NCBI RefSeq assembly: GCF_002214185.1
Contig: NZ_CP022161.1
Span: 1,797,767 to 1,861,766, forward strand
DNA length: 64,000 bases
Direction of reading: 5' to 3'
Origin: Streptomyces capitiformicae
GTDB taxonomy: Bacteria > Actinomycetota > Actinomycetes > Streptomycetales > Streptomycetaceae
Positions 1 through 64,000 of the stretch are shown here, one piece after another (the stretch's first letter is position 1; each line of letters begins with the position of its first letter). The notes beneath the pieces were generated by a model. The model searched no databases and had not been told where the DNA came from. It worked only from the letters and a program-made list of their open reading frames with translations. Made by a program: the position numbers and the translations under genes.

Positions 1-330
1 GTCGCCCTCGCTCACCCGGGGGAGCCAGCGGGCGCGCTGGGCCGCGGTGCCGTGGGCGTGGACCGGGTGGGCGCCCAGGCCCTGGAGGGCGAGCGCGGTC
101 TCGGCCTCCGTGCAGACGCAAGCCAGTGACTCGCGCATCAGACAGAGGTCGAGCGCCCCCGAGGTGAACAGGCGGGAGAGCAGGCCCAGTCGGCCCAGCT
201 CGGCGACCAGGGGGCGGTTGACATGGCCGGGCTCGCCCTTCTCGGCGAGCGGGCGCAGGCGTTCGGCGGCCAGGGCGCGCAGTTCGGCACACCAGGCGAG
301 TTGTGCCGGTTCGAGCGAGAATGCGGTCAT
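1..330 (-). CDS. Acyl-CoA dehydrogenase, N-terminal part (runs off left edge)
   Basis: The visible 110 residues begin MTAFSLEPAQLAWC and contain the helical N-terminal domain of acyl-CoA dehydrogenases (LRPLAEKGEPGHVNRPLVAELGRLGLL, followed by a segment resembling the region before the catalytic core, with GLGAHPVHAHGTAAQRARWLP matching the family's 'G..AQ...WLP' signature). The family oxidises acyl-CoA thioesters using FAD. The ATG at 330 has a strong GAGAGGGG ribosome site just upstream. It is divergent from the CoA ligase at 495, so the two probably share a control region and act on the same substrate. The C-terminal FAD-binding and catalytic parts are outside the window, so the substrate cannot be judged. 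Confidence 0.82.
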   Translation of the reverse strand, partial: MTAFSLEPAQLAWCAELRALAAERLRPLAEKGEPGHVNRPLVAELGRLGLLSRLFTSGALDLCLMRESLACVCTEAETALALQGLGAHPVHAHGTAAQRARWLPRVSEGD

Positions 331-494
331 TGCCGGTCCCCTCTCCCCCCCATTGGGCCGCTTCCGAGGTTATCGCGAACTGTTGACTGCCGTCACCAAG
401 GCGATACGCTCGCTGAGCGAGCCAACCCAGGCATGCGAGCCCACCACGACATGCGAGCCCACCACCACCGGGACCACAGCAGGGGGCGAACGTC
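331..494. promoter_or_regulatory. Divergent promoter region with palindrome and direct repeat
   Basis: This gap separates the acyl-CoA dehydrogenase (minus) from the CoA ligase (plus). On the plus strand TTGACT at 383-388 and TACGCT at 406-411 sit 17 bp apart and could be -35/-10 elements. A perfect 15-bp palindrome (GCTCGC-TGA-GCGAGC, 408-422) overlaps the putative -10, a normal place for a repressor. Further down, the 16-bp sequence CATGCGAGCCCACCAC occurs twice (432-447 and 450-465), an 18-bp period. The PaaX-family regulator encoded at 2118 is the obvious candidate to bind one of these, but that is inference. Confidence 0.5.
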
Positions 495-2102
495 ATGAAC
501 TCCAGGGTCACCGCCCATGTCGACACCTTCGTCCGGGACCATCTCCCGCCTCCCGACCAGTGGCCCGAGCTCACCTTCGACCTCCCCGAACTGCGCTACC
601 CGGACCGGCTGAACGCCGCCGCCGAGCTGCTCGCCGGAGCCGGCCCCGAGCGGCCGGTCTTCCACACCCCCGCCGGAGACACCTGGACGTACGGCGAACT
701 CGGTGCCCGGGTCGACCGCATCGCCCACACGCTCACGACGGACCTGGGTGTCGTCCCCGGCAACCGGGTGCTGCTGCGGGGGCCCACCACGCCCTGGCTG
801 GCCGCGTGCTGGCTGGCGGTGCTCAAGGCGGGGGCGGTCGCGGTGACGGTGCTCGCGCAGCAGCGGCCGTACGAGCTGGCCACGGTGTGCGAGCTGGCGC
901 GGGTGTCGCACGCGCTGTGCGACGTACGGTCCGTGGACGACCTGGTGAAGGCGGAGGTTCCGGGGCTCAGGATCACCACGTACGGCGGGGACGGGCCCGG
1001 CGATCTGCTCCGGCGGACGGTGAGCGAGGGGCCGTACGAGGCGGTCGCCACGGCGGCCGACGACGTGGCGCTGATCGCGTTCACCTCGGGGACGACCGGG
1101 CGGCCCAAGGGGTGCGTGCACTTCCACCGGGATGTGCTGGCGATCGCGGACACCTTCTCGAAGCACGTCCTCGCGCCGCGCGTGGACGACGTCTTCGCCG
1201 GGTCTCCCCCGCTGGGCTTCACCTTCGGGCTCGGCGGTCTCGTCGTCTTCCCGATGCGGGCCGGGGCCAGCGCCCTGCTGCTCGAACAGGCGGGCCCGAA
1301 GCAGCTGCTGCCGGCGATCGCCGCGCACGGGGTGTCGGTGCTGTTCACGGCGCCGACGGCGTACCGGGCGATGCTCGGCGAGCTGAACGGGGAGGGCGGG
1401 CACGACGTGTCGTCGCTCCGGCGGTGCGTGTCGGCGGGCGAGAACCTGCCGGCCGCGACCTGGCGGGCCTGGCACGAGCGCACGGGGCTGCGGATCATCA
1501 ACGGCATCGGCGCGACCGAGCTGCTGCACATCTTCATCTCCGCCGCCGACGACGACATCAGGCCGGGGACGACGGGCGTTCCCGTACCGGGATGGCACGC
1601 GCGCGTGCAGGACGCCGACGGGGAGCCGGTGCCCGACGGGCAGCACGGGCTGCTCGCCGTGCGCGGTCCGGTGGGATGCCGCTATCTGGCGGATCCACGG
1701 CAGCGGGAGTACGTGCGGGGCGGCTGGAACGTCACGGGTGACACGTATGTCCGCGAGCCGGACGGGTACTTCCGGTATGTCGCGCGCGCCGACGACATGA
1801 TCATCTCGGCCGGGTACAACATCGCGGGCCCGGAGGTCGAGGAGGCCCTGTTACGTCATCCGGACGTGGTCGAGGCGGCAGTGGTGGGACGGCCGGACGA
1901 GGCACGCGGTCAGGCCGTCGTCGCCCACGTGGTCGTCACGGCGGGGGCGGTCCGGGACGGCAAAACGCTGCGTACGTTCCTCAAGTCGGAGCTCGCGCCG
2001 TACAAGTGTCCGCGCGAGATCGTGTTCGTGGACGCGTTGCCGCGCACCGCGACCGGAAAACTTCAGCGGTTCCGCCTACGCACACCTGGTGACCAGCAGT
2101 GA
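495..2102 (+). CDS. Aromatic acid-CoA ligase (benzoate / 2-aminobenzoate-CoA ligase type)
   Basis: A 535-residue member of the ANL adenylating superfamily that would activate an aromatic acid with ATP and CoA. The ATP-binding motif is FTSGTTGRPKG (about residue 197), the A5-like motif is GIGATELLHIF, the hinge region is DDMIISAGYNIAGPEVEEAL and the C-terminal catalytic lysine motif is PRTATGKLQR. The 'TELLHIF' form and the GFTFGLGG segment are typical of benzoate and 2-aminobenzoate CoA ligases rather than fatty-acid ligases. The gene starts at ATG 495 and is followed after 15 bp by a PaaX regulator. A two-domain monooxygenase/reductase of the 2-aminobenzoyl-CoA type lies 6 kb away, which supports 2-aminobenzoate or salicylate as substrate; this is inferred from context. 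Confidence 0.88.
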   Translation: MNSRVTAHVDTFVRDHLPPPDQWPELTFDLPELRYPDRLNAAAELLAGAGPERPVFHTPAGDTWTYGELGARVDRIAHTLTTDLGVVPGNRVLLRGPTTPWLAACWLAVLKAGAVAVTVLAQQRPYELATVCELARVSHALCDVRSVDDLVKAEVPGLRITTYGGDGPGDLLRRTVSEGPYEAVATAADDVALIAFTSGTTGRPKGCVHFHRDVLAIADTFSKHVLAPRVDDVFAGSPPLGFTFGLGGLVVFPMRAGASALLLEQAGPKQLLPAIAAHGVSVLFTAPTAYRAMLGELNGEGGHDVSSLRRCVSAGENLPAATWRAWHERTGLRIINGIGATELLHIFISAADDDIRPGTTGVPVPGWHARVQDADGEPVPDGQHGLLAVRGPVGCRYLADPRQREYVRGGWNVTGDTYVREPDGYFRYVARADDMIISAGYNIAGPEVEEALLRHPDVVEAAVVGRPDEARGQAVVAHVVVTAGAVRDGKTLRTFLKSELAPYKCPREIVFVDALPRTATGKLQRFRLRTPGDQQ

Positions 2103-2117
2103 TGCCGAAGACCTAAA

Positions 2118-2996
2118 ATGATCAACGTGTCCGAACAGCACGCACCACGTTCGCTCATCGTCACCTTCTACGGCGCCTACGGGCGTTCGGTGCCGGGACC
2201 CGTGCCCGTCTCCGAGCTGATCCGGCTGCTCGCCGCGGTGGGTGTCGACGCGCCCTCCGTTCGCTCGTCGGTGTCCCGGCTCAAACGCCGGGGGCTGCTG
2301 CTCCCCGCCCGTACGGCGGCCGGCGCGGCCGGGTACGCGCTGTCGGAGGACGCGCGGCAGCTCCTCGAGGACGGCGACCGGCGGATCTACGCGGCGGCGC
2401 CGGAGCGGGACGAGGGCTGGACGCTGGCCGTGTTCTCCGTACCGGAGTCGGAGCGGCAGAAGCGACACGTGCTGCGCTCCCGGCTCGCCGGACTCGGCTT
2501 CGGCACGGCGGCGCCCGGGGTGTGGATCGCGCCCGCCCGGCTGTACGAGGAGACCCGGCACACCCTCATCCGGCTGCGGCTCGACCCTTACGTGGACCTG
2601 TTCCGGGGTGAGCACCTGGGGTTCGCGGCGACCGCCGAGGCGGTGTCGCGGTGGTGGGACCTGGCCGGGATCGCCAAGCAGCACGAGGCGTTCCTCGACC
2701 GGCACGCGCCCGTTCTGCACAGCTGGCAGCGCCGCGCCGACACCCCGCCCGAGGAGGCGTACCGCGACTATCTGCTGGCCCTGGACTCCTGGCGCCAGCT
2801 GCCGTACGCCGATCCCGGGCTGCCCGCCGAACTGCTGCCGGCGGACTGGCCGGGGGTGCGCTCGGCGGCCGTCTTCCGGGCGCTGCACGCGCGGCTGCGG
2901 GACGCGGGGGCGAGGTTCGCGGGAGTGGAGACCGTGAAGGGCACAGGGAGTGGCGAGAGCAGTGGATCAGACACCGAGGGTGACACCGAACCGTAA
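2118..2996 (+). CDS. PaaX-family transcriptional regulator
   Basis: A 292-residue protein with the PaaX layout: an N-terminal winged helix (RSLIVTFYGAYGRSVPGPVPVSELIRLL, then SVRSSVSRLKRRGLL as recognition region), a central domain and a C-terminal PaaX domain (RDYLLALDSWRQLPYADPGLPAELLPADWPG). PaaX proteins repress aromatic-acid degradation genes and are released by aryl-CoA thioesters. The gene lies 15 bp after the CoA ligase, probably co-transcribed, so the product of that ligase is the likely inducer. The final 20 residues (after GVETVKG) are acidic and Ser/Gly-rich, not part of the domain. Confidence 0.9.
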   Translation: MINVSEQHAPRSLIVTFYGAYGRSVPGPVPVSELIRLLAAVGVDAPSVRSSVSRLKRRGLLLPARTAAGAAGYALSEDARQLLEDGDRRIYAAAPERDEGWTLAVFSVPESERQKRHVLRSRLAGLGFGTAAPGVWIAPARLYEETRHTLIRLRLDPYVDLFRGEHLGFAATAEAVSRWWDLAGIAKQHEAFLDRHAPVLHSWQRRADTPPEEAYRDYLLALDSWRQLPYADPGLPAELLPADWPGVRSAAVFRALHARLRDAGARFAGVETVKGTGSGESSGSDTEGDTEP

Positions 2997-3080
2997 AGTT
3001 CTGTAACGATTCTGTTCACTTAGGGAACCCTCAGGCTTCTCCTTCAATCTTCCCAGAATCCTTACTTACCATCCTGACGC
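2997..3080 (+). promoter_or_regulatory. AT-richer leader upstream of the sulfation operon
   Basis: The 84 bp between the PaaX gene and the sulfotransferase is clearly poorer in GC than its surroundings (runs such as TTCTGTAACGATTCTGTTC and CCTTACTTACCATCC). No Shine-Dalgarno sequence lies directly before ATG 3081, so translation may start from a very short leader. I take this as the likely promoter of the six-gene operon that follows, but no clear -35/-10 pair can be fixed. Confidence 0.35.
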
Positions 3081-3992
3081 ATGAGTCTCATGCGCAACTT
3101 GAACCGGGCACTCACCGCCACCACCGGCCTTCAGGTCCGCAAGGCCACCCCGGCCACCCCGGCCACCCCGGCCAAGTCGGCGAACCCCAAGGCCGCGGCG
3201 CCCAAGCCGGCCACCAAGAAGCCCACGACGGTGTACCGATGTCCGGCTCCCGAGGAACTCGCGACCGACCGACTGCTGAGGCAGCCGGTCTTCATCATGT
3301 CTCCCGTGCGCTCAGGCTCCACCCTGCTGCGGATGCTGATGAACGCGCACTCGCGGCTGCACTCTCCACATGAGCTGCACATACGCAGGCTCGAGGTCGG
3401 CTACGGCAGCAAGCTGTCCCAGAAGGCGATGAGCGCTCTCGACCTGGAGCGCGGCGACCTGGAGCATCTGCTCTGGGACCGGGTCATGCACCGCGAACTG
3501 GTCAAATCGGGCAAGGACTTCATCGTCGAGAAGACCCCGAGCAACGCCTTCGTCCACGAGCGCATCCGGGACTGCTGGCCCGACGCCCGCTTCGTCTTCC
3601 TGCTGCGCCACCCCGTCTCCATCGCCCAGTCCTGGCACGAGGGCGACCCCGACAAGCGCACCTACGACGAGGCCGCCGCCGACGCGCTGCGCTACATGAA
3701 GGCCGTCGACAAGGCCCGCAAGGGACTCACCGGGCATACCGTCCGCTACGAGGACATCACCGCCGACCCGGAGCAGGAGATGCGGCGGCTGTGCGAGTTC
3801 CTCGACCTCGACTTCGAGCCGACGATGCTCGACTACGGCAAGAAGGACGACGCCCAGGTCGTCAAGGGCCTCGGCGACTGGCGCGACAAGATCAAGACCG
3901 GTCAGGTGCAGTCCGGGCGCGCGCTGCCCACCGAGGACGACATCCCGGAGATTCTCCGGCCTATGTGCCAGGCGTGGGGCTACAGCGAGTGA
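3081..3992 (+). CDS. PAPS-dependent sulfotransferase
   Basis: A 303-residue sulfotransferase expected to move the sulfuryl group of PAPS to an acceptor. The 5'-phosphosulfate loop is visible as SPVRSGSTLLRMLMNAHS (about residue 73), the 3'-phosphate site as RFVFLLRHPVSIAQSWHEGD (about 173), and the family tail as VRYEDITADPEQEMRRLCEFL. The first 50 residues are a Lys/Ala/Pro-rich tail with ATP-ATP-ATP repeats and no signal peptide, so the enzyme is cytoplasmic. The downstream genes of the same operon make PAPS (cysC, cysD, cysN), and a glycosyltransferase sits between them, so a glycan or glycolipid is a likely acceptor. The stop codon overlaps the next GTG start. Confidence 0.88.
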   Translation: MSLMRNLNRALTATTGLQVRKATPATPATPAKSANPKAAAPKPATKKPTTVYRCPAPEELATDRLLRQPVFIMSPVRSGSTLLRMLMNAHSRLHSPHELHIRRLEVGYGSKLSQKAMSALDLERGDLEHLLWDRVMHRELVKSGKDFIVEKTPSNAFVHERIRDCWPDARFVFLLRHPVSIAQSWHEGDPDKRTYDEAAADALRYMKAVDKARKGLTGHTVRYEDITADPEQEMRRLCEFLDLDFEPTMLDYGKKDDAQVVKGLGDWRDKIKTGQVQSGRALPTEDDIPEILRPMCQAWGYSE

Positions 3993-4408
3993 AGGCGCAC
4001 GCAGAGATAGCCGAGGTGTGGCCGCGCGACGGCCGTATAAGACTCGTCGGCCGTATCCACGGGCTGCCCGCCCGTGACACCGCCGGTTCCTGGGAGTTGG
4101 TCCTCACCCGTCGCGCCCACCCCGACCGGCGGCTGCGCTACGCCGCCGACCTGAAGGACGACCGCTTCGAGAGCGAATTGCCCGTCGCCGACCTCGCGGC
4201 ACCCGACTACGCCCCCGTGGAGGAGTGGGACATCCACCTCAGCGACGGCACCGTCGAACTGCGCGCCGGAAAGCATCTCGACGACATCCGCGGCAAGAAG
4301 AAGATCTTCGTGTATCCGGAGCAGCACGTCGGGAACCTCGGGGTGCGCCCCTACTACACGATCAAGGACAACCTGTCTCTGGAGTGCCGTACGGGAGGCT
4401 CCGCATGA
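3989..4408 (+). CDS. Conserved-looking protein of unknown function in the sulfation operon
   Basis: I do not recognise a named family. The GTG at 3989 overlaps the sulfotransferase stop (GTGA), giving 139 residues beginning VKAHAEIAEVWPRDGRIRLVG. The sequence alternates short beta-like stretches (RIRLVGRIHGL, WELVLTRR, EEWDIHLSDG, KIFVYPEQ) and ends YYTIKDNLSLECR, which suggests a small all-beta domain like those found beside wall-polymer or glycan transferases. It has no signal peptide, membrane segment or cysteine pair. Its position, coupled to both the sulfotransferase and the GT4 enzyme, argues for a role in acceptor recognition or glycan handling; this is inference. Confidence 0.75.
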   Translation: MKAHAEIAEVWPRDGRIRLVGRIHGLPARDTAGSWELVLTRRAHPDRRLRYAADLKDDRFESELPVADLAAPDYAPVEEWDIHLSDGTVELRAGKHLDDIRGKKKIFVYPEQHVGNLGVRPYYTIKDNLSLECRTGGSA

Positions 4409-5646
4409 CCGACCGTCGTTCCCTGCCCCACGTGCGCTACCTGCTGCTGCACGCCTACGGCCGCGGCGGCACCATCCGCACGGTGATGAACCAGGCCAAC
4501 TCCCTGGTGGCGGCGGGCTGGAGCGTGGAGATCGTCAGCGCGGTGCGCCGCCGCGACGACATCCAGTTCCCGCTCGACGACCGCGTTCAGGTCTCCACGG
4601 TCGTGGACCTGCGCGAGGGCGCCCACACCCCGCCGTCCGGGCTCGTCGCCCGCTGGCGCGAACGCAAGCGCGACGAGCTGCTTCAGGCGCCCGCGCAGCA
4701 CATCCCGAAGGGCGAGTTCGCCTACCGCCACTTCAACCGGTACGTCGAGGACCGGCTCATCGCGTATCTGCGGTCGTTGACCAGCGGCATCCTGGTGACG
4801 ACCCGCCCGGCGCTGAACTTCCTCTCCGCCGAGCACGCCACCAACGGCGTGATCCGCGTCGCCCAGGAGCACATGAACCTCGGCACGCACCGCAAGGACG
4901 TACAGAAGCGCATCCAGGAGACCTACCCGCGCTTCGCCGCCGTCGCCGTGCTCACCGAGCGCGACCGCGAGGAGTACGCCGAACTGCTCCCCGGGACCAA
5001 GGTCATCCGCATCCCGAACGCCGTGCACTCCCTCGACCAGGTCGCCGCCGACCCCGCGTCGAAGATCGCGGTGGCCGCCGGGCGGCTCTTCCCGCAGAAG
5101 GGCTTCGACATGCTGATCCCGGCCTGGGCGAAGCTCGTCGAGTCGTTCCCCGAATGGCAGTTGAGGATTTACGGCAGCGGCGAGAAGAAGTCGGAACTTC
5201 GTAACCTGATCGACGTCCACCATCTCTACAATCACGTTCTCCTCATGGGGCACACCGACCGCCTGGACGACGAACTCGCCAAGGCGTCCTTCTACGTGCT
5301 CAGCTCACGGTTCGAGGGACTTCCGATGGTGATGATCGAGGCGATGAGCCACTCCCTTCCGGTGGTGAGCTTCGACTGCCCGACCGGTCCGGCGGACGTG
5401 CTGACGCACGGCGTCGACGGTCTGCTGGTGGCACCGGAGGACCCCGACGCGCTGGCCGACGCCATGGCGAAGCTCATGGCCGACGAGGCGATGCGCGCCG
5501 ACATGGGGGTGGCCGCGGTGCTCACGGCCGCCTCATACGGCCCGGACGCCGTTCACCCGCGCTGGGAAGCCCTGTTCACCGACCTCCACGAGCAACGGCA
5601 CGGCAGCGCCGCCGTGGCCGGCTCCGCGAAAGGAACACACGCATGA
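4405..5646 (+). CDS. Glycosyltransferase, family 4 (GT-B fold)
   Basis: A 413-residue retaining GT-B glycosyltransferase. The N-terminal acceptor domain starts HVRYLLLHAYGRGGTIRTV; the C-terminal GT1 domain carries KIAVAAGRLFPQKGFDMLI, an EKKSELRNLI linker and the nucleotide-sugar motif SRFEGLPMVMIEAMSHSLP followed by PTGPADVL. ATG 4405 overlaps the preceding stop (ATGA) and its own stop overlaps cysC in the same way, so it belongs to the sulfation operon. It probably builds or extends the glycan that the operon's sulfotransferase decorates. Some resemblance to teichoic-acid glucosyltransferases is visible in the N-terminus, but donor and acceptor cannot be read from sequence. Confidence 0.88.
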   Translation: MTDRRSLPHVRYLLLHAYGRGGTIRTVMNQANSLVAAGWSVEIVSAVRRRDDIQFPLDDRVQVSTVVDLREGAHTPPSGLVARWRERKRDELLQAPAQHIPKGEFAYRHFNRYVEDRLIAYLRSLTSGILVTTRPALNFLSAEHATNGVIRVAQEHMNLGTHRKDVQKRIQETYPRFAAVAVLTERDREEYAELLPGTKVIRIPNAVHSLDQVAADPASKIAVAAGRLFPQKGFDMLIPAWAKLVESFPEWQLRIYGSGEKKSELRNLIDVHHLYNHVLLMGHTDRLDDELAKASFYVLSSRFEGLPMVMIEAMSHSLPVVSFDCPTGPADVLTHGVDGLLVAPEDPDALADAMAKLMADEAMRADMGVAAVLTAASYGPDAVHPRWEALFTDLHEQRHGSAAVAGSAKGTHA

Positions 5647-6197
5647 CCACCTCGCCCAAGGGCCAAGGAGCCACCGTATGGCTCACCGGCCTGCCGAGCG
5701 CGGGCAAGACGACGATCGCCCGCATCCTCGCCGGCCGGCTGCGGTCCGAGGGACACCGTGTGGAGGTCCTCGACGGTGACGAGATCCGCCGCTTCCTCTC
5801 CGCGGGCCTCGGCTTCTCCCGCGAGGACCGCAACACCAACGTGCAGCGCATCGGCCTGGTCGCCGAGGTCCTCGCCCGCAACGGCGTCCTCGCCGTCGTT
5901 CCCGTCATCGCCCCCTACGCCGACAGCCGCGAGGCCGTCCGCAAGCGGCACGACGCGAGCGGCACACCGTACGTCGAGGTCCATGTCGCCACCCCGGTCG
6001 ACGTGTGCAGCGAGCGCGACGTCAAGGGCCTGTACGCCCGTCAGGCCGCCGGCCAGCTCAAGGGCCTGACCGGTGTCGACGACCCGTACGAGCCGCCGGC
6101 CGACCCGGCGCTGGTCCTCGCCACGCAGGACCAGACCCCCGAGGAGTCGGCGGCGTCCGTGTACGCCCTGCTGGCGGAACGGGGTCTGCTCGTATGA
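5643..6197 (+). CDS. cysC: Adenylylsulfate kinase (APS kinase)
   Basis: The 184-residue protein phosphorylates APS at the 3' position to give PAPS. The P-loop GLPSAGKTTIAR is at residues 15-26, followed by the APS-binding stretch VLDGDEIRRFLSAGLGFSREDRNTNVQRIG and the family segment VPVIAPYADSREAVRKRH. Length is normal for a stand-alone bacterial CysC. It overlaps the glycosyltransferase upstream and cysD downstream by 4 bp. Because no APS or PAPS reductase is nearby, the PAPS made here is more likely meant for sulfotransfer than for cysteine synthesis. Confidence 0.95.
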   Translation: MTTSPKGQGATVWLTGLPSAGKTTIARILAGRLRSEGHRVEVLDGDEIRRFLSAGLGFSREDRNTNVQRIGLVAEVLARNGVLAVVPVIAPYADSREAVRKRHDASGTPYVEVHVATPVDVCSERDVKGLYARQAAGQLKGLTGVDDPYEPPADPALVLATQDQTPEESAASVYALLAERGLLV

Positions 6198-7096
6198 CCG
6201 TCCACACCCTGTCTCATCTGGACGCCCTGGAGTCCGAGGCGGTCCACATCTTCCGCGAGGTGGCGGGCGAGTTCGAGCGGCCGGTGATCCTCTTCTCCGG
6301 CGGCAAGGACTCCATCGTCATGCTGCACCTGGCGCTGAAGGCGTTCGCCCCGGCGGCGATCCCGTTCTCGCTGCTGCATGTGGACACCGGGCACAACTTC
6401 CCGGAGGTGCTGGAGTACCGCGACCGTACGGTGGCCGAGCACGGTCTGCGGCTGCATGTGGCGTCCGTGCAGGACTACATCGACCGCGGTGTGCTGCGCG
6501 AGCGGCCGGACGGCACCCGGAACCCGCTGCAGACCGTCCCGCTGACGGAGAAGATCCAGTCGGAGCGCTTCGACGCCGTCTTCGGTGGTGGCCGTCGGGA
6601 CGAGGAGAAGGCCCGCGCCAAGGAGCGGGTGTTCTCGCTGCGGGACGAGTTCTCGCAGTGGGACCCGCGCCGGCAGCGGCCCGAGCTGTGGCAGCTGTAC
6701 AACGGAAGGCACGCGCCTGGGGAGCATGTGCGTGTGTTTCCGCTGTCCAACTGGACCGAGCTGGACGTCTGGCAGTACATCGCCCGGGAGGGCATCGAGC
6801 TGCCGGAGATCTACTTCGCCCACCACCGCGAGGTGTTCATGCGGGGCGGGATGTGGCTGACCGCCGGTGAGTGGGGCGGGCCGCGCGAGAACGAGGCGGT
6901 CGAGAAGCGGCAGGTGCGGTACCGGACCGTGGGTGACATGTCCTGCACGGGCGCCGTCGACTCGGACGCTGTGACATTGGACCAGGTCATCGCCGAGATC
7001 GCCGCGTCCCGGCTCACCGAGCGGGGCGCGACCCGCGCCGACGACAAGCTGTCCGAGGCCGCGATGGAAGACCGTAAGCGCGAGGGGTACTTCTAA
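6194..7096 (+). CDS. cysD: Sulfate adenylyltransferase small subunit
   Basis: The 300-residue subunit catalyses adenylation of sulfate with ATP and forms a complex with the GTPase CysN. The PP-loop motif ILFSGGKDSIVMLHLALKAF is near residue 34, and the downstream blocks HVDTGHNFPEVLEYRD, AVFGGGRRDEEKARAKERVFS and DVWQYIAREGIELPEIYFAHHR are all characteristic, as is the C-terminal VRYRTVGDMSCTGAV. ATG 6194 overlaps the cysC stop (ATGA); cysN starts 2 bp after its stop, so the three genes are translationally coupled. Confidence 0.96.
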   Translation: MTVHTLSHLDALESEAVHIFREVAGEFERPVILFSGGKDSIVMLHLALKAFAPAAIPFSLLHVDTGHNFPEVLEYRDRTVAEHGLRLHVASVQDYIDRGVLRERPDGTRNPLQTVPLTEKIQSERFDAVFGGGRRDEEKARAKERVFSLRDEFSQWDPRRQRPELWQLYNGRHAPGEHVRVFPLSNWTELDVWQYIAREGIELPEIYFAHHREVFMRGGMWLTAGEWGGPRENEAVEKRQVRYRTVGDMSCTGAVDSDAVTLDQVIAEIAASRLTERGATRADDKLSEAAMEDRKREGYF

Positions 7097-7098
7097 GC

Positions 7099-8325
7099 AT
7101 GAGCATGACCACGATGGGCATGACCACCATCGACACGCTGCGGTTCGCCACGGCCGGGTCGGTCGACGACGGCAAGTCCACGCTCGTGGGGCGGCTGCTG
7201 CACGACTCCAAGTCGGTCCTCGCGGACCAGCTGGAGGCCGTGGAGCGGGCGTCCGCCAACCGGGGCCAGGACGCGCCCGACCTCGCGCTGCTGACCGACG
7301 GGCTGCGGGCCGAGCGGGAGCAGGGCATCACCATCGATGTGGCGTACCGCTACTTCGCGACCCCGCGCCGCCGGTTCATCCTCGCCGACACGCCCGGCCA
7401 TGTGCAGTACACCCGCAACATGGTGACAGGTGCCTCCACCGCCGAGCTGGCCATCATCCTCGTCGACGCCCGCAACGGTGTCGTCGAGCAGACGCTGCGG
7501 CACGCGGCGGTGGCCGCGCTGCTGCGTGTGCCGCACGTGGTCCTCGCCGTCAACAAGATGGACCTCGTCGGGTACGAGGAGAAGGAGTTCCTGCGGATCG
7601 TCGAGGACTTCGGCCGGCACGCGGAGGAGTTGGGGCTGCCCGGCTTCACGCCGATTCCGGTCTCCGCGCTGGTGGGTGACAACGTCGTCGAGCGGTCCGC
7701 GCACATGGACTGGTATGACGGGCCCGCGCTGCTGGAGTACCTGGAGACCGTGCCGGTGGGGGTCGAGGCGGCGGACGCGCCGGCCCGCTTGCCCGTGCAG
7801 TATGTGATCCGGCACGGCGATGAGCGCCACTACGCGGGGCAGTTGGTGTCCGGGGCGCTGCGGGTCGGTGACCGGGTGACCGTCCATCCGTCCGGTGAGA
7901 CCTCCGAGATCGTCGGGATCGATGTGCTGGGCGAGGCGGCGGAGGTGGCGTTCGCACCGCAGTCGATCACGGTGCGGCTGGCGGATCAGCGGGATGTGGC
8001 CCGTGGGGACATGATCACGGCCGGGGCTGACGGGCCGACGCTCACCCAGGACGTGCGGGCAGCCGTCTGCCACCTCGCGGAACGGCCGTTGCGGGTCGGT
8101 GATCGCGTCCTGCTCCGGCACACCACTCGTACGGTGAAGGCGATCGTGCGTGACCTCGGCGGAGCCGGCTCCTTGGCCACGAACGATCTGGGGCGGGTTG
8201 TACTGCGTACGGCGGAGCCGTTGGCGTTGGACGACTACGCGGAGGTGCGGCGGACCGGGGCGTTCATTCTGGTGGACCCGGCGGATGGGGCGACGCTTAC
8301 GGCGGGGATGGTTGAGCTGACGTAG
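7099..8325 (+). CDS. cysN: Sulfate adenylyltransferase large (GTPase) subunit
   Basis: The 408-residue GTPase drives sulfate adenylation by CysD. The elongation-factor-type motifs are complete: G1 TAGSVDDGKSTLVGRLL, G2 region EREQGITIDVAYRYF, G3 DTPGHVQYTRNMVTGAS and G4 NKMDLVGYEE, followed by two beta-barrel domains. No APS-kinase domain is fused, consistent with a separate cysC upstream. It is the last gene of the operon; a strong hairpin follows 65 bp after the stop. Confidence 0.96.
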   Translation: MSMTTMGMTTIDTLRFATAGSVDDGKSTLVGRLLHDSKSVLADQLEAVERASANRGQDAPDLALLTDGLRAEREQGITIDVAYRYFATPRRRFILADTPGHVQYTRNMVTGASTAELAIILVDARNGVVEQTLRHAAVAALLRVPHVVLAVNKMDLVGYEEKEFLRIVEDFGRHAEELGLPGFTPIPVSALVGDNVVERSAHMDWYDGPALLEYLETVPVGVEAADAPARLPVQYVIRHGDERHYAGQLVSGALRVGDRVTVHPSGETSEIVGIDVLGEAAEVAFAPQSITVRLADQRDVARGDMITAGADGPTLTQDVRAAVCHLAERPLRVGDRVLLRHTTRTVKAIVRDLGGAGSLATNDLGRVVLRTAEPLALDDYAEVRRTGAFILVDPADGATLTAGMVELT

Positions 8326-8390
8326 CAGGTGGGGCGCCCGGTGCTGGAGCTGGGCGGGGGTGGGCGCACAACTCGGCGCTACGAGGTGCC

Positions 8391-8434
8391 GCTGCGCCCA
8401 CCCGTACCGCCCCAGCGGCACGGGTGGGCGCAGC
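8391..8434. terminator. Strong hairpin between convergent genes
   Basis: Perfect 15-bp arms, GCTGCGCCCACCCGT at 8391-8405 and its reverse complement at 8420-8434, enclose a 14-nt loop. An overlapping alternative pairing (GTGCCGCTG with CAGCGGCAC) is possible. There is no T-tract, as is usual for high-GC actinobacteria. The position between the end of cysN (plus) and the end of the monooxygenase gene (minus) fits a bidirectional terminator. Confidence 0.65.
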
Positions 8435-8466
8435 TATGTGAGCTGTGGCAGCTGGGTCCCGCTTCT

Positions 8467-8518
8467 CCAGGGGCGCGGGGAACTGCGCGATCAACCACAT
8501 CCGAGCCGCAGCCGCCAT
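8467..8518 (+). repeat. Dispersed Streptomyces-type element (GGGGCGCGGGGAACTGCGCG core)
   Basis: The core GGGGCGCGGGGAACTGCGCG followed by a degenerate ATCAACCACATCCGAGCCGCAGC tract matches an element I know to be very common between genes in Streptomyces genomes. A second copy, inverted, lies at about 10898-10945 at the start of the monooxygenase gene, so the two copies bracket that gene. Confidence 0.65.
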
Positions 8519-8546
8519 ACGACGGGTCCACCCGAGCTACTGGGCG

Positions 8547-10976
8547 CTACTGGGACAGTGTCAGTCGCGGTTTCGGGGCGTCGGCGCGGCCCGTGTTGGG
8601 GCGGCGGCTGCCCGCGCGGTACGGGGCGGGCCAGGTGACGCCCGGCCCTTCGTAGCCCTGCTCGGCTGCTGCGTGGAGGGTCCAGTGGGGGTCGTAGAGG
8701 TGGGGGCGGGCCAGGGCGCAGAGGTCGGTGCGGCCGGCCAGGATCAAGGAGTTCACGTCGTCCCAGGAGGAGATGGCGCCCACGGCTATCACGGGGACGT
8801 CGGCCTCGTGGCGGATTCGGTCGGCGAACGGGGTTTGGTAGGAGCGGCCGAAAGCCGGGTGCTCGTCGGCTACCACCTGGCCGGTTGACACGTCGATCGC
8901 GTCCGCGCCGTGGGCCGCGAACGCGCGGGCGATCGCCACCGCGTCCTCGGCTGTCGTACCGCCGTCCGCCCAGTCGGTGGCGGAGATACGGACCGTCATG
9001 GGGCGTTCCTCGGGCCATACGGCCCGTATCGCGTCGAAGACTTCGAGAGGGAAGCGGAGCCGGCCGTCGAGGGAGCCGCCGTAGCGGTCGGTGCGGTGGT
9101 TGGTCAGGGGGGAGAGGAAACCGGAGAGCAAGTAGCCGTGCGCGCAGTGGAGTTCGAGAAGGTCGAAACCGCTGCGGGCGGCACGGGCGGCCGCCGAGGC
9201 GAACTGCTCGCGGATGTCGGTCAGTTGGGCGCGGGAGAGTTCGCGAGGGGTCTGACTGCCCGGCTTGTACGGGACCGGGGAGGCCGCCACCAGGGGCCAG
9301 TTGCCCTCGTCCAGGGGGTCGTCGATGCCCTCCCACATCCGCTTGGTGGAACCCTTGCGGCCGGAGTGACCCAGCTGGACACCGATCGCCGTACCCGGCG
9401 CCTGGGTGTGCGCGAACGACACGATGCGGCGCCAGGCGTCGGCCTGCCGGGAGTTCCAGAGTCCGGCGCAGCCCGGAGTGATCCGCCCCTCCGGGCTCAC
9501 GCACACCATCTCGGTCATCACCAGCCCGGCGCCGCCGAGGGCCCGGGCGCCCAGGTGGACGAGGTGGAAGTCGCCGGGGACGCCGTCGGCCGCCGAGTAC
9601 ATGTCCATCGGCGATACGACGACCCGGTTGCGCAGGGTCAGGCCGCGCAGCCGGAACGGGGTGAACATCGGGGGCGTACCGGGCGGGCAGCCGAACTCGC
9701 GCTCCACGGCGCCGGTGAAGTGCGGGTCGCGCAGGCGGAGGTTGTCGTGGGTGACGCGGCGGCTGCGGGTGAGGAGGTTGAACGCGAACTGCCGGGTGGG
9801 CTGGGAGAGATGGAGCCCGATGTTCTCGAACCACTCCAGGCTGGCCCGCGCCGCCCGCTGGGTGGAGGCGACGACGGGGCGCCTCTCCTCCTCGTACGCC
9901 GCCAACACCCGTTCCAGATCGGGCTGTTCCTCCAGACAGGCGGCCAGCGCCAGCGCGTCCTCGACGGCGAGCTTCGTGCCGGAGCCGATGGAGAAGTGCG
10001 CGGTGTGCGCGGCGTCGCCGAGCAGTACCAGATTGCCGTGCGACCAGCGTTCGTTGACGACCGTGCGGAAGGTGGTCCAGGTGCTGTTGTTGGAGCGCAG
10101 GGGGCGTCCGCCGAGCGCGTCCGCGAAGAGCTTGGCGCAGCGGTCGATCGACTCGGCGGCGTCGAGTTCCGCGAAGCCGGCGGACCGCCAGACCTCTTCG
10201 CGCATCTCGACGATGACGGTGGACGCGCCGAATTGATCATGTGGCCCGGAGGGCCTCGTTGAGGGGTGGTGGTCGGGTGACGGGCGGGCGTACGGGTAGC
10301 CGTGCAGTTGCATCACGCCGTGTTCGGTCTCGGCGATCTCGAAACGGAACGCCTCGAAGGCGAAGTCCGCGGCCAGCCAGATGTAACGGCAGCGGTGTTC
10401 CTCGACGGACGGCCGGAACACCTCCGCGTACGCCGCGCGCGTGCCGCTGTGCACGCCGTCCGCCGCGATGACCAGGTCGTATGTCTCGCAGAGCCATTCC
10501 GGGTACGGGGCCTCCGTGCGGAACCGCAGTTCCACGCCGAGTGCGTGGCAGCGTTCGTGAAGGATCTGGAGGAGTCTGCGGCGGCCCAGGGCCGCGAAGC
10601 CGTGTCCTCCGGAGGTGTGACGGGTGTTTCTGTGGACGATGTCTATGTCGTCCCAGCGGATGAAGTCGTGTTGGAGGGCCTCGTAGACGGTCGGGTCTGC
10701 GTGTTCTATGCCGCCGAGGGTTTCGTCGGAGAGGACTACTCCGAAGCCGAAGGTGTCGTCCGGGGCGTTGCGTTCCCAGACGGTGATTTCGCGGGTGGGG
10801 TCGAGGCGTTTGAGGAGGGCGGCGGCGTAGAGGCCGCCGGGGCCGCCGCCGATGATGGCGATGCGGTGGGGGTGGCTGGTCGTCGCGGGCGGCTGCGGGT
10901 TGGTAGGGGCTGGCCGCGCAGTTCCCCGCGCCCCTGAGTTTGCTGCTGGGGTTGGCTGTATCGCTGGGGTTGGCAT
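8547..10976 (-). CDS. Two-domain 2-aminobenzoyl-CoA / salicylyl-CoA monooxygenase-reductase
   Basis: An 809-residue fusion. The N-terminal half is a flavin monooxygenase with the FAD-binding IAIIGGGPGGLYAAALLKRL and the second FAD motif NLVLLGDAAHTAHFSIGSGTK. The C-terminal half (from about MFTPFRLRGLTLRNRVVVSPM) is an old-yellow-enzyme reductase with LGHSGRKGSTKRMWEG and VRISATDWADGGTTAEDAV. This architecture is that of 2-aminobenzoyl-CoA monooxygenase/reductase and of proteins annotated as salicylyl-CoA 5-hydroxylase/oxidoreductase, which hydroxylate and then reduce the ring of an aryl-CoA. The ATG at 10976 overlaps the enoyl-CoA hydratase stop (TGATG). The first 35 residues are low-complexity and derive from a dispersed repeat, so functional translation could begin further in. 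Confidence 0.88.
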   Translation of the reverse strand: MPTPAIQPTPAANSGARGTARPAPTNPQPPATTSHPHRIAIIGGGPGGLYAAALLKRLDPTREITVWERNAPDDTFGFGVVLSDETLGGIEHADPTVYEALQHDFIRWDDIDIVHRNTRHTSGGHGFAALGRRRLLQILHERCHALGVELRFRTEAPYPEWLCETYDLVIAADGVHSGTRAAYAEVFRPSVEEHRCRYIWLAADFAFEAFRFEIAETEHGVMQLHGYPYARPSPDHHPSTRPSGPHDQFGASTVIVEMREEVWRSAGFAELDAAESIDRCAKLFADALGGRPLRSNNSTWTTFRTVVNERWSHGNLVLLGDAAHTAHFSIGSGTKLAVEDALALAACLEEQPDLERVLAAYEEERRPVVASTQRAARASLEWFENIGLHLSQPTRQFAFNLLTRSRRVTHDNLRLRDPHFTGAVEREFGCPPGTPPMFTPFRLRGLTLRNRVVVSPMDMYSAADGVPGDFHLVHLGARALGGAGLVMTEMVCVSPEGRITPGCAGLWNSRQADAWRRIVSFAHTQAPGTAIGVQLGHSGRKGSTKRMWEGIDDPLDEGNWPLVAASPVPYKPGSQTPRELSRAQLTDIREQFASAAARAARSGFDLLELHCAHGYLLSGFLSPLTNHRTDRYGGSLDGRLRFPLEVFDAIRAVWPEERPMTVRISATDWADGGTTAEDAVAIARAFAAHGADAIDVSTGQVVADEHPAFGRSYQTPFADRIRHEADVPVIAVGAISSWDDVNSLILAGRTDLCALARPHLYDPHWTLHAAAEQGYEGPGVTWPAPYRAGSRRPNTGRADAPKPRLTLSQ
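10898..10945 (-). repeat. Inverted copy of the dispersed element inside the monooxygenase N-terminus
   Basis: Read on the minus strand, this stretch contains CAGGGGCGCGGGGAACTGCG followed by CGGCCAGCCCCTACCAACC, the same core as the intergenic element at 8467. Here it is translated as the Ala/Pro/Thr-rich leader of the monooxygenase (SGARGTARPAPTNPQPPATT) before the FAD-binding fold begins. Confidence 0.62.
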
Positions 10977-11803
10977 CAGCGGCCCTGCCACTTCGGGGGG
11001 CGCTTTTCCTTGAATGCCGCGTGGAATTCCGCGTAGTCCTCGCCGTTCATGAGGAGGGCCTGGGTCGCCGCGTCCAGTTCCACCGCTGCCGCGAGCGGCA
11101 TGTCCAGCTCTGCCGTCAGCAAGGCCTTCGTCTGGGCGTACGCCAGCGCCGGGCCCTCCGCCAGGCGGCGGGCCAATGCCTGGGCGGCCTCGTCGGCGCT
11201 GCCCTCGTCCGTGAGCTGGCTGATCAGGCCGATGCGTTCGGCCTCGGGGGCGCGGACCGGCTCGCCGAGCATGAGGAGGCGGGTGGCGTGGCCGAGGCCG
11301 ACTACTCGGGGCAGGAGGTAGGCGGCGCCCATGTCGCCGCCGGAGAGGCCTACGCGGGTGAAGAGGAACGAGAAGCGGGCGGTCGGGTCCGCGACACGGA
11401 AGTCGGCGGCCAGGGCGAGGACCGCGCCGGCACCCGCCGCCACGCCGTGCACGGCGGCGATCACCGGGAACGGGCACTCCCGTACGGCCCGTACGACCTG
11501 CCCCGTCATCCGGTTGAAGTCGAGCAGCTGGGAGGTGTCCATCGCGAGGGTGGCGCCGATGATCTCGTCGACGTCGCCGCCGGAGCAGAAGCCGCGGCCC
11601 TCGCCGGCCAGCACCAGTGCCCGTACGGATTTCTCCCGGGACAGTTCGGCGAGCAGGTCGCGCAGGTCGGCGTAGGCGCCGAAGGTGAGGGCGTTCAGCT
11701 TCTCGGGGCGGGTGAGGGTGACGGTGGCGACGCCGTCGGTGATCGCGCACCTCAGGTGTTGCCAGTCGGGGGTGCGGGTGGCGGAGCCGGTGAAGGGACT
11801 CAT
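10976..11803 (-). CDS. Enoyl-CoA hydratase/isomerase (crotonase) family protein
   Basis: A 275-residue crotonase-fold protein. The substrate-binding block is VATVTLTRPEKLNALTFGAY, the oxyanion-hole segments are LAGEGRGFCSGGDVDEI and AVHGVAAGAGAVLALAADFRV, and the trimer-forming tail (KTKAL-like QTKALLTAEL, FKEKRPPKWQGR) is present. The family hydrates or isomerises enoyl-CoA esters or opens rings. It is translationally coupled to the monooxygenase-reductase (TGATG), so it probably acts on the non-aromatic CoA product of that enzyme. The start ATG at 11803 is preceded by an AGGAGGCCGCCCGTC ribosome site. Confidence 0.9.
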   Translation of the reverse strand: MSPFTGSATRTPDWQHLRCAITDGVATVTLTRPEKLNALTFGAYADLRDLLAELSREKSVRALVLAGEGRGFCSGGDVDEIIGATLAMDTSQLLDFNRMTGQVVRAVRECPFPVIAAVHGVAAGAGAVLALAADFRVADPTARFSFLFTRVGLSGGDMGAAYLLPRVVGLGHATRLLMLGEPVRAPEAERIGLISQLTDEGSADEAAQALARRLAEGPALAYAQTKALLTAELDMPLAAAVELDAATQALLMNGEDYAEFHAAFKEKRPPKWQGR

Positions 11804-12058
11804 GACGGGCGGCCTCCTCGGGGGCTACCTGCCGCGGCGCTGCGGCTACTTCCCTACCCCATGAAGCTATCACCTATATCTGACTGTCGTCATGAGTGCG
11901 CGATAGGCCGTTGTCGGTCACGTGACTCGGTCACGGGCGTTCTACAGGCCCGTAACGGCGGGTGCGGTCGTGGTCGGCCGAGCGTTGGGCTGGGTAGACC
12001 GCCTGACAGCGGGGCCGATGGCCCGCGTACCATTCCTAAAGCTGAAAGCAGGACGACC

Positions 12059-12526
12059 ATGACCTGCGCCATGAACGGATCCACCGCCTTGCAAGAACCC
12101 TCCGCCCCCTCCTCCTGGCGCATCGCGCTGCCGCAGACCGCCGCGGCTGTGCCCATGGCCCGTGCGCTGGTCCGTACTGCGCTCACCGATCTGGAGCATG
12201 GGTCCGACTGCGACACGGCGGAGCTGCTCACGGCGGAGTTGGTGGCGAACGCGGTCGAGCATGCCGTGGGGGACGGGCCGATAGAGCTGGTGGTGGAGCT
12301 GCTGCCGGGTGGATGCAAGGTGGAGGTCCACGATCCGGATCCGGCGCCGCCGGGCGATCTCGCCGGGGTGGGGTGCGCCGAACCGGACCCATGGCAGGAG
12401 CACGGGCGCGGCCTGCTCCTCATCCGCGCCCTCAGCTCGTCCTGCGGCCACCGTCCCACCGACTCGGGCAAGGCTGTCTGGTTCCGCCTCCCCACGGTCC
12501 CGCCCCAGCGCCGCCCCGCCGAGTAG
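12059..12526 (+). CDS. ATP-binding anti-sigma-factor-type (HATPase) regulator
   Basis: A 155-residue protein with a single HATPase fold of the RsbW/SpoIIAB kind: N box AELLTAELVANAVEHA, G1 region VEVHDPDPAPP, and G2 box EHGRGLLLIRALSSSCG. Streptomyces encodes dozens of such small proteins that bind sigma factors or phosphorylate anti-anti-sigma partners; no partner gene is adjacent. ATG 12059 is preceded by AGGACG; an in-frame ATG at 12071 is an alternative. A region of 255 bp without genes separates it from the divergent crotonase gene. Confidence 0.85.
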   Translation: MTCAMNGSTALQEPSAPSSWRIALPQTAAAVPMARALVRTALTDLEHGSDCDTAELLTAELVANAVEHAVGDGPIELVVELLPGGCKVEVHDPDPAPPGDLAGVGCAEPDPWQEHGRGLLLIRALSSSCGHRPTDSGKAVWFRLPTVPPQRRPAE

Positions 12527-12619
12527 GTCCGCTGTTTTCCGCGGTCCTGCAACGGGCCCGACGGAACCCCTGACCGACAGGGAGGCCGAAGTCGCGCGGC
12601 GTGTGGCGCGACAATCACC

Positions 12620-13627
12620 TCAGGCCAGGGTCGCCACCAGGACCGCCTTGATCGTGTGGAGGCGGTTCTCGGCCTCGTCGAAGACCACCGAGTGGGGGGA
12701 TTCGAAGACCTCGTCGGTGACCTCCAGGGAGTCGCGGCCGTGGAGGTCGTGGATCTCGCGGCCGACCTTGGTGCCGAGGTCGTGGAAGGCCGGGAGGCAG
12801 TGGAGGAACTTGACGTCGGAGTTACCGGTGGCGTTCAGGACGTCCATGGTGACGGCGTAGGGGGAGAGCGCGCCTATGCGCTCGTCCCAGACCTCCTTGG
12901 GCTCACCCATGGAGACCCAGACGTCGGTGGCCACGAAGTCCGCGCCCTGAACACCCTCGTGGATGTGCTCGGTGAGCGTGATCCGCGCGCCGCTGATCTC
13001 GGCGAGCTTGCGCGCGTGGGTGACGATCTCCTCGGCGGGCCAGTAGGCCTGCGGGGCGACGATACGGACGTCCATGCCGAGGAGCGCGCCGGTGACGAGG
13101 TACGAGTTGCCCATGTTGAAGCGGGCGTCGCCGAGGTAGGCGAAGACCATCTCGTCGAGCGGCTTGTCGCAGTGCTCGGTCATGGTCATCACGTCGGCGA
13201 GCATCTGGGTGGGGTGCCAGTCGTCGGTGAGGCCGTTGTAGACCGGCACACCGGCGTACGCGGCGAGTTCCTCGACGTTCGCCTGGCTGTCCCCGCGGTA
13301 CTCGATCGCGTCGAACATCCGCCCGAGGACGCGCGCGGTGTCCCGTACCGACTCCTTGTGACCCATCTGCGAACCGGACGGGTCGAGGTACGTCGTCGAG
13401 GCGCCCTGGTCCGCCGCGGCGACCTCGAACGCGCACCGCGTGCGCGTCGAGGTCTTCTCGAAGATCAGCGCGATGTTCTTGCCGCGCAGGTACCGCGTCT
13501 CCGTGCCGGCCTTCTTGGCCGCCTTCAGTTCGACGGCCAGGTCGATCAGGCCCCGGAACTCCTCCGCGGTGAAGTCCAGTTCCTTGAGGAAGTGGCGCCC
13601 GGCGAGGGCGTGGGGGACAGTCGCCAT
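12620..13627 (-). CDS. argF: Ornithine carbamoyltransferase
   Basis: The 335-residue enzyme interconverts ornithine plus carbamoyl phosphate with citrulline plus phosphate. The carbamoyl-phosphate motif [16 protein letters not shown], the HPTQMLAD block and the ornithine-binding [10 protein letters not shown] are all present. I chose ATG 13627 ([10 protein letters not shown]) because GGAG lies 8 bp upstream; a GTG at 13636 would add three residues. It follows arcA by 68 bp on the same strand, so here it probably works in the catabolic direction (arginine deiminase pathway), although it could also be the only biosynthetic copy. No carbamate kinase gene is adjacent. Confidence 0.95.
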
Positions 13628-13636
13628 GGGAGGCAC

Positions 13637-13695
13637 TCCAGGGTTCAGGGGCTTCAGAGGGCTGAGAGTGGAAGTCTATACGACATTACACATTT
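13637..13695 (-). promoter_or_regulatory. AT-rich gap between arcA and argF with a direct repeat
   Basis: Reading on the minus strand, this short gap contains GTATAGA twice (in CTGTATAGAAATG and TCGTATAGACTT), 20 bp apart, in an AT-rich block that stands out from its surroundings. It could hold an argF-proximal promoter or a regulator site (ArgR is the obvious candidate), but no convincing ARG-box palindrome is visible. Confidence 0.3.
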
Positions 13696-14919
13696 CTATA
13701 CAGGGGACCTCTCCACCGGGCAGCTCATACACCGCGGACCGCCCCTCCCCCGCCCCAGCTCGCTCCCGGGGATCTCGATCACCTCGATGCCCTGCTTGCG
13801 CAGATGCGTATTGGTGGTGGCGTTGCGTTCATAGGCGACGACGACGCCCGGCTCGACCGCGAGGACGTTGCAGCCGTCGTCCCACTGCTCGCGCTCGGCG
13901 GCGTGGACGTCCTGGGTGGCGGTCAGGACGCGGATCTCGTTCAGGCCGAGGGCGGCCGCGATGGCACGGTGCATGTGCTCCGGCGGATGGTCGGTGACCT
14001 TGAGTTCCTTCTCGCCGACGCCGGGTTCGATGGTGTACGAGCGGAGCATGCCGAGTCCGGCGTACTGAGTGAAGGTGTCGCCGTCGACCATGGTCATCAC
14101 CGTGTCGAGGTGCATGAAGGCCCGGCGTTTCGGCATGTCGAGCGCGACGATCGTACGGGCGGAGCCGGCGGCGAACAGTTTGGTGGCGAGCATCTCGACG
14201 GCCTGGGGAGTGGTCCGCTCGCTCATGCCGATGAGGACGGCGCCGTTGCCGATGACGAGGACGTCGCCGCCCTCGATGGTCGAGGGGTAGTCGGCCTGAC
14301 CTTCCGACCAGACGTGGAACGCCTCGTCGCGGAAGAGGGGGTGGTGGCGGTAGATCGCCTCGAAGTGGACCGTCTCACGCTGACGGGCGGGCCAGCGCAT
14401 GGCGTTGATGGAGACCCCGTCGTAGATCCAGGCGGAGGTGTCCCGGGTGAAGAGGTGGTTGGGGAGGGGGTCGAGGAGGAAGTCGTCGAGTTCCATGACA
14501 TGGAAGCGGACGGATGCCGGTTCCAGGTGCGCGTCCAGGAACTCCCGCTTGGTCATGCCGCCGATCAGGGCCTCGACCAGTTCACCGAGGGGCAGGGTCT
14601 CGAAGGCGGCTCTGAGGTGGTCCGTTGCGAGCGGGCCGTACTCCTTCTCGTCGAAGACCCGGTCCAGGACCAGCTCGCGGGCTTCGGGGATCCGCATGAC
14701 ATCCGTGAGCAGGTCACCGAAGAGGTGGACGGCGACTCCGCGGTCGCGCAGCACGTCCGCGAAACCGTCGTGCTCCGCGCGCGCTCGGCGCACCCACAGC
14801 ACGTCGTCGAAGAGGAGGGTGTCCTTGTTGCTGGGGGTGAGCCTTTTGAGCTCTAGGTCCGGCCGGTGCAGGATGACGCGGCGCAGCCGCCCGGCCTCGG
14901 AGTCGACATGGAATCCCAT
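13696..14919 (-). CDS. arcA: Arginine deiminase
   Basis: The 407-residue enzyme hydrolyses arginine to citrulline and ammonia. Characteristic segments are [19 protein letters not shown], the [18 protein letters not shown] block, [22 protein letters not shown], the [14 protein letters not shown] catalytic His/Asp region and the C-terminal nucleophile cysteine in [14 protein letters not shown]. Its length is normal for the family. ATG 14919 has AGGA 7 bp upstream; a GTG at 14952 would add eleven residues. Together with argF it converts arginine to ornithine and carbamoyl phosphate. It is divergent from the SPFH gene across a region that contains a strong inverted repeat. Confidence 0.95.
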
Positions 14920-15002
14920 GTCTTCATCCTGACCATTCGGGCGCGTGTTCACCCGCTGGTCGGCCGGATCCGGACGTCGACACCCCCTCCCATTTCGTCC
15001 CC

Positions 15003-15033
15003 TTGACGATAAGTGGATCGCCCTATTATCGTC
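15003..15033. promoter_or_regulatory. Promoter overlapped by a perfect inverted repeat
   Basis: TTGACG (15003-15008) and TATTAT (15024-15029) form a plausible plus-strand promoter with a short 15-bp spacer. GACGATAA at 15005-15012 and TTATCGTC at 15026-15033 are perfect 8-bp inverted arms separated by 13 bp, so an operator covers both promoter boxes. It lies 67 bp upstream of the SPFH gene and 83 bp upstream of the arcA start on the other strand. Confidence 0.6.
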
Positions 15034-15099
15034 TAAGTGACGCGAACAGGTGCGTGAAGTACCAGGAAGTACCAGGAAGCATCACGAGGGGAATCATTC

Positions 15100-16143
15100 A
15101 TGGCCGACATCACCCGACGGCTCGGCTGGCGGCATCTGCGCGGTGCTCCCACCTCGCACATCCGTCACCACCGCTCCGGGCGGCTCGCGCACGACGGGCC
15201 GGGGCTCAGCTTCTGGTACCGGTCACTGTCCGCCGCGCTGTCCGAAATCCCGGTGGACGACCGGGAGTTGGCGATGACCTTCCATGCCCGTACGTCCGAC
15301 TTCCAGGACGTGGCGGTGCAGGCGACGGTGACGTACCGGGTCAGCGATCCCGCGACCGCCGCCGCCCGGCTGGACTTCTCCATCGATCCGGACACCGGGG
15401 TGTGGCGCGGTGCTCCCCTTGAGCAGTTGTCGACGCTGCTGACGGAGACGGCCCAGCAGCACGCGCTGGACGTGCTGGCCCGTACGTCGCTGTCGTCGGC
15501 CCTGGTCGACGGGGTCGCGGCGGTACGGGAGCGGGTGGCGAGCGGACTGGCCGCCGAGCCCCGGCTGCCGGCCACCGGGATCGAGATCGTGGCCGTACGG
15601 GTGGTGGCGCTGCGGCCCGAGCCCGAGGTGGAGCGGGCGCTGCGGACGCCCGCCCGGGAGCAGATCCAGCAGGAGGCGGACCGGGCGACGTACGAGCGGC
15701 GGGCCGTCGCCGTCGAGCGGGAGCGGGCCATCGCCGAGAACGAGCTGGCCAGTCAGATCGAACTCGCCCGGCGCGAGGAGCAGTTGGTCGAACAGCGGGG
15801 GACGAACGCGCGGCGTGAGGCCGAGGAGCGGGCGGCGGCGGACGCGGTGAAGGCCGGGGCCGAGGCGGCCCGGACGGTACGGCTCGCCGAGGCGGAGGCG
15901 ACGCGGCAGGTGCGGCTCGCGGAGGCCGAGGCCCAGGCCGCGCGGGCCGTCGGTGAGGCGCGGGCCGAGGCGCAGGCAGCGTGGCTGCGGGTGCACGGGG
16001 ACGTGGACGCGGCGACGTTGCACGCGTTGACCGGGACGCGTCTCGCGGAGAATCTGCCGCGGATCGAGAGTGTGACGGTGTCACCGGATGTGCTGACCGG
16101 GCTGCTGGCGAAGCTGGGCGGTACCTCGGGGGCGTCGGCGTGA
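15100..16143 (+). CDS. SPFH / band-7 domain protein
   Basis: A 347-residue SPFH (stomatin-prohibitin-flotillin-HflK/C) protein. The band-7 domain occupies roughly residues 45-190 (DFQDVAVQATVTYRVSDP, LSTLLTETAQQHALDVLARTSL, GIEIVAVRVVALRPEPEVERAL). Residues 190-300 form a long Ala/Glu/Arg-rich coiled coil (AENELASQIELARREEQLVE and following). No N-terminal membrane helix is visible, unlike most membrane SPFH proteins, so it may be a soluble oligomer. The GAGGGG ribosome site precedes ATG 15100. It overlaps the NAD-kinase-like gene by 4 bp and probably works with it. Confidence 0.85.
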   Translation: MADITRRLGWRHLRGAPTSHIRHHRSGRLAHDGPGLSFWYRSLSAALSEIPVDDRELAMTFHARTSDFQDVAVQATVTYRVSDPATAAARLDFSIDPDTGVWRGAPLEQLSTLLTETAQQHALDVLARTSLSSALVDGVAAVRERVASGLAAEPRLPATGIEIVAVRVVALRPEPEVERALRTPAREQIQQEADRATYERRAVAVERERAIAENELASQIELARREEQLVEQRGTNARREAEERAAADAVKAGAEAARTVRLAEAEATRQVRLAEAEAQAARAVGEARAEAQAAWLRVHGDVDAATLHALTGTRLAENLPRIESVTVSPDVLTGLLAKLGGTSGASA

Positions 16144-17039
16144 GTCTCGCGCCGCGGGTGGTGTTGGTTCATCGCACCACCGAGTACGAGGAGTTGGTGG
16201 CTCGGCACGGTACGCATGGGCAGGCCGCGTTCTTTCTGCGGTCGCGGGGGCGGGACATCGAGGATGTGGCCGAGCGGCATCGGCGAGAACGGGGGGCGTG
16301 GGCCGAGGTCGCTTCGTCGGTGCCGCTGACCTGGCGTCAGGCCCGGGTGGAGCGAGGGGACTTGGACCGGTTTCTGTTCGCGCCCGAGGACGTTGTGGTG
16401 GTGGTCGGGCAGGACGGACTGGTGGCCAATGTCGCCAAGTATCTGGACGGGCAGCCGGTGGTGGGGATCAATGCGGATCCTCGGCGTAATCCGGGGGTGT
16501 TGGTGCGGCATCGGCCCGGGGAGGCGGGGAAGTTGCTTGCCGCTTCCGTGCAACGCGGGGGTGCGGTTGATGAGTTGACCATGGTCGAGGCCGTTGCCGA
16601 CGACACTCAGCGGTTGGTGGCCCTCAATGAGATCTACCTCGGTGCGGCGGGGCATCAGACCGCCCGGTACCGCCTGGGGCTCGACGGCGACAGGGGTGTC
16701 GTCGAGTCCCAGGCCTCTTCCGGGGTGCTGGTCGGGACCGGGACGGGGGCGAGTGGGTGGATTCGGTCGGTGTGGCAGGAGCGGGGTGGGCGGCTGGAGT
16801 TGCCCTCGGCGACGGAGGCGCGGTTGTTGTGGTTCGTGCGGGAGGCCTGGCCGTCGCCTGCGACCGGGACGTCGATGGTGGCGGGGGTGCTCGGGGGGTC
16901 CGGGCGGTTGTCACTGACCGTGGAGTCGGATCGGCTGATCGCCTTTGGGGATGGAATGGAGGGGGATGCGGTGGAGTTGACGTGGGGACAGACGGTACGG
17001 GTGGGGGTGGCGGGGGTGCGGCTGCGGTTGGTGGGCTGA
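16140..17039 (+). CDS. NAD-kinase-like protein with altered GGDG motif
   Basis: A 299-residue protein of the NAD kinase / diacylglycerol-kinase-like fold. The core motif region reads VVVVVGQDGLVANVAKYL, followed by QPVVGINADPRRNPGVL, so the usual GGDGT is GQDGL: the aspartate is kept but the first glycine is changed. A later segment GTGTGASGWIRSV matches the substrate-binding 'G(S/T)TAY' region. It begins with GTG 16140 overlapping the SPFH stop. Either it is a diverged NAD kinase or it phosphorylates another nucleotide; the pairing with an SPFH protein recurs in actinobacteria as far as I recall. Confidence 0.72.
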   Translation: MSLAPRVVLVHRTTEYEELVARHGTHGQAAFFLRSRGRDIEDVAERHRRERGAWAEVASSVPLTWRQARVERGDLDRFLFAPEDVVVVVGQDGLVANVAKYLDGQPVVGINADPRRNPGVLVRHRPGEAGKLLAASVQRGGAVDELTMVEAVADDTQRLVALNEIYLGAAGHQTARYRLGLDGDRGVVESQASSGVLVGTGTGASGWIRSVWQERGGRLELPSATEARLLWFVREAWPSPATGTSMVAGVLGGSGRLSLTVESDRLIAFGDGMEGDAVELTWGQTVRVGVAGVRLRLVG

Positions 17040-17080
17040 CGCGGGGAGATCGCCCCTTGCCGCAGATAGAACACTGATCC

Positions 17081-17660
17081 ATGAGCGGGTTCTCCCCTCG
17101 TGCTGATCTTCGATCCGGTAGATCGTCTTGCGTGACGCGTGCGCAGCTGACCGATGTGGAGTGGGAGTTCACTGAGCCGTACCTGCCGATCGGCGAGTGC
17201 CAGGACGTGATCGTCGCTTTGGAGAAGGCTGCCGCCGAAGAGGAGGAGGTCAGGGCAGGGGGGGTCCCGAGGGACGAAGCAGGCAGGACGGTGGTGCCGA
17301 TCCCGAGCGGGACGAGCGGCGACGCGTCCGGCGCCGGCGCAGGGTCAGGCTGAAGGCCGCTCTGCTGGGGCGCTCACGGGGTGGGCAGACGTCAAAGGTC
17401 CATCTCGCCGCCGACCACAAGCGCGGGTCGTTGGCGTTCGCCTTGGTCTCGGGACAGGCGGCCGACAGCCCAAGTTCATCCCGGTGCTGGGGAAGATCCG
17501 GGTCCGCGGCCCAGTGAGGCGGCCTCGCACCAGGCCGGACGCGGTCGCCGGGGACAAGGTGTACTCGTCCCACGGCAGCCGCATTCCCTTCTGTCGGGAT
17601 TTCGGTGGGCCGCTGCCGCCCAGGGAGTGGGGATCCCGCGCCACCAGCGCGGTATCGGCC
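17081..17660 (+). pseudogene. Degenerate IS5-family transposase
   Basis: Pieces of one transposase are spread over three frames. The N-terminal piece reads TRAQLTDVEWEFTEPYLPIGE, then jumps (internal deletion) to a stretch resembling DVIVALEKAAAEEEEVRAGG. A second frame gives RLKAALLGRSRGGQTSKVHL and SGQAADSP, and a third gives LGKIRVRGPVRRPRTRPDAV and VAGDKVYSS. These are the order and wording of IS5-type (IS1647/IS112-like) transposases of Streptomyces. The catalytic DDE residues cannot be joined in one frame, so it is inactive. No terminal inverted repeats were found. Confidence 0.85.
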
Positions 17661-17667
17661 CGCGGGC

Positions 17668-18114
17668 TCAGGCGAGGGCGGCGACCAGCAGGGCGAAGGC
17701 GGCGATGATGACGGCGACGCGGACATAGTGGAAGCGGTCCCAGCGGTTCATCTGCTCCTTCCAGTCCTCGGGCCGGTTCTCGGGGGTCCACGTCTTGCCC
17801 CGGTTGTTGATCGGGACGAGCAGCAGAAGCGACATGATCACGCTGAGGATCAGCAGCACGCCGGCGGTGACGACGAGGCCGGTGCCGTGGTGGTGCCATC
17901 CGGCGACGGCCCAGATCGCGACGAGGACTAGCGAGGTGATGTACCAGACCGGCATCACGGCGCCGAGCATCCGGCCCCCGTGGGCGCGGCCGAGTTGGCC
18001 ACTGTCACCGGGGAGTGCGTCGAGGATCGGGTTGATGACGAAGGCGACGGAGAACTCCACCCCCACCATCACGCCGACGACCACGATGGTGAACACCTCG
18101 AGTGCGCTGAGCAT
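17668..18114 (-). CDS. DUF1772 (anthrone-oxygenase-like) membrane protein
   Basis: A 148-residue protein with four predicted membrane helices: ALEVFTIVVVGVMVGVEFSVAF, VMPVWYITSLVLVAIWAVAG, VTAGVLLILSVIMSLLLLVPI and RVAVIIAAFALLVAALA. The NNRGKTWTP..RPEDWKEQMNRWDRFHYVRV block is the DUF1772 signature. ATG 18114 (MLSALEV) has an AGAAGGGG ribosome site and is preferred over an upstream in-frame start. Members occur next to TetR regulators and are often induced by them; the biochemical role is unclear. It is divergent from the TetR gene at 18206. Confidence 0.85.
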   Translation of the reverse strand: MLSALEVFTIVVVGVMVGVEFSVAFVINPILDALPGDSGQLGRAHGGRMLGAVMPVWYITSLVLVAIWAVAGWHHHGTGLVVTAGVLLILSVIMSLLLLVPINNRGKTWTPENRPEDWKEQMNRWDRFHYVRVAVIIAAFALLVAALA

Positions 18115-18132
18115 GATGACCCCTTCTGGCAT

Positions 18133-18196
18133 CTAGTGCTGCTAGCCAATGAGGCAACGCTAGTACTGCCACCGCTTGATTGTCTAGCAGTGCTAG
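18133..18196. promoter_or_regulatory. Likely TetR operators between divergent genes
   Basis: A perfect 13-bp palindrome CTAGCA-G-TGCTAG lies at 18184-18196. A close variant CTAGTG-C-TGCTAG is at 18133-18145 and a third, weaker copy (CTAGTACTGCC) at 18160-18170. They are spaced about 25 bp apart, roughly two to three helical turns, across the whole gap between the DUF1772 and TetR start codons. This is the expected layout for autoregulation by the TetR protein. Confidence 0.7.
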
Positions 18197-18205
18197 GATC
18201 CAGTC

Positions 18206-18784
18206 ATGTCGGTACAGGAACGCAAGCAGCGCGAACGGGCGGAGCGCGAACGCCTCATCGTGGCGACAGCCCGCGAACTCGCCGAGCAGCAGGGCTGGGA
18301 CGCGGTCACCACCCGCCGGCTCGCCGAGCGCATCGAATACAGCCAGCCCGTCCTCTACAGCCACTTCCGCGGCAAACGCGAGATCATCGGCGCCGTCGCC
18401 CTTCAAGGCGCCAGCGAGATGGCCGCGGCGCTGCGGGCCGCGACCTCCGCCGCAGACGGCCCCCGCACCCGGGTCACCGCCCTCGCCCGCACCTACCTCG
18501 ACTTCGCCGCACGCAACCCGGCGGTCTACGACGCCCTGTTCCAGCTCGACGGCGGCCTGGCCTTCGCCAACGAGGACACCCCACAACCTCTGAAGGACGC
18601 CTTCGCCGCCCTGCTGGAAAGCCTCGGCGACGTCGCCGGGGACGGCGTCCACCCGGGACTGTTCACCGAGGTGTTCTGGGCGGCCCTGCACGGACTGGCC
18701 ACCCTGACCCGGGCGCGACGGCTCCCGCCGGAGGACACCGAGCGCAGGGTGGAGCTGCTGGTGGACCGGCTCGCCATGGTCTGA
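18206..18784 (+). CDS. TetR-family transcriptional regulator
   Basis: A 192-residue regulator. The N-terminal DNA-binding domain is clear (RERLIVATARELAEQQGWDA, VTTRRLAERIEYSQPVLYSHFRGKREIIGAVA), and the C-terminal ligand domain resembles the WHG-type TetR fold (YLDFAARNPAVYDALFQ, FWAALHGLATL). It is divergent from the DUF1772 gene and flanked by palindromic sites that it most likely binds. The ligand is not predictable. Confidence 0.9.
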   Translation: MSVQERKQRERAERERLIVATARELAEQQGWDAVTTRRLAERIEYSQPVLYSHFRGKREIIGAVALQGASEMAAALRAATSAADGPRTRVTALARTYLDFAARNPAVYDALFQLDGGLAFANEDTPQPLKDAFAALLESLGDVAGDGVHPGLFTEVFWAALHGLATLTRARRLPPEDTERRVELLVDRLAMV

Positions 18785-18967
18785 GACACCGCCCCGGCGG
18801 GCACGCAGCCGGGGTCCCCGGACCCCGCTGCCTGCCTCCGGCATTGCTTCCGGTCACTCGCGTCCACACGGCACAGCCGCAAACCGCCGGGCCCCGTACC
18901 CCGGACGGGCACCCGCCCCCGCCTTCCGCCGCGAGTCGGTGGGTGGTGAATCGCCCTGCGGGCCCCG

Positions 18968-20761
18968 CTACTCCGCTACGCGGCCTCCCTTGCGGCGTTT
19001 GCGGTGGGTGTAGGTCTCCAGGGCCTGCCAGAGGTCTTGGCGGTCCACCTCGGGCCAGGGCTGGTCGGTGAAGTGGAGTTCGGCGTAGTGGGCGTGCCAG
19101 GGGAGGAAGTTGGAGACTCGGAGTTCGCCGCTGGTGCGCCAGAGGAGGTCCACGTCGGGCAGGGCGTGGTGGGGAAGGTGGGCGGCGAAGAGTTGCTCGG
19201 AGACTCGGGCGGGGTCCACCTCGCCGGACAGGGCGGCGCGGGCCAGGGAGGCGCCTGCCCGGGCCAGTTCGGCGCGGCCGCCGTAGTTGACGCAGACGTT
19301 GAGGGTGAGGCCGGTGCGGTTGCGGGTGGCGTGTTCCTGGCTGCGGAGTACGTCGACGACGTCGTCCGGGAGGCCGTCGGGGGAGCCGATCCAGCGCAGG
19401 CGTACGTCGTGGTCGAGGAGTTCGCCGTCCAGGAGCTCGGCGCGCATGATGGCGAAGAGCTTGGAGACCTCGTCGGGTGAGCGCTTCCAGTTCTCGGTGG
19501 AGAAGGCGTAGACGGTCAGGTGGGCGAGGCCGATCTCCAGCGCGCCCTGGACGACGTCCCGCAGCGCGACCGCTCCGGCGCGGTGGCCCTCGTCGCGGGG
19601 CAGCCCGTTGCGGGTGGCCCAGCGGCCGTTGCCGTCCATGACGATCGCCACGTGCTCCGGCAGCTGGGCCGGTGCGATCTCCGGGGGGCGGGCGCCATCG
19701 CGGTGCGGGCGGGGTGGGAGGGGCGGTTCGCTGATCCGCGTTGCCATGGAGAACTCGGGGGCGGCGGTACGGTCCACGGCCGGCGTCCTGGCCGGCGCCG
19801 TTGCCGCCTCCCCGCCGGGCGGCAGCGTCAGCCGCCACACCACGGCCGCCCTCGCCCGGGCCGGGCCGAGTATGCGCAGCCGCGTATGACCGGGGACGCG
19901 GATCTGGCGGTGCAGCACGGCCGGGCCGGCCCGGAGGATCGCGTCGAGCTCCGCGCCGAACAGGTCGACGGTGGTGTCGAGCACGATCGCGGGACCCAGC
20001 GGCAGTGTCGCGCGCAGCGCCCGGCGGGACGACTCCAGCCAGGCGCGTGCCTCGCCGACGAGGTGCGCGATCAGCTGCTGGACGGCGGGGGTCCACCGGC
20101 GGGAGAGCAGGTCGGCCGGGGTGACGTGGAAGCGGTCGAGTACTTCGGTGGGGAGCCATACGTGGCCGCCGTCGAGGTCCTCGGGAAGGTCGCGGAGCAT
20201 GTCGGTGAGGAACAGACCTTCGACGAAGCGGGTGAAGCCCGGGAGGTCCCGGAGGCGTACGGGGACGGGCAGTCCGCAGCGGACCAGCATGCGCATGAGC
20301 TGCTCGGGCCAGCTGACGTTCTGGGCGTGGGCCCTCTCCCGCCACTCCTGCCAGGTCGCGACACCCTCACGGTCGTCGTCCCGCTGGACCGCGTCCAACG
20401 CGCCCAGCAGATCGGCAAGGTCCAGCCCCCAGTGCCACACCGAGTCGGTCAGCGCGAGGCGGATCGGGTCGTCGCTGGTCCCGCTCGCCAGGTCGGCCTC
20501 CAGCGCCGCCCGCCACTCCCGGAGCCTGCGGCCCCGCTCGCCCGGGGCCTCCTCGGAACGGTCGAGCAGATCGTCGGCGTGGCCGAAGGCGGCGTACAGG
20601 GCCCAGCACACGGGTTGGGCGGACGGCGGCATGAGCGCCATCAGGGCGTGCTCGGTGGGCCGGGTCGTACGGACCAGACGGCGGCACTCCTGGTAGGCGG
20701 CGTCGAGTGCCGCTCGCTCCCGGCCGGATCGCGTGGTGGTGCGACGCAAGGGGATCTCCAC
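18968..20761 (-). CDS. Squalene/phytoene synthase-like and cis-prenyltransferase fusion
   Basis: Two prenyl-chain enzymes are joined in one 597-residue frame. The N-terminal half is a squalene/phytoene synthase-like head-to-head domain with Asp-rich motif 1 GHADDLLDRSEEAPG and motif 2 TDMLRDLPEDLDGGHVWLP. The C-terminal 250 residues are an undecaprenyl-diphosphate-synthase-type cis-prenyltransferase: HVAIVMDGNGRWATRNG, VYAFSTENWKRSPDEV, LNVCVNYGGRAEL and DVDLLWRTSGELRVSNFL. All key residues of both halves look intact. I use GTG 20761 because upstream residues come from a low-complexity GATGAGACCGAT-type repeat and a hairpin; an open frame continues to ATG 20902 with no good ribosome site. It may make and then condense or cyclise a cis-polyprenyl chain. 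Confidence 0.8.
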   Translation of the reverse strand: MEIPLRRTTTRSGRERAALDAAYQECRRLVRTTRPTEHALMALMPPSAQPVCWALYAAFGHADDLLDRSEEAPGERGRRLREWRAALEADLASGTSDDPIRLALTDSVWHWGLDLADLLGALDAVQRDDDREGVATWQEWRERAHAQNVSWPEQLMRMLVRCGLPVPVRLRDLPGFTRFVEGLFLTDMLRDLPEDLDGGHVWLPTEVLDRFHVTPADLLSRRWTPAVQQLIAHLVGEARAWLESSRRALRATLPLGPAIVLDTTVDLFGAELDAILRAGPAVLHRQIRVPGHTRLRILGPARARAAVVWRLTLPPGGEAATAPARTPAVDRTAAPEFSMATRISEPPLPPRPHRDGARPPEIAPAQLPEHVAIVMDGNGRWATRNGLPRDEGHRAGAVALRDVVQGALEIGLAHLTVYAFSTENWKRSPDEVSKLFAIMRAELLDGELLDHDVRLRWIGSPDGLPDDVVDVLRSQEHATRNRTGLTLNVCVNYGGRAELARAGASLARAALSGEVDPARVSEQLFAAHLPHHALPDVDLLWRTSGELRVSNFLPWHAHYAELHFTDQPWPEVDRQDLWQALETYTHRKRRKGGRVAE

Positions 20762-20816
20762 ATAGCTCGAATGAGAACGATGAGACCGATGCGACCGATA
20801 TGACCGGTGAGATCGA

Positions 20817-20856
20817 CTCGGATGACGGCGATCGACTCTGATCGCCGTCATCCGAG
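20817..20856. terminator. 17-bp perfect hairpin downstream of pnkp
   Basis: CTCGGATGACGGCGATC at 20817-20833 is followed after a 6-nt loop by its exact reverse complement (20840-20856). The stem lies about 115 bp beyond the end of the Pnkp gene and just before the likely start of the prenyltransferase fusion, so it would end the RNA-repair transcript. It falls inside the optional N-terminal extension of the fusion gene, which is one reason to doubt that extension is translated. Confidence 0.65.
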
Positions 20857-20971
20857 CACCGCCGGAATCCTCCGGTACCACTCGAACACGGAGCACGGCC
20901 ATGCCTGCTCACGACCCTACAAGCAGCGGCCACGCCGCCTCACAGGCGGGGGTCCACCCGTCGCAGGCGCG

Positions 20972-23590
20972 TCACAGACGCGGGTCCACCGGCTCCGACT
21001 CCAGGGCCAGCACCCCGAACACCGCCTCGTGCACCCGCCACAGCGGCTCCCCCTCGGCGAGCCGGTCCAGGGCCTCCAGACCCAGGGCGTACTCACGGAG
21101 GGCGAGGGACCGCTTGTGGTTGAGGAAGCGGCCGCGGAGGCGGTCGAGGTTCTCGGGGCGCGTGTACTCCGGGCCGTAGATGATCCGCAGGTACTCGCGG
21201 CCCCGGCACTTGATGCCGGGCTGCACCAGACGGCCCGCCGCGTCCCGTACGACGGCCTCGACCGGCTTGACGACCATGCCCTCGCCGCCCCGGCCGGTCA
21301 TCTCCAGCCACCAGTCGACACCGGCCCGCACCGACTCCTCGTCGCCGGTGTCGACGAACAGGCGTCGGGTGGTCTGCAGCAGGCCGCTGCCGTCGTGCTC
21401 GACGAGCCGGTCGATGAGGGCGAGTTGCTCGTCGTGCGGCAGCGCGGCCAGGCTGCGGCCCTGGACCGCCAGGATCTGGAAGGGGGCGAGGCGGACGCCG
21501 TCCAGGCCGTCCGTCGGCCAGCAGTAGCGCCGGTACGCGTCGGTGAACGCGGCCGCGTCGGCGGCCCGCTCGCGCTGCCGCCCCAACAACGCGCCCACGT
21601 CGACACCCCGCGCCGCCGTGCCCTCCAGCGCGGCCAGCGCGCCCGGGAACACCGCGCCGGAGGCGGCACCGACCGCCGCGTACTGCGTGCGCAGCAGCCC
21701 GGACGCCTTCAGTGACCACGGCATCAGCTCCGCGTCCAACAGCATCCAGTCAGTGTCGAGTTCGGCCCACAGGCCGGCCGCCGTCACGGCCTCACGCACC
21801 CGGCCGAGGACCAGCTCGGTGCGGGCCCCGTCGTCGAAGAACGGGCGTCCGGTACGGGTGTAGAGGGCGCCGGTGGGTCCTCCCCCACTCTCGGCTGCGC
21901 TCGAGCGGGAGGTGCCCCCAACTCCGAAGTGTTCGCGCGCCGCGTCCGCGTCACGGCACACCAGGGCCACCGCCCGCGAACCCATGTGCTTCTCCTCGCA
22001 CACGACCCGCGCGACCCCGTCCTCCTGGTACTGCTTGAAGGCCTCGGCCGGGTGCTCCAGGTAGCCCTCGATGTGCGACGTGGCCGTCGGGGCCATGGTC
22101 GGCGGGAGGTACGGCAGCAGGCGTGGGTCGATCGCGAAGCGGCTCATGACCTCCAGGGCGGCCGCCGCGTTCTCCTCACGGATCGAGACCCGCGCCTGGC
22201 CCTCGTACCGGGTCTCGACGATCCGCCGCCCGTGTACGTCGGCCAGGTCCAGCGGCCGGCCCTCGTGCCCGCCGGGTGCCTCGGTGGCGAGCGGCTTGGC
22301 CGGCTCGTACCAGACCTTCTCGGCCGGTACGTCGACCAGTTCGCGCTCCGGCCAGCGCAGCGCGGTCAGCTTGCCGCCGAAGACGGCGCCGGTGTCGAGG
22401 CAGATGGTGTTGTTCAGCCAGGTCGCCTGCGGAACCGGGGTGTGACCGTAGACGACCGCCGCGCGGCCCCGGTAGTCCTCCGCCCACGGGTAGCGCACCG
22501 GCAGACCGAACTCGTCGGTCTCGCCGGTGGTGTCGCCGTACAGGGCGTGGCTGCGCACCCGGCCGGAGGTGCGGCCGTGGTACTTCTCCGGCAGACCGGC
22601 GTGGCAGACGACCAGGCGGCCGCCGTCGAGGACGTAGTGGCTGACGAGGCCGTCGATGAACTCCCTCACCTGCTGCTTGAACTCGTCGCTCTCGCCCTCC
22701 ATCTGCTCGATGGTCTCGGCGAGTCCGTGGGTGTGCTGGACGCCTCGGCCCTTGAGGTAACGGCCGTACTTGTTCTCGTGGTTGCCGGGGACGCACAGCG
22801 CGTTGCCGGAGCCGACCATGGACATCACGCGGCGCAGTACGCCGGGGCTGTCCGGGCCGCGGTCGACGAGGTCGCCGACGAACACGGCAGTACGGCCCTC
22901 CGGGTGGACGCCGTCGACGTAGCCCAACGTGCCGAGCAGGGACTCCAGTTCGCTCGCGCAGCCGTGGATGTCGCCGATGATGTCGAACGGGCCGGTGAGG
23001 TGGGTGAGGTCGTTGAAGCGCTTCTCGGTGACGATCGTGGCGTTCTCGACGTCCTCCACGCCCCGCAGGATGTGCACCTTGCGGAAGCCCTCGCGCTCAA
23101 GGCTCCGCAGACCGCGGCGGAGTTCGCGGATGTGGCGCTGGATGACGCGGCGCGGCATGTCGGCGCGGTCCGTGCGGGCCGCGTTCCGCTCGGCGCACAC
23201 CTGCTCCGGCACGTCCAGCACGATCGCGATCGGCAGCACGTCGTGCTTGCGCGCCAGCTCGATCAGCTGCCTGCGGGACTCCTGCTGCACGCTGGTCGCG
23301 TCGACGACCGTACGGCGGCCGGCCTCGAGGCGCTTGCCCGCGATGTAGTGCAGGACGTCGAAGGCGTCCTTCGTCGCGCTCTGGTCGTTCTCGTCGTCGG
23401 AGACCAGGCCCCGGCAGAAGTCGGAGGAGATGATCTCCGTGGGCTTGAAGTGGCGGCGGGCGAAGGTGGACTTGCCCGAGCCGGAGGCGCCGACCAGCAC
23501 CACGAGGGAGAGGTCGGTGACGGGCAGGGTGCGCCCCTTGGGGGTGTCCACGGTCGTGTCCTCGGCTGTGTCCTTGGTGGTCTCGCTCAT
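20972..23590 (-). CDS. Polynucleotide 5'-kinase / 3'-phosphatase (bacterial RNA-repair Pnkp)
   Basis: An 872-residue three-domain repair enzyme, the same size as the Clostridium thermocellum type protein. Residues 30-170 are the 5'-OH kinase (P-loop VGASGSGKSTFARRHF, lid RADMPRRVIQRHIRELRRG). Residues about 195-430 are a metallophosphatase (GDIHGCASELES, FVGDLVDRGPDSPG, GNHENKYGRYL, VVYGHTPV). The C-terminal half is a nucleotidyltransferase (ligase-like) domain with VCEEKHMGSRAVALV as adenylation motif. It heals and prepares broken RNA ends for sealing. ATG 23590 overlaps the Hen1 stop (ATGA). A dispersed repeat is inserted in frame shortly after the adenylation motif. Confidence 0.93.
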   Translation of the reverse strand: MSETTKDTAEDTTVDTPKGRTLPVTDLSLVVLVGASGSGKSTFARRHFKPTEIISSDFCRGLVSDDENDQSATKDAFDVLHYIAGKRLEAGRRTVVDATSVQQESRRQLIELARKHDVLPIAIVLDVPEQVCAERNAARTDRADMPRRVIQRHIRELRRGLRSLEREGFRKVHILRGVEDVENATIVTEKRFNDLTHLTGPFDIIGDIHGCASELESLLGTLGYVDGVHPEGRTAVFVGDLVDRGPDSPGVLRRVMSMVGSGNALCVPGNHENKYGRYLKGRGVQHTHGLAETIEQMEGESDEFKQQVREFIDGLVSHYVLDGGRLVVCHAGLPEKYHGRTSGRVRSHALYGDTTGETDEFGLPVRYPWAEDYRGRAAVVYGHTPVPQATWLNNTICLDTGAVFGGKLTALRWPERELVDVPAEKVWYEPAKPLATEAPGGHEGRPLDLADVHGRRIVETRYEGQARVSIREENAAAALEVMSRFAIDPRLLPYLPPTMAPTATSHIEGYLEHPAEAFKQYQEDGVARVVCEEKHMGSRAVALVCRDADAAREHFGVGGTSRSSAAESGGGPTGALYTRTGRPFFDDGARTELVLGRVREAVTAAGLWAELDTDWMLLDAELMPWSLKASGLLRTQYAAVGAASGAVFPGALAALEGTAARGVDVGALLGRQRERAADAAAFTDAYRRYCWPTDGLDGVRLAPFQILAVQGRSLAALPHDEQLALIDRLVEHDGSGLLQTTRRLFVDTGDEESVRAGVDWWLEMTGRGGEGMVVKPVEAVVRDAAGRLVQPGIKCRGREYLRIIYGPEYTRPENLDRLRGRFLNHKRSLALREYALGLEALDRLAEGEPLWRVHEAVFGVLALESEPVDPRL
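21885..21925. repeat. In-frame dispersed element (CTCTCGGCTGCGCTCGAGCG) inside pnkp
   Basis: The plus-strand sequence CCCCCACTCTCGGCTGCGCT followed by CGAGCGGGAGGTGCCCCC matches a Streptomyces-type intergenic element also present at 36705 and, inverted, at 51499. Within Pnkp it encodes a Gly/Ser-rich insert (GVGGTSRSSAAESGGG) about 20 residues after the EEKHMGSRAV motif, between DADAAREHF and ALYTRTGRPFF. The reading frame is preserved on both sides. Confidence 0.68.
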
Positions 23591-25080
23591 GCTGCCTTCG
23601 CCTCCTTCTCGTTCGTGTCCTTCTCGTTCGTGGTACGCATGCTGAACACGGCCATCTGGGTGGGCGGTCCCACCTCCGGGTCGTCGGGCCCGACGGGCAC
23701 GAACTCCACCTCGTAGCCGTGGCGTTCGGCCACCTTGGCCGCCCACGTCCGGAACTCCTCGCGGGTCCATTCGAAGCGGTGGTCGCTGTGCCGGGTGTGT
23801 CCGGCGGGGAGGGTCTCCCAGCGGACGTTGTACTCGACGTTCGGGGTGGTCACGAGGACGGTGCGGGGGCGGGCCGCGCCGAACACCGCGTACTCCAGGG
23901 CGGGCAGTCGCGGCAGGTCGAGGTGCTCGATGACCTCGCAGAGCACGGCGGCGTCGTAGCCCTTGAGACGGTTGTCGGTGTACGCGAGGGAGCTCTGGAG
24001 GAGCTGGACGCGGGAGGCCTGCCGCTCCCCCATGCGGTCCAGCTTGAGGCGGCGGGAGGCGATGGTGAGGGCGCGCATGGAGACGTCGGTGCCGACGATC
24101 TCGGTGAAGCGCACGTCCTTGAGCAGCGCCTGCACCAACTGGCCCTGACCGCAGCCGAGATCGAGGACGCGGGCCGCACCGGCGTCCTTGAGGGCGGCGA
24201 TGATCGCGTCCCGGCGCTGTACGGCGAGCGGGGTCGCCTTCTCCTCGGCCTCGGGTGTGTCCTCCGGCCCCTCGACCGCGTTGTCGATCGCCTCGACCTC
24301 GCTGTCGTCCGTCTCGGCCAGCCGTACGAGTTCCAGGCGCTCCATGGCCTGCCGGGTCAACGACCAGCGGCGGGAGAGGTACCGGCTGGTGATCAGCTTC
24401 TGCTCCGGGTGGTCCGGCAGCCAGCCCTCGCCGGCCCGCAGCAGCTTGTCGACCTCGTCGGGCGCCACCCAGTAGTGCTTGGCGTCGTCGAGGACCGGCA
24501 GCAGGACGTACAGATGGCGCAGCGCCTCGGCCAGGGTCAGCGACTGCGACTCCAGGACCAGCCGTACGTAACGGGAGTCGCCCCACTCCGGGAACTCGGT
24601 GTCCAGCGGCACGGCCTCGGCGGTGACCGTCCAGCCGAGCGGCTGGAAGAGCTTGACGACGAGGTCCGGGCCGCCTCGGGCGGGCAGCGCCGGTATCTCG
24701 ATGCGGAGCGGGCGGGCCTCGGCCGGGGCGTCGGGCCTGGCGTTGCACCGGCCGCTCATCGCGCTGGAGAAGACACCGCTCAGCGCTACGGCGAGCAGGG
24801 ACGAGGCCGCGTACGGGCGGTCGTTGACGTACTGGGCGAGCGCCGCGTCGGGGGCGCCACCGCGGCCCTTGCCCTTGCCGCGCCGGACCAGCGCCACCGC
24901 GTCCACCTCCAGCAGCAGCGCGGCCGTGCAGCGCTCGGCGTTCGCCTCGGGGTAGAGGACGTGTGCCGTGCCGTAGGAGGTGGAGAACGCCTGCGCCTTG
25001 TCGGGATGCTTGTGCAGCAGGAAGCCGAGGTCTGTGGCGGGGCGCTCTGGGGTACCGGTGGTGCTGATCGTCAGGAACAC
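23587..25080 (-). CDS. RNA 3'-terminal 2'-O-methyltransferase Hen1
   Basis: The 497-residue partner of Pnkp, which methylates the 2'-OH at the repair junction so the repaired RNA cannot be cut again there. The N-terminal half is the bacterial Hen1 domain (MFLTISTTG..ATDLGFLLHKHPDK, HVLYPEANAERC). The C-terminal half is the methyltransferase: ARVLDLGCGQGQLVQAL (SAM), the metal-site stretch LCEVIEHLDLPRL, TTPNVEYN and HSDHRFEWTREEF. The GTG at 25080 is the start that matches the family N-terminus. The two genes form a translationally coupled RNA-repair cassette. Confidence 0.93.
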   Translation of the reverse strand: MFLTISTTGTPERPATDLGFLLHKHPDKAQAFSTSYGTAHVLYPEANAERCTAALLLEVDAVALVRRGKGKGRGGAPDAALAQYVNDRPYAASSLLAVALSGVFSSAMSGRCNARPDAPAEARPLRIEIPALPARGGPDLVVKLFQPLGWTVTAEAVPLDTEFPEWGDSRYVRLVLESQSLTLAEALRHLYVLLPVLDDAKHYWVAPDEVDKLLRAGEGWLPDHPEQKLITSRYLSRRWSLTRQAMERLELVRLAETDDSEVEAIDNAVEGPEDTPEAEEKATPLAVQRRDAIIAALKDAGAARVLDLGCGQGQLVQALLKDVRFTEIVGTDVSMRALTIASRRLKLDRMGERQASRVQLLQSSLAYTDNRLKGYDAAVLCEVIEHLDLPRLPALEYAVFGAARPRTVLVTTPNVEYNVRWETLPAGHTRHSDHRFEWTREEFRTWAAKVAERHGYEVEFVPVGPDDPEVGPPTQMAVFSMRTTNEKDTNEKEAKAA

Positions 25081-25330
25081 GGTGGGGTGCCTCGTCGTGG
25101 GTGTCGTAAGTGAGTGCCCAACGTACAGCGAAGGCTCATGCCCCACTCAGGCATTTTCCCGGCGCCTGTGCCCTCCCCCATCGGCTGGGCCACCCCCCGC
25201 CGGGCTCGTGACCCACTCAGCCGACAGCCGATGCACAAACACCTACCAAAACGACGAACCACTTCTCCGAACCGACGACCGGTCGTGATGGTCAGGGGAG
25301 ATGTCCATGCGTTTCCCAGGAGAAGTGAAT

Positions 25331-25913
25331 ATGTCCGTGGTCCGCTTTGGGCGGTCGAGTGACGTCGATGCGCTCATCGAGCGGGAAGAGGAGAAGTGGG
25401 ACGGCGACCAGGCGGCCGGGCGTGCGGAATTGGCCGCGCGCATCGAGGCGTATCCACGGCTGAGCATCGGTGCTTTCGATCCGTCGAGCGGTAGGGACCT
25501 GGCCTCGCTCTTCATGAAGCCGATCACGAGCGCGGAACTGGAGTCGGCTGCGACCTGGGCGGACTGCGCGCGGGTGGAGAAGGCCGTTCCGGCGGCCGGG
25601 GGTTCGCTGTTCGGAAATCAGTCTGAGCAGTGTCGACGGGGACGCGGTGACGGCCATTTTCGAGTTCTTCTGGCCGTATGCGCTCAAGCACGGGTGGCGT
25701 GACATTTATCTGGGTTCCCCGATGCCCGGTCTACGGGCCTGGAAGCGCGCAAATCCGGAGCTGCCTGCCGAGGTGCACATGCGGGAAAGACGGCATGGGC
25801 TCCCCCGCGATCCACAGCTCCGCTATTACCACCGCAAGGGATTCAAGGACATCGTCTCCTGCCAGCCCGGCTATTTCCCGCACGCCCCTTCGCTCGAAGT
25901 ACGTCCGCGATGA
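25331..25913 (+). pseudogene. GNAT-like acyltransferase interrupted by a +1 frameshift
   Basis: The first frame gives MSVVRFGRSSDVDALIEREE through GGSLFGN. The second frame, after one extra A in the GGAAATC run at 25613-25619, gives ISLSSVDGDAVTAIFEFFWP and continues through YALKHGWRDIYLGSPMPGL to YYHRKGFKDIVSCQPGYFPH. Reading GGAATC instead would restore LFGISLSSVDGDAV in one frame. The protein would be about 193 residues and resembles GNAT-type acyltransferases. It is either a recent pseudogene or a sequencing error in an A run. An in-frame ATG at 25307 is an alternative start. Confidence 0.68.
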
Positions 25914-26040
25914 CGCCGTCCTCCACCACGATGTCCCGCGCGGCCAGCACCTCGCACTCGCCGGCCACCGGGACGCGCAGCACATCGCAGCCGCGCACCA
26001 GGAGGTGGCGGGCCGCGGAGAGGGGCGTTCTGTCGCTCAT
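25905..26040 (-). pseudogene. N-terminal stub of an amidohydrolase-type gene
   Basis: From ATG 26040, with a GGAG upstream, the minus strand reads MSDRTPLSAARHLLVRGCDV and then CEVLAARDIVVEDGVIADV, the beta-strand start of metal-dependent amidohydrolases (imidazolonepropionase/TRZ type). Homology stops at about 25905, exactly where the convergent acyltransferase pseudogene ends, so the rest of the gene has been lost by recombination. Confidence 0.62.
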
Positions 26041-26132
26041 GCGGCATAAGCTAGATATCCAAAACGTCTTGCACAACAAGGTCTGGAGTGAACTGTTCGA
26101 CCCCGGCTCTCGGCTCGCGCACGGGCTGCCGC

Positions 26133-26739
26133 TCAGGCGGTGCGATCCGCGTCGGCCACGATCCGTGCGGCGAGATCCAGACAGGAATCGGCGGTGCGCT
26201 CCTTGAGCCGGGCGAGATCGACCACCCGGTGCTCGAACAGATGCGGGTCGAACGGTACGTGGACGATCGCGTCGCATATCTCGCGGAGCCGGTCGTGGGC
26301 GACAGAGTCCGTCACCGACTGCTCGGCCCGCCGAGCCCGGTCACCACGGCGACGGCTTCATCCGCGAGGCGCCCCAGCCCAGGTCACGGAGGCCGTCGAG
26401 GAGCCGCTCCGCGGCATCGACGGAGTGCTCCGCAGCCGTGCAGCAGACGATCAGGCGATCCGTCAGCTCCAACGCCACATCCGCGGTCGCGTCGAGGCGG
26501 ACCACGGCCAGGTCGGTCAGCACCAGGGGGTAGTGCCCGGCCGCCAGCGCGAGGACCCAGCGGTATTCGTCGGCGCAGGCCGGGCTGGGCGTGGAGTGCA
26601 ACGGACGGTGGGCGAGTACTTCGAGGCCGGAGGATGTCCTGCTGGTGTGGCGGCGTAACTCCTCGTAGGTGGCGCTCGGCGGCAGCCAGGTGAGCTGGCG
26701 GGGTGCCGCATGGGTCCGCTGATTGAGGTGGGCGTGCAC
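26133..26739 (-). pseudogene. Broken MinD/ParA-like ATPase gene
   Basis: The minus strand carries the C-terminal two thirds of a MinD-like ATPase of the kind linked to type VII secretion in Streptomyces: LRRHTSRTSSGLEVLAHRPL, YRWVLALAAGHYPLVLTDLA and DRLIVCCTAAEHSVDAAERL in one frame, then after two frame changes (about 26340-26375 and 26300-26320) DAIVHVPFDPHLFEHRVVDL to the stop at 26133. The N-terminal P-loop part is missing. Several frame breaks and loss of the ATP-binding loop make it non-functional. Confidence 0.7.
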
Positions 26740-26759
26740 ACTGGACGAGCCTGCGGTGC

Positions 26760-27022
26760 TCCCGCGGCGACAACAGCTTCAGTACGCGGGAGAGTCGGCC
26801 CGCCGCCAGCAGTTCCGGTACGGCGGCGGGGTCCCGACGCCGCAGCACCTCGACGAGGGTGGCCAGCGCGCGCGGTTCGGTGAGTAGCAGCCGCGCGAAG
26901 TCGTCGGCGGTGGGTGCGGAGACCGAACTCGCGTGACCGTATCCGCAGGGTTTCGCCACTGCTCGGGCTGTACGAATGTCCCGTCGGACAGGCGCAACTC
27001 GCTGAACTACATCCCGTTGCAC
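26760..27022 (-). pseudogene. Unrecognised gene fragment next to the MinD-like remnant
   Basis: One minus-strand frame reads as plausible protein (ADDFARLLLTEPRALATLVE, then VLRRRDPAAVPELLAAGRLS and RVLKLLSPREHRRLV) before drifting into the shadow frame of the neighbouring remnant. I cannot assign a family. It has no good start codon or ribosome site and ends without a proper C-terminus, so I treat it as a remnant. Confidence 0.35.
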
Positions 27023-27079
27023 CAGCTGTTGACGACTCCGTGGCAGTGCGCCTACAGGCGCCGACCGGATGTCGAGAGA

Positions 27080-27110
27080 GCTCCTTAGCTCCTTAGCTCC
27101 TTAGCTCCTT
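27080..27110 (+). repeat. Tandem 8-bp repeat (GCTCCTTA)
   Basis: The octamer GCTCCTTA occurs three times in a row plus a fourth copy lacking the last base. It lies in the decayed, gene-free part of the island and is likely a slippage product. Confidence 0.8.
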
Positions 27111-27701
27111 GCCATTGGGCTCTCGCGTCAGCTCTCGTCGGGCTACACGGCTTCACCGTCGTGGTGCAGCTGGACGGCAACACCATCGATGCTCTGAAGA
27201 CCGGCGGCGTAGCTTGCGCGCCATCGTTGGTACCGGCATCGGTGCGCTTCAGCATCTGAAGCACAGCAAATGAGCAATGCCTGGAGGGGCGGTCTTCATG
27301 CGGCTGCCCCCAGTGCCCTCAGCCCCTCGAACCGGCACCAAAGTAGGCGGGTTTGGGAAACACGCTTCCCTGCCGGGGGCTGAGTTCCCCAACCACGCTC
27401 CTTCTGAGCTCGTGGCCCGGTCCCGGTGCATCTGCTTCCTTCCCACCATACCCCCGTCCCCTTTCGGGGCGTTATGTCCTTGTGAGCCACGAAAGTTGAG
27501 CAGAGGCGAGCGGCGGCTCTGTGAGCCTGCCTAGTATCGAACAGGACACGCCTCCTGGCCCCACACGATCACAGGTTCCCCGCCAAACCATGGGCCCCCC
27601 TGCGGTGTTGGACATCGCTCCATGGTGGGCAGCGCCAAAGGCCCGTCCCCTCCACGTGGGCCAGACATCTACGTCAGAGCATCGGCGTGCATGATGGAGA
27701 C
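27111..27701. other. Gene-free stretch in the decayed island
   Basis: I see no gene that can be supported. A short plus-strand frame (GFTVVVQLDGNTIDALKTGG at about 27150-27210) looks like the end of some protein but has no start. The rest (27250-27690) is of lower GC than the surrounding genes and contains no tRNA, strong hairpin or att-like core that I can define. It ends just before the oxidoreductase at 27702. Confidence 0.5.
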
Positions 27702-28625
27702 ATGGATCTTCGAGTATTCACAGAGCCCCAGCAAGGCGCGACCTACGAGACGCTCCTCCGCGTCGCAAAGGCCGCTGAAGAACTTCACTACGGGGCCTTC
27801 TTCCGCTCTGATCATTACCTCCGCATGGGTTCAGTGGACGGCCTGCCCGGCCCCACCGACGCCTGGGTCACCCTGGCCGGCCTCGCCCGCGAGACCAAAC
27901 GCATCCGGCTCGGCACACTGATGACCGCAGGAACCTTCCGCCTGCCCGGTGTGCTCGCCATCCAGGTCGCGCAGATCGACCAGATGTCCGGCGGCCGGGT
28001 CGAACTCGGCCTGGGCGCGGGATGGTTCGAGGAGGAGCACAAGGCGTACGGCATTCCGTTTCCCAAGGAGAAGTTCGCCCGCCTGGAGGAGCAGCTGGCC
28101 ATCGTCACCGGCCTGTGGGCCACGGAGGTCGGCGAGACGTTCTCGTACGAGGGCACCTACTACCAGCTGACCGACTCGCCCGCACTGCCCAAGCCGGCGC
28201 AGGCAAAGGTGCCGGTGCTCATCGGCGGCCACGGTGCGACCCGCACTCCGCGCCTCGCAGGGCAGTACGCCGATGAGTTCAATATGCCGTTCGCCGGGAT
28301 CGAGGACACTGAGCGCCAGTTCGGCCGGGTGCGCAAGGCCGCCGAGGCGGCCGGCCGCAAGGGTGACGACCTGGTGTACTCGAACGCGATGGTCGTCTGC
28401 GTGGGCAAGGACGACGCCGAGGTGGCCCGCCGCGCCGCCGCCATCGGCCGCGAGGTCGACGAACTCAAGGCCAACGGCCTCGCCGGCTCCCCGGCGGAGG
28501 TCGTCGACAAGATCGGCCGCTACCAGGCGATCGGCTCCCAGCGGATTTATCTCCAGATCCTCGACCTCGACGACCTGGACCACCTGGAGCTGATCTCGGC
28601 GCAGGTCATGCCTCAGGTCAGGTAG
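27702..28625 (+). CDS. LLM-class F420-dependent oxidoreductase
   Basis: A complete 307-residue luciferase-like (TIM-barrel) protein: MDLRVFTEPQQGATYETLLR, RSDHYLRMG, RETKRIRLGTLMTAGTFRLP, QMSGGRVELGLGAGWFEEEH, VPVLIGGHGATRTPRLAGQY and YSNAMVVCVG. These motifs place it with F420-dependent oxidoreductases of actinobacteria rather than FMN monooxygenases. ATG 27702 has GGAG only 2 bp upstream, so the start is not certain. It is the only clearly intact metabolic gene between 25.3 and 28.9 kb and may be the original chromosomal neighbour of the integrated element. Substrate unknown. Confidence 0.88.
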   Translation: MDLRVFTEPQQGATYETLLRVAKAAEELHYGAFFRSDHYLRMGSVDGLPGPTDAWVTLAGLARETKRIRLGTLMTAGTFRLPGVLAIQVAQIDQMSGGRVELGLGAGWFEEEHKAYGIPFPKEKFARLEEQLAIVTGLWATEVGETFSYEGTYYQLTDSPALPKPAQAKVPVLIGGHGATRTPRLAGQYADEFNMPFAGIEDTERQFGRVRKAAEAAGRKGDDLVYSNAMVVCVGKDDAEVARRAAAIGREVDELKANGLAGSPAEVVDKIGRYQAIGSQRIYLQILDLDDLDHLELISAQVMPQVR

Positions 28626-28943
28626 GTAGGCAGGTAAGTACGTTCACCCGGACTCGACCGGATGGCGACACTGGCCGACACCGTCGGCCCCAACCTCCTC
28701 CCCCGCCCGTCAGGTTGCACCCGGAGCTGCCTCGGCCGTACGAGCGCGGCAGATGGGAAGTCTTGGGACGGTCGTGCCGCTGGGACCGGGCTTCAACTCG
28801 GAGGAGATGGCCGGGAGCGCACGAGCATCGCCGACCATCGAGGAGAGGAGGGGACGCCTGCCATTCGCGACGGCCGCAGCATCCTCCCCTCCTACTCCTT
28901 TATGAAGAGTTCGGACGAACCCGGATGCTCCCTTCAGCACCCC
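28626..28943. other. Gene-free stretch between oxidoreductase and integrase
   Basis: No supportable gene. It begins with a CAGGTAGGTAGGCAGGTAAG slippage-like run directly after the oxidoreductase stop. One plus-strand frame around 28720-28910 (GSLGTVVPLGPGFNSEEMAG) reads like a protein fragment without a start. Being next to a serine integrase, this gap and 30690-31000 are the places to look for attachment sites; no pair of matching cores was visible by eye. Confidence 0.45.
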
Positions 28944-30680
28944 CTACGCTGTTACCGACTCATTATCACCCTCGTCGCTCTTCGGCATGGCCCACTTGAT
29001 TTCTACTCGTCCGTTGACCCGCTCCCACGAAGTACCGCGTCGGGTCGTGTTCGGATTGACGATCACCTCGTCCGCGAAGAGCGCCAGGAATGCCCTGCGC
29101 TCTGCGACTCCCCACCGATCCCAGAGGCCGCCTGGCTCCACTGGGTCGCCACTCTCAGTGTCTGCGACCCATTCCTCGATGGGGAGGCGGGTCGCCGTCG
29201 TTGCAGAGGTTTTCAGTTCATCGATACGGGCAGTGCATCGGGCCTCGTGCTGCCGGTACTTACGAATGGTGTCCCTGAACGCCTGGCGGCCCGTGGGACC
29301 CTCGTACAGCCCCTCGTCTCGGTCGTCGTACAGTTCCGTCATACTCTGCTGAACATGGGCTAGCTGCGCTTCCTGCTCGGCGAGTTCGGCAGTCGCCTCG
29401 GGGTCCGCTCCCTGCACCGCGAACCGCTCAGCCGCAGCCGCGAGGAGGGCAACATCCTCGTCATTCTCAGGATCCAGCTTGGCCACCTTCGCCCAAAGAC
29501 GGGCAGCGACAACGTTGTTCGTCTCCTCCATGGCAATACGCAATACATGCTTCTCCACGTCGCCCACGGAGCGCCGGAGGTTGCATACATACGTTTGGCC
29601 GACGTTGCTAACGGTCATGCCTGATCCGCACTTGCCGCACCGCAAGACACCCCACGACCCAAGGAACGTCATAGTCCCCGCCCGGTCCATGGTCCGCTCT
29701 CGCTTGCGACCGTCAAGAAGTGTTTGGAGGTCATACCAGCGCTTCGGGGTGATAAAGCCCTCGTGTGGCCGTACCGGCTGGCCCTCCTCGTCTCGCAGGA
29801 TTGTACGTTCCCTCGTCTTCGGGTCAACAGGCCCGATGGCAAACCCGGCCAGGCGCGGGTCACGAAGAATGCGGCGGACCACCCTGTCTGACCATTCCAG
29901 ACTTGCCGTATCACTCTCCCCGCCTTTACGACGCCTCTGCGCGGCCTCTCTGCGCGCCTTTGCCGCATCCTGGTCGAGGCTACCCAACGGGGTCTTGGTC
30001 TCTTTGTCTGTCATGTGAGCCGCGATGCCGTTCTCCGTCATACCGGATTCAGCAGACTCGATGATATGCATGATGTTGTCGGACGGCGTCGACTCAGGAC
30101 CGATTTCGGCGTCACTCATCACCCCTGGCTTTAGCAGCCGGAGCGTCAGTCCGTCCGTCTGGACGGTTTCGACATCGAACCCGTAAGGGACCGGGCCAGA
30201 GGAATGTGATCCCTTCACCTTCAAGGTCGCGAAAGCGTCTCGGATAAACTTCGACTTGTTCTTGGATTCCTGATGTGCAAGACCCGCGATCAGGGCGAAG
30301 AATGCGACACCGAACGGGTTGTCGTCCGACGTGTTGATGAAGGGCTCTTGTGTAGAGACGAGTGCCACGCCGTGACTCGCCAACTCCTGTTGAATCTTGA
30401 GCGCCTCGGCAGCCCCCTGTCGCGTGAGGCGCGACAACATGTAGATCACCACGACGTCGAACTTCCGCGCACGGGCATCTTTCATAAGGCGCTCAAAGTC
30501 CGGACGGAAGACGTTCGGGTCATAACCCGACAGTCCTACGTCTTCGTAGTGGCCGACGTGGGTCCATCGATCTTGAGAGTTGATGTAGGAAATCCCCTTC
30601 TCCTTCTGCATCTGAGGAGAAGTCTGGCTGTCCGTCTCGCTCTTGTGACTCTGCCGGCCGTACGTAACTGCCCTGACCAT
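28944..30680 (-). CDS. Large serine recombinase (phage-type integrase)
   Basis: A full-length 578-residue large serine recombinase. The catalytic N-terminal domain starts VRAVTYGRQSHKS (nucleophile serine in YGRQS) and continues VVVIYMLSRLTRQGAAEALK and SKFIRDAFATLKVKG. The recombinase domain has VPYGFDVETVQTDG and RRILRDPRLAGFAIG. The zinc ribbon is WGVLRCGKCGSGMTV with VCNLR, and a coiled coil follows (ELAEQEAQLAHVQQSMTEL). Such enzymes integrate phages and conjugative elements site-specifically. ATG 30680 matches the family start; GTG 30686 is an alternative with AGGGG upstream. No excisionase or structural phage genes are nearby, so it is the intact remnant of an otherwise lost element. 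Confidence 0.9.
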   Translation of the reverse strand: MVRAVTYGRQSHKSETDSQTSPQMQKEKGISYINSQDRWTHVGHYEDVGLSGYDPNVFRPDFERLMKDARARKFDVVVIYMLSRLTRQGAAEALKIQQELASHGVALVSTQEPFINTSDDNPFGVAFFALIAGLAHQESKNKSKFIRDAFATLKVKGSHSSGPVPYGFDVETVQTDGLTLRLLKPGVMSDAEIGPESTPSDNIMHIIESAESGMTENGIAAHMTDKETKTPLGSLDQDAAKARREAAQRRRKGGESDTASLEWSDRVVRRILRDPRLAGFAIGPVDPKTRERTILRDEEGQPVRPHEGFITPKRWYDLQTLLDGRKRERTMDRAGTMTFLGSWGVLRCGKCGSGMTVSNVGQTYVCNLRRSVGDVEKHVLRIAMEETNNVVAARLWAKVAKLDPENDEDVALLAAAAERFAVQGADPEATAELAEQEAQLAHVQQSMTELYDDRDEGLYEGPTGRQAFRDTIRKYRQHEARCTARIDELKTSATTATRLPIEEWVADTESGDPVEPGGLWDRWGVAERRAFLALFADEVIVNPNTTRRGTSWERVNGRVEIKWAMPKSDEGDNESVTA

Positions 30681-31002
30681 GTCCACGTGGCCCCTGCCCC
30701 CCAGGGCGATAAGCTCCATGGGTAGTTACCGTACCGGTTCCCAGAAAGCATCGAAGCCGAAATCCCATCGTGCACGCTCACACCCCCGTCAACCCCACTG
30801 GTCGCGCCGGTACCACCCGTTCCCCCGTCGGGTGAAAATCCGTCAATCCGGTGTAGTGGACGGGACTTGGCCAGTGACCGGCGGGAACGGAGATCGTTCC
30901 TCGGGAGGAGCCGGACCGCCCGGCACCCGTCGCCGGCGGCCGCTGCCGGGACGTCTGCCACACGTGCCCCCACGGGGGGGCGAGGGCCGAGGAGGCCGTC
31001 AC

Positions 31003-31167
31003 ATGTCCCAGGAAGCCGTGCCGGAGCAGGCCACCGTGCCTGCGCAGCCCAAGGGTCTGCTCCAGCAGATGGAGGAGTTGATGGCTGCCCTGAACGCGGA
31101 CCTGTCCCAGCTTGACGCGGATCTTTCGGCGCGGGGCGCTGCCGTGGAGGAGAGCGAGACGGCCTGA
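31003..31167 (+). CDS. Small acidic protein of unknown function (54 aa)
   Basis: A short gene with an excellent ribosome site (GGAGG, 7 bp before ATG 31003) and a strong hairpin after its stop, so it is very likely real. It begins MSQEAVPEQATVPAQPKG and continues with a helical, coiled-coil-like stretch LLQQMEELMAALNADLSQLD. It has no cysteine, signal peptide or membrane segment. Similar tiny proteins of unknown role occur in Streptomyces. It lies immediately beyond the integrase, on the opposite strand. Confidence 0.7.
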   Translation: MSQEAVPEQATVPAQPKGLLQQMEELMAALNADLSQLDADLSARGAAVEESETA

Positions 31168-31189
31168 CCTTCCGAGTTACGCCGACCTG

Positions 31190-31217
31190 CGCCCGGCCGT
31201 CCCGTCTCGGCCGGGCG
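31190..31217 (+). terminator. Hairpin terminator after the 54-residue gene
   Basis: CGCCCGGCCG (31190-31199) and CGGCCGGGCG (31208-31217) are perfect 10-bp arms around an 8-nt loop, followed by TTCGTCGTCT. It begins 23 bp after the stop codon of the small gene. Confidence 0.7.
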
Positions 31218-31267
31218 TTCGTCGTCTGGTGCGGATCGCTGCCGCGGAGAGCTCGGGTGGTTCGGTT

Positions 31268-31345
31268 CGGGGGCGTGTGCGGGTGGGTGGGGGCTTGTCG
31301 CGCCCGCGCGGCGGAGCCGCATCTCGATACAGCCCCGCGCCGCCA
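31268..31345 (-). repeat. Dispersed Streptomyces-type element (CGGCGGAGCCGCAT core)
   Basis: The stretch containing GCGCCCGCGCGGCGGAGCCG followed by CATCTCGATACAGCCCCGCG matches another abundant Streptomyces intergenic element that I recognise from memory. It is usually found joined to the GGGGCGCGGGGAACTGCGCG core seen at 8467; here only this half is present. Confidence 0.6.
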
Positions 31346-31369
31346 AACGCACGCCCAGCACGCGAGTTG

Positions 31370-31858
31370 TCAGGCGCCCCGACCGGACCCCGTCGCATCC
31401 GGCTCCGACAGCACCTTGTCCCTCGCCGCCAGACGCCGCAGCATCTCCAGGACCCTGTCGCGGGCCTCGTCCGCCGCGTCGATGGCCTCCATGCACTGCC
31501 AGTAGGTCGCTTCGTCGTCGGCCGCGCTGGCGAGGGCGACGAGGGCGATGCCGACCTCGCCGAGGAGACCGCCGAGGCGGTCGAGGGACTCGTGGGCGTC
31601 GCCCAACTCGGTGAGCTGGGCGGCGCGTAAGTCGCCCACGCCGAGGGGCGGGGCGCCGAGTATGCCGCAGCCGCTGCCCGCCAGCTCGGTCAACCCGAGG
31701 GCCTCGCCGCGCAGTTCGGGAGGGCCCGAGACCGCGAGGCGGCTGCCGATCGCCTGGGCGAGGGCGTACGCCTGCCACGCCTCCGCCATGATCCGAGGTC
31801 CCTCGACGCTGCCCCCCAGGGCACGCCTGCTCGCCAAGATGAGCCGCACCGCATCCAT
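31370..31858 (-). CDS. DUF6099-like protein, Streptomyces-specific
   Basis: A 162-residue soluble, mostly helical protein beginning MDAVRLILASRRALGGSVEG and containing PRIMAEAWQAYALAQAIGSRL and LTELGDAHESLDRLGGLLGE. I recall this pattern from Streptomyces proteins grouped as DUF6099; I am moderately sure of the name. No catalytic motif is visible. An upstream 200-bp region contains two DnaA-box matches. Confidence 0.65.
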   Translation of the reverse strand: MDAVRLILASRRALGGSVEGPRIMAEAWQAYALAQAIGSRLAVSGPPELRGEALGLTELAGSGCGILGAPPLGVGDLRAAQLTELGDAHESLDRLGGLLGEVGIALVALASAADDEATYWQCMEAIDAADEARDRVLEMLRRLAARDKVLSEPDATGSGRGA

Positions 31859-31969
31859 GCGCTGCCCCTACTGTCCCTGACGCGCTCTCACACGTCCGCC
31901 CGAACTCCTACCTGTTCATTACCCAGAGTGAAGGTCTGTGAGACAGAAAGCCAGAGGAAGCCTGAAATC

Positions 31970-31995
31970 TGTGGATAACAAAAGGCTGTGGACAA
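31970..31995 (+). promoter_or_regulatory. Pair of DnaA boxes
   Basis: TGTGGATAA (31970-31978) and TGTGGACAA (31987-31995) are exact reverse complements of TTATCCACA and TTGTCCACA, the E. coli and Streptomyces consensus DnaA boxes. They have the same orientation, 17 bp apart, in an AT-rich gap between the divergently oriented upstream side of the DUF6099 gene and the end of the MazG-like gene. Two boxes are too few for an origin; DnaA-dependent control or titration is possible. Confidence 0.6.
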
Positions 31996-32058
31996 CTTTT
32001 CAACTCCGGAGAGTGACAAGTGGATGAACGTCTTCATCGATATCGACATGGCACACCG

Positions 32059-32409
32059 TCATGGCGGCCCCGGCGCCGGAAACCTCCGCTCGTTGCGGTC
32101 GATCTTCGCATCCAGCGCCGACAGCGGGTCGATGCCGAGGACTTCGCAGAGCTGGAGCAAGTAGGCGAGGACGTCGGCGACTTCGTCCGTCACCCGGGCG
32201 GCCGTCGCCGGGTCCTCCATCACGAGGGACGACTCCTCCGGCGTCAACCACTGGAAGATCTCCACGAGTTCGCAGGCTTCGACGCTCAGCGCGGAGACGA
32301 GGTTCTTGGGGGTGTGGTACGGCTGCCAGTGGCGGGCGGCGGCGAACTCGGCGAGTCGGCGCTGGAGTGCCGGCAGGTCCGGCTTCCCGCCGGATTCAGG
32401 ATCTTTCAC
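32059..32409 (-). CDS. MazG-like nucleotide pyrophosphohydrolase
   Basis: A 116-residue all-helical NTP-PPase of the MazG/dCTPase superfamily, which hydrolyses non-canonical or excess NTPs to NMP and PPi. The signature metal-binding residues are in ALSVEACELVEIFQWL (ExxE) and VTDEVADVLAYLLQLCEVLG (ExxD). Length is normal for the short 'MazG nucleotide pyrophosphohydrolase' group. It overlaps the end of the ATPase gene by 14 bp, which suggests co-expression. Confidence 0.88.
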   Translation of the reverse strand: MKDPESGGKPDLPALQRRLAEFAAARHWQPYHTPKNLVSALSVEACELVEIFQWLTPEESSLVMEDPATAARVTDEVADVLAYLLQLCEVLGIDPLSALDAKIDRNERRFPAPGPP

Positions 32410-33682
32410 GGTTCAGGTGTACCACCGTCACCCCCGGCACCCCGGCGGCCCAGGACGCGTCACTCACCGCGCCCACCAGCCGGATATGGCCACGCTCGCA
32501 CATCCGGGCCGCCAGCCGCACCAACTCCAGCGCCTGGCGGGGGTCCAGGGAGCGGTCGAAACCGTCGGCGAGCACCGTGAGGGTCTGCAGGGCCGCGGGC
32601 ACCTCCGCGACCGGGTCGACCTCCAGCACCCCGGGTCCGGTGAACAGCACCAGGGCCAGCGCCAGATACCTCAACTCCCCGTCGCCGAGCAGGCCGAGGG
32701 CCGTCCGTACGCCGTCGCCCCGGTCCAGCACGGCCCGTACCAGACCGTCCCGCACCCGATTGTTCCGCACCAGACCATCCCGTACGAGACCGTCCCGCAA
32801 CGGTTCGGCGAGCAGGTCCACCACCGGGCCCGCGCAGCCGTCCCGGACCGCCGCGACGAGCTGCGCGTGGCGGCGTCCGCACTCCGTCCTCGTACGCCAC
32901 AGCACATCGGCGAGGTTGTCGCAGCCCCGCAGGAGCCGCCCGGAGCCGAGGGGTACGGCCTCGCGCATGCGGCCGGGGCGGGGGTCGCAGGCGAAGACCG
33001 AGCGCAGCGCGACCACCGTCTGCTCCGCGGCGGCGAGCACCCGCCGCTGGCCGTCCGTCCTGCCCGCGACGCGGAGCGGGAGCAGGGCGGTGCCGAGCCG
33101 GTCGTCGGGCAGGGGGCCACGGGTGACGGGGGTCGAGCCCGCCGTGTGCCAGGAGGCCTGGACGACGGGGCGGGACGGGTCGACCAGCGCCGTCTGCAGC
33201 AGGGTCAGCCCGCCGGCCGTCAACCGCTCGCCCACGATGCGCAGTTCGGGCTCGGCCTGGATGGCGACGTCGAGCCGTACCGGACCCTCGGGGCCGTCGG
33301 TGGTGCAGCCGATACGGAAGCCGCGCCGCCGCTGGGCGTCCGGGCGGGCCCGCTCGGGCACACAGCCCGCCGGGTCCCGGAACGCCTCGCCGAGCCGGGC
33401 GCCGCCGCCGAGCCGCGCCAGCGCCTCGTACGCCCGGAGCGCGGTCGACTTGCCGCTGCCGCTGCGCCCCGTGAGCAGGGTCAGCGGTCCGAGCGGGAGG
33501 ACGGCACCGCGGTGCCCGGCGAAGGCGGAGAGCCGCAGCTCGGTGACGCCGGGCCGCTCTGGGCGCGCTTCGGCGCGCCGCTCGTCACACACCGGCTGTG
33601 ATGGCGACGACGGCGATGTCAGTGGCGGTGGCGGTGGCGTCACCGACGCCGGCGGCGCCGGTGACAGGGGTGACGCGGTCAT
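32396..33682 (-). CDS. RecF/SMC-like ATPase
   Basis: A 428-residue P-loop protein. The N-terminus is a Pro/Ser-rich tail, then VTELRLSAFAGHRGAVLPLG and the Walker A loop LTGRSGSGKSTALRAY, as in RecF-type ABC ATPases. A signature-like LLGDGELRYLALALVLFTGP and Walker B-like LEVDPVAEVPAAL follow, with a D-loop region TLTVLADGFDRSLDPRQAL. A tandem RDGLVRDGLVRNNRVRDGL segment sits in the middle. It overlaps the MazG-like gene. Such ATPases are found in chromosome maintenance and in some defence systems; no defence partner is evident here. Confidence 0.78.
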   Translation of the reverse strand: MTASPLSPAPPASVTPPPPPLTSPSSPSQPVCDERRAEARPERPGVTELRLSAFAGHRGAVLPLGPLTLLTGRSGSGKSTALRAYEALARLGGGARLGEAFRDPAGCVPERARPDAQRRRGFRIGCTTDGPEGPVRLDVAIQAEPELRIVGERLTAGGLTLLQTALVDPSRPVVQASWHTAGSTPVTRGPLPDDRLGTALLPLRVAGRTDGQRRVLAAAEQTVVALRSVFACDPRPGRMREAVPLGSGRLLRGCDNLADVLWRTRTECGRRHAQLVAAVRDGCAGPVVDLLAEPLRDGLVRDGLVRNNRVRDGLVRAVLDRGDGVRTALGLLGDGELRYLALALVLFTGPGVLEVDPVAEVPAALQTLTVLADGFDRSLDPRQALELVRLAARMCERGHIRLVGAVSDASWAAGVPGVTVVHLNRERS

Positions 33683-33790
33683 ATGCGGACAGTAAGGGTC
33701 CGCTTGCCCGGCAAACCGTTCCGTCCGGCTGATCTTCCTACGATCGGGGGAGCGCCCCCCGACAGCTCGGGGGAGCGCCCGCGCGGAGCC

Positions 33791-34189
33791 TCACACCCCC
33801 GGGATCCCCGCACCTTCCATCAGCCCGCGCACCTCGGTTCCCGGTGGTGTGAGGAGGAACACGTTCCGGTCGACGCGGTGCATTCCGCTGGCGAGTCCGA
33901 AGACGACACCCGTGCTGAAGTCGAGTACGCGCTTGGCGACGTCCGTCTCCGCCCCGGACAGGTCGAGGAGCACCGGAACGCCCGCCATCAGCGTCTCGGC
34001 GACCTCGCGGGCGTCCGCGAAGACATTGACGCGCAGGACGACGAAACGGCGCCTGGCCTCGGTCTCGGCCTCCGGTATGGTCCGGTGGCCGACCGCGGAC
34101 GGCCATGCGTCCCGGCCCCGCAGCGGCACGACCTGAGCGAGCCCCTCCCACTGTTCGTCGGTGACATCGTGGCTGTTCACCCTGTTCAC
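33791..34189 (-). CDS. SepF-family cell division protein (paralogue)
   Basis: A 132-residue SepF-domain protein: RRFVVLRVNVFADAREVAET, GVPVLLDLSGAETDVAKRVL, DFSTGVVFGLASGMHRVDRN and VFLLTPPG. SepF tethers FtsZ to the membrane; Streptomyces has extra shorter paralogues in addition to the main sepF beside ftsZ, and this gene, lacking the amphipathic N-terminal helix, fits one of those. I use GTG 34189, which has GGGGGA 6 bp upstream; the open frame extends further. Confidence 0.85.
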   Translation of the reverse strand: MNRVNSHDVTDEQWEGLAQVVPLRGRDAWPSAVGHRTIPEAETEARRRFVVLRVNVFADAREVAETLMAGVPVLLDLSGAETDVAKRVLDFSTGVVFGLASGMHRVDRNVFLLTPPGTEVRGLMEGAGIPGV

Positions 34190-34527
34190 CGGCCTTCCCC
34201 CTGGCTCGCACTGACTGACTGCATCGGCCAATTCTTACGCATGGTCACCCGTTCGGCCCAACAGCGACACGGACCGCGACACTCCCACCTGTCACATCGG
34301 CCGTACATTGGCCGTCACATCGGCCGGTTCCCGCCCTCACAGCCCGTCGGCGGGCCGTGTGTGGCGGGCGTAACCCCTCATGATCAGGTCATGTGACATC
34401 GGCGTAACGGGCAATTCGTACGATCGGGCCTGCCGGACACCGACTCGGACACTGAGCAGACAACGGCCGGCAGCCGTACCGGAGACCGACCGGACTACGA
34501 CCGGACACCGACAGAGAGGGGCCGCCC
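34190..34527 (+). promoter_or_regulatory. Upstream region of the nitrate reductase gene
   Basis: This 338-bp gap contains no gene. Between 34290 and 34331 the motif CATCGGCCG occurs twice (as GTCACATCGGCCG) with a related ATTGGCCG between them. CATGA-TCAGG-TCATG at 34379-34393 is an inverted repeat suitable for a regulator. Two GGCGTAAC motifs flank it (about 34368 and 34402). Nitrogen control by GlnR would be expected for nitrate assimilation, but no convincing GlnR box (gTnAc-n6-GaAAc) is visible. Confidence 0.4.
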
Positions 34528-37500
34528 GTGGCCGCACAGGGCCCGCCGAGCACCACGACCCAGGTGCGGACCGTGTGCTCGTACTGCGGTGTCGGCTGCG
34601 GCATGCTCCTGGACGTCGGGATGGGTCCCGACGGACGGCGTACGGTCCTGAAGGCGACCGGTGACAAGTCCCACCCGGCGAACTTCGGCCGGCTGTGCAC
34701 CAAGGGCGCGACCACCGCCGACATGCTCGCGGCACCGGGCCGGCTCACCACCGCCCTCGTGCGGGACGACCGGGGCGACGAGCCGGTCCCCACGCCCGTC
34801 GCCGCCGCGATCGCCGAGACCGCCCGGCGACTGCGCGCGATCATCGACGAGCACGGGCCCGACGCGTTCGCCTTCTACGTCTCGGGCCAGATGAGCCTCG
34901 AAGCGCAGTACCTCGCGAACAAGCTGGCCAAAGGCTTCATCCGCACCAACCAGATCGAGTCGAACTCCCGGCTGTGCATGGCGAGCGCCGGCACCGGCTA
35001 CAAGCTCTCGCTGGGCGCCGACGGGCCGCCCGGCTCGTACGAGGATCTCGACAAGGCGGACGTCTTCCTCGTCATCGGCTCGAACATGGCGGACTGCCAC
35101 CCCATTCTCTTCCTGCGGATGATGGACCGGGTCAAGGCGGGCGCGAAGCTGATCGTCGTCGACCCACGGCGTACGGCGACCGCGGAGAAGGCCGATCTGT
35201 TCCTGCAGATACGGCCGGGTACGGATCTCGCGCTGCTGAACGGCCTGCTGCATCTGCTGCACGCCGACGGTCACACCGATCCCGAGTTCATCGCCGCGTA
35301 CACCGAGGGCTGGGAGGCGATGCCCGACTTCCTCGCCGAGTACCCGCCCGCGTCCGTCAGCGAGATCACGGGGCTCGCCGAGGACGACATACGGGAGGCC
35401 GCGCGGCTGATCGGCGAGGCCGAGGAATGGACGAGCTGCTGGACGATGGGGCTCAACCAGTCCACGCACGGCACCTGGAACACCAACGCGCTCGTCAATC
35501 TGCATCTCGCCACCGGCGCCATCTGCCGTCCGGGCAGCGGGCCGTTCTCGCTCACCGGGCAGCCCAATGCCATGGGCGGGCGTGAGATGGGTTACATGGG
35601 GCCCGGGCTGCCCGGTCAGCGGTCCGTGCTCGTGGACGAGGAGCGGGCGTTCGTCGAGGAGCTGTGGGGGCTGGCGCCGGAGACCCTGCGGAAGGACGGC
35701 GTCGGCAAGGGCACGGTCGAGATGTTCCAGAAGATGGCCGACGGGGAGATCAAGGCCTGCTGGATCATCTGTACCAACCCCGTCGCTTCCGTCGCCAACC
35801 GGAAGACCGTGATCGAAGGGCTGGAGGCCGCCGAGCTCGTCGTCACGCAGGACGTGTTCGCCGACACGGAGACCAACGCGTACGCCGATGTCGTGCTGCC
35901 GGGTGCACTGTGGACCGAGTCCGAGGGCGTCCTCATCAACAGCGAGCGGAATCTGACGCTCGCGGCCCCCGCCGCCGATCCGCCCGGTGAGGCGATGGCC
36001 GACTGGCGGATCATCGCGGCCGTCGCCCGGGAGATGGGGTTCGAGAAGGGGTTCTCGTACGACAGTGCCGAGCAGGTCTTCGAGGAGATCAAGCAGGCGT
36101 GGAACCCGAAGACCGGGTGGGATCTGCGGGGCGTGACGTACGAGCGACTGGGGTCCACCACTGTGCAGTGGCCTGCGGCTGAGCAGGACGGTCCTGCGCG
36201 GAATCCCATCCGGTATGTGGACGAGGACGGGGGGCTCACCTTCCCCACGGCGAGTGGACTGGCCGTATTCCATGCGCGGCCGCACATGCCGGCCGCCGAG
36301 ATGCCGGACGACGACTATCCGTTCGTGCTCAACACCGGGCGGTTGCAGCATCAGTGGCACACGCTGACGAAGACGGGCAAGGTCGCCAAGCTCAACAAGC
36401 TGAACCCCGGGCCGTTCGTGGAGGTGCATCCGCGGGACGCCGAGGAGTTGGGGATCGCCGAGGGCGACTCCGTCGAGGTGGCCTCGCGGCGGGGGCGGGC
36501 CGTGTTGCCCGCCGTGGTCACGGATCGGGTGCGGCCGGGGTGTCTGTTCGCGCCGTTCCACTGGAACGATCTGTTCGGGGAGTATCTGAGCATCAACGCG
36601 GTGACGAGTGACGCGGTGGATCCGTTGTCGTTCCAGCCGGAGTTGAAGGTGTGTGCGGTGGGGGTGACCAAGGTTTCCTCGCCCCCTCCGCCCCTACCCG
36701 TCCCTCCCCCACTCTCGGCTTCGCTCGAGCGGGGGAACCCCCATCCAGGGGCGGCTGTCCCTTCGACCCCGCTCCTGGGGGCTGCGCCCCCAGACCCCCG
36801 TCGGCCTTCGGCCTCGTCCTCAAACGCCGGACAGGCTGAATTGGTGCGGTCCGGCGCCACCATGGCCGTGCTCGGGCTGGAGCCCGCTCCGCCGCCCGTC
36901 CTCTCCGCTCAGGAGCGGCAGTACCTCACCGGGTTCCTCGCCGGGCTCGGGAGCGGTGTGTCGGGCGTGCCGGTGTTGCCTGCGGACGCGCCCTTCACTC
37001 CTGAGCACGCGTTGTGGGTGAACGGGGTGCTCGCCGGGATGTATTCGCGGGCCGCGGCTCCTGCCGTCGTCGAGCCCGCCGGGCGTGAGGTGGTCGTGCT
37101 GTGGGCCTCGCAGACGGGGACCGCGGAGGAGTTCGCGGTGGCGGCCGCCGAGCATCTGGGGGCCGCCGGGCACCGGGCGACGCTGATCGGTATGGACGAG
37201 ACCGAGCCGGGCCGACTTCCGCACGGCGCAGACCTGTTGCTCATCACCAGCACCTTCGGCGACGGCGACGCGCCCGACAACGGCTCCGGGTTCTGGGAGG
37301 CTCTCGCCCACCGGGAGGCCCCGCGCCTGGACGGTGTGCGCTATGCCGTGCTGGCCTTCGGCGACTCCTCGTACGACGACTTCTGCGGGCACGGCCGACG
37401 CCTCGACGCACGGCTCGACGAGCTGGGCGCGGTGCGCCTGGCCCCGCGTACGGACTGCGAGCCGGACTACGAGCCGTCGGCGGACGCCTGGCTCGACCAG

Positions 37501-38706
37501 GTGATCACCGCGCTCGGTACGGGGACGGGGACGGAAGCCAAGCCATCGACGGCCCCCACGGCCGCCCCCGCACCCGCCCCCCGTTCCGCCAAGCCCGCGC
37601 CCGCCAACGCGCGGCTCGTCGGCAACCGGCTGCTCAGCCTGCCCGGGGCGGGGAAGGAGGTGCGCCGGTTCACCTTCGACACGAGCGGGACGGGACTGTC
37701 GTACGAGGCGGGCGACGCGCTCGGCGTACGGCCGGTCAACTCCCTCGGCCTGGTGACGGAATGGCTGGCCGCGACCGGGCTGGACGGGTCGGCTCCCGTC
37801 GAGGTGAACGGGGTTGGCGAGCTGCCCTTCGCCGAGGCGTTGCACAGGCATCTCGACATCACGCGGATCACCTCGGACCTGCTTCGCTTCGTCTCCGAAC
37901 GGACGCGGGACAACCGGGAGTTGAAGAAGCTGATGCGCCCGGACAACAAGGACGGGCTGGCGCAGTGGTCGTGGGGGCGGCAGGCCGTGGACGTGGTGGC
38001 CGAGTTCGCCGTACGGGCTTCCGCGCAGGAGTGGGCCGGGGTGTTCAAACGGCTCCAGCCCCGGCTGTACTCGATCTCGTCGAGCCCGCTCGTCGATCCG
38101 CAGCACATCTCGCTGACGGTCTCCGTCGTGCGGTACGAGAACCTCCACGGGCGCCCGCGCGGCGGGGTCTGCTCACCCTTCCTCGCGGACGGCGAGCAGG
38201 ACATGGAGGTGCTGGTGTTCGTGCAGCGCTCGCCGCACTTCCGGCCGCCGTCGGACCCCACGATCCCGATGGTCATGGTCGGCCCCGGCACCGGCGTCGC
38301 CCCCTTCATCGGCTTCCTCCAGGAGCGACAGGCCCTCGGTCACCGGGCGCCCAACTGGCTGTTCTTCGGCGAACAGCACCGGGCGACGGACTTCTACTAC
38401 GAGGAGGAGCTGACGGAGCTTCAGCAGGCGGGCGTGCTCAGCCGACTGGACACCGCCTTCTCCCGCGACCAGCGCGCCAAGGTCTACGTCCAGGACCGGA
38501 TGCGCGAGCACGGCCCCGAGCTGTGGCACTGGCTCCAGGACGGCGCCCGCTTCTACGTCTGCGGCGACGCCGCCCGTATGGCGAAGGACGTCGACCAGGC
38601 GCTGCGGGACATCGCGATCACGCACGGAGGGCTGAGCGAGGGCGAGGCCGCCGCGTATGTGAAGCAGCTGGCGAGCGAGAAACGGTACGTGCGGGACGTG
38701 TACTGA
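34528..38706 (+). CDS. Assimilatory nitrate reductase fused to a diflavin reductase
   Basis: A 1392-residue polypeptide. Residues 10-710 are a molybdopterin nitrate reductase: the 4Fe-4S site [15 protein letters not shown] and RLCTKG, then [35 protein letters not shown] and [20 protein letters not shown]. From about residue 855 there is a flavodoxin domain ([20 protein letters not shown]), an FAD domain ([17 protein letters not shown]) and an NADPH site ([18 protein letters not shown], residue about 1250) ending [17 protein letters not shown], as in sulfite reductase flavoprotein alpha. The enzyme would reduce nitrate with NADPH alone. Residues about 724-771 come from dispersed repeats and form the linker between the halves. 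Translation starts at GTG 34528. Confidence 0.92.
36700..36842 (+). repeat. Composite dispersed repeats forming the linker of the nitrate reductase
   Basis: Two elements lie back to back inside the coding sequence. The first contains CCCACTCTCGGCTTCGCTCG followed by AGCGGGGGAACCCCC (about 36705-36745). The second contains GGGGGCTGCGCCCCCAGACC followed by GCCTTCGGCCTCGTCCTCAA and ACGCCGGACAGGCTGA (about 36778-36840). Both match elements that I know as abundant between Streptomyces genes. The frame stays open across both, giving a Pro/Ser/Ala-rich linker. Confidence 0.7.
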
Positions 38707-38894
38707 GCGCATGGGCTCTGCCCGGCTCAGCTCCAGCCCTGCTGCCACGCGTGGAGGGCGGCTGCGATGGGGTCCCGCGCGAGCGAAACCGAGCGCAGGG
38801 GAGAGTGGGCGCCCAGCTACCAGGGCCGGAAGCCCCGGAGTGACCCGGCCGGTGCTCGTGGTGGGGCGTCGGTCGCGCAGAACGGGCGTACGAC

Positions 38895-39566
38895 TCACAC
38901 GTCCTGCGTGCCGCCGTACCAGCGCCACTCGGTGAGCCGTGGGCGGCCGGGGAGGGCGGCTCGGCCGGTGGCCCACAGCAAGGTTTCCCAGGGGTCGCCG
39001 TCGAGGGGAACATGAGGGAAGAGCCGCTTCAGGGCCCGCTCGCACAACTCCCCCGGTGGCGACCACTCCAGGCCCAGTCCCTGGGCGATGTCATGGGTGT
39101 GGACGGCGGTCTCGACGACGGCCATGGCGGCGAAGCCCTCGGGGCCCGAGGGGCCGAAGACGTGGTAGGCGGTTGTGGTCGAGGGAGCGGCGGCCAGGAC
39201 GGCGGTGAGCAGACCGCCGCACGCCTCCACGACGGTCAGGAGGCCCTCGGGACCCGCCGTACGTTCGACGAAGAACACGTTCGCCGGTCCGCCGATTCGG
39301 TCGCTGCTCGTCCGGAACGGCAGCAGCCCGGTCAGCGGCGGCCGCGCGAGCCCGAACCTCGCGGCGTAGGTGAACAGGTCGTCGGCGAGATGTTCGAGCG
39401 TTTCCCAGCACGTCCAGTCGAGGGTGCCCGCCTTGGCATCCCACGGGTCGCCGTTCCCCGCCCGGGGGGCCGCCTTCCTCAGGGTGCCGACCGCGAGGGC
39501 GACGACTCGGCGCACGTCCTCACCACCGAGACCATCCACACCGTCGACCGCCTTCTCCACGCCGCC
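38895..39566 (-). CDS. Maleylpyruvate isomerase / mycothiol-dependent DinB-fold family protein
   Basis: A protein of about 223 residues with the four-helix DinB-like fold of mycothiol-dependent enzymes. The family segments are DWTCWETLEHLADDLFTYAA (metal-binding His), and VVETAVHTHDIAQGLGLEWS, where the second conserved HxxD-type cluster lies. Members act in thiol-dependent isomerisation or detoxification with mycothiol; the substrate cannot be told. ATG 39566 is one of several possible starts (no strong ribosome site). Confidence 0.75.
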   Translation of the reverse strand, partial: GGVEKAVDGVDGLGGEDVRRVVALAVGTLRKAAPRAGNGDPWDAKAGTLDWTCWETLEHLADDLFTYAARFGLARPPLTGLLPFRTSSDRIGGPANVFFVERTAGPEGLLTVVEACGGLLTAVLAAAPSTTTAYHVFGPSGPEGFAAMAVVETAVHTHDIAQGLGLEWSPPGELCERALKRLFPHVPLDGDPWETLLWATGRAALPGRPRLTEWRWYGGTQDV

Positions 39567-39728
39567 CATGTGGAAGATCGTAACCACGCTCGGTCGGCTC
39601 CCCCCAAAGCCGGGGGCTTTACCATCTCTTTACAACTGACCCCCTGGCTGCCTCGTCTCTCCCTGCGATCTGCAACGCCACCGCCCGCCGGGTCACCGGG
39701 TGGGCGGCCAGACGAGAGAGAGCCACTC

Positions 39729-40147
39729 ATGCGCCGAACTGTCCTGAGTGCGACGGCACTTGCCTGCACCGCCGTACTGGCGGGCGCGCTGCCCGCCTTC
39801 GCCGACGGGGCGAGCCCGGTCCCCTCGCCCGTGACGGCCACCAAGACCCCGAGCCCGTTCCCGTCCACCGCCGCCCCGACCGAAGCCCCGCCCACCGCCG
39901 AGCCCTCCAAGGTGCCGCCCACCGTCGAGCCCTCGGCCCTGCCCACGGAGGACCCCGGCGACAGCGCCGCGACCCCGGTGCCGAGCCAGGTCTCCGTCGT
40001 CCCCAGCGGCGCGCCCGACACCGGTGCGGCGCCGGTGTCGGCAAAGTCCGGGACCGGGGGCGTACTCGCCGGGGCGGGTGCCGCCGTGGTGCTGGTCGGT
40101 GGCGGCGCGGCAGTCGTCCTCGTACGGCGCCGGCGGGCGAACGAGGC

Positions 40148-40151
<4 letters not shown>
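39729..40151 (+). CDS. Secreted Pro/Thr-rich surface protein with C-terminal anchor
   Basis: A 140-residue protein with a signal peptide (MRRTVLSATALACTAVLAGA then LPAFADG), a long Pro/Ser/Thr/Glu-rich stalk, and a C-terminal sorting-like region: a short APDTGAAP motif, a helix GGVLAGAGAAVVLVGGGAAV and a basic tail VRRRRANEA. The motif resembles LPXTG-like sortase signals but is not canonical. Its stop overlaps the class F sortase gene start (ATGA), so it is the obvious substrate of that sortase. The Pro/Thr-rich stalk is a typical target for protein O-mannosylation, and a mannosyltransferase gene lies 2 kb downstream. Confidence 0.8.
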
Positions 40152-40872
<721 letters not shown>

Positions 40873-40876
<4 letters not shown>

Positions 40877-41373
40877 AACGGTCCCGCGAAAAGGCCGCGT
40901 CCGAACTGTTCGCCGCCCTCTATCCGCGCCTCGCCGGCTGGTGCCGCCGACTCGTCGACGACGACGAGACGGCCCACGAGATCGCGTCGGAGGCGTTCAC
41001 CCGCCTGTGGGCCCGTTGGACGTCCGTGGCGGAGCCCCACGGTTTCCTCTACGTGACCGCGGCCAACCTCGTACGGGACCACTGGCGGGGGCTCGAACGC
41101 GAGCGCAGGGCGATGCACCGCGCGACAGCCGAAGCCGCGGTCCGCCCGCCGGCCGACCACACCGAACAGAACGATCCCTCGGTACGCCTGCTGGTGCAGT
41201 CGCTGCCGGAACGGCTGCGCGTGCCGATCCTGTTGCACTACTACGCTGACATGCCGATCCGGGAGGTGTCCGTGCTGACCGGACGCAAGGAAGGAACCGT
41301 CAAGGCCGACCTCCACGCGGCCCGCGAACTGCTCCGCGCCCACCTGAGGAGAAGCCTTGATCACACACTCTGA
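40873..41373 (+). CDS. ECF-type sigma factor
   Basis: A 166-residue sigma factor with region 2 (ELFAALYPRLAGWCRRLVDD, EIASEAFTRLWARW, FLYVTAANLVRDHWRG) and region 4 (VQSLPERLRVPILLHYYADM, PIREVSVLTGRKEGTVKADL). It starts with TTG 40873, overlapping the sortase stop, with GGAG at a suitable distance. Its product presumably controls this operon or other surface genes. A membrane protein gene overlaps its end and may act as its regulator. Confidence 0.88.
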
Positions 41374-41818
41374 CGACGGTCCGGAGTTCGAGCCCGACGA
41401 CCCCCTCGCCGTCATCCTGCGACCGCCTTCCGACCGGCTCGGCCCACCGCCCGGCCGCTACGAAGCGGTCCGCCGCGCCGCGGCCCGCCGCCGCCTGCTC
41501 CGCACGGCAGCCGGAGCCGCCGCCACCTGCGCCGCCGCCGCTCTCATCGCGGTCCCCCTGTACCTCTCCCGGCCCGCCTCCCCGACGCCCCCTTCAGCCC
41601 CACCCCCTCCGACCAGCCCCACGATGCCGCCCTCGCCCACCGCCTCCGAGCCCACCGAGAATCCGGTGACCGTGACCCCCTCGACCATTCCGTCCGACCC
41701 CACCGAGGAACCCGCACCCATCAAGTCGGCCACCCCCACCGGCACCCCCATGCCGTCCCTCGCCCCGACGACACCCCCGGTCGCGTCCATCGATCCCTCG
41801 GCGCGGCCATCGGCCTAG
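41357..41818 (+). CDS. Membrane protein with Pro/Thr-rich exterior, possible anti-sigma factor
   Basis: A 153-residue protein starting from TTG 41357 (excellent GAGGAG site) inside the sigma-factor gene. A cytoplasmic N-terminal part (DDPLAVILRPPSDRLGPPPG, RYEAVRRAAARRRLLRTAAG) is followed by one membrane helix (AAATCAAAALIAVPLYL) and a Pro/Thr/Ser-rich extracellular tail. There is no zinc-binding HxxxCxxC of canonical ZAS anti-sigma factors. The gene order (sigma factor, then overlapping single-pass membrane gene) is that of sigma/anti-sigma pairs, so I infer this role. The 220 bp that follow carry no gene. Confidence 0.75.
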   Translation: MITHSDDGPEFEPDDPLAVILRPPSDRLGPPPGRYEAVRRAAARRRLLRTAAGAAATCAAAALIAVPLYLSRPASPTPPSAPPPPTSPTMPPSPTASEPTENPVTVTPSTIPSDPTEEPAPIKSATPTGTPMPSLAPTTPPVASIDPSARPSA

Positions 41819-42038
41819 GGGCACCACCTGCGCCGAACTCGCCCGCGCCTACCGGCAGTCCACCGGCGCCCCCTGGCTCCAGCCTCGCGCGGGCCGTCGC
41901 CGGAACCACCCTCGACACCATCGCCGGAACCCTCGACCGGACCCGCGGCCCGCCCCCCCGACATCGCCCTCCTTCCCCTGGTCGGCGGCCAATGGCATCC
42001 GGGTCCGCAGGGCCCACGCGCACGGTGGGGGGCCGGGT

Positions 42039-43763
42039 TCAGATCCAGGTGTCGAGCCACATCCTCGTCCGCCAGTCGGGGTACGGGATCGTCTGCCCGG
42101 CGTAGACCGGGAAGAAGTAGATGAAGTTCCAGGCGATGAGGAGGACGATCACGCCCACGGCCATCGCGCCCGGTACGCGGCGTTTCTCGCCCGCTCCCGG
42201 CGGGCCCAGCAGCGCTCCCAGCATCATCGTGACGGCCAGGCACAGGTAGGGCACGAAGACGACGGCGTAGAAGGCGAAGGCCGTGCGGTCCTGGTACAGG
42301 AACCAGGGCAGGTAACCGGCGCCCACCGCGCACAGGATGGCGCCGGCGCGCCAGTCGCGGCGCAGCGCCCATCGGTAGAGCAGATACACCAGGGCGAAGC
42401 ATGCCGTCCACCACAGCAGGGGTGTACCCAGGGCGAGGACCGCCTGCGAGCAGCCGGTGACCGCGTGGCAGCCTTCCTCTCCGGGCTCCGGCGACTGGTA
42501 GTGGAACAGCACGGGGCGGCCCAGGACCAGCCAACTCCAGGGATTTGACTCGTACTTGTGCCAGGCGTCCAGTCCCACATTGAACTGGTACACCGTGTAC
42601 TCGTAGTGCCAGAAGCTGCGCAGCGGAGCCGGGATCCACGACCACGTGCCACCGCGGCCGTCCGCCCAGTGGCGGCCGTAGCCGTTGTCGGACAGGAACC
42701 AGCCGCTCCACGTCACCAGGTACGTCACCATGGCGACCGGTACGACGGACAGCACCGACCAGCCGAGGTCCTTGCGCAACACCGCCCGGTACGGCCGGCG
42801 CGCTCCCGCCACGCGGCGGGAGGCGACGTCCCACAGTGCGGTGAGGATCAGGAAGAAGGCGAGGAAGTACAGGCCGTTCCATTTCGTCGCGGCCGCCAGT
42901 CCCAGGAAGAGGGCGGCCGCGAGCCGCCAGGGACGCCATCCCGTTCCGGCGCGTTCGCCGGTGACCTGGTCCGGGCGCGCATGGCCGTCCTCGTCCACCG
43001 GGAGGGCCGCCGCGAGCCGGGCTCGTGCGTGGTCCCGGTCGAGCAGCAGGCATCCGAACGCGGCGAGGACGAAGAACATGACGACGAGGTCCAGCAGAGC
43101 GGTACGGCTCATCACGTAGTGCAGACCGTCCAGCGCCATCAGGGCGCCGGCCAGACAGCCCAGCACGGTCGACCGGAACAGGCGGCGTCCTATTCGGCAC
43201 AGCATCAGCACCGACAACGTGCCCAGCACCGCCGTCATGAAGCGCCAGCCGAACGGGTTGAGGCCGAACATCCACTCCCCGAGGGCGATCACCCACTTGC
43301 CCATCGGAGGGTGCGCGACAAACGATCCGGTGTCGGAGAGCGAGATCACCTGAGGGTCCGCCAGAATCTGCGGGTCCGCGACCTTGCGGTCCGGCCAGGT
43401 GCCCTCGTAGCCGAGCCGCAACAGCGCCCAGGCGTCCTTGGCGTAGTACGTCTCGTCGAAGACGACGGCTCGCGGACGCCCGAGCTCCCAGAAGCGGATC
43501 GCCCCGGCTAATACGGCGACAAGTAGCGGCCCGAGCCAGCCCATCGCCTTCGCGACGCGATACGCCGGCGCCGGGCCGAGCCACATGCGCTCCCAAAGAC
43601 GCGTGGACGGCTCCGGAAACGGTGGGACCAGGAGCCTGCGGCTGTCGGTCCGGGGGCGCCCGACGTATCCGAACAGACGCAGCCGGCCCTTCCAGTCGTC
43701 GGGTGCCGTCGTCGAACGGGTGCCATCAGGAGCTGGGGAACGCGGCGCGCTGCTACTCGTCAC
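42039..43763 (-). CDS. pmt: Protein O-mannosyltransferase (GT39)
   Basis: A 574-residue polytopic membrane enzyme of the PMT family, moving mannose from polyprenyl-phosphate mannose to Ser/Thr of secreted proteins. The catalytic DE pair is in VVFDETYYAKDAWALLRLG, followed by SFVAHPPMGKWVIALGEWMF, HYVMSRTALLDLVVMFFVLA and many hydrophobic helices; the C-terminal region has YLPWFLYQDRTAFAFYAVVF. It starts with GTG 43763 and is convergent with the surface-protein operon ending at 41818, whose Pro/Thr-rich products are plausible substrates. In other Streptomyces it usually sits next to rsmI, which is absent here. Confidence 0.93.
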   Translation of the reverse strand: MTSSSAPRSPAPDGTRSTTAPDDWKGRLRLFGYVGRPRTDSRRLLVPPFPEPSTRLWERMWLGPAPAYRVAKAMGWLGPLLVAVLAGAIRFWELGRPRAVVFDETYYAKDAWALLRLGYEGTWPDRKVADPQILADPQVISLSDTGSFVAHPPMGKWVIALGEWMFGLNPFGWRFMTAVLGTLSVLMLCRIGRRLFRSTVLGCLAGALMALDGLHYVMSRTALLDLVVMFFVLAAFGCLLLDRDHARARLAAALPVDEDGHARPDQVTGERAGTGWRPWRLAAALFLGLAAATKWNGLYFLAFFLILTALWDVASRRVAGARRPYRAVLRKDLGWSVLSVVPVAMVTYLVTWSGWFLSDNGYGRHWADGRGGTWSWIPAPLRSFWHYEYTVYQFNVGLDAWHKYESNPWSWLVLGRPVLFHYQSPEPGEEGCHAVTGCSQAVLALGTPLLWWTACFALVYLLYRWALRRDWRAGAILCAVGAGYLPWFLYQDRTAFAFYAVVFVPYLCLAVTMMLGALLGPPGAGEKRRVPGAMAVGVIVLLIAWNFIYFFPVYAGQTIPYPDWRTRMWLDTWI

Positions 43764-43828
43764 CGGGTGACCTTAACGGTGGCCTGTGCACCATGGACGT
43801 ACGAGGCGGCACTCGGCGAAGGGACCGG

Positions 43829-44290
43829 GTGACGCGAGAGTGCGCGATCATCGAAGCGCCTTCCGTGCTCGGGCCGCGCCCGTCCGGTGTCCAGGACCTG
43901 CCCTCGGCCCTGCTCGATGCCGGTCTGCTCGATCACCCCGGGGCGGTACGGGCCGACCGCGTCGAAGCCCCGCCGTACGACCCGCGGCGGGACGCCGCCA
44001 CGGGTGTCCTCAACCCTGTCGGCATCGCCGAGTACTCCGTCCGGCTCGCCGACGCGGTCGGCGGCGCCCTGGACGCGGGCCGCTTTCCGGTGGTCCTCGG
44101 CGGCGACTGCAGCATCCTGCTCGGCAACCTCCTCGCCCTGCGCCGCCGCGGTCGCCACGGTCTGCTGTTCCTCGACGGCCACACCGACTTCTACCAGCCG
44201 TCGGCGGAGCCGACAGGCGAGGCGGCCTCGATGGAACTCGCCCTGGCCACGGGCCGCGGGCCCCGACCCCTCACCGACCCAGTCCGCGAC
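43829..44290 (+). pseudogene. Truncated arginase/ureohydrolase-family gene
   Basis: The frame starting near GTG 43829 (or ATG 43793) reads ECAIIEAPSVLGPRPSGVQD, GVLNPVGIAEYSVRLADAVG and VVLGGDCSILLGNLLALRRR, LLFLDGHTDFYQPSAEPTGE, the first metal-binding half of the arginase fold. Homology stops at about 44285, before the second metal-binding DxDxD motif, where an unrelated sequence begins. It is therefore a truncated gene. Confidence 0.75.
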
Positions 44291-44501
44291 CGGCCGGCAG
44301 TCGGTGACCGGTGTGTCCGTCCAGCGGGGAGACCGGGTCACCGTGCGGTTCATCTCGGGCAACGGTCATGGGCATGATCCGGTGGTCGGCCCGGCCGGCG
44401 ACGGCACCCTGCAACTGGGCATGACCGACGCCGCCGGGGCCTGCTCCCAGGACAACAAGCGCACGATGACCGTCCAGGTCAGCGTCACCCGCCAGGGCTG
44501 A
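44290..44501 (+). pseudogene. C-terminal fragment of an unidentified secreted-type gene
   Basis: In a different frame from the arginase remnant, the sequence reads QSVTGVSVQRGDRVTVRFIS, GNGHGHDPVVGPAGDGTLQL and KRTMTVQVSVTRQG before a stop at 44501. It looks like the last 65-70 residues of a beta-rich extracellular domain and has no start of its own. It is fused to the arginase remnant by what seems to be a deletion junction near 44285. Confidence 0.5.
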
Positions 44502-44598
44502 CCCACGGCTTCTGTCCTGGCTGCGGCGTTGTCGTTGGTCGCTGTTAGTGTCCGGGCCGGGGATGGTTCGACGCGTGCGAAGTGCGGGGGTGGGGGCG

Positions 44599-45762
44599 AT
44601 GAGCATGTTGGCTTGTCCGCTGTGTGGCCGGCAGGTGATGGCGACCCGGCAGGGTTTGGCCCGGCATCAGCGGGCGGAGGGCCAACCGTGTCTGCCGGAG
44701 AGCGGCATGGCGATCAATACGCCCGCGCTCGGCTGTGCGGCGGTGGCCGTCAGCCTGGTGGCGGCGGTCGTACTCGCTTCGTGGACGGTGTTGTGGGTGG
44801 GTCTGCTCGCCTCGTTGGGCGCGGTCGTGTGGTGGGCCGGCTTCAGCCCCGCCGCCCGGGTGGCCGCCGCCGATCGGCGTGCGATCCAGGCGGTCGAGGA
44901 AGGGGCCGCCTCGTCAGCCGGTGTGACGCCGCCGGTGCGGGACGTCGCGCAGGAGGCGAAGCGGCTGCTGGAGGAGTTGCCGCCGCTCGGTTCGACGGTC
45001 GAGGACGCGGTCGCCGCCTGCATGACCCGCTTGGGTCCCTTCGACCCGCAGCCCCTCGCGGTGCGGTTCACCAAGCTGGCCCGGGCCCATGTCGCCGCCG
45101 ACGAATGGATACTCGGACTCGCTGTCGGGGTCGCGCGGGGTCCGTCCGACAACGGCGGGGCGCTGGCGATCGTCACCGACCGGGCGCTGGTGGTGAAGGA
45201 CCGGGACGTCGTCTACCGCGACGAGGAACCTGTGATCCAACCCGGCGAGTACGGCCGCCTCGACTCCGGCGCGCGCACCTTCCTCTTCACCTCCAACCAC
45301 GGGTTGGAGGTGGCCCTGACGGCGCGTGAACTCGCCGCCGACTCGCGCCGTACCGCTGTGATACCCGCGGGCCGGCCGCCGGAGCGGTTGATCCGGGAGG
45401 CCCGCGACGCGGAGCTGATCGCCGCCGAGTGGATGCGTTATCTCGGTTTCGCCGACGCGGTGGCCACGGCCGACGGCGCGGACGGCGGCATCGACGTGGT
45501 CAGCGCCCGGGCCGTGGCCCAGGTCAAGCTGGAGGGCAAGCCCACCGGCCGGCCCACCGTGCAGCAACTGCACGGCGTCGCCGTCCACGAAGGCAAGACG
45601 GGTGTCTTCTTCGCCGCCGCCGGCTACACCCCTCAGGCCCGCACATGGGCGCAGACCAGCGGTACGGTCCTGTTCCGCTTCGACCGCCAGGGCGCGGTCG
45701 AGCCGGTCAACGCGGCCGCCCACCAACTGCTGGCCGACGCCGACGCCCGCGGCCGGCAGTGA
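44599..45762 (+). CDS. Membrane-anchored Mrr-like restriction endonuclease with zinc finger
   Basis: A 387-residue protein with an unusual layout. Residues 4-32 form a CxxC-H-C zinc-finger-like motif (ACPLCGRQVMATRQGLARHQ, then EGQPC). Two membrane helices follow (LGCAAVAVSLVAAVVLASW, VLWVGLLASLGAVVWWAGF). A middle domain (residues 110-260) contains DEWILGLAVGVARGPSDNGG. The C-terminal domain is an Mrr-type endonuclease: RYLGFADAVATADGADGGID, then VVSARAVAQVKLEGKPTGRP, keeping the D...QxK catalytic pattern, and a C-terminal VFFAAAGYTPQARTWAQTSG. Mrr-type nucleases cut modified DNA or act in stress responses. A GGGGG ribosome site precedes ATG 44599. It is surrounded by gene remnants. Confidence 0.82.
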   Translation: MSMLACPLCGRQVMATRQGLARHQRAEGQPCLPESGMAINTPALGCAAVAVSLVAAVVLASWTVLWVGLLASLGAVVWWAGFSPAARVAAADRRAIQAVEEGAASSAGVTPPVRDVAQEAKRLLEELPPLGSTVEDAVAACMTRLGPFDPQPLAVRFTKLARAHVAADEWILGLAVGVARGPSDNGGALAIVTDRALVVKDRDVVYRDEEPVIQPGEYGRLDSGARTFLFTSNHGLEVALTARELAADSRRTAVIPAGRPPERLIREARDAELIAAEWMRYLGFADAVATADGADGGIDVVSARAVAQVKLEGKPTGRPTVQQLHGVAVHEGKTGVFFAAAGYTPQARTWAQTSGTVLFRFDRQGAVEPVNAAAHQLLADADARGRQ

Positions 45763-45775
45763 CACCGCGCCGGGT

Positions 45776-46110
45776 TCACCCTTCGAAGCGGTGGCCCAGG
45801 CCGGGCTCGGTGAGGAGACAGCGGGGGTGGGCGGGGTCTGCCTCCAGCTTGCGTCGCAGCTGCGGACGCGAGCGGTGCCTCACGGCGGACGGCGGCCCTC
45901 AGCCGGGCCGGCAGCTCGTCCATGCCGAACGGCTTGGTGATGTGGTCGTCGGCGCCGGCGTCGAGCGCGGCGGCCTTCTCCTCGGAGGCCTGGCGGGCGG
46001 AGAGGACGAGGATCGGTACGCGGGTCCAGCCGCGCAGCCCCTTGATGACGTCGACTCCGTCCATGTCGGGCAGCCCGAGGTCCAGCAGGACCTCCTCGGC
46101 GGCGACCGCG
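45776..46110 (-). pseudogene. KdpE-like response regulator with internal deletion
   Basis: On the minus strand, the receiver-domain part reads EEVLLDLGLPDMDGVDVIKG and ARQASEEKAAALDAGADDHI, then TKPFGMDELPARLRAAVRR. After a break at about 45865-45895 the last 28 residues of the effector domain follow in another frame (QLRRKLEADPAHPRCLLTEP, GLGHRFEG, stop at 45776). The DNA-binding helices between are missing, as is the N-terminus. It is a remnant of a KdpE/OmpR-type gene. Confidence 0.78.
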
Positions 46111-46317
46111 GTGACCATCGCCGCGCACAAGGCCGGCCAGCGGGGCTGGACGATCGCCTTCGGGGTGATCTCGGCGGTCTTCCTCGAGGGCAACCCCTTC
46201 GCCAACTTCCTCCGCTTCCTCCTCTTCGGCCAGGGCGAGGTCGCCCCGGTCACCCGGGAGGTCCGGCGCGAGGCGGAACCGGACCGCGCCCGCCGACCCC
46301 GCGTCCACACCGGCTGA
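46111..46317 (+). pseudogene. C-terminal fragment of a membrane protein gene
   Basis: The plus-strand frame AHKAGQRGWTIAFGVISAVF, LEGNPFANFLRFLLFGQGEV ends at 46317 with a basic tail. It has one hydrophobic helix and no start; its 5' end coincides with the breakpoint in the KdpE remnant. I cannot name the parent protein. Confidence 0.45.
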
Positions 46318-46358
46318 GACCCGGTGGCCTCCCGCGCTCCGCTCGTTAACCTTCAGGC

Positions 46359-49300
46359 GTGACCACCGAGTTGATCCTGCTGTCCCGAGTCGCCTGTCGT
46401 GGGCGCGAGATCACCGCACCCCGGCTGCGCGGGCTCCTGGCGTTGCTCGCCGAGGATCCGCGCACCGGCTGCAGCACCGGCCGGCTGGTGGAGGGGCTGT
46501 GGCCGGACGAGTTGCCGGAGCGGCCGGGCAAGGCGGTGCAGATCCTGGTGTCACGGCTCAGGGGGCAGCTGGGTGCCGACCTGATCGCGAGCACACCGAC
46601 GGGGTACCGGCTGGCGCTGGACGAGGCGCGGGTCGACAGTTCCGCGCTGCTGCTGTACGAGGCGGAGAGCGCCGGGCGCGCGCGGGCTGGGGATCACGAG
46701 GGCGCCCTGGAACAGGCCGAGGCGGGCCTGGCCCTGTGGGACGGGAGCGTGGGCGCCGGGGCGGGCGAGGACCTGCACGATCCGGTGGTGGCCCTGCGCG
46801 TCGAGCGAACCCGGTCGTTCCGTGCCCTCGTCCGCACCCGGGCGCTCGCGCTCGCCCGGCTGGGGCGGCGGGAGGAGGCCGCGGCGCCCCTGACCGAGCT
46901 GGCCCGGGAGCTGCCACGGGACGAGGAGGTGCTGGCGGAGCTGCTGCGCTGCGAGGCCGCCACCGCTGGCCGGGCCGCGGCGCTGACCCGGTACGACGCC
47001 TATCGCCGCGGGCTGCGCGATGAGCTGGGCACCGACCCGGGGCCCGGACTCAGGTCCCTGTACCAGGAGTTGCTCAGCGCGGAGGTGGCGCCGGTCCGCC
47101 ACGGTGTGCCGCACGAGCCGAACCCGCTGCTGGGGCGGGACGCCGACATCGCCGCCGTGGCCGGGCTGTTGCGTGCGGCCCGGGTGGTCACCGTCGTCGG
47201 TCCCGGCGGGCTGGGCAAGACCCGCCTCGCCCACGCGGTGAGCCGGGCCGCCGAGCAGCCGGTGGTCCACTTCGTCGCCCTGGCCGGTGTCACCGACGAC
47301 GACGACGTGGCCGGTGAGGTGGCCTCGGCCGTCGGCGCCGGGGACGGACGGCAGTTCGGCGGCGCCGCCGACCCGGTGACCGGCATCGTCGCCGCGCTGG
47401 GTTCCGGGCCCGTACTGCTCGTGCTGGACAACTGCGAGCAGGTGATCCGCGGCGCGGCCGGTCTCGTACAGGCACTCGTGTCACGGTCGAAGGAGCTGCG
47501 GGTCCTGGCCACCAGCCGGGCCCCGCTGGGGCTGACGTCGGAGTCCGTGTACGCGCTGCCGGAGCTTTCCCTGGCGACCTCGGTCGAGCTCTTCGAGCAG
47601 CGGGCGCGGGCGGCCCGGCCCGGCGTGGAGCTGCCCGCCGACCGGGTGGCCGAGGTCTGCCGGAACCTGGACGGGCTGCCGCTGGCCGTGGAACTCGCCG
47701 CGGCCCGGGTGCGGGTGCTGTCCGTGGCCGACATCTCCCGCCGGCTCCGGGACCGTTTCGCGCTGCTGCGCGGCGGCGCCCGCGACGCCCCCGAGCGGCA
47801 TCGCACGCTGCGGGCCGTGGTCGAGTGGAGCTGGAATCTGCTGGAGCCCGACGGCAGGGCGGCGCTCCGCGCGCTGTCGGTGTTCCCCGGCGGCTTCACC
47901 GAGGACGCGGCGGAGTACGTACTCGGCGACACCGGGGACACACTGGGCCTGCTGGAACAGCTCGCCGACCAGTCCCTGATCAAGGTGGGCGACAGCCCTT
48001 CCGGGGTGCGCTTCCACATGCTGGAGACACTGCGGGAGTTCAGCGCGGCCCGGCGCGCCGAGGCGGGCGAGGAGGAGGCGGTGACCGACCGGTTCCTCTC
48101 CTGGGCCCGGGACTTCGGCCACGGCCACCACGATGTGCTGTTCAGCGGCGACCCGTTGCCCGCCTGGCGCCGGATGCGGGCCGAGCAGGACAACCTCGTC
48201 CTGGCACTGCGGCACGCGCTGGACCGTGGTGACGGGTCGGCCATCGCGGCCATCACCGCCGTGCTGTCCTCGCTGTGGGCCACCGACTCCAACTTCGCCC
48301 GGCTCGCCGCCCTCGCCGCCGACACCGCCGGGCCGCTGTCCCATTTCCGCCCCGGACCCGAGAACCCCGAGGACGTGGAGCCGGCCCGCAGCGCGGCGGC
48401 TGTGTGTGCCTCAAGTCTCTTCATGGGCTTCGGCCCGCACGCCGTACGCCAGCTCGTCACGCTGCGCCGGCTGCCGCCCGCCCGGCCGGACACCCTGCCC
48501 CGGGCGATGGCGGTCGTGCTGTGCGCCGTCCCGGACATGCGCCCGCCCGAGTACGCGCGGCTGCAGGAGCTCTGCGACGCCGACGAGCCCATGCTGGCGG
48601 GCGTCGCGGCCGGCGTCGCCAGCTACGTATGGGAATCCGAGCACCAGTCGGAGCGCGCGCTGGAGTGCGCCCGGCGGATGCTCGACGCGCTGGAGCCGCT
48701 CGGTAATCCGGCCATGCGGCTGCTCGGGCATGGACGGATCAGTGAGTTGTGCCTGGAGTCCGGGCGGGGCGCGGAGGCGTACGACCATCTGCGGGCCGCT
48801 TGGGACGAGCTCAGCGAGTTCGGCGCCTGGTTCGACCTGGCCGGCATCGGCTGGGGGCTGGTGCTGGCCTGTCTGCACCGCGGGGAGATCGACGAGGCGG
48901 AGTACTGGCTGGGGCTCACGGCCCTGGACCAGCAGCCGGAGGCCGCCCAGATCTACACGCCCGATCATCCGGCCCGGGCGGAGATCGCGCTGGCCCGGGG
49001 GCTGACCGAGGTCGGGCTCGGGCTGTGGCGGCAGGCTGTGGAGGGGATGCGGGAGGCCGGCCTGCTGTATGCCGACGATCCGTTCATGGAGCCGTGGTTG
49101 CTTCAGATGCAGTCGGCCGCGGTGGCGGCGCACGCGCAGCACGGCAGGCTGGAGCCGGTGGCGAAGCTGGCCGGGGAGCTGCGGGAGCGGCTGCTGGAGA
49201 TGCTGTCCTGCCCGTCGCGCTCCTCCGGTAACCGGGCTCCGGTGGAACTGCCGGTGTACGGCACGGTCATGCTCGCCCTCGGTTTCGCCGGGCTCGCCCG

Positions 49301-49514
49301 GGGCGATACGACGGCCGTGCGGCTGGTGGCGCTGGCGGAACGGATGCCGGTGATACGGGAGTTCCCCACCCTCTCCCTGGCCCGGTCCCGGCAGGCGGCC
49401 GAGAAGGCCGACAGGGCGGCGTACGCCGACGCGGTGTCGGAGTACGCCGCCCTGGGGCGGGACGAACTGCGGGCAGCGGCGCTGCGCGAACTCACTGCCG
49501 CGGCTCGCGGTTGA
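46359..49514 (+). CDS. BTAD/NB-ARC transcriptional regulator (AfsR/SARP-like)
   Basis: A 1051-residue regulator. The N-terminus is a winged helix (ITAPRLRGLLALLAEDPRTG, KAVQILVSRLRGQLGADLIA) followed by a BTAD domain (residues 95-245: LDEARVDSSALLLYEAESAG, ELGTDPGPGLRSLYQELLSA). An NB-ARC ATPase follows, with Walker A VGPGGLGKTRLAHA at about residue 281, Walker B PVLLVLDNCEQV at about 352, and the GLPLAVELAAARV box. The C-terminal 450 residues are helical repeats. Such proteins activate secondary-metabolite and exporter genes. It starts with GTG 46359. Its 3' end overlaps that of the convergent ABC permease by 23 bp. Confidence 0.9.
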   Translation: MTTELILLSRVACRGREITAPRLRGLLALLAEDPRTGCSTGRLVEGLWPDELPERPGKAVQILVSRLRGQLGADLIASTPTGYRLALDEARVDSSALLLYEAESAGRARAGDHEGALEQAEAGLALWDGSVGAGAGEDLHDPVVALRVERTRSFRALVRTRALALARLGRREEAAAPLTELARELPRDEEVLAELLRCEAATAGRAAALTRYDAYRRGLRDELGTDPGPGLRSLYQELLSAEVAPVRHGVPHEPNPLLGRDADIAAVAGLLRAARVVTVVGPGGLGKTRLAHAVSRAAEQPVVHFVALAGVTDDDDVAGEVASAVGAGDGRQFGGAADPVTGIVAALGSGPVLLVLDNCEQVIRGAAGLVQALVSRSKELRVLATSRAPLGLTSESVYALPELSLATSVELFEQRARAARPGVELPADRVAEVCRNLDGLPLAVELAAARVRVLSVADISRRLRDRFALLRGGARDAPERHRTLRAVVEWSWNLLEPDGRAALRALSVFPGGFTEDAAEYVLGDTGDTLGLLEQLADQSLIKVGDSPSGVRFHMLETLREFSAARRAEAGEEEAVTDRFLSWARDFGHGHHDVLFSGDPLPAWRRMRAEQDNLVLALRHALDRGDGSAIAAITAVLSSLWATDSNFARLAALAADTAGPLSHFRPGPENPEDVEPARSAAAVCASSLFMGFGPHAVRQLVTLRRLPPARPDTLPRAMAVVLCAVPDMRPPEYARLQELCDADEPMLAGVAAGVASYVWESEHQSERALECARRMLDALEPLGNPAMRLLGHGRISELCLESGRGAEAYDHLRAAWDELSEFGAWFDLAGIGWGLVLACLHRGEIDEAEYWLGLTALDQQPEAAQIYTPDHPARAEIALARGLTEVGLGLWRQAVEGMREAGLLYADDPFMEPWLLQMQSAAVAAHAQHGRLEPVAKLAGELRERLLEMLSCPSRSSGNRAPVELPVYGTVMLALGFAGLARGDTTAVRLVALAERMPVIREFPTLSLARSRQAAEKADRAAYADAVSEYAALGRDELRAAALRELTAAARG

Positions 49515-50328
49515 ACAGGGACCTGGACCACCAGTAGCCCAGCAGGCTCAGGCCCAGGCACCATGCGACGGTGAGGACGGCGTTCTTGGTACCGATCTCG
49601 GTGCCCATGAGCAGGCCGCGCAGGGTCTCGATGGCGGGCGAGAAGGGCTGGTACTCGGCGAACCAGCGGAGCCAGCCCGGCATGGCGTCCACCGGCACGA
49701 ACGCGCTGCCCAGGAGCGGCAGGATCATCAGGGGCTGGGCGAGGTTGCTGGCCCCCTCGGCGTTGGGGGACGCCAGGCCCATGCCGACGGCGAGCCAGAT
49801 CAGCGCCACGCTGACCAGTGCCAGCAGCCCCGCCGCCGCGAGCCACTCCAGCGGCCTCGCATCGGGCCGGAAGCCGATGGCCACCCCGACGCCCAGCACC
49901 ACGGCCAGGGCCATCAGCGACTGGATCACGCTGCCGGCCACATGGCCGATCAGCACGGATGTGCGGGAGATCGCCATGGTGCGGAACCGGGCGATGATGC
50001 CCTCGGTCATGTCCATGGCCACGGACACCGCGGTGCCGATCGCGATCCCGCCGATGGTCATGAGCAGGATGCCGGGGACGACGTAGGCGATGTACTCGGA
50101 GCGGTCCGCGGTGCCGCCGTTGATGCCGGCGCTCATCACGTCGCCGAAGACGTACACGAAGAGCAGCAGCAGGATGACCGGGGTGAGCAGGAGGTTGAGG
50201 GTGAGGGAGGGGTAGCGGCGGGCGTGCAGGAGGTTGCGCCGCAGCATGGTGAGGTTGTCGCGGAAGGGGTTGGCGGGGCGGGGCCGGGGTGCGGCACTGG
50301 TCGCAGCCGTGGTCGTCGTCGCGCTCAT
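49492..50328 (-). CDS. ABC exporter permease (ABC-2 / DrrB type)
   Basis: A 278-residue ABC-2 type permease with six membrane helices, including LTLNLLLTPVILLLLFVYVFG, YVVPGILLMTIGGIAIGTAV and LGVGVAIGFRPD. The SEYIAYVVPGILLMTI and FSPAIETLRGLLMGT segments are the DrrB/NodJ signature. It overlaps the ATPase gene upstream by 4 bp (ATGA), forming a drug- or metabolite-efflux pair. Its 3' end overlaps that of the BTAD regulator, which may control it. Confidence 0.9.
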   Translation of the reverse strand: MSATTTTAATSAAPRPRPANPFRDNLTMLRRNLLHARRYPSLTLNLLLTPVILLLLFVYVFGDVMSAGINGGTADRSEYIAYVVPGILLMTIGGIAIGTAVSVAMDMTEGIIARFRTMAISRTSVLIGHVAGSVIQSLMALAVVLGVGVAIGFRPDARPLEWLAAAGLLALVSVALIWLAVGMGLASPNAEGASNLAQPLMILPLLGSAFVPVDAMPGWLRWFAEYQPFSPAIETLRGLLMGTEIGTKNAVLTVAWCLGLSLLGYWWSRSLFNREPRQ

Positions 50329-51344
50329 CGGACGGTCTCCTTCTCGGTGGACTGGGTGGACTGGGTGGACTGGGTGGACTGGGCGGACTGGGCGGACGGG
50401 GCGAGGACCGGGCCGCTGCCGGTCAGGGCGAAGAACACGTCGTCCAAGTCCGGGGTGTGCACGGACAGTTCGTCTGCCTCGATGCCGGCCGCGTCGAGCC
50501 AGTCGAGGATGGCGCGCAGCTCGCGCTGGCTGCCGCCCGAGGGGATCTGCAGGGTGAGCGCCTCGTTGTCGCGGGTGGTCTCGCGCAGGGCGGCCGCCGC
50601 CTGCTCGTACGCCACCGGGTCGGAGAAGCGCAGCCGCACATGGCCGCCGGGGATGAGCCGCTTCAGCTCTTCGGCGGTGCCCTGGGCGGCGATCCTGCCC
50701 TCGTTGAGCACGGCGATACGGTCGGCGAGCTGGTCGGCCTCCTCCAGGTACTGGGTGGTGAGGAAGACGGTGGTGCCGCCGGAGACCAGCTCGCGGATGA
50801 TCTGCCACATGTTGTGGCGGGACCGGGGGTCGAGTCCGGTGGTCGGCTCGTCGAGGAAGATGATCCGCGGGTCGCCGATCAGTGTCATGGCGATGTCGAG
50901 GCGACGCTTCATACCGCCGGAGTAGGTGGAAGCGGGCTTCTTCGCGGCCTCCACCAGGTCGAACCGCTCCAGCAGCTCGGCGGTGACCTGCCGCCCCTCA
51001 CGCCTGGGGAGGTGCTGCAGGTCCGCCATGAGGAGCATGTTCTCCTCGCCGGTGATCAGCCCGTCCACGGCGGAGAACTGGCCGGTGACCCCGATCGCGG
51101 CCCGCACCGCCTGGGCCTCGGCGACGAGATCGTGCCCGGCGATCCGCGCCTGTCCGCCGTCGGCGCAGAGCAGCGTGGACAGGATGTTGACCGCCGTGGT
51201 CTTGCCCGCCCCGTTCGGCCCGAGCAGCGAGAAGACGGTGCCGACGGGCACGCGGATGTCGATGCCGTCGAGGACCGTCTTGTTCCCATAGGACTTACGC
51301 AACCCCGTGGCCGCGATCGCGAGTTCGTGTGTCGTCGTTGTCAT
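50325..51344 (-). CDS. ABC exporter ATP-binding protein (DrrA type)
   Basis: A 339-residue ATPase with Walker A LLGPNGAGKTTAVNIL, Q-loop VTGQFSAVDGLITGEENM, signature TYSGGMKRRLDIAMTLI and Walker B IIFLDEPTTGLDPRSRHNMW. The C-terminal extension (residues 225-320) is the DrrA-type domain; it ends in a low-complexity SAQSAQSTQSTQSTQSTEKE tail coded by a 9-bp tandem repeat. It pairs with the permease at 49492 for export of a hydrophobic compound. ATG 51344 is the family start. Confidence 0.93.
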   Translation of the reverse strand: MTTTTHELAIAATGLRKSYGNKTVLDGIDIRVPVGTVFSLLGPNGAGKTTAVNILSTLLCADGGQARIAGHDLVAEAQAVRAAIGVTGQFSAVDGLITGEENMLLMADLQHLPRREGRQVTAELLERFDLVEAAKKPASTYSGGMKRRLDIAMTLIGDPRIIFLDEPTTGLDPRSRHNMWQIIRELVSGGTTVFLTTQYLEEADQLADRIAVLNEGRIAAQGTAEELKRLIPGGHVRLRFSDPVAYEQAAAALRETTRDNEALTLQIPSGGSQRELRAILDWLDAAGIEADELSVHTPDLDDVFFALTGSGPVLAPSAQSAQSTQSTQSTQSTEKETVR

Positions 51345-51421
51345 GCCGCAGAGCTTGCGGCCGAGCCGGTTCAGAACGGCTTCAACGCGGTTTCAGCCCT
51401 CCGGCCAGGGTTTCACTGGGC

Positions 51422-51574
51422 CGTGTCGTCACATTCTGCGTCACATTCTGCGTCACATTCTGGATGTACTTGGGTGTGTGCCCGGTGCGGCGGTGGGGCC
51501 CCTCCCGCTCGAGCGGAGCCGAGAGTGAGGGAGCGTGCATGGCGTCGCGAGGCAGACGGGAATGTGACGACACG
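51422..51574. repeat. Small element bounded by 15-bp inverted repeats
   Basis: CGTGTCGTCACATTC at 51422-51436 is the exact reverse complement of 51560-51574. Inside, the 12-mer GTCACATTCTGC is repeated about three times (51428-51463), and a CTCGAGCGGAGCCGAGAGTG element (about 51509) is an inverted copy of the one at 36710. The 153-bp unit has no gene. The layout resembles a small non-autonomous (MITE-like) element, with no visible target duplication. Confidence 0.55.
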
Positions 51575-51590
51575 CCCTAGGGTGACCCCC

Positions 51591-51986
51591 ATGCAGTCCT
51601 ACACGATCGGTCAGGCCGCGCGGCTTCTCGGGGTGAGCCCCGACACCGCGCGGCGGTGGGCGGACGCCGGCCGGGTGGCCACCCATCGGGACGAGAGCGG
51701 GCGGCGTCTCATCCGCGGGAAGGATCTGGCCGCCTTCTCCGTGGAACTCGCCCAGAGTGGTGGTGGCGAGGAGGATGTCTCCCACACATCCGTCCGCAAC
51801 GCCTTCCCCGGCATCGTCACCGCCGTGAAGCTCGGCGATGTCGCGGCCCAGGTGGAGATCCAGGCGGGGCCGCACCGGCTGGTGTCACTGCTGACTCGGG
51901 AGGCCGTGGAGGAGTTGGGGCTGGAAGTCGGTGTGGAGGCCACCGCCCGCGTGAAGTCGACGAACGTACACATCGACCGCACCTGA
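51591..51986 (+). CDS. Molybdenum-type regulator: excisionase/MerR-like HTH plus TOBE domain
   Basis: A 131-residue protein with an N-terminal HTH (YTIGQAARLLGVSPDTARRW, GRRLIRGKDLAAFSVEL) and a C-terminal TOBE/Mop domain (residues 68-131: NAFPGIVTAVKLGDVAAQVE, RVKSTNVHIDR). TOBE/Mop domains bind molybdate, so this is a small ModE-like sensor. It sits upstream of modABC, separated by 111 bp, and presumably adjusts their expression. ATG 51591 follows a GGGTGACCCCC site. Confidence 0.9.
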   Translation: MQSYTIGQAARLLGVSPDTARRWADAGRVATHRDESGRRLIRGKDLAAFSVELAQSGGGEEDVSHTSVRNAFPGIVTAVKLGDVAAQVEIQAGPHRLVSLLTREAVEELGLEVGVEATARVKSTNVHIDRT

Positions 51987-52085
51987 GCGGGACGGGCCAA
52001 CCCCGGGGCGCACATGCCATCCAGTTGGCCCACTTTTCCGGCTCTTGCAAAGCCGCCGGCACTTTTTCCTTGCATCTGCGGCGAC

Positions 52086-52097
52086 TATCATCGAACC
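52086..52097 (+). promoter_or_regulatory. -10 element for a probably leaderless modA transcript
   Basis: TATCAT (52086-52091) is followed after six bases by GTG 52098. No Shine-Dalgarno sequence precedes the start, so transcription may begin at or next to the GTG. A TTGCAT (52073-52078) lies too close for a usual -35. No ModE-type palindrome is clear. Confidence 0.42.
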
Positions 52098-52919
52098 GTG
52101 ATGCCCTGTACCGCGCGCCGGACGCGCCGCACCCTGCGGGGGGCGGCTACGGGAGCCGCCGCTCTGCTTGCCCTGAGCGCCTGCTCCCCGTCCGCCACGG
52201 ACTCTTCGGACTCTTCGGCCTCCTCGGACTCCTCGGCCGAGATCTCCGGCACGGTGACCGTTTTCGCCGCCGCCTCCCTCAAGGAGAGCTTCACGACGCT
52301 GGGAAAGCAGTTCGAGGAGGAGCACCCCGGTACGAAGGTGACCTTCAGCTTCGGCGGTAGCGACTCCCTCGCCTCGAGCATCACCGGTGGCGCCCCGGCG
52401 GACGTGTTCGCCTCCGCCAGCCCCAGGACAATGGCGATCGTCACGGACGCGGGCGACGCCTCCGGCACCCCCGCCACCTTCGTCCGCAACCAGCTGGAGA
52501 TCGCCACTCCGCCGGGCAACCCGGACAGGGTCTCCTCCCTCGAGGACCTCACCGAGCCCGGCCTGAAGGTCGTGCTCTGCGACGAGGAGGTGCCGTGCGG
52601 GGCCGCCGCCCGGAAGGCGTTGGAGGCGAGCGATCTGAAGCTCACGCCGGTGTCGTACGAGCAGGACGTCAAGGCGGCCCTGACGAAGGTCGAGCTCAAG
52701 GAGGCCGACGCCGCGGTCGTCTACAAGACCGATGTGAAGGCCGCGGCTGACAAGGTGGAGGGCGTGGACTTCCCCGAATCCTCCGAGGCCATCAACGACT
52801 ACCCGATCGTCGAGCTCAAGGAAGCGCCGAACGCCGAGGCCGCGAAGGCGTTCATCGAGCTGGTGCGGTCCGCCGAGGGTCAGAAGGTCCTGACCGAGGC
52901 CGGGTTCCTCAAGCCGTGA
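52098..52919 (+). CDS. modA: Molybdate ABC transporter, substrate-binding lipoprotein
   Basis: A 273-residue lipoprotein: twin-Arg-rich N-terminus, hydrophobic stretch and lipobox ALLALSACSPS, a Ser/Asp-rich linker, then the ModA fold (VTVFAAASLKESFTTLGKQF, FGGSDSLASSITGGAPADVF, ASASPRTMAIVTDAGD, EADAAVVYKTDVKAA). It captures molybdate or tungstate outside the membrane. GTG 52098 (or ATG 52101) is the start. Its stop overlaps the modB start (GTGA). Molybdate supplied here could serve the molybdenum nitrate reductase encoded at 34.5 kb. Confidence 0.93.
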   Translation: MMPCTARRTRRTLRGAATGAAALLALSACSPSATDSSDSSASSDSSAEISGTVTVFAAASLKESFTTLGKQFEEEHPGTKVTFSFGGSDSLASSITGGAPADVFASASPRTMAIVTDAGDASGTPATFVRNQLEIATPPGNPDRVSSLEDLTEPGLKVVLCDEEVPCGAAARKALEASDLKLTPVSYEQDVKAALTKVELKEADAAVVYKTDVKAAADKVEGVDFPESSEAINDYPIVELKEAPNAEAAKAFIELVRSAEGQKVLTEAGFLKP

Positions 52920-53806
52920 CGTCCCTGCCGTCTCCGTCGTCCCCACCGTCCCCGCCGGACAAGTCCACCGCCACGCCCGACACCCTGGGGGGCGGGCCGC
53001 GGCGTCGGCCCGTCCGGAGGGGCGGCGGCCGGGGCGCGCCGCTGCCGCTTCTCCTGCCCGCGCTGATCGGCCTGGCCTTCCTCATCGTGCCGCTGATCGC
53101 CCTGCTCGTACGGACCCCGTGGCGCAGCCTCCCCGAGCAGCTGACCAGCGTGGAGGTGTGGCAGGCACTTCAGCTCTCCCTGATCTGCGCCACGGCGGCG
53201 ACAGGGGTGAGCCTGGTGATCGGGGTGCCGCTCGCGTGGCTGCTGGCGCGGGTCGAGTTCCCGGGGCGTGGTCTCGTACGGGCCCTCGTCACCCTCCCGC
53301 TCGTCCTGCCGCCGGTGGTGGGCGGTGTGGCGCTGCTGATGGCACTCGGCCGGGGCGGCATCGTCGGGCAGTGGCTGGACGACTGGTTCGGCATCACGCT
53401 CCCCTTCACCACGGCGGGCGTGATCGTGGCGGAGGCGTTCGTCGCCATGCCGTTCCTCGTCATCAGTGTGGAGGGCACGCTGCGGGCAGCCGACCCACGC
53501 TACGAGGAGGCCGCCACGACCCTGGGCGCCTCCCGCTTCACCGCGTTCCGCCGGGTGACCCTGCCGCTGATCGCGCCCGGCATCGCGGCCGGCGCCGTCC
53601 TGGCCTGGGCGCGGGCCCTCGGCGAGTTCGGCGCGACGATCACGTTCGCCGGCAACTTCCCCGGCCGTACCCAGACCATGCCCCTGGCCGTCTACCTCGC
53701 CCTGCAGAGCGACCCCGAGGCGGCCATCGCCCTCAGCCTGGTGCTGCTGGCCGTGTCGATCACGGTGCTGGCCGGGCTGCGCGACCGTTGGATGACAGCA
53801 GGATGA
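52916..53806 (+). CDS. modB: Molybdate ABC transporter, permease
   Basis: A 296-residue permease with six membrane helices, including PALIGLAFLIVPLIALLVRT, LICATAATGVSLVIGVPLAW and LVRALVTLPLVLPPVVGGVA. The EAA-type cytoplasmic loop is EGTLRAADPRYEEAATTLGA, and ALGEFGATITFAGNFPGRTQ is the ModB signature. GTG 52916 overlaps the modA stop, and its stop overlaps modC (ATGA). Confidence 0.94.
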   Translation: MTSLPSPSSPPSPPDKSTATPDTLGGGPRRRPVRRGGGRGAPLPLLLPALIGLAFLIVPLIALLVRTPWRSLPEQLTSVEVWQALQLSLICATAATGVSLVIGVPLAWLLARVEFPGRGLVRALVTLPLVLPPVVGGVALLMALGRGGIVGQWLDDWFGITLPFTTAGVIVAEAFVAMPFLVISVEGTLRAADPRYEEAATTLGASRFTAFRRVTLPLIAPGIAAGAVLAWARALGEFGATITFAGNFPGRTQTMPLAVYLALQSDPEAAIALSLVLLAVSITVLAGLRDRWMTAG

Positions 53807-54924
53807 CCGAGTCCCATGACCAGGCCGCCGCCACCGACGGCGGGGACGTCCGCGCCGGGACCTCCGGGGGCGGCCCCGGTTCCGAGGAGGGCCTCGACGC
53901 CCGTCTCCTCGTCGAGCGCGGCACCTTCCGCCTCGATGTGGCGTTGCGCGTCGCGCCGGGTGAGGTGGTCGCCCTCCTCGGGCCCAACGGCGCCGGCAAG
54001 ACCACCGCCCTGCGCGCCCTCGCCGGGCTCACCCCGCTCTCCGGCGGTCACCTGCGCCTGGACGGCACGGAGCTGGACCGTACGCCGACGGAGTCCCGCC
54101 CGGTCGGCGTCGTCTTCCAGGACTATCTGCTCTTCCCTCACCTCACCGCCCTCGACAACGTCGCCTTCGGCCCCCGCTGCCACGGCGCGACCAAGGCCGA
54201 GGCTCGCGCGCGGGCCGCCGAGTGGCTCGACCGGATGGGGCTCGCCGCGCATGCCGGCGCCAAGCCCCGCAAGCTGTCCGGCGGCCAGGCCCAGCGCGTG
54301 GCCCTCGCCCGCGCACTCGCCACCCGTCCGCGCCTGCTCCTCCTCGACGAACCGCTCGCCGCCCTCGACGCCCGCACCCGCCTGGAGGTACGGGCCCAAC
54401 TCCGCCGACATCTGGCCGACTTCGAGGCCGTCGCCGTACTCGTCACCCACGACCCGCTCGACGCGATGGTCCTGGCCGACCGCCTGGTCGTCGTCGAGGA
54501 CGGCCGCATCGTCCAGGAGGGCAGCCCGTCCCACATCGCCCGTCACCCCCGTACGGACTACATCGCCCAGCTCGTCGGCCTCAACCTCTACCAGGGGCAG
54601 GCCGACGGCCACACCGTCCGCCTCGACGCCGGCCCCGCCGTCACCACCACCGAGGCCCTGACCGGCCCGGTCTTCGTGGCCTTCCCGCCGAGCGCAGTCA
54701 CCCTCCACCGCGACCGCCCCACCGGCTCCAGCGCCCGCAACCTCTGGCACGGCAAGGTCACCGGCCTGGAGACCCACGGCGACCAGATCCGCGCCGATCT
54801 CACCGGCGAACTCCCGCTCGCCGCCGACCTCACCACCGTCGCGGCCGCCGAACTCGACCTGCACCCCGGCGCCGAAGTCTGGGCCACGGTGAAAGCGACA
54901 CAGACCCACGCCTACCGTTCCTAG
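53803..54924 (+). CDS. modC: Molybdate ABC transporter, ATP-binding protein
   Basis: A 373-residue ATPase with Walker A LLGPNGAGKTTALRAL, Q-loop VFQDYLLFPHL, signature KLSGGQAQRVALARALA and Walker B LLLLDEPLAALDARTRLEVR. The C-terminal 100 residues form a TOBE/Mop domain (NLWHGKVTGLETHGDQIRAD, EVWATVKATQTHAY), typical of ModC. The first 35 residues are an acidic Gly-rich extension before the fold. It completes the regulator-modABC unit. Confidence 0.93.
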   Translation: MTESHDQAAATDGGDVRAGTSGGGPGSEEGLDARLLVERGTFRLDVALRVAPGEVVALLGPNGAGKTTALRALAGLTPLSGGHLRLDGTELDRTPTESRPVGVVFQDYLLFPHLTALDNVAFGPRCHGATKAEARARAAEWLDRMGLAAHAGAKPRKLSGGQAQRVALARALATRPRLLLLDEPLAALDARTRLEVRAQLRRHLADFEAVAVLVTHDPLDAMVLADRLVVVEDGRIVQEGSPSHIARHPRTDYIAQLVGLNLYQGQADGHTVRLDAGPAVTTTEALTGPVFVAFPPSAVTLHRDRPTGSSARNLWHGKVTGLETHGDQIRADLTGELPLAADLTTVAAAELDLHPGAEVWATVKATQTHAYRS

Positions 54925-55131
54925 AGACTGAGCGGGAGTGAGTCCTGCTGCCGAACTTTCATTCCCACTCCGGAAAGGCGGCGTGGAGTTGTTCCCGGCC
55001 GGGGTCGCCGGCGCTCACTCGCGCACACCAAAACACACTCACACTCAGTCAAACCCCAACAGTTACCCACCCCGTCTGAGACGGAATTCCCCGGCGACCC
55101 GGAAATACCGGACGGGAACATGTCGGCTACC

Positions 55132-55737
55132 TCAAGCGGTAGAGGTGGAGCGGGAGGCCAGCAGGTAGCCGACGGCGTCCGGGGCCAGGCCGGACAGTAC
55201 GGTGCGCTGGTGGAAGTCGGAGACGACACGGGCGAGGGTGCCCCTCCCGTCTCCCCGCGGCTCCTCCCGGGGCGGGGCCAGGCCCGGGGCGAGCGTGCCC
55301 ACCAGCGCCACCGGCAGCCCCTCGAGACGGGCCATCAGCTGCTCCAGCCTGTGCAGCGAGCTCTGGTCGGCCCAGTGCAGGTCGTCCACCGCGAGCAACA
55401 GCGGCTTGCGCCGGGCGAGTGAGCCGACGAGCTGGTCGAGCCAGCCCTCGGCGAGTTCACCGGCGAGTTCACCGGCGAGCGGTTTCCCGGGGCCCGCGGG
55501 CCCCGGGAAACCGTGCAGTTGGCGCAGCACGTCGTAGGGCAGGGCGGTGCCGGAGGGCCGGGCGCGGGTGGACATCGTCTCGAATCCGTGGGCGCGGGCG
55601 GTCCTGACGGCGGCCCGCATCAGGTACGACTTCCCGGACCCGATGCCCCCTTCGATCAGGAGACTGGCTCCCGCGCCGGACGCGGCGGAGGCCAGGACCC
55701 TTTGTAAATCGGACACTTCACAGTCGCGACTGAGCAC
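55132..55737 (-). CDS. Orphan AAA ATPase domain of LAL/MalT-regulator type
   Basis: A 201-residue protein with the ATPase domain usually found at the N-terminus of large LuxR-type (LAL) regulators: Walker A LIEGGIGSGKSYLMRA, LPYDVLRQLHGF, Walker B KPLLLAVDDLHWADQSSLHR, and LVGTLAPGLAP. It stops after 201 residues, with no helical repeats or LuxR HTH, so it is either a truncated relic or a short stand-alone ATPase. A perfect 34-bp palindrome and a duplicated GELAGELAE lie within the coding sequence. It is upstream of a TetR gene on the same strand orientation. Confidence 0.65.
   Translation of the reverse strand: MLSRDCEVSDLQRVLASAASGAGASLLIEGGIGSGKSYLMRAAVRTARAHGFETMSTRARPSGTALPYDVLRQLHGFPGPAGPGKPLAGELAGELAEGWLDQLVGSLARRKPLLLAVDDLHWADQSSLHRLEQLMARLEGLPVALVGTLAPGLAPPREEPRGDGRGTLARVVSDFHQRTVLSGLAPDAVGYLLASRSTSTA
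55480..55513. repeat. Perfect 34-bp palindrome inside a coding region
   Basis: GGTTTCCCGGGGCCCG (55481-55496) meets its exact reverse complement with no loop (55497-55512), and one further C-G pair extends it to 34 bp. It codes for GFPGPAGPGKP in the AAA protein. Just upstream (55450-55479) a 12-bp unit GCGAGTTCACCG is repeated. Confidence 0.85.
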
Positions 55738-55827
55738 ACGAAACCCCTTATCTCGTCCCGTCCCGGAAGTGTGGTGGCTCTCGCGCCCCGCGTGACGCCG
55801 TACGCGGTCCGGGCGGCGCGGCCAGGT

Positions 55828-56487
55828 TCAGAGGCTGTCCACGGCTCCGTGGTTGCTGTGCCACTGCGGGGTGGCCACGCCCCTGAGGACGACTTCCACG
55901 ACGTCCTCCGCGAGGGTCGGCGTGAGCGGCAGGTGACCGAAGAGCACCCGGTAGTAGGCGGTGGAGGCCAGCATGTCGAGCAGCAGGTCGATGTCGGCGT
56001 CGGCACGGATGTCGCCGCGCCGGATGCCCCGGCGCAGAGCGGCGGCCGTGGCGGCGCGGCGCGGGTGGAACAGCTCGTTGAGGAACTCCGACTCCAGCTC
56101 CGGGTCATCGGCGAGGTCCGCGATCAGCGCGGGCAGGGCGCGGCGTCCGACGGTGGTGGTGAAGGCGTGGCTCAGGGTGCGGATGCCGGCGATGAGGTCG
56201 CAGTGGGTGCAGCCGGTGTCGGGGGTGGGTGAGGAACCCATCGTCTGCACGAGCGCGCTGACCACGAGGTGCTGTCGGGAGCGCCAGCGGCGGCGCAGGG
56301 TCGGCTTGGTGGTGCCGGCGCGGGCGGCGACCGCCTCCAGGGTGAGCCGGCCGTAGCCGACCTCGTTGAGGATCTCCAGCACGGCGCTCCGTACGGCGGT
56401 GTCGATGCGTTCGTCGCGCGGGCGGCCCCTCGCGGGCTGCGCCGTGAGCGAGGCGGCACCCTCCGCGCCCTGTGATCTGTTCACCAT
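55828..56487 (-). CDS. TetR-family transcriptional regulator
   Basis: A 219-residue regulator: GRPRDERIDTAVRSAVLEIL, GYGRLTLEAVAARAGTTKPT, LRRRWRSRQHLVVSALVQTM is the DNA-binding domain, and the C-terminal part (RALPALIADLADDPELESEF, LLLDMLASTAYYRVLFGHLP) is the TetR_C_16-type effector domain. ATG 56487 and GTG 56484 are alternative starts. It is divergent from the MFS gene, with a palindrome between them that it most likely binds. Confidence 0.9.
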   Translation of the reverse strand: MVNRSQGAEGAASLTAQPARGRPRDERIDTAVRSAVLEILNEVGYGRLTLEAVAARAGTTKPTLRRRWRSRQHLVVSALVQTMGSSPTPDTGCTHCDLIAGIRTLSHAFTTTVGRRALPALIADLADDPELESEFLNELFHPRRAATAAALRRGIRRGDIRADADIDLLLDMLASTAYYRVLFGHLPLTPTLAEDVVEVVLRGVATPQWHSNHGAVDSL

Positions 56488-56511
56488 GTCTCCAGTACCT
56501 TTACGATTCCG

Positions 56512-56524
56512 TTCCGTATCGGAA
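56512..56524. promoter_or_regulatory. Likely TetR operator (TTCCGTATCGGAA)
   Basis: The 13-bp sequence has perfect 5-bp arms TTCCG/CGGAA around TAT and sits in the middle of the 64-bp gap between the TetR and MFS starts. A second, partial ATTCCG half-site lies 6 bp upstream. This is the usual place and type of a TetR autoregulatory operator. Confidence 0.6.
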
Positions 56525-56551
56525 AGTAATTCTCTCATACGAGGTGACCTC

Positions 56552-58006
56552 ATGTCCCAGCACATCAACGAGTTACCGGAGGACCTGGACAGGCCCGCGA
56601 ACGAGCCGGAGAGCACGCGGCCGAAACGGACGGAGAGCGTCTTCTCCGGCCCGTACCGGGCGCTCAGTCTCGGCGTGATCCTGTCCGTGGGCATGGTCGC
56701 GTTCGAGTCCCTCGGGGTCGCCACCGTCCTGCCCGACATCGCCCGGGACCTGGACGGACTCGGTGCCTACGGGTGGGGTCTGTCCGCGCTGATGCTCGCG
56801 AACATCATCGGCACCGTGCTCGCCGGGCGGACCGCCGACCTGCGCGGCCCGTGGACCCCGGCGGTAGTCGGCATGGCCGTTTTCGCGGCGGGCTGCGCGC
56901 TGGCCGGCGCGGCCGGCTCCTGGCCGCTGTTCCTGGCGGGCCGCTTCCTCCAGGGCCTGGGCGTGGGCGCCGTGATGGCCATGGCCTACACGGTGATCGG
57001 CCTGGCCTACCCCGAGCACCTGCGGGCGAGGATGTTCGCCCTGCTCTCCTCGGCCTGGACGATCCCCTCGCTGATCGGCCCGGTCCTGGCGGGCACCCTG
57101 TCGGACAGCACCACCTGGCGCGCGGTGTTCCTGCTGATGCTGCCGATCGTGGCGGTCGCCGCGCTGCTCGCCCTGCCCGGTCTGCGCCGCCTCGAACGCC
57201 CGCAGGGCGAACGCACGGCGGCCCCGGCCGAGCCGTGGTGGAAAGGCCCGCTGGCCAACTCCGTGCTGCTGACGGTGGGCACCGGCGTGCTGCTCCAGGC
57301 GCTGCTGCTGGAGAACCTGATGCTGCTCGCCGTCCTCGCGGTGACCGGTGCCGCCATCGCCCTGCCGGCGCTGCGCCGGGTCACCCCCGAGGGGACCCTG
57401 ACGGCGCGTGCCGGACTGGGCGCCGGTGTGGTGATCCGGGGGCTGCTGTGCGGGGTGTACTTCGGCAGCGAGGCCTATCTGCCGCTGGGCCTGCAGGAGT
57501 TGCGCGGGCAGAGCGCGTGGGCGGCCGGACTCGGCCTGTCGGCGGGTGCCATCACCTGGGTGGCGGGTTCGGCCTGGCAGGCCAAGCGGGACGCCGCCCC
57601 AGGCGGGCGGACCACCGGCGTGGCCCTCGGCTTCGCCGTCCTGCTGGCCGGTGTCGGCCTGATCACCCTGTCGATCCTGACCGACGCCCTCCCGGCGTGG
57701 TTCGCGGTCGTGGGCTGGGCCATCGGCGGTATCGGCATGGGCGTGGCGTTCAACGCCGCCACCACCGACACGCTGGGGCAGACCCCGGCTGAGCGCCAGG
57801 GCGAGATGAGCGCGGCGCTCCAGCTCGCGCAGACCCTCGCGACCGGTGTGATCGCCGGCCTCGGCGGCGCGGCCCTCGCCCTTTCCGAGCACTACGACGC
57901 GGGCACCCGGGTCGCGCTCGGCTCCCTGTTCGGCCTCACGGCGCTGCTCGCTCTGGTCGGCATCGTGCTCGCCCGGCGTCTGAGGGCCCCGGCCGTCGCC
58001 GGGTGA
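56552..58006 (+). CDS. MFS transporter (drug efflux type)
   Basis: A 484-residue major-facilitator protein with 12-14 membrane helices. Typical MFS blocks are RALSLGVILSVGMVAFESLG, VATVLPDIARDLDGLGAYGW and GRTADLRGPWTPAVVGMAVF (motif A), GRFLQGLGVGAVMAMAYTVI and IPSLIGPVLAGTLSDSTTWR (motif C-like). The layout matches drug:H+ antiporters. ATG 56552 has a GAGGTG site. It is probably repressed by the adjacent TetR protein and relieved by the exported compound. Confidence 0.9.
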   Translation: MSQHINELPEDLDRPANEPESTRPKRTESVFSGPYRALSLGVILSVGMVAFESLGVATVLPDIARDLDGLGAYGWGLSALMLANIIGTVLAGRTADLRGPWTPAVVGMAVFAAGCALAGAAGSWPLFLAGRFLQGLGVGAVMAMAYTVIGLAYPEHLRARMFALLSSAWTIPSLIGPVLAGTLSDSTTWRAVFLLMLPIVAVAALLALPGLRRLERPQGERTAAPAEPWWKGPLANSVLLTVGTGVLLQALLLENLMLLAVLAVTGAAIALPALRRVTPEGTLTARAGLGAGVVIRGLLCGVYFGSEAYLPLGLQELRGQSAWAAGLGLSAGAITWVAGSAWQAKRDAAPGGRTTGVALGFAVLLAGVGLITLSILTDALPAWFAVVGWAIGGIGMGVAFNAATTDTLGQTPAERQGEMSAALQLAQTLATGVIAGLGGAALALSEHYDAGTRVALGSLFGLTALLALVGIVLARRLRAPAVAG

Positions 58007-58170
58007 CGAGACTCCCGACCGGGTCGCAGCCCGGCCGGGAGGTACGCCGTGTACGGCCCGCCAACGCGCGGGCGGGCCGCACACGGCCCGGAGCGTCCGG
58101 ACTCTCCTGGCGGACAGTGTGCGTGTCTCCTTGCCCGTCGCGCGCCCACCGCGCCGAGAGGGACGTCCCG

Positions 58171-58230
58171 GCGGAACTGCGAAAGCCTCGCCCGGTCACA
58201 ACGGCCTGGGCGAGGCTTTCGGAGTTCCGC
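58171..58230. terminator. Long bidirectional hairpin terminator
   Basis: CGAAAGCCTCGCCC (58180-58193) pairs perfectly with 58208-58221 across a 14-nt loop. The stem continues outward after one mismatch for eight more pairs (GCGGAACT at 58171-58178 with AGTTCCGC at 58223-58230). It lies between the convergent ends of the MFS gene and the methyltransferase remnant. A smaller hairpin (CTCCCGACCGGG at 58011-58022 with CCCGGCCGGGAG) comes just after the MFS stop. Confidence 0.75.
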
Positions 58231-58233
58231 CCG

Positions 58234-58948
58234 TCAGACGGCCGTGCAGTGGAGCATGGTCAGCGGCGGGTTGCCCAGGAAGTCCGCCCAGTACTCCTCG
58301 CCCCGCTCGCGCAGGCCCTCCTCCGACACGTGCAACGGCACCCATGTCACGTCGCGGAAACCCGCCCGGGTGAGGCTCTGCTCGTACACCTCGCGGTGCG
58401 GATACGAGGTGACGAACTCGACAGGCGGGTCGAGCTGGGCGACGATCCGGACCCTGGGACCGATCGGGCCGTGGGCCACGGGCTCGTACGTGAAGCCGTA
58501 CTTGGCCATGGACGGACCGTCGAACCGGTAGGCGGGCGCCTGGGTCAGCACGAGGAAGCGGGCGCCGGGTGCCAGGCTGCGGCGTACCGCCCGGCACATG
58601 TCCTCCATCTCGGCGGCGTCCTTCGGGTAGTTGAGAAGGTAGACGGCGCTCGCCACGTCGAACGGCCGCTCGGGGACCGGCAGGTCGGTGGCGTCGGCGA
58701 CCGTGTAGCGCACCCCGAGCGGGGCGCGCTCCTCGATCGCGCGGGCGGCGGCGACCATCTCGGTGGAAACGTCCGCGCCGAGCACCTCGGCGGCGCCCAG
58801 GCGCTTGATCTGACGGCTGTACAGCGGGGTTGGGGCTGGTCCTCCCCAGCGCGAACCCGGCGATCTCGACGGCACGGCGCATGGCGGCTTCCTCGGCCGG
58901 GGACGCCGACCGCGCAACCGGCCCGTCTCCTGTCGTCCGGCCCGTCAC
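58234..58948 (-). pseudogene. Chimera of a RibD-like N-terminus and a SAM methyltransferase C-terminus
   Basis: From GTG 58948, coupled to the stop of the FGE gene, the frame reads EEAAMRRAVEIAGFALGRTS and PNP, the start of RibD-type deaminases (usual form 'M..A..LA..GLGRTSPNP'). At about 58825 it switches to another frame in which YSRQIKRLGAAEVLGADVST, EMVAAARAIEERAPLGVRYT and DVASAVYLLNYPKDAAEME are a class I SAM methyltransferase, ending GNPPLTMLHCTAV at 58234. The methyltransferase lacks its GxGxG SAM loop and the deaminase its zinc site, so this is a deletion fusion and inactive. Small-molecule methylation was the former role of the second half. Confidence 0.78.
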
Positions 58949-59927
58949 GGCGTCTCCGCGAGGCGGAAGCCCATGGCGTAGATGTCGCGTGCGTACCAGC
59001 CGTGGCGGCGGCGAGTGCGGGCGAGGTCGCCGAAGCGGGTGAAGCTGCCGCCGCGGGCGATGCGGTAGGTGCCGCGGGTGACGGCGAGGTCGTCGGCGAC
59101 TGTGCCGCCGCCGGGGTAGGGGAGATAGTCGTCGGCGGTGTACTCCTCGACGTTGCCCGCCATGTCGTACACCCCGAAGGGCGAACGCCCGGTCGGGTAC
59201 ACGCCGATCGGGGTGGTGGCCAGCGGCCCGGACTCGACGGTGTTGGCGTGCTCGGGCTCGAACGCCTCGCCCCAGGGGAACTCCCGTCCCTCGGGTCCGG
59301 CGGCGGCGTACTCCCACTCCGCCTCGGTCGACAGCCGGAAGGCGCGGCCGGTGCGGTCGGCGAGCCACGCGGCGTAGGCGTCGGCGGCCTCGGGCGACAC
59401 CGTCCACACGGGGTGGTTGCCGAGCCCGTCGGGGTAGACGCCGAAGCGCCATGAGGTCGGCAGCTCGGTGGAGCCGGTGTCCTCCAGGAAGCGCCGGAAC
59501 TCGGCGTTGGTGACCGGGTGCAGCGCGATGCGGAACGCGGGCAGCTCCGCCTCGTGTTCGGGGCATTCCTTGGCGATCCAGTCCTCGATCACCCCGGCGT
59601 GCCGCCAGCGCGCGGTGACCCGGCCGACTCCGTCCTCCTGCAGGCCGAGCCGGACGCGGGAGGCGGGGACGTCGGCCATGGGCGGGGCGTCGGGGCGGAT
59701 GCGCGGATCGCCGACCAGGCCGAGGCAGGTGCCCGCCACGTACCGGCGCGCGAAGGACAGCTCGGGTCCTCGGCGACGGCGACGAGGGTCTCGGCCAGTA
59801 CGGAGAGCAGGTCGCGGTGGTCGCGCAGTGGCCAGGGGTCGGTACGGGTCACGTAGGAGTCGGGCAGCCCCATCGCAGCCCGGTCGGAGAGGGTGTTGGG
59901 GTTGGCCATCACCGGGATGTCGGTCAT
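58945..59927 (-). pseudogene. SUMF1/EgtB/FGE-type enzyme with a frameshift near the N-terminus
   Basis: Translation from ATG 59927 (GGAGGACCCC site) gives MTDIPVMANPNTLSDRAAMG and continues to VAVAEDP. One base is missing near 59765 (GACCCGAGCTG where GACCCGGAGCTG would be needed); the remaining frame gives ELSFARRYVAGTCLGLVGDP, then the FGE-sulfatase domain: HPVTNAEFRRFLEDTG, RLSTEAEWEYAAAGPEGREF, FGVYDMAGNVEEYTADDYLP, and RGGSFTRFGDLARTRRRHGW. The family includes formylglycine-generating enzymes and EgtB-type non-heme iron enzymes. The start overlaps the SGNH stop (ATGA). A sequencing error is a real alternative to a true pseudogene. Confidence 0.72.
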
Positions 59928-61258
59928 GGGGTCCTCCCGTCGTGGCTCGGGGCGGGTTTCGCCGGGGCACATGCGGTCAACAGTGCGGTGGGCACGGCGT
60001 CGGCCACCGCGCGGTAGCCGGCGTCATTGAGGTGGATGTGATCGCCTGAGTCGTACGCGGCGCGCACCCGCTGGGGGTCGGCGGGGTCGCGTACGGCCGC
60101 GTCGAAGTCGGCCACGGCGTCGAACTCCGGGGAGGTGCGCAGCGCGGCGTTGAGGGCGGCGCGCTCCGTCTCGGCCCCGGCCGTCCACAGCGGCGAGTCC
60201 TTGAAGGGGGTGAGGGTTCCTACGACGACGGGGATACCGCGGTCGTGAAGCCGGCCGGCCAGGGTGCGCAGCCCGGCCAGGACCTCCTCGGCGCTCGCGT
60301 AGGGGGCGAGCTGGAGGTCGTTGATGCCTTCGTAGAGGACGGCGGCGCACACCCCGGACTGGTCCAGGACGTCCCGGTCGAGCCGGCCGAGCGCGCTGGT
60401 GCCGCGCTGCGGGCGCTCGGTCTCGGTGCCGTCGCGCAGGACGCGGTTGCCGCCGAGGCCCTTGTTGAGGACGCCGATGCCCTTCGTCGCGGGGGCTGCA
60501 GCGAGGCGGCGGGCGAAGGCATCGGTCCAGCGGCCGTTGCCGTTCGGGCTGGAGCCGGAGCCGTCGGTCTGCGAGTCGCCGAGCGCGACGACGGTGCCGC
60601 GCGTGTCCACGCCGCGCACATCGACGCCGGTCAGGAAGAACCAGGAGGTCTCGGTGCGGGTGAAGGCCGCCGCGCCCGGTTCGCCGGTGTGGTCGCCGGG
60701 TTCGGACAGGTGGTTGGTCTGCTGGGCCAGCCAGTGCCAGGTGGCAGGGCCGGTCGGCTCGGGCAGGTACACGCTCACCAGCAGATCGGCGCCCGCCGGC
60801 ACGTCGTACGGCAGCGGGTCGCGGACGGTCTGCGACCCGGCGGCCACGGTGGTACCGGAGGCGCCGTCGAACGTGACGGGGCGCAGGCTGCCGGGCACGG
60901 CCACCGCCGACCCGGACGACTCGGCCCGCCCCACCGTGACCCGGCCGAGTACCAGCGGTGCGGTCCCGTGCGCGTTGGACAGCCTGAGCCGAATCTCGTC
61001 GCCGCCGATCGAGGTGTGCACGGCCATCCGTACGGTGCGGTCCACGAACCCCGTCTGCGAGACCCCGTCCGGCGCGGCCGGCGCGGGCGCGGTACCCCAG
61101 GTGCCGGCCCAGCCCCTCCCGCCGGGCTGGGCGGCGGCCAAGGGGGCGGTGCCCAGCAGGGCCGCGCCCAGCAGTGCCCCGGCGACCGCACCGGCGAGCG
61201 GCCCACGGCGTTTCCACCGGACGGGGGCCTGAGCGCCCTGCCCGCGGGTGTCGCTCAT
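59924..61258 (-). CDS. Secreted SGNH/GDSL hydrolase
   Basis: A 444-residue protein with a signal peptide (RWKRRGPLAGAVAGALLGAA, LLGTAPLAAAQPGG). A beta-domain (GWAGTWGTAPAPAAPDGVSQ, VRMAVHTSIGGDEIRLRLSN, HGTAPLVLGRVTVG) precedes the SGNH hydrolase with block I VVALGDSQTDGSGSS, block III VLYEGINDLQ and the catalytic Asp/His in SGDHIHLNDAGYRAVAD. The architecture is that of extracellular esterases in Streptomyces. It heads a coupled row: its ATG overlaps a short C-terminal fragment upstream and its stop overlaps the FGE-like gene. Confidence 0.9.
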   Translation of the reverse strand: MSDTRGQGAQAPVRWKRRGPLAGAVAGALLGAALLGTAPLAAAQPGGRGWAGTWGTAPAPAAPDGVSQTGFVDRTVRMAVHTSIGGDEIRLRLSNAHGTAPLVLGRVTVGRAESSGSAVAVPGSLRPVTFDGASGTTVAAGSQTVRDPLPYDVPAGADLLVSVYLPEPTGPATWHWLAQQTNHLSEPGDHTGEPGAAAFTRTETSWFFLTGVDVRGVDTRGTVVALGDSQTDGSGSSPNGNGRWTDAFARRLAAAPATKGIGVLNKGLGGNRVLRDGTETERPQRGTSALGRLDRDVLDQSGVCAAVLYEGINDLQLAPYASAEEVLAGLRTLAGRLHDRGIPVVVGTLTPFKDSPLWTAGAETERAALNAALRTSPEFDAVADFDAAVRDPADPQRVRAAYDSGDHIHLNDAGYRAVADAVPTALLTACAPAKPAPSHDGRTP

Positions 61259-61377
61259 CGGTCCTCGGACCCGGGTGTGGCGGTGCCGGGGTCCTCGCAG
61301 GTCGCGGGGGTGTCCGTGGCGCGGTAGGTGCCCACCAGGTAGTGGAGGTCGGCCGTGCCCCGGGGTCGGAACGTCAC
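61255..61377 (-). pseudogene. C-terminal fragment of an unidentified gene
   Basis: The 40-residue frame from GTG 61377 (VTFRPRGTADLHYLVGTYRA, TDTPATCEDPGTATPGSEDR) ends by an ATGA overlap with the SGNH gene, as a genuine upstream operon partner would. The body of that gene is gone; the helicase stop at 61388 lies 11 bp further up. It marks a recombination boundary between the damaged SGNH operon and the defence-like genes to the right. Confidence 0.45.
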
Positions 61378-61387
61378 CCCGGGTGGG

Positions 61388-63553
61388 TCATCGCTCGTGT
61401 CGGACGAAGCGCACCGGTTCCGTGAGCACGGCGGCGGCGGACTCCGTGTCGGCCAGCCGGGCCGACAATGTGGCCTCGGCCAGGCGTGGCGGAAGGGCCT
61501 CGCCGAACTTCAGTCCGCGTACCGCGCGTTCGTCCACGTCCGGCAGGCACAGCCGGTCGGTCGCATCCTTCGTCACATCACCCCAGGTGTGCACGGTGAT
61601 GTCCTCACGCAGCCGGATCCAGCGGTCGCTGATGTGTTGTCCCGGCACAGCGACGGTGTCGAGGGTCGCGGCGAGTGTGGCGTTCGCACGGTGGCCCGCC
61701 CAGGTCCACCAGCGCATCTGTCCCGCCCTGTCCTGAACGATCAAGGTGCCTCCGGGGTGCACCCGCTCCAGGTACTGCTCACGAGTCCGTCGCAGAGTAC
61801 TGACCGCCCGTCCCGTCAGCTTCACAGGCGGGTCCTCACCCAGCAATACCCGGCGTTCCGCGCGGGTGAGCTCGTAAGAGCCCGCCGAACCGAATCCGGG
61901 GCTGCTCCACTTGGCCTTCCCTCCCCCGTCGACGGGTTCGACGAAGCAGCGCTTGCGCCGCCAGTCGATGTAGGTGACCTGCCAGCTCCGGCCGGCCAGC
62001 AGCAGCCGACGCGGGCCGTCGACCCGTTCGGTGAGGAGGCTGGGATCGGTCCGGCCGATCTCCGTACGTCCCTGCAGGACGGTGAACTGCGGAGGTGCGG
62101 TGAACACGGCGGTGAGGTTCATGAAGTGACGGTGTCCGAAGCGCCGTTCCGCCTCCGGGCCGATGAACAGCATGCCGCCGTCCCGGTCCAGGTACCCCTG
62201 GTCGACGAGGTGGCGCACGATCGGCTCGGCCGGCGCGCCGAAGGGGCCTAGCCCGTTCCACCATTCCTGCCACAGGTGCTCGCCGACACGGTTCTCCTGC
62301 AGGCACAGGGCGAGGAGTTGCTGGGCGACGATGTGCCGGGGCTCCGGTGGTGCCACGACCGGCTCCACCCATCCCTGCGACCATGTGAGCAGCAGTCCGG
62401 CCGCTCCCAGCAGGCCGTCCTCGTCCAGGGCGAGGAACAGGCAGTTGCGTGCGGTGCCTTCGCGGCGTCCGGAGCGGCCGAGCCGCTGGAGGAAGGAGGC
62501 CACCGAGGCTGGGGCGTCGATCTGGATGACCCGGTCCAGGTCACCGACGTCGATGCCGAGTTCCAGCGTGCTGGTGGAGATGATCACGCAGTCGCGGGCC
62601 TCGGCGAAGGCCGCCTCGGCACGTCGGCGCTCGTCCAGGGAGAGTGAGGCGTGTGAGAGGAAGGTGGTGACGCCCTTCGCCAGGAGCTTCTCCCCGAGTT
62701 CCTCCACGTATCGCCGTGACTCGCAGAAGACGAGGCGCTTCTCGCCACGGTGCAGGGCGGCGATGACGGTGGCGGCGTTGTCGAGCGAGCCGACGTAGTC
62801 GAGTTGGACGTCTCCCGGTGGGACGGTGGTGGCCGGGCCACCGGTTACTGCGGGTGGAGACCCGACCCCGGTTGCCACGACGGGTGGGGAGTCGGAGAGG
62901 TGAGGAGCGATCACCTGTCCCGGCCGCTTGCTCGCCCCTGAGCCCTGCAGCCAGGTGAGCAGTGCGTCGGGGTTGCCGACGGTCGCCGAGAGGCCGACTC
63001 GTTGCACTGGCCGGCCCGCTACCCGTTGCAGCCGTTCCAGGACGGCGAGGAGGTGCCATCCCCGGTCGTCACCGGCGAAGGCGTGCACCTCGTCCACCAC
63101 GACGGCCCGCACCCCGGAGAAGAACGAGGTGTGGTCGACGTTGGCGCTCACCAGCATCGCTTCGAGCGATTCCGGTGTGGTGAGCAGGACGTCGGGACGC
63201 GCCGCGAGGATCCTTTTGCGCGCACCGGCCGTGGTGTCGCCGTGCCACAGGGCCGCGGTGCGGCCCAGCCAGGAGGTGTAGGTCTCCCACCTCGGCAGCA
63301 GGTTGTTGAGCAGTGCCTTCAGCGGACAGACATAGAGGACGGACGTACCGCTCCACCGCTCCGCCGTCATCCGGGTCAGCAGAGGGAAGGCGGCCGCCTC
63401 GGTCTTGCCGCCCGCTGTGGGGGCGAGGAGGACGGCGTCGTCTCCGCAGGCCAGGGGAGTGACCGCTGCTTCCTGGAGTGGGCGCAGGCTCCGCCATCCC
63501 AGGGTGTTCACGATGTGGTGAAGGAGCGCCGGGTCGAGATCCCCGCCACTCAC
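61388..63553 (-). CDS. Lhr-type DEAD/DEAH helicase (BrxHI-like)
   Basis: A 721-residue superfamily 2 helicase: Q-motif region LGWRSLRPLQEAAVTPLACG, motif I LLAPTAGGKTEAAAFPLLTR, Ia LYVCPLKALLNNLLPRWETY, Ib LLTTPESLEAMLVS, DEVH in RAVVVDEVHAFAGDDRGWH, motif III VGLSATVGNPDALLTWL, and motifs IV-VI RLVFCESRRYVEELGEKLL, STSTLELGIDVGDLDRVIQI and SFLQRLGRSGRREGTARNC. The C-terminal 300 residues resemble the Lhr-core extension. It overlaps the ATP-binding protein gene at 63550 by 4 bp. Such a helicase next to a BrxD-type protein is a feature of type 2 BREX (Pgl-like) loci. Confidence 0.85.
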   Translation of the reverse strand: MSGGDLDPALLHHIVNTLGWRSLRPLQEAAVTPLACGDDAVLLAPTAGGKTEAAAFPLLTRMTAERWSGTSVLYVCPLKALLNNLLPRWETYTSWLGRTAALWHGDTTAGARKRILAARPDVLLTTPESLEAMLVSANVDHTSFFSGVRAVVVDEVHAFAGDDRGWHLLAVLERLQRVAGRPVQRVGLSATVGNPDALLTWLQGSGASKRPGQVIAPHLSDSPPVVATGVGSPPAVTGGPATTVPPGDVQLDYVGSLDNAATVIAALHRGEKRLVFCESRRYVEELGEKLLAKGVTTFLSHASLSLDERRRAEAAFAEARDCVIISTSTLELGIDVGDLDRVIQIDAPASVASFLQRLGRSGRREGTARNCLFLALDEDGLLGAAGLLLTWSQGWVEPVVAPPEPRHIVAQQLLALCLQENRVGEHLWQEWWNGLGPFGAPAEPIVRHLVDQGYLDRDGGMLFIGPEAERRFGHRHFMNLTAVFTAPPQFTVLQGRTEIGRTDPSLLTERVDGPRRLLLAGRSWQVTYIDWRRKRCFVEPVDGGGKAKWSSPGFGSAGSYELTRAERRVLLGEDPPVKLTGRAVSTLRRTREQYLERVHPGGTLIVQDRAGQMRWWTWAGHRANATLAATLDTVAVPGQHISDRWIRLREDITVHTWGDVTKDATDRLCLPDVDERAVRGLKFGEALPPRLAEATLSARLADTESAAAVLTEPVRFVRHER

Positions 63554-64000
63554 GGCAGCTCCAGTTCGACGGCACCGGCGTCCCCGGACGCGGCCGCGTT
63601 GCGCTCGGTTTCGGTGAGTTCGGACGAGGTGATGGTGAGCGCGTAGTGCGTGCGGGGGTCGAAGTCCTCGAACTCGTCGACGCGGTCGAGGACGTCGGCC
63701 ACCAGCTTGCGCAGGAACACGCGGGGCGCGACGCCGACCTTGCCGCCGAGTCCGCCGGTGACGGCTCTGGCCAGCTCCGTCAGATACGCGTCGTCGACCC
63801 GCTCGGTCACCCGCCCGGGGTCGCGTGCGATCCGGACGTACAGGTCGCGCACCGCACGGCCGAGTTCGACGAGCTGAGGCAGGTCGAATCCCGGGAGCCG
63901 GAGTTGGACGGCACGCGGGGAGTCGAACCGCGGCTCGGTCGTGAAGTCGGTGGCCAGCCGTTGTGCGAGCGGAGGCAGCCGCTGCGCACCCTGCTGTCCG
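63550..64000 (-). CDS. BrxD-like ATP-binding protein, C-terminal part (runs off right edge)
   Basis: The visible 149 residues end a larger protein: FDSPRAVQLRLPGFDLPQLV, RAVRDLYVRIARDPGRVTER, VTGGLGGKVGVAPRVFLRKL and VADVLDRVDEFEDFDPRTHY. The GGKVGVAPRVFLRKLVADVLDRV-type ending is characteristic of the DUF2791/BrxD ATP-binding proteins linked to BREX. The start, P-loop and partner genes lie outside the window. The stop overlaps the helicase start (ATGA). The name is given with moderate confidence because only the C-terminus can be seen. Confidence 0.7.
   Translation of the reverse strand, partial: GQQGAQRLPPLAQRLATDFTTEPRFDSPRAVQLRLPGFDLPQLVELGRAVRDLYVRIARDPGRVTERVDDAYLTELARAVTGGLGGKVGVAPRVFLRKLVADVLDRVDEFEDFDPRTHYALTITSSELTETERNAAASGDAGAVELELP

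Follow-up and report, generated by a model that had tools for sequence, protein, structure and literature searches.

In rhizobia, nodPQ constitutes an extra sulfate-activation set besides the housekeeping cysDN genes and is needed for PAPS and sulfated polysaccharides, and NodH sulfates the Nod factor, as described in PMC6192434. Xanthomonas oryzae similarly carries its own PAPS-making genes, raxP and raxQ, together with the sulfotransferase gene raxST, which is located with secretion genes and whose proposed target is a secreted molecule with a leader peptide (PMC4216712). Sugar decoration of wall polymers is represented by TarM and TarS, the wall teichoic acid glycosyltransferases of Staphylococcus (PMC5156392), and by the teichuronic-acid (utr) clusters of Streptomyces, which provide the receptors of umbrella toxins, encode a TarS-like UtrC and a TarM-like UtrF, and show wide diversity between species (PMC13274773). 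The latter report, from 2025, showed that the susceptibility of a strain to rival toxin particles is set by the variable glycans of its Streptomyces wall polymers (PMC13274773). Finally, the wps-1 cluster of Actinoplanes missouriensis encodes two predicted sulfotransferases and is predicted to yield a sulfated polysaccharide (PMC13390465).

Within the analysed window, a stretch of 64,000 nucleotides from Streptomyces capitiformicae, six genes on the forward strand combine elements of these systems. They encode, in order, a sulfotransferase (ST; 3081-3992, 303 aa), a small protein (3989-4408, 139 aa), a GT4 glycosyltransferase (4405-5646, 413 aa), the APS kinase CysC (5643-6197, 184 aa), and the small and GTPase subunits of ATP sulfurylase, CysD (6194-7096, 300 aa) and CysN (7099-8325, 408 aa). 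The first four junctions are 4-bp overlaps (GTGA or ATGA) and the fifth, between cysD and cysN, is a 2-bp gap, just as the first-pass annotation had described the place, order and coupling of the six reading frames. It had also noted the absence of a reductase from the operon, and indeed none of the six products matches one in the Pfam and NCBIfam models. The gene order is not a product of chance, since ST, small protein and GT4 recur in this arrangement in 30 loci from 26 of 392 Streptomyces genomes.

This three-gene core has unrelated neighbours in different lineages, and no polymerase or exporter is common to the core loci with scanned flanks. Together with the linkage of the three genes and the TarM and TarS-C1 likenesses detailed below, this makes it probable that the core acts on a polymer whose synthesis is encoded at another place in the genome. 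In one lineage (L082, L088), ABC-transporter genes adjoin the core, so that a local exporter may operate there. In the present genome, a GT4 with 35% identity to the operon GT4 adjoins an ABC-2 exporter pair, and two GT2-Glyphos_transf proteins as well as a third Glyphos_transf match lie within the same stretch of about 24 kb. Among other genomes with the core, G388 shows no Glyphos_transf match and G184 only fragments. A separate reading of the genes as part of a mobile element or an anti-phage system was dropped: PADLOC returned no match except a weak one of BrxP to CysD, and the PHROGs matches were generic (glycosyltransferase and radical-SAM profiles for GT4, a profile of unknown function for ST).

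Our preferred reading, for and against which we judge the scales to be about level, is that the operon is a plug-in cassette: it would attach a sulfated sugar to a glycopolymer of the envelope whose synthesis is encoded elsewhere in the genome and which is most likely a wall teichoic or teichuronic acid. The first-pass annotation had envisaged a sulfated glycan or glycolipid of the envelope; the TarM-like GT4 and the TarS-C1-like small domain make an envelope glycan the likeliest product; a glycolipid is not favoured, though it may be made.

The operon GT4 scores 129.2 bits against Glycos_transf_1 (Pfam cut-off 26.4), and its EGxxMVxxE motif is conserved across 52 loci at a level of 97% or more. 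In a search of the PDB, TarM ranked first (8e-27), followed by chains of 7ec1, 7ec3 and 7ec7 (4e-25), which we take to be SdgB, by Gtf1 (7e-15) and by other enzymes from 1e-11 onwards. Among solved structures, the catalytic domain is thus closest to TarM; the huge size of the GT4 family weighs against the preferred reading. The protein is shorter than the TarM and Gtf1 chains (413 aa versus 492-511 aa), and a scan of its longer ORF reading gave no Pfam match to DUF1975, the N-terminal trimerisation domain. TarS has a GT2 catalytic domain, so the operon enzyme, being a GT4, is not of the TarS type in this respect. The neighbours of a related GT4 in genome G721 (46% identity), in support of the preferred reading, include CDP-alcohol phosphotransferases and a pair of ABC genes.

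The small protein links ST and GT4, because its domain is found fused to an ST in some loci and fused to or beside a GT4 in others. ST and the small protein form a single ORF in 10 of the 30 core loci; elsewhere, the domain sits at the C-terminus of a 705-aa GT4 of this genome, at the N-terminus of a GT4 of G721 and, in four loci, in a separate protein adjoining a GT4. It shows a weak but recurrent resemblance to domain C1 of TarS, a domain of the carbohydrate-binding/oligomerisation type. Pfam TarS_C1 matches 27 of 65 small-domain members, themselves related to each other, at E ≤ 1 (best 0.00029, below the curated thresholds); the small protein of the window itself has no Pfam match. When 177,635 PDB sequences were searched with the small domain, the top two were TarS entries, 5u02 (E 0.012) and 5tz8 (E 0.023), both aligned within C1. 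TarS was missed, however, by a PDB search with a narrower profile. A TarS_C1 search of the present genome gave no match and is uninformative, as control genomes gave none either.

The same comparisons bear on the alternative that the sulfated O-glycan made by GT4 and ST is carried by a protein, secreted or at the surface, and not by teichoic acid, in the manner of SdgB and Gtf1, with the small protein serving as a protein-acceptor or chaperone module. Two results speak for such a role: in NCBIfam the GT4 matches SdgA (5e-29) and SdgB (2.5e-28) best, although neither comes near the cut-off, and in the PDB the 7ec chains and Gtf1 are next after TarM. Against it, the small domain looks like TarS C1, part of a teichoic-acid enzyme. 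We therefore regard protein glycosylation as rather unlikely.

ST, identified by Pfam and NCBIfam profiles and a PDB search, reaches 96.7 bits for Sulfotransfer_3 (Pfam cut-off 27). Its motifs VRSGxTLLR and LLRHPxxxAxSW, presumably the 5' and 3' phosphate-binding motifs, are conserved at a level of 97% or more across 49 loci, which include some species twice. By domain and phosphate motifs, ST is presumably a PAPS-dependent sulfotransferase whose activity and acceptor are predicted. Against the NoeE equivalog NF052394 of NCBIfam it scores 34.9 bits (cut-off 500). One locus, L216, has kept ST alone. No membrane-span-like segment was found in ST, the small protein or the GT4.

The nearest solved structure to ST is CurM (5e-15), followed by a chain annotated as polyketide synthase (2e-11), which lends some support to the idea that the sulfated product is a small metabolite or a glycolipid, with no involvement of an envelope polymer. 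Mycobacterial sulfolipid and sulfated natural products exemplify such molecules, and Sulfotransfer_3 enzymes act on many substrates, a breadth that also counts for this alternative. It is nevertheless unlikely: the 20 flanking proteins scanned at representative loci contain no PKS, NRPS or lipid-synthesis domain, and the GT4 groups with enzymes that act on macromolecules.

The remaining three genes are predicted to form a bacterial PAPS-forming set, with all products above curated cut-offs: CysD reaches 454.2 bits for TIGR02039 (cut-off 396.6), CysN 487.1 bits for TIGR02034 (cut-off 336.1), both in NCBIfam, and CysC 187.8 bits for Pfam APS_kinase (cut-off 21.1) and 187.3 bits for TIGR00455 (cut-off 138.7). 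The first-pass annotation had held that a sole cysCDN set in the genome, combined with mutants that are sulfate auxotrophs and unchanged in sulfated polymers, would point to ordinary assimilation, and had asked about a cysH-linked set elsewhere. Such a set, cysH-cysC-cysD-cysN, is present at G000:C1:1453786-1457127, so the operon is not the only one in this genome; its CysC, CysD and CysN are 78%, 94% and 71% identical to the housekeeping copies.

Whether the operon set serves the cassette or activates sulfate for assimilation, as an ordinary or a spare set with ST and GT4 as loose neighbours, is addressed by its distribution. For the latter speak the 19 loci in which cysCDN occurs without the core at the same (PaaX) site, behind a similar promoter region, and three in which it has decayed; the four related genomes (G047, G050, G105, G184) where no cysCDN was found outside the operon and cysH lies apart from it; and the likeness of cysD in the operon and housekeeping copies. 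On the other side stand the complete cysHCDN set of this genome, the 4-bp overlap that ties cysC to the GT4 gene, a locus in G335 where a related ST directly precedes another cysCDN, and the phylogenies. When loci are labelled 'beside the core', this label must change at least twice along well-supported branches of the CysN tree and at least three times along those of the CysC tree, gains and losses counting alike; since both trees thus need more than one change, the cys genes seem to have been recruited to the core repeatedly. We consider assimilation alone quite improbable as an explanation. Conversely, the core also occurs without cysDN, lacks any cys gene in 7 of the 30 loci, and is present in G120, where CysD/CysH, APS kinase and CysN are not detectable in the genome. 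Given cysCDN without the core, the core without cys genes, and the sole cysCDN sets of four genomes, 'dedicated' is too strong a word for the PAPS supply. What stands of the earlier proposal of a dedicated sulfation operon is the single conserved module of ST and polymer-type GT4; the strict dedication of cysCDN does not.

At the PaaX site, alignment of the core loci revealed two conserved regions upstream of ST. The first, CTNAGGGAACSCTNAG (3019-3034, forward strand), consists of two CTNAGG-like units 11 bp apart and is a possible activator site. The exact pattern CTNAGGNAACNCTNAG precedes cysC in 4 of 14 core-less loci scanned, with variants in other cysC-bearing ones. A regulon marked by this element was not retained, as it is not enriched genome-wide (18 matches with at most one mismatch versus 17 for the reversed control). 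The second region (3051-3069, forward strand), just upstream of the ST start, is a predicted promoter with a -10-like CAGAAT at 3054-3059. Similar regions lie upstream of cysC in the cysCDN-only loci and of the lone ST in L216; the pattern occurs only once in the window and is absent from the housekeeping cys loci and two GT4 paralogue loci searched. In the CysC and CysN tree, the cysCDN-only loci nest inside the six-gene loci, with several forks open, which favours a six-gene ancestor at this site that later lost the core. Because the leader that precedes cysC is similar in both groups of cysCDN-only loci, there may instead have been a single loss of the core, or a cysCDN-only ancestor. The operon is flanked on one side by PaaX and a benzoate-CoA-ligase-like gene and on the other by a gene for a fused FAD/FMN oxidoreductase, but membership in a surrounding aromatic (anthranilate-type) degradation cluster is extremely improbable and was rejected, because eight sampled genomes (L181, L188-L191, L194, L195, L215) have these flanks joined and none of the six genes there, and the core elsewhere adjoins quite different genes.

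For a cassette that decorates an envelope polymer, the following route can be proposed. CysD-CysN would form APS and CysC would convert it to PAPS, as their families indicate; this local set would boost PAPS without serving the cassette exclusively. In the cytosol, the TarM-like GT4 would place a sugar on the polymer before export, and ST would use PAPS to sulfate a hydroxyl group on the added sugar or on the polymer itself. The small protein, whose fusions put it in one chain with its partners, may hold the acceptor polymer, tether ST to GT4, or both. A housekeeping TagGH-like exporter would then deliver the modified polymer to the wall. More broadly, and more tentatively, the wall teichoic or teichuronic acid of some Streptomyces might be sulfated, through a lineage-sorted or mobile cassette of TarM-like GT4, free-standing C1-like adaptor and ST that adds a sulfated sugar to the hypervariable polymers serving as receptors of umbrella toxins and probably of phages, with PAPS genes recruited repeatedly.

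If correct, a three-protein module that sulfates a wall polymer would bring a new kind of charge and antigenic variation to the cell surface in a genus noted for its antibiotics, and the sulfated sugar could alter what phages and rival bacteria recognise on the cell surface. The natural fusions of ST and small protein offer a direct handle, as they join a sulfotransferase and a polymer-binding-type domain in one polypeptide; the acceptor can therefore be sought by binding assay. The literature searched yielded no account of wall teichoic acid that is sulfated, nor of a surface polymer decorated with sulfated sugars in Streptomyces.

Compared with the known systems, the operon is like nodPQ/nodH in being a second sulfate-activation set that adjoins a sulfotransferase, with the housekeeping set elsewhere, but the glycan and sulfotransferase differ, and PMC6192434, as far as consulted, describes no TarS-C1-like small protein or TarM-like GT4. 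Nor is the set always found with a sulfotransferase, as a dedicated supply of the nodPQ kind would be, given 7 of 30 cores without cys genes and 19 cysCDN loci without the core. With the rax system it shares its own PAPS-making genes and a sulfotransferase; no glycosyltransferase is described with raxST in the relevant parts of PMC4216712. The wps-1 locus is likewise an actinomycete cluster with predicted sulfotransferases, but it is a Wzx/Wzy exopolysaccharide cluster, the main text of PMC13390465 contains the terms cysC, cysN and PAPS zero times, and the paper, as far as consulted, describes no C1-like protein. The utr clusters have in common with the operon that the TarS-like UtrC and TarM-like UtrF act on Streptomyces wall polymers (PMC13274773), as the operon enzymes may do. 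They differ in making both sugars and polymer, whereas none of the six products of 3081-8325 is a sugar-precursor enzyme of the utr type (aminotransferase, dehydrogenase, epimerase), and 'sulfat' and 'sulfotransferase' occur zero times in the main text of PMC13274773. The likeness to TarM and TarS lies in the GT4, which is closest to TarM, and in the small protein, which resembles TarS C1; what sets the operon apart is a GT4 without a DUF1975 match, a C1-like domain that is separate or fused to the sulfotransferase, and the addition of the sulfotransferase itself.

The operon lies in the window (G000:C1:1797767-1861766, G000 being the genome of Streptomyces capitiformicae), which is part of a complete 10.99-Mb chromosome. 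It encodes, in order and on the forward strand, a Sulfotransfer_3 sulfotransferase (ST; 3081-3992), a small 139-residue protein without a Pfam match (3989-4408), a GT4 glycosyltransferase (4405-5646), an APS kinase (CysC; 5643-6197), CysD (6194-7096) and CysN (7099-8325); five of the six products score above curated cut-offs, the small protein being the exception. Reading frames, gene order, 4-bp overlaps and the 2-bp gap ahead of cysN all agree with the first-pass annotation. Among named relatives, S. tailanensis came out closest, with 94-99% identity across the operon proteins. ST, small protein and GT4 look cytosolic, because 19-residue Kyte-Doolittle windows revealed no strongly hydrophobic segment in any of them (largest means 0.90, 0.17 and 1.17, respectively). 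According to domain matches, the operon is flanked by a CoA-ligase gene and PaaX (2118-2996) on one side and by a fused FAD/FMN oxidoreductase ending at 8547 on the other. The oxidoreductase fusion is of a type that leads us to regard these surroundings as a putative anthranilate-type degradation cluster.

Of 392 Streptomyces genomes, 259 contained a match to a small-protein profile, and strong matches (E < 1e-30) occurred at 33 places in 29 genomes. All 33 were inspected (the window and 32 further stretches, some ending at contig ends). At 30 loci in 26 genomes, an ST relative is encoded directly upstream of the small protein or in the same ORF, and a GT4 directly downstream; we refer to this trio as the core. 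L074 shows the ST match in two pieces only, and L093-L095 (in genomes G263, G086 and G073) are small protein-GT4 pairs at other sites that lack a core-type ST. The small domain is rare outside Streptomyces: a search of the order matched one of ten genera (207/353 genomes), and one of the phylum two of 236 (7/396 genomes). Among the 30 core loci, 14 carry a full cysCDN set, five reach a contig end inside the cys genes, four have partial sets (cysC at L075 and L076, cysC and cysD at L087, cysD and cysN at L090) and seven have none. L075 (G248) and L076 (G108) retain cysC with the core, cysD and cysN being gone, and L011 retains cysD with cysN reduced to about 50 residues. Four genomes (G047, G050, G105 and G184) contain two core loci each, one with cysCDN and one without. 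The ST-GT4 cassette is real and conserved, with an associated PAPS supply.

Compared with solved structures, the GT4 is most similar to TarM (8e-27), followed by chains 7ec1/7ec3/7ec7 (4e-25), Gtf1 (7e-15) and other enzymes from 1e-11 onward. The entry name of the 7ec chains is just "glycosyl transferase, group 1"; we presume them to be SdgB. The best NCBIfam matches of the GT4 are SdgA and SdgB, both far under their cut-offs. The nearest solved structure to the ST is CurM (5e-15), and its score against the NoeE profile is far under the cut-off. For the small protein, the Pfam family TarS_C1 was hit by 27 of 65 relatives with an E limit of 1 (best 0.00029), and every other family by two at most; with that same limit, TarS_C1 was also hit by 8 of 25 sequences in a wider alignment of the domain. 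Its profile retrieved TarS structures 5u02 (E 0.012) and 5tz8 (E 0.023) as the top two PDB entries, aligned to TarS residues 383-478, inside domain C1 (353-495); TarS was absent from the PDB matches of a narrower profile (A1) built earlier. These single matches are weak, and it is the agreement of Pfam and PDB that suggests a likeness to TarS C1. Both structures and the C1 domain are described in the TarS study (PMC5156392), according to which C1 and C2 together make up a carbohydrate-binding-type trimerisation domain; its authors think a polymer-binding role likely.

The small domain is physically joined to either enzyme. Ten core loci out of 30 (L077, L078, L080, L081, L083, L085, L086, L090, L091 and L092) encode ST and small protein as a single fused ORF of 452-494 residues. 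At L097, an own-genome paralogue, the domain forms the C-terminus of a 705-residue GT4, in G721, a genome from another family, it lies N-terminal to the GT4 domain in one protein, and at L098, L099, L101 and L102 it occurs in a separate protein adjoining a GT4. By domain-fusion logic, ST, small protein and GT4 would therefore act on one common substrate. L097 and L098, both in the own genome, encode two GT4 paralogues with fused or coupled TarS-C1-like domains, one of them between ABC exporter genes; they are probably other surface-glycan enzymes.

The first-pass annotation had proposed a dedicated sulfation operon with its own PAPS supply, and had asked whether a cysH-linked cysCDN exists elsewhere. 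Such a set, cysH-cysC-cysD-cysN, is present at 1453786-1457127 of the own genome, so the operon cysCDN is a second one here; its proteins are 78% (CysC), 94% (CysD) and 71% (CysN) identical to their housekeeping counterparts. In trees of 33 rows each, the label "beside the core" changes at least twice for CysN and at least three times for CysC on well-supported branches, which we read as probable separate recruitments of PAPS genes, although any single change may reflect either gain or loss. In G335, a different cysCDN is immediately preceded by a related ST (50%). In G047, G050 (an 82% complete assembly), G105 and G184, the operon cysCDN would have to serve assimilation as well, because no APS kinase, CysN or full-length CysD was found outside the operon, cysH lying elsewhere. 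In addition to these genomes, 20 of the 29 CysN matches with at least 82% identity in the 392 genomes come from genomes without the core. The PAPS genes have therefore been associated with the core more than once, yet are not strictly dedicated to it, since either can persist alone. A further cysC-cysD-cysN copy was noted at G248:C13:122000-134000 (L167), in a genome that already has a housekeeping set and a core with cysC.

The operon and housekeeping cysD genes (window 6194-7096 and G000:C1:1455047-1455718 in the own genome) are 89.0-97.3% identical in DNA within each of nine clade genomes, against a between-genome mean of 87.1% (n=72). For cysC and cysN, identity within genomes (76-79%) hardly exceeds the between-genome means (77.4 and 76.3%), if at all. 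Twelve genomes have both cysD copies, and in seven of them (G014, G059, G109, G128, G145, G312 and G376) the two pair as sisters, with strong support at five of the seven forks, while within the clade operon cysN and operon cysC are monophyletic. The simplest reading would be repeated gene conversion of cysD alone, with the neighbouring cysC and cysN diverging. Several draft contigs end inside the operon cysD (L010, L013, L014, L064, L071 and L072).

Across species, the site after PaaX (about 3000-8500 in the window) may lack all of the six genes, carry the complete operon, or retain just cysCDN, just cysC or just ST. Core-less loci, a non-random set, were picked by similarity to PaaX (15 + 2), operon-type CysN (17) or an extra CysD (1). 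Eight have none of the six genes (L181, L188-L191, L194, L195, L215), 19 have cysCDN alone at near full length by tblastn (L182, L184, L187, L193, L197-L211), three have decayed cys genes (L183, L185, L186) and one has ST alone (L216); L192 and L212-L214 are elsewhere or cut. The cysCDN-only sets directly follow PaaX in 19/19, with both outer flanking genes also present in 13. A similar promoter region precedes ST, cysC where the core is absent, or the lone ST; a scan of 14 core-less loci found the exact upstream element in four, and variants in other cysC-bearing loci. The joined CysC+CysN tree favours a six-gene ancestor that may later have lost the core, because cysCDN-only rows (20, including truncated L183) nest inside six-gene rows (12), with forks partly open.

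The genes adjoining the core differ in other lineages: Spo0M and S4-domain genes in some, a thioesterase with a molybdopterin oxidoreductase or a subtilase with a GH6 glycoside hydrolase in others. A Pfam scan of representative conserved flanking genes (L090, L091 and others left out) found no polymerase or exporter common to the core lineages, and the acceptor would in general be made elsewhere in the genome. A local exporter is possible in one lineage (L020, L021, L023, L082 and L088), because ABC-transporter genes lie beside the core there. The ABC-2 membrane gene was assigned by clustering, and Pfam was run on L082 and L088; at L088 the transporter adjoins GT4 but is encoded on the other strand. 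One L088 ABC-transporter gene is fused to a peptidase-like domain, and the lineage also has a Spo0M-like gene beside the core.

Within about 24 kb, the own genome encodes two GT2 + Glyphos_transf proteins, a third Glyphos_transf match and an ABC-2 exporter pair whose GT4 is 35% identical to the operon GT4 over 252 residues. The G721 GT4 (46% identical) belongs to a cluster (L100, contig C61) with two CDP-alcohol phosphotransferases, DUF5941, a nucleotidyltransferase, an iron alcohol dehydrogenase (Fe-ADH), a GT2 and a pair of ABC genes, the membrane component of which stays under its cut-off; it looks like a wall-polymer cluster. The most likely acceptor would be wall teichoic or teichuronic acid, rival products being a protein O-glycan or a glycolipid, the latter already allowed for by the first-pass annotation beside an envelope glycan. 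Teichoic acid as sole acceptor appears disfavoured, because G388 has no Glyphos_transf match and G184 fragments only (12 of 13 core genomes tested have a match).

The families, order, fusions, repeated association and intact motifs of the cassette are demonstrated; from these sequences, we infer sulfation. In the proposed mechanism for a teichoic or teichuronic acid, the ST would consume PAPS, the GT4 would glycosylate the polymer in the cytosol, the small domain would bind the polymer or tether the enzymes, and a housekeeping wall-polymer exporter would carry the product out. G120 (core locus L082) would count against this, as CysH, CysD, CysC and CysN were all undetected in its 950 contigs, possibly reflecting an assembly gap.

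Among the matches listed from a mostly open-licence literature (judged by title, abstract start and term counts), we found neither a paper on a Streptomyces ST-GT-cysCDN operon nor one on sulfated teichoic acid, and no description of the cassette. Variable wall glycans act as toxin receptors in a system with TarS-like UtrC and TarM-like UtrF, and the main text never mentions sulfation (PMC13274773). Points of reference are Actinoplanes wps-1 (PMC13390465), nodPQ (PMC6192434), rax (PMC4216712) and TarS (PMC5156392). The cassette combines known kinds of system, resembling nodPQ/nodH in its sulfation supply and TarM/TarS in polymer glycosylation.
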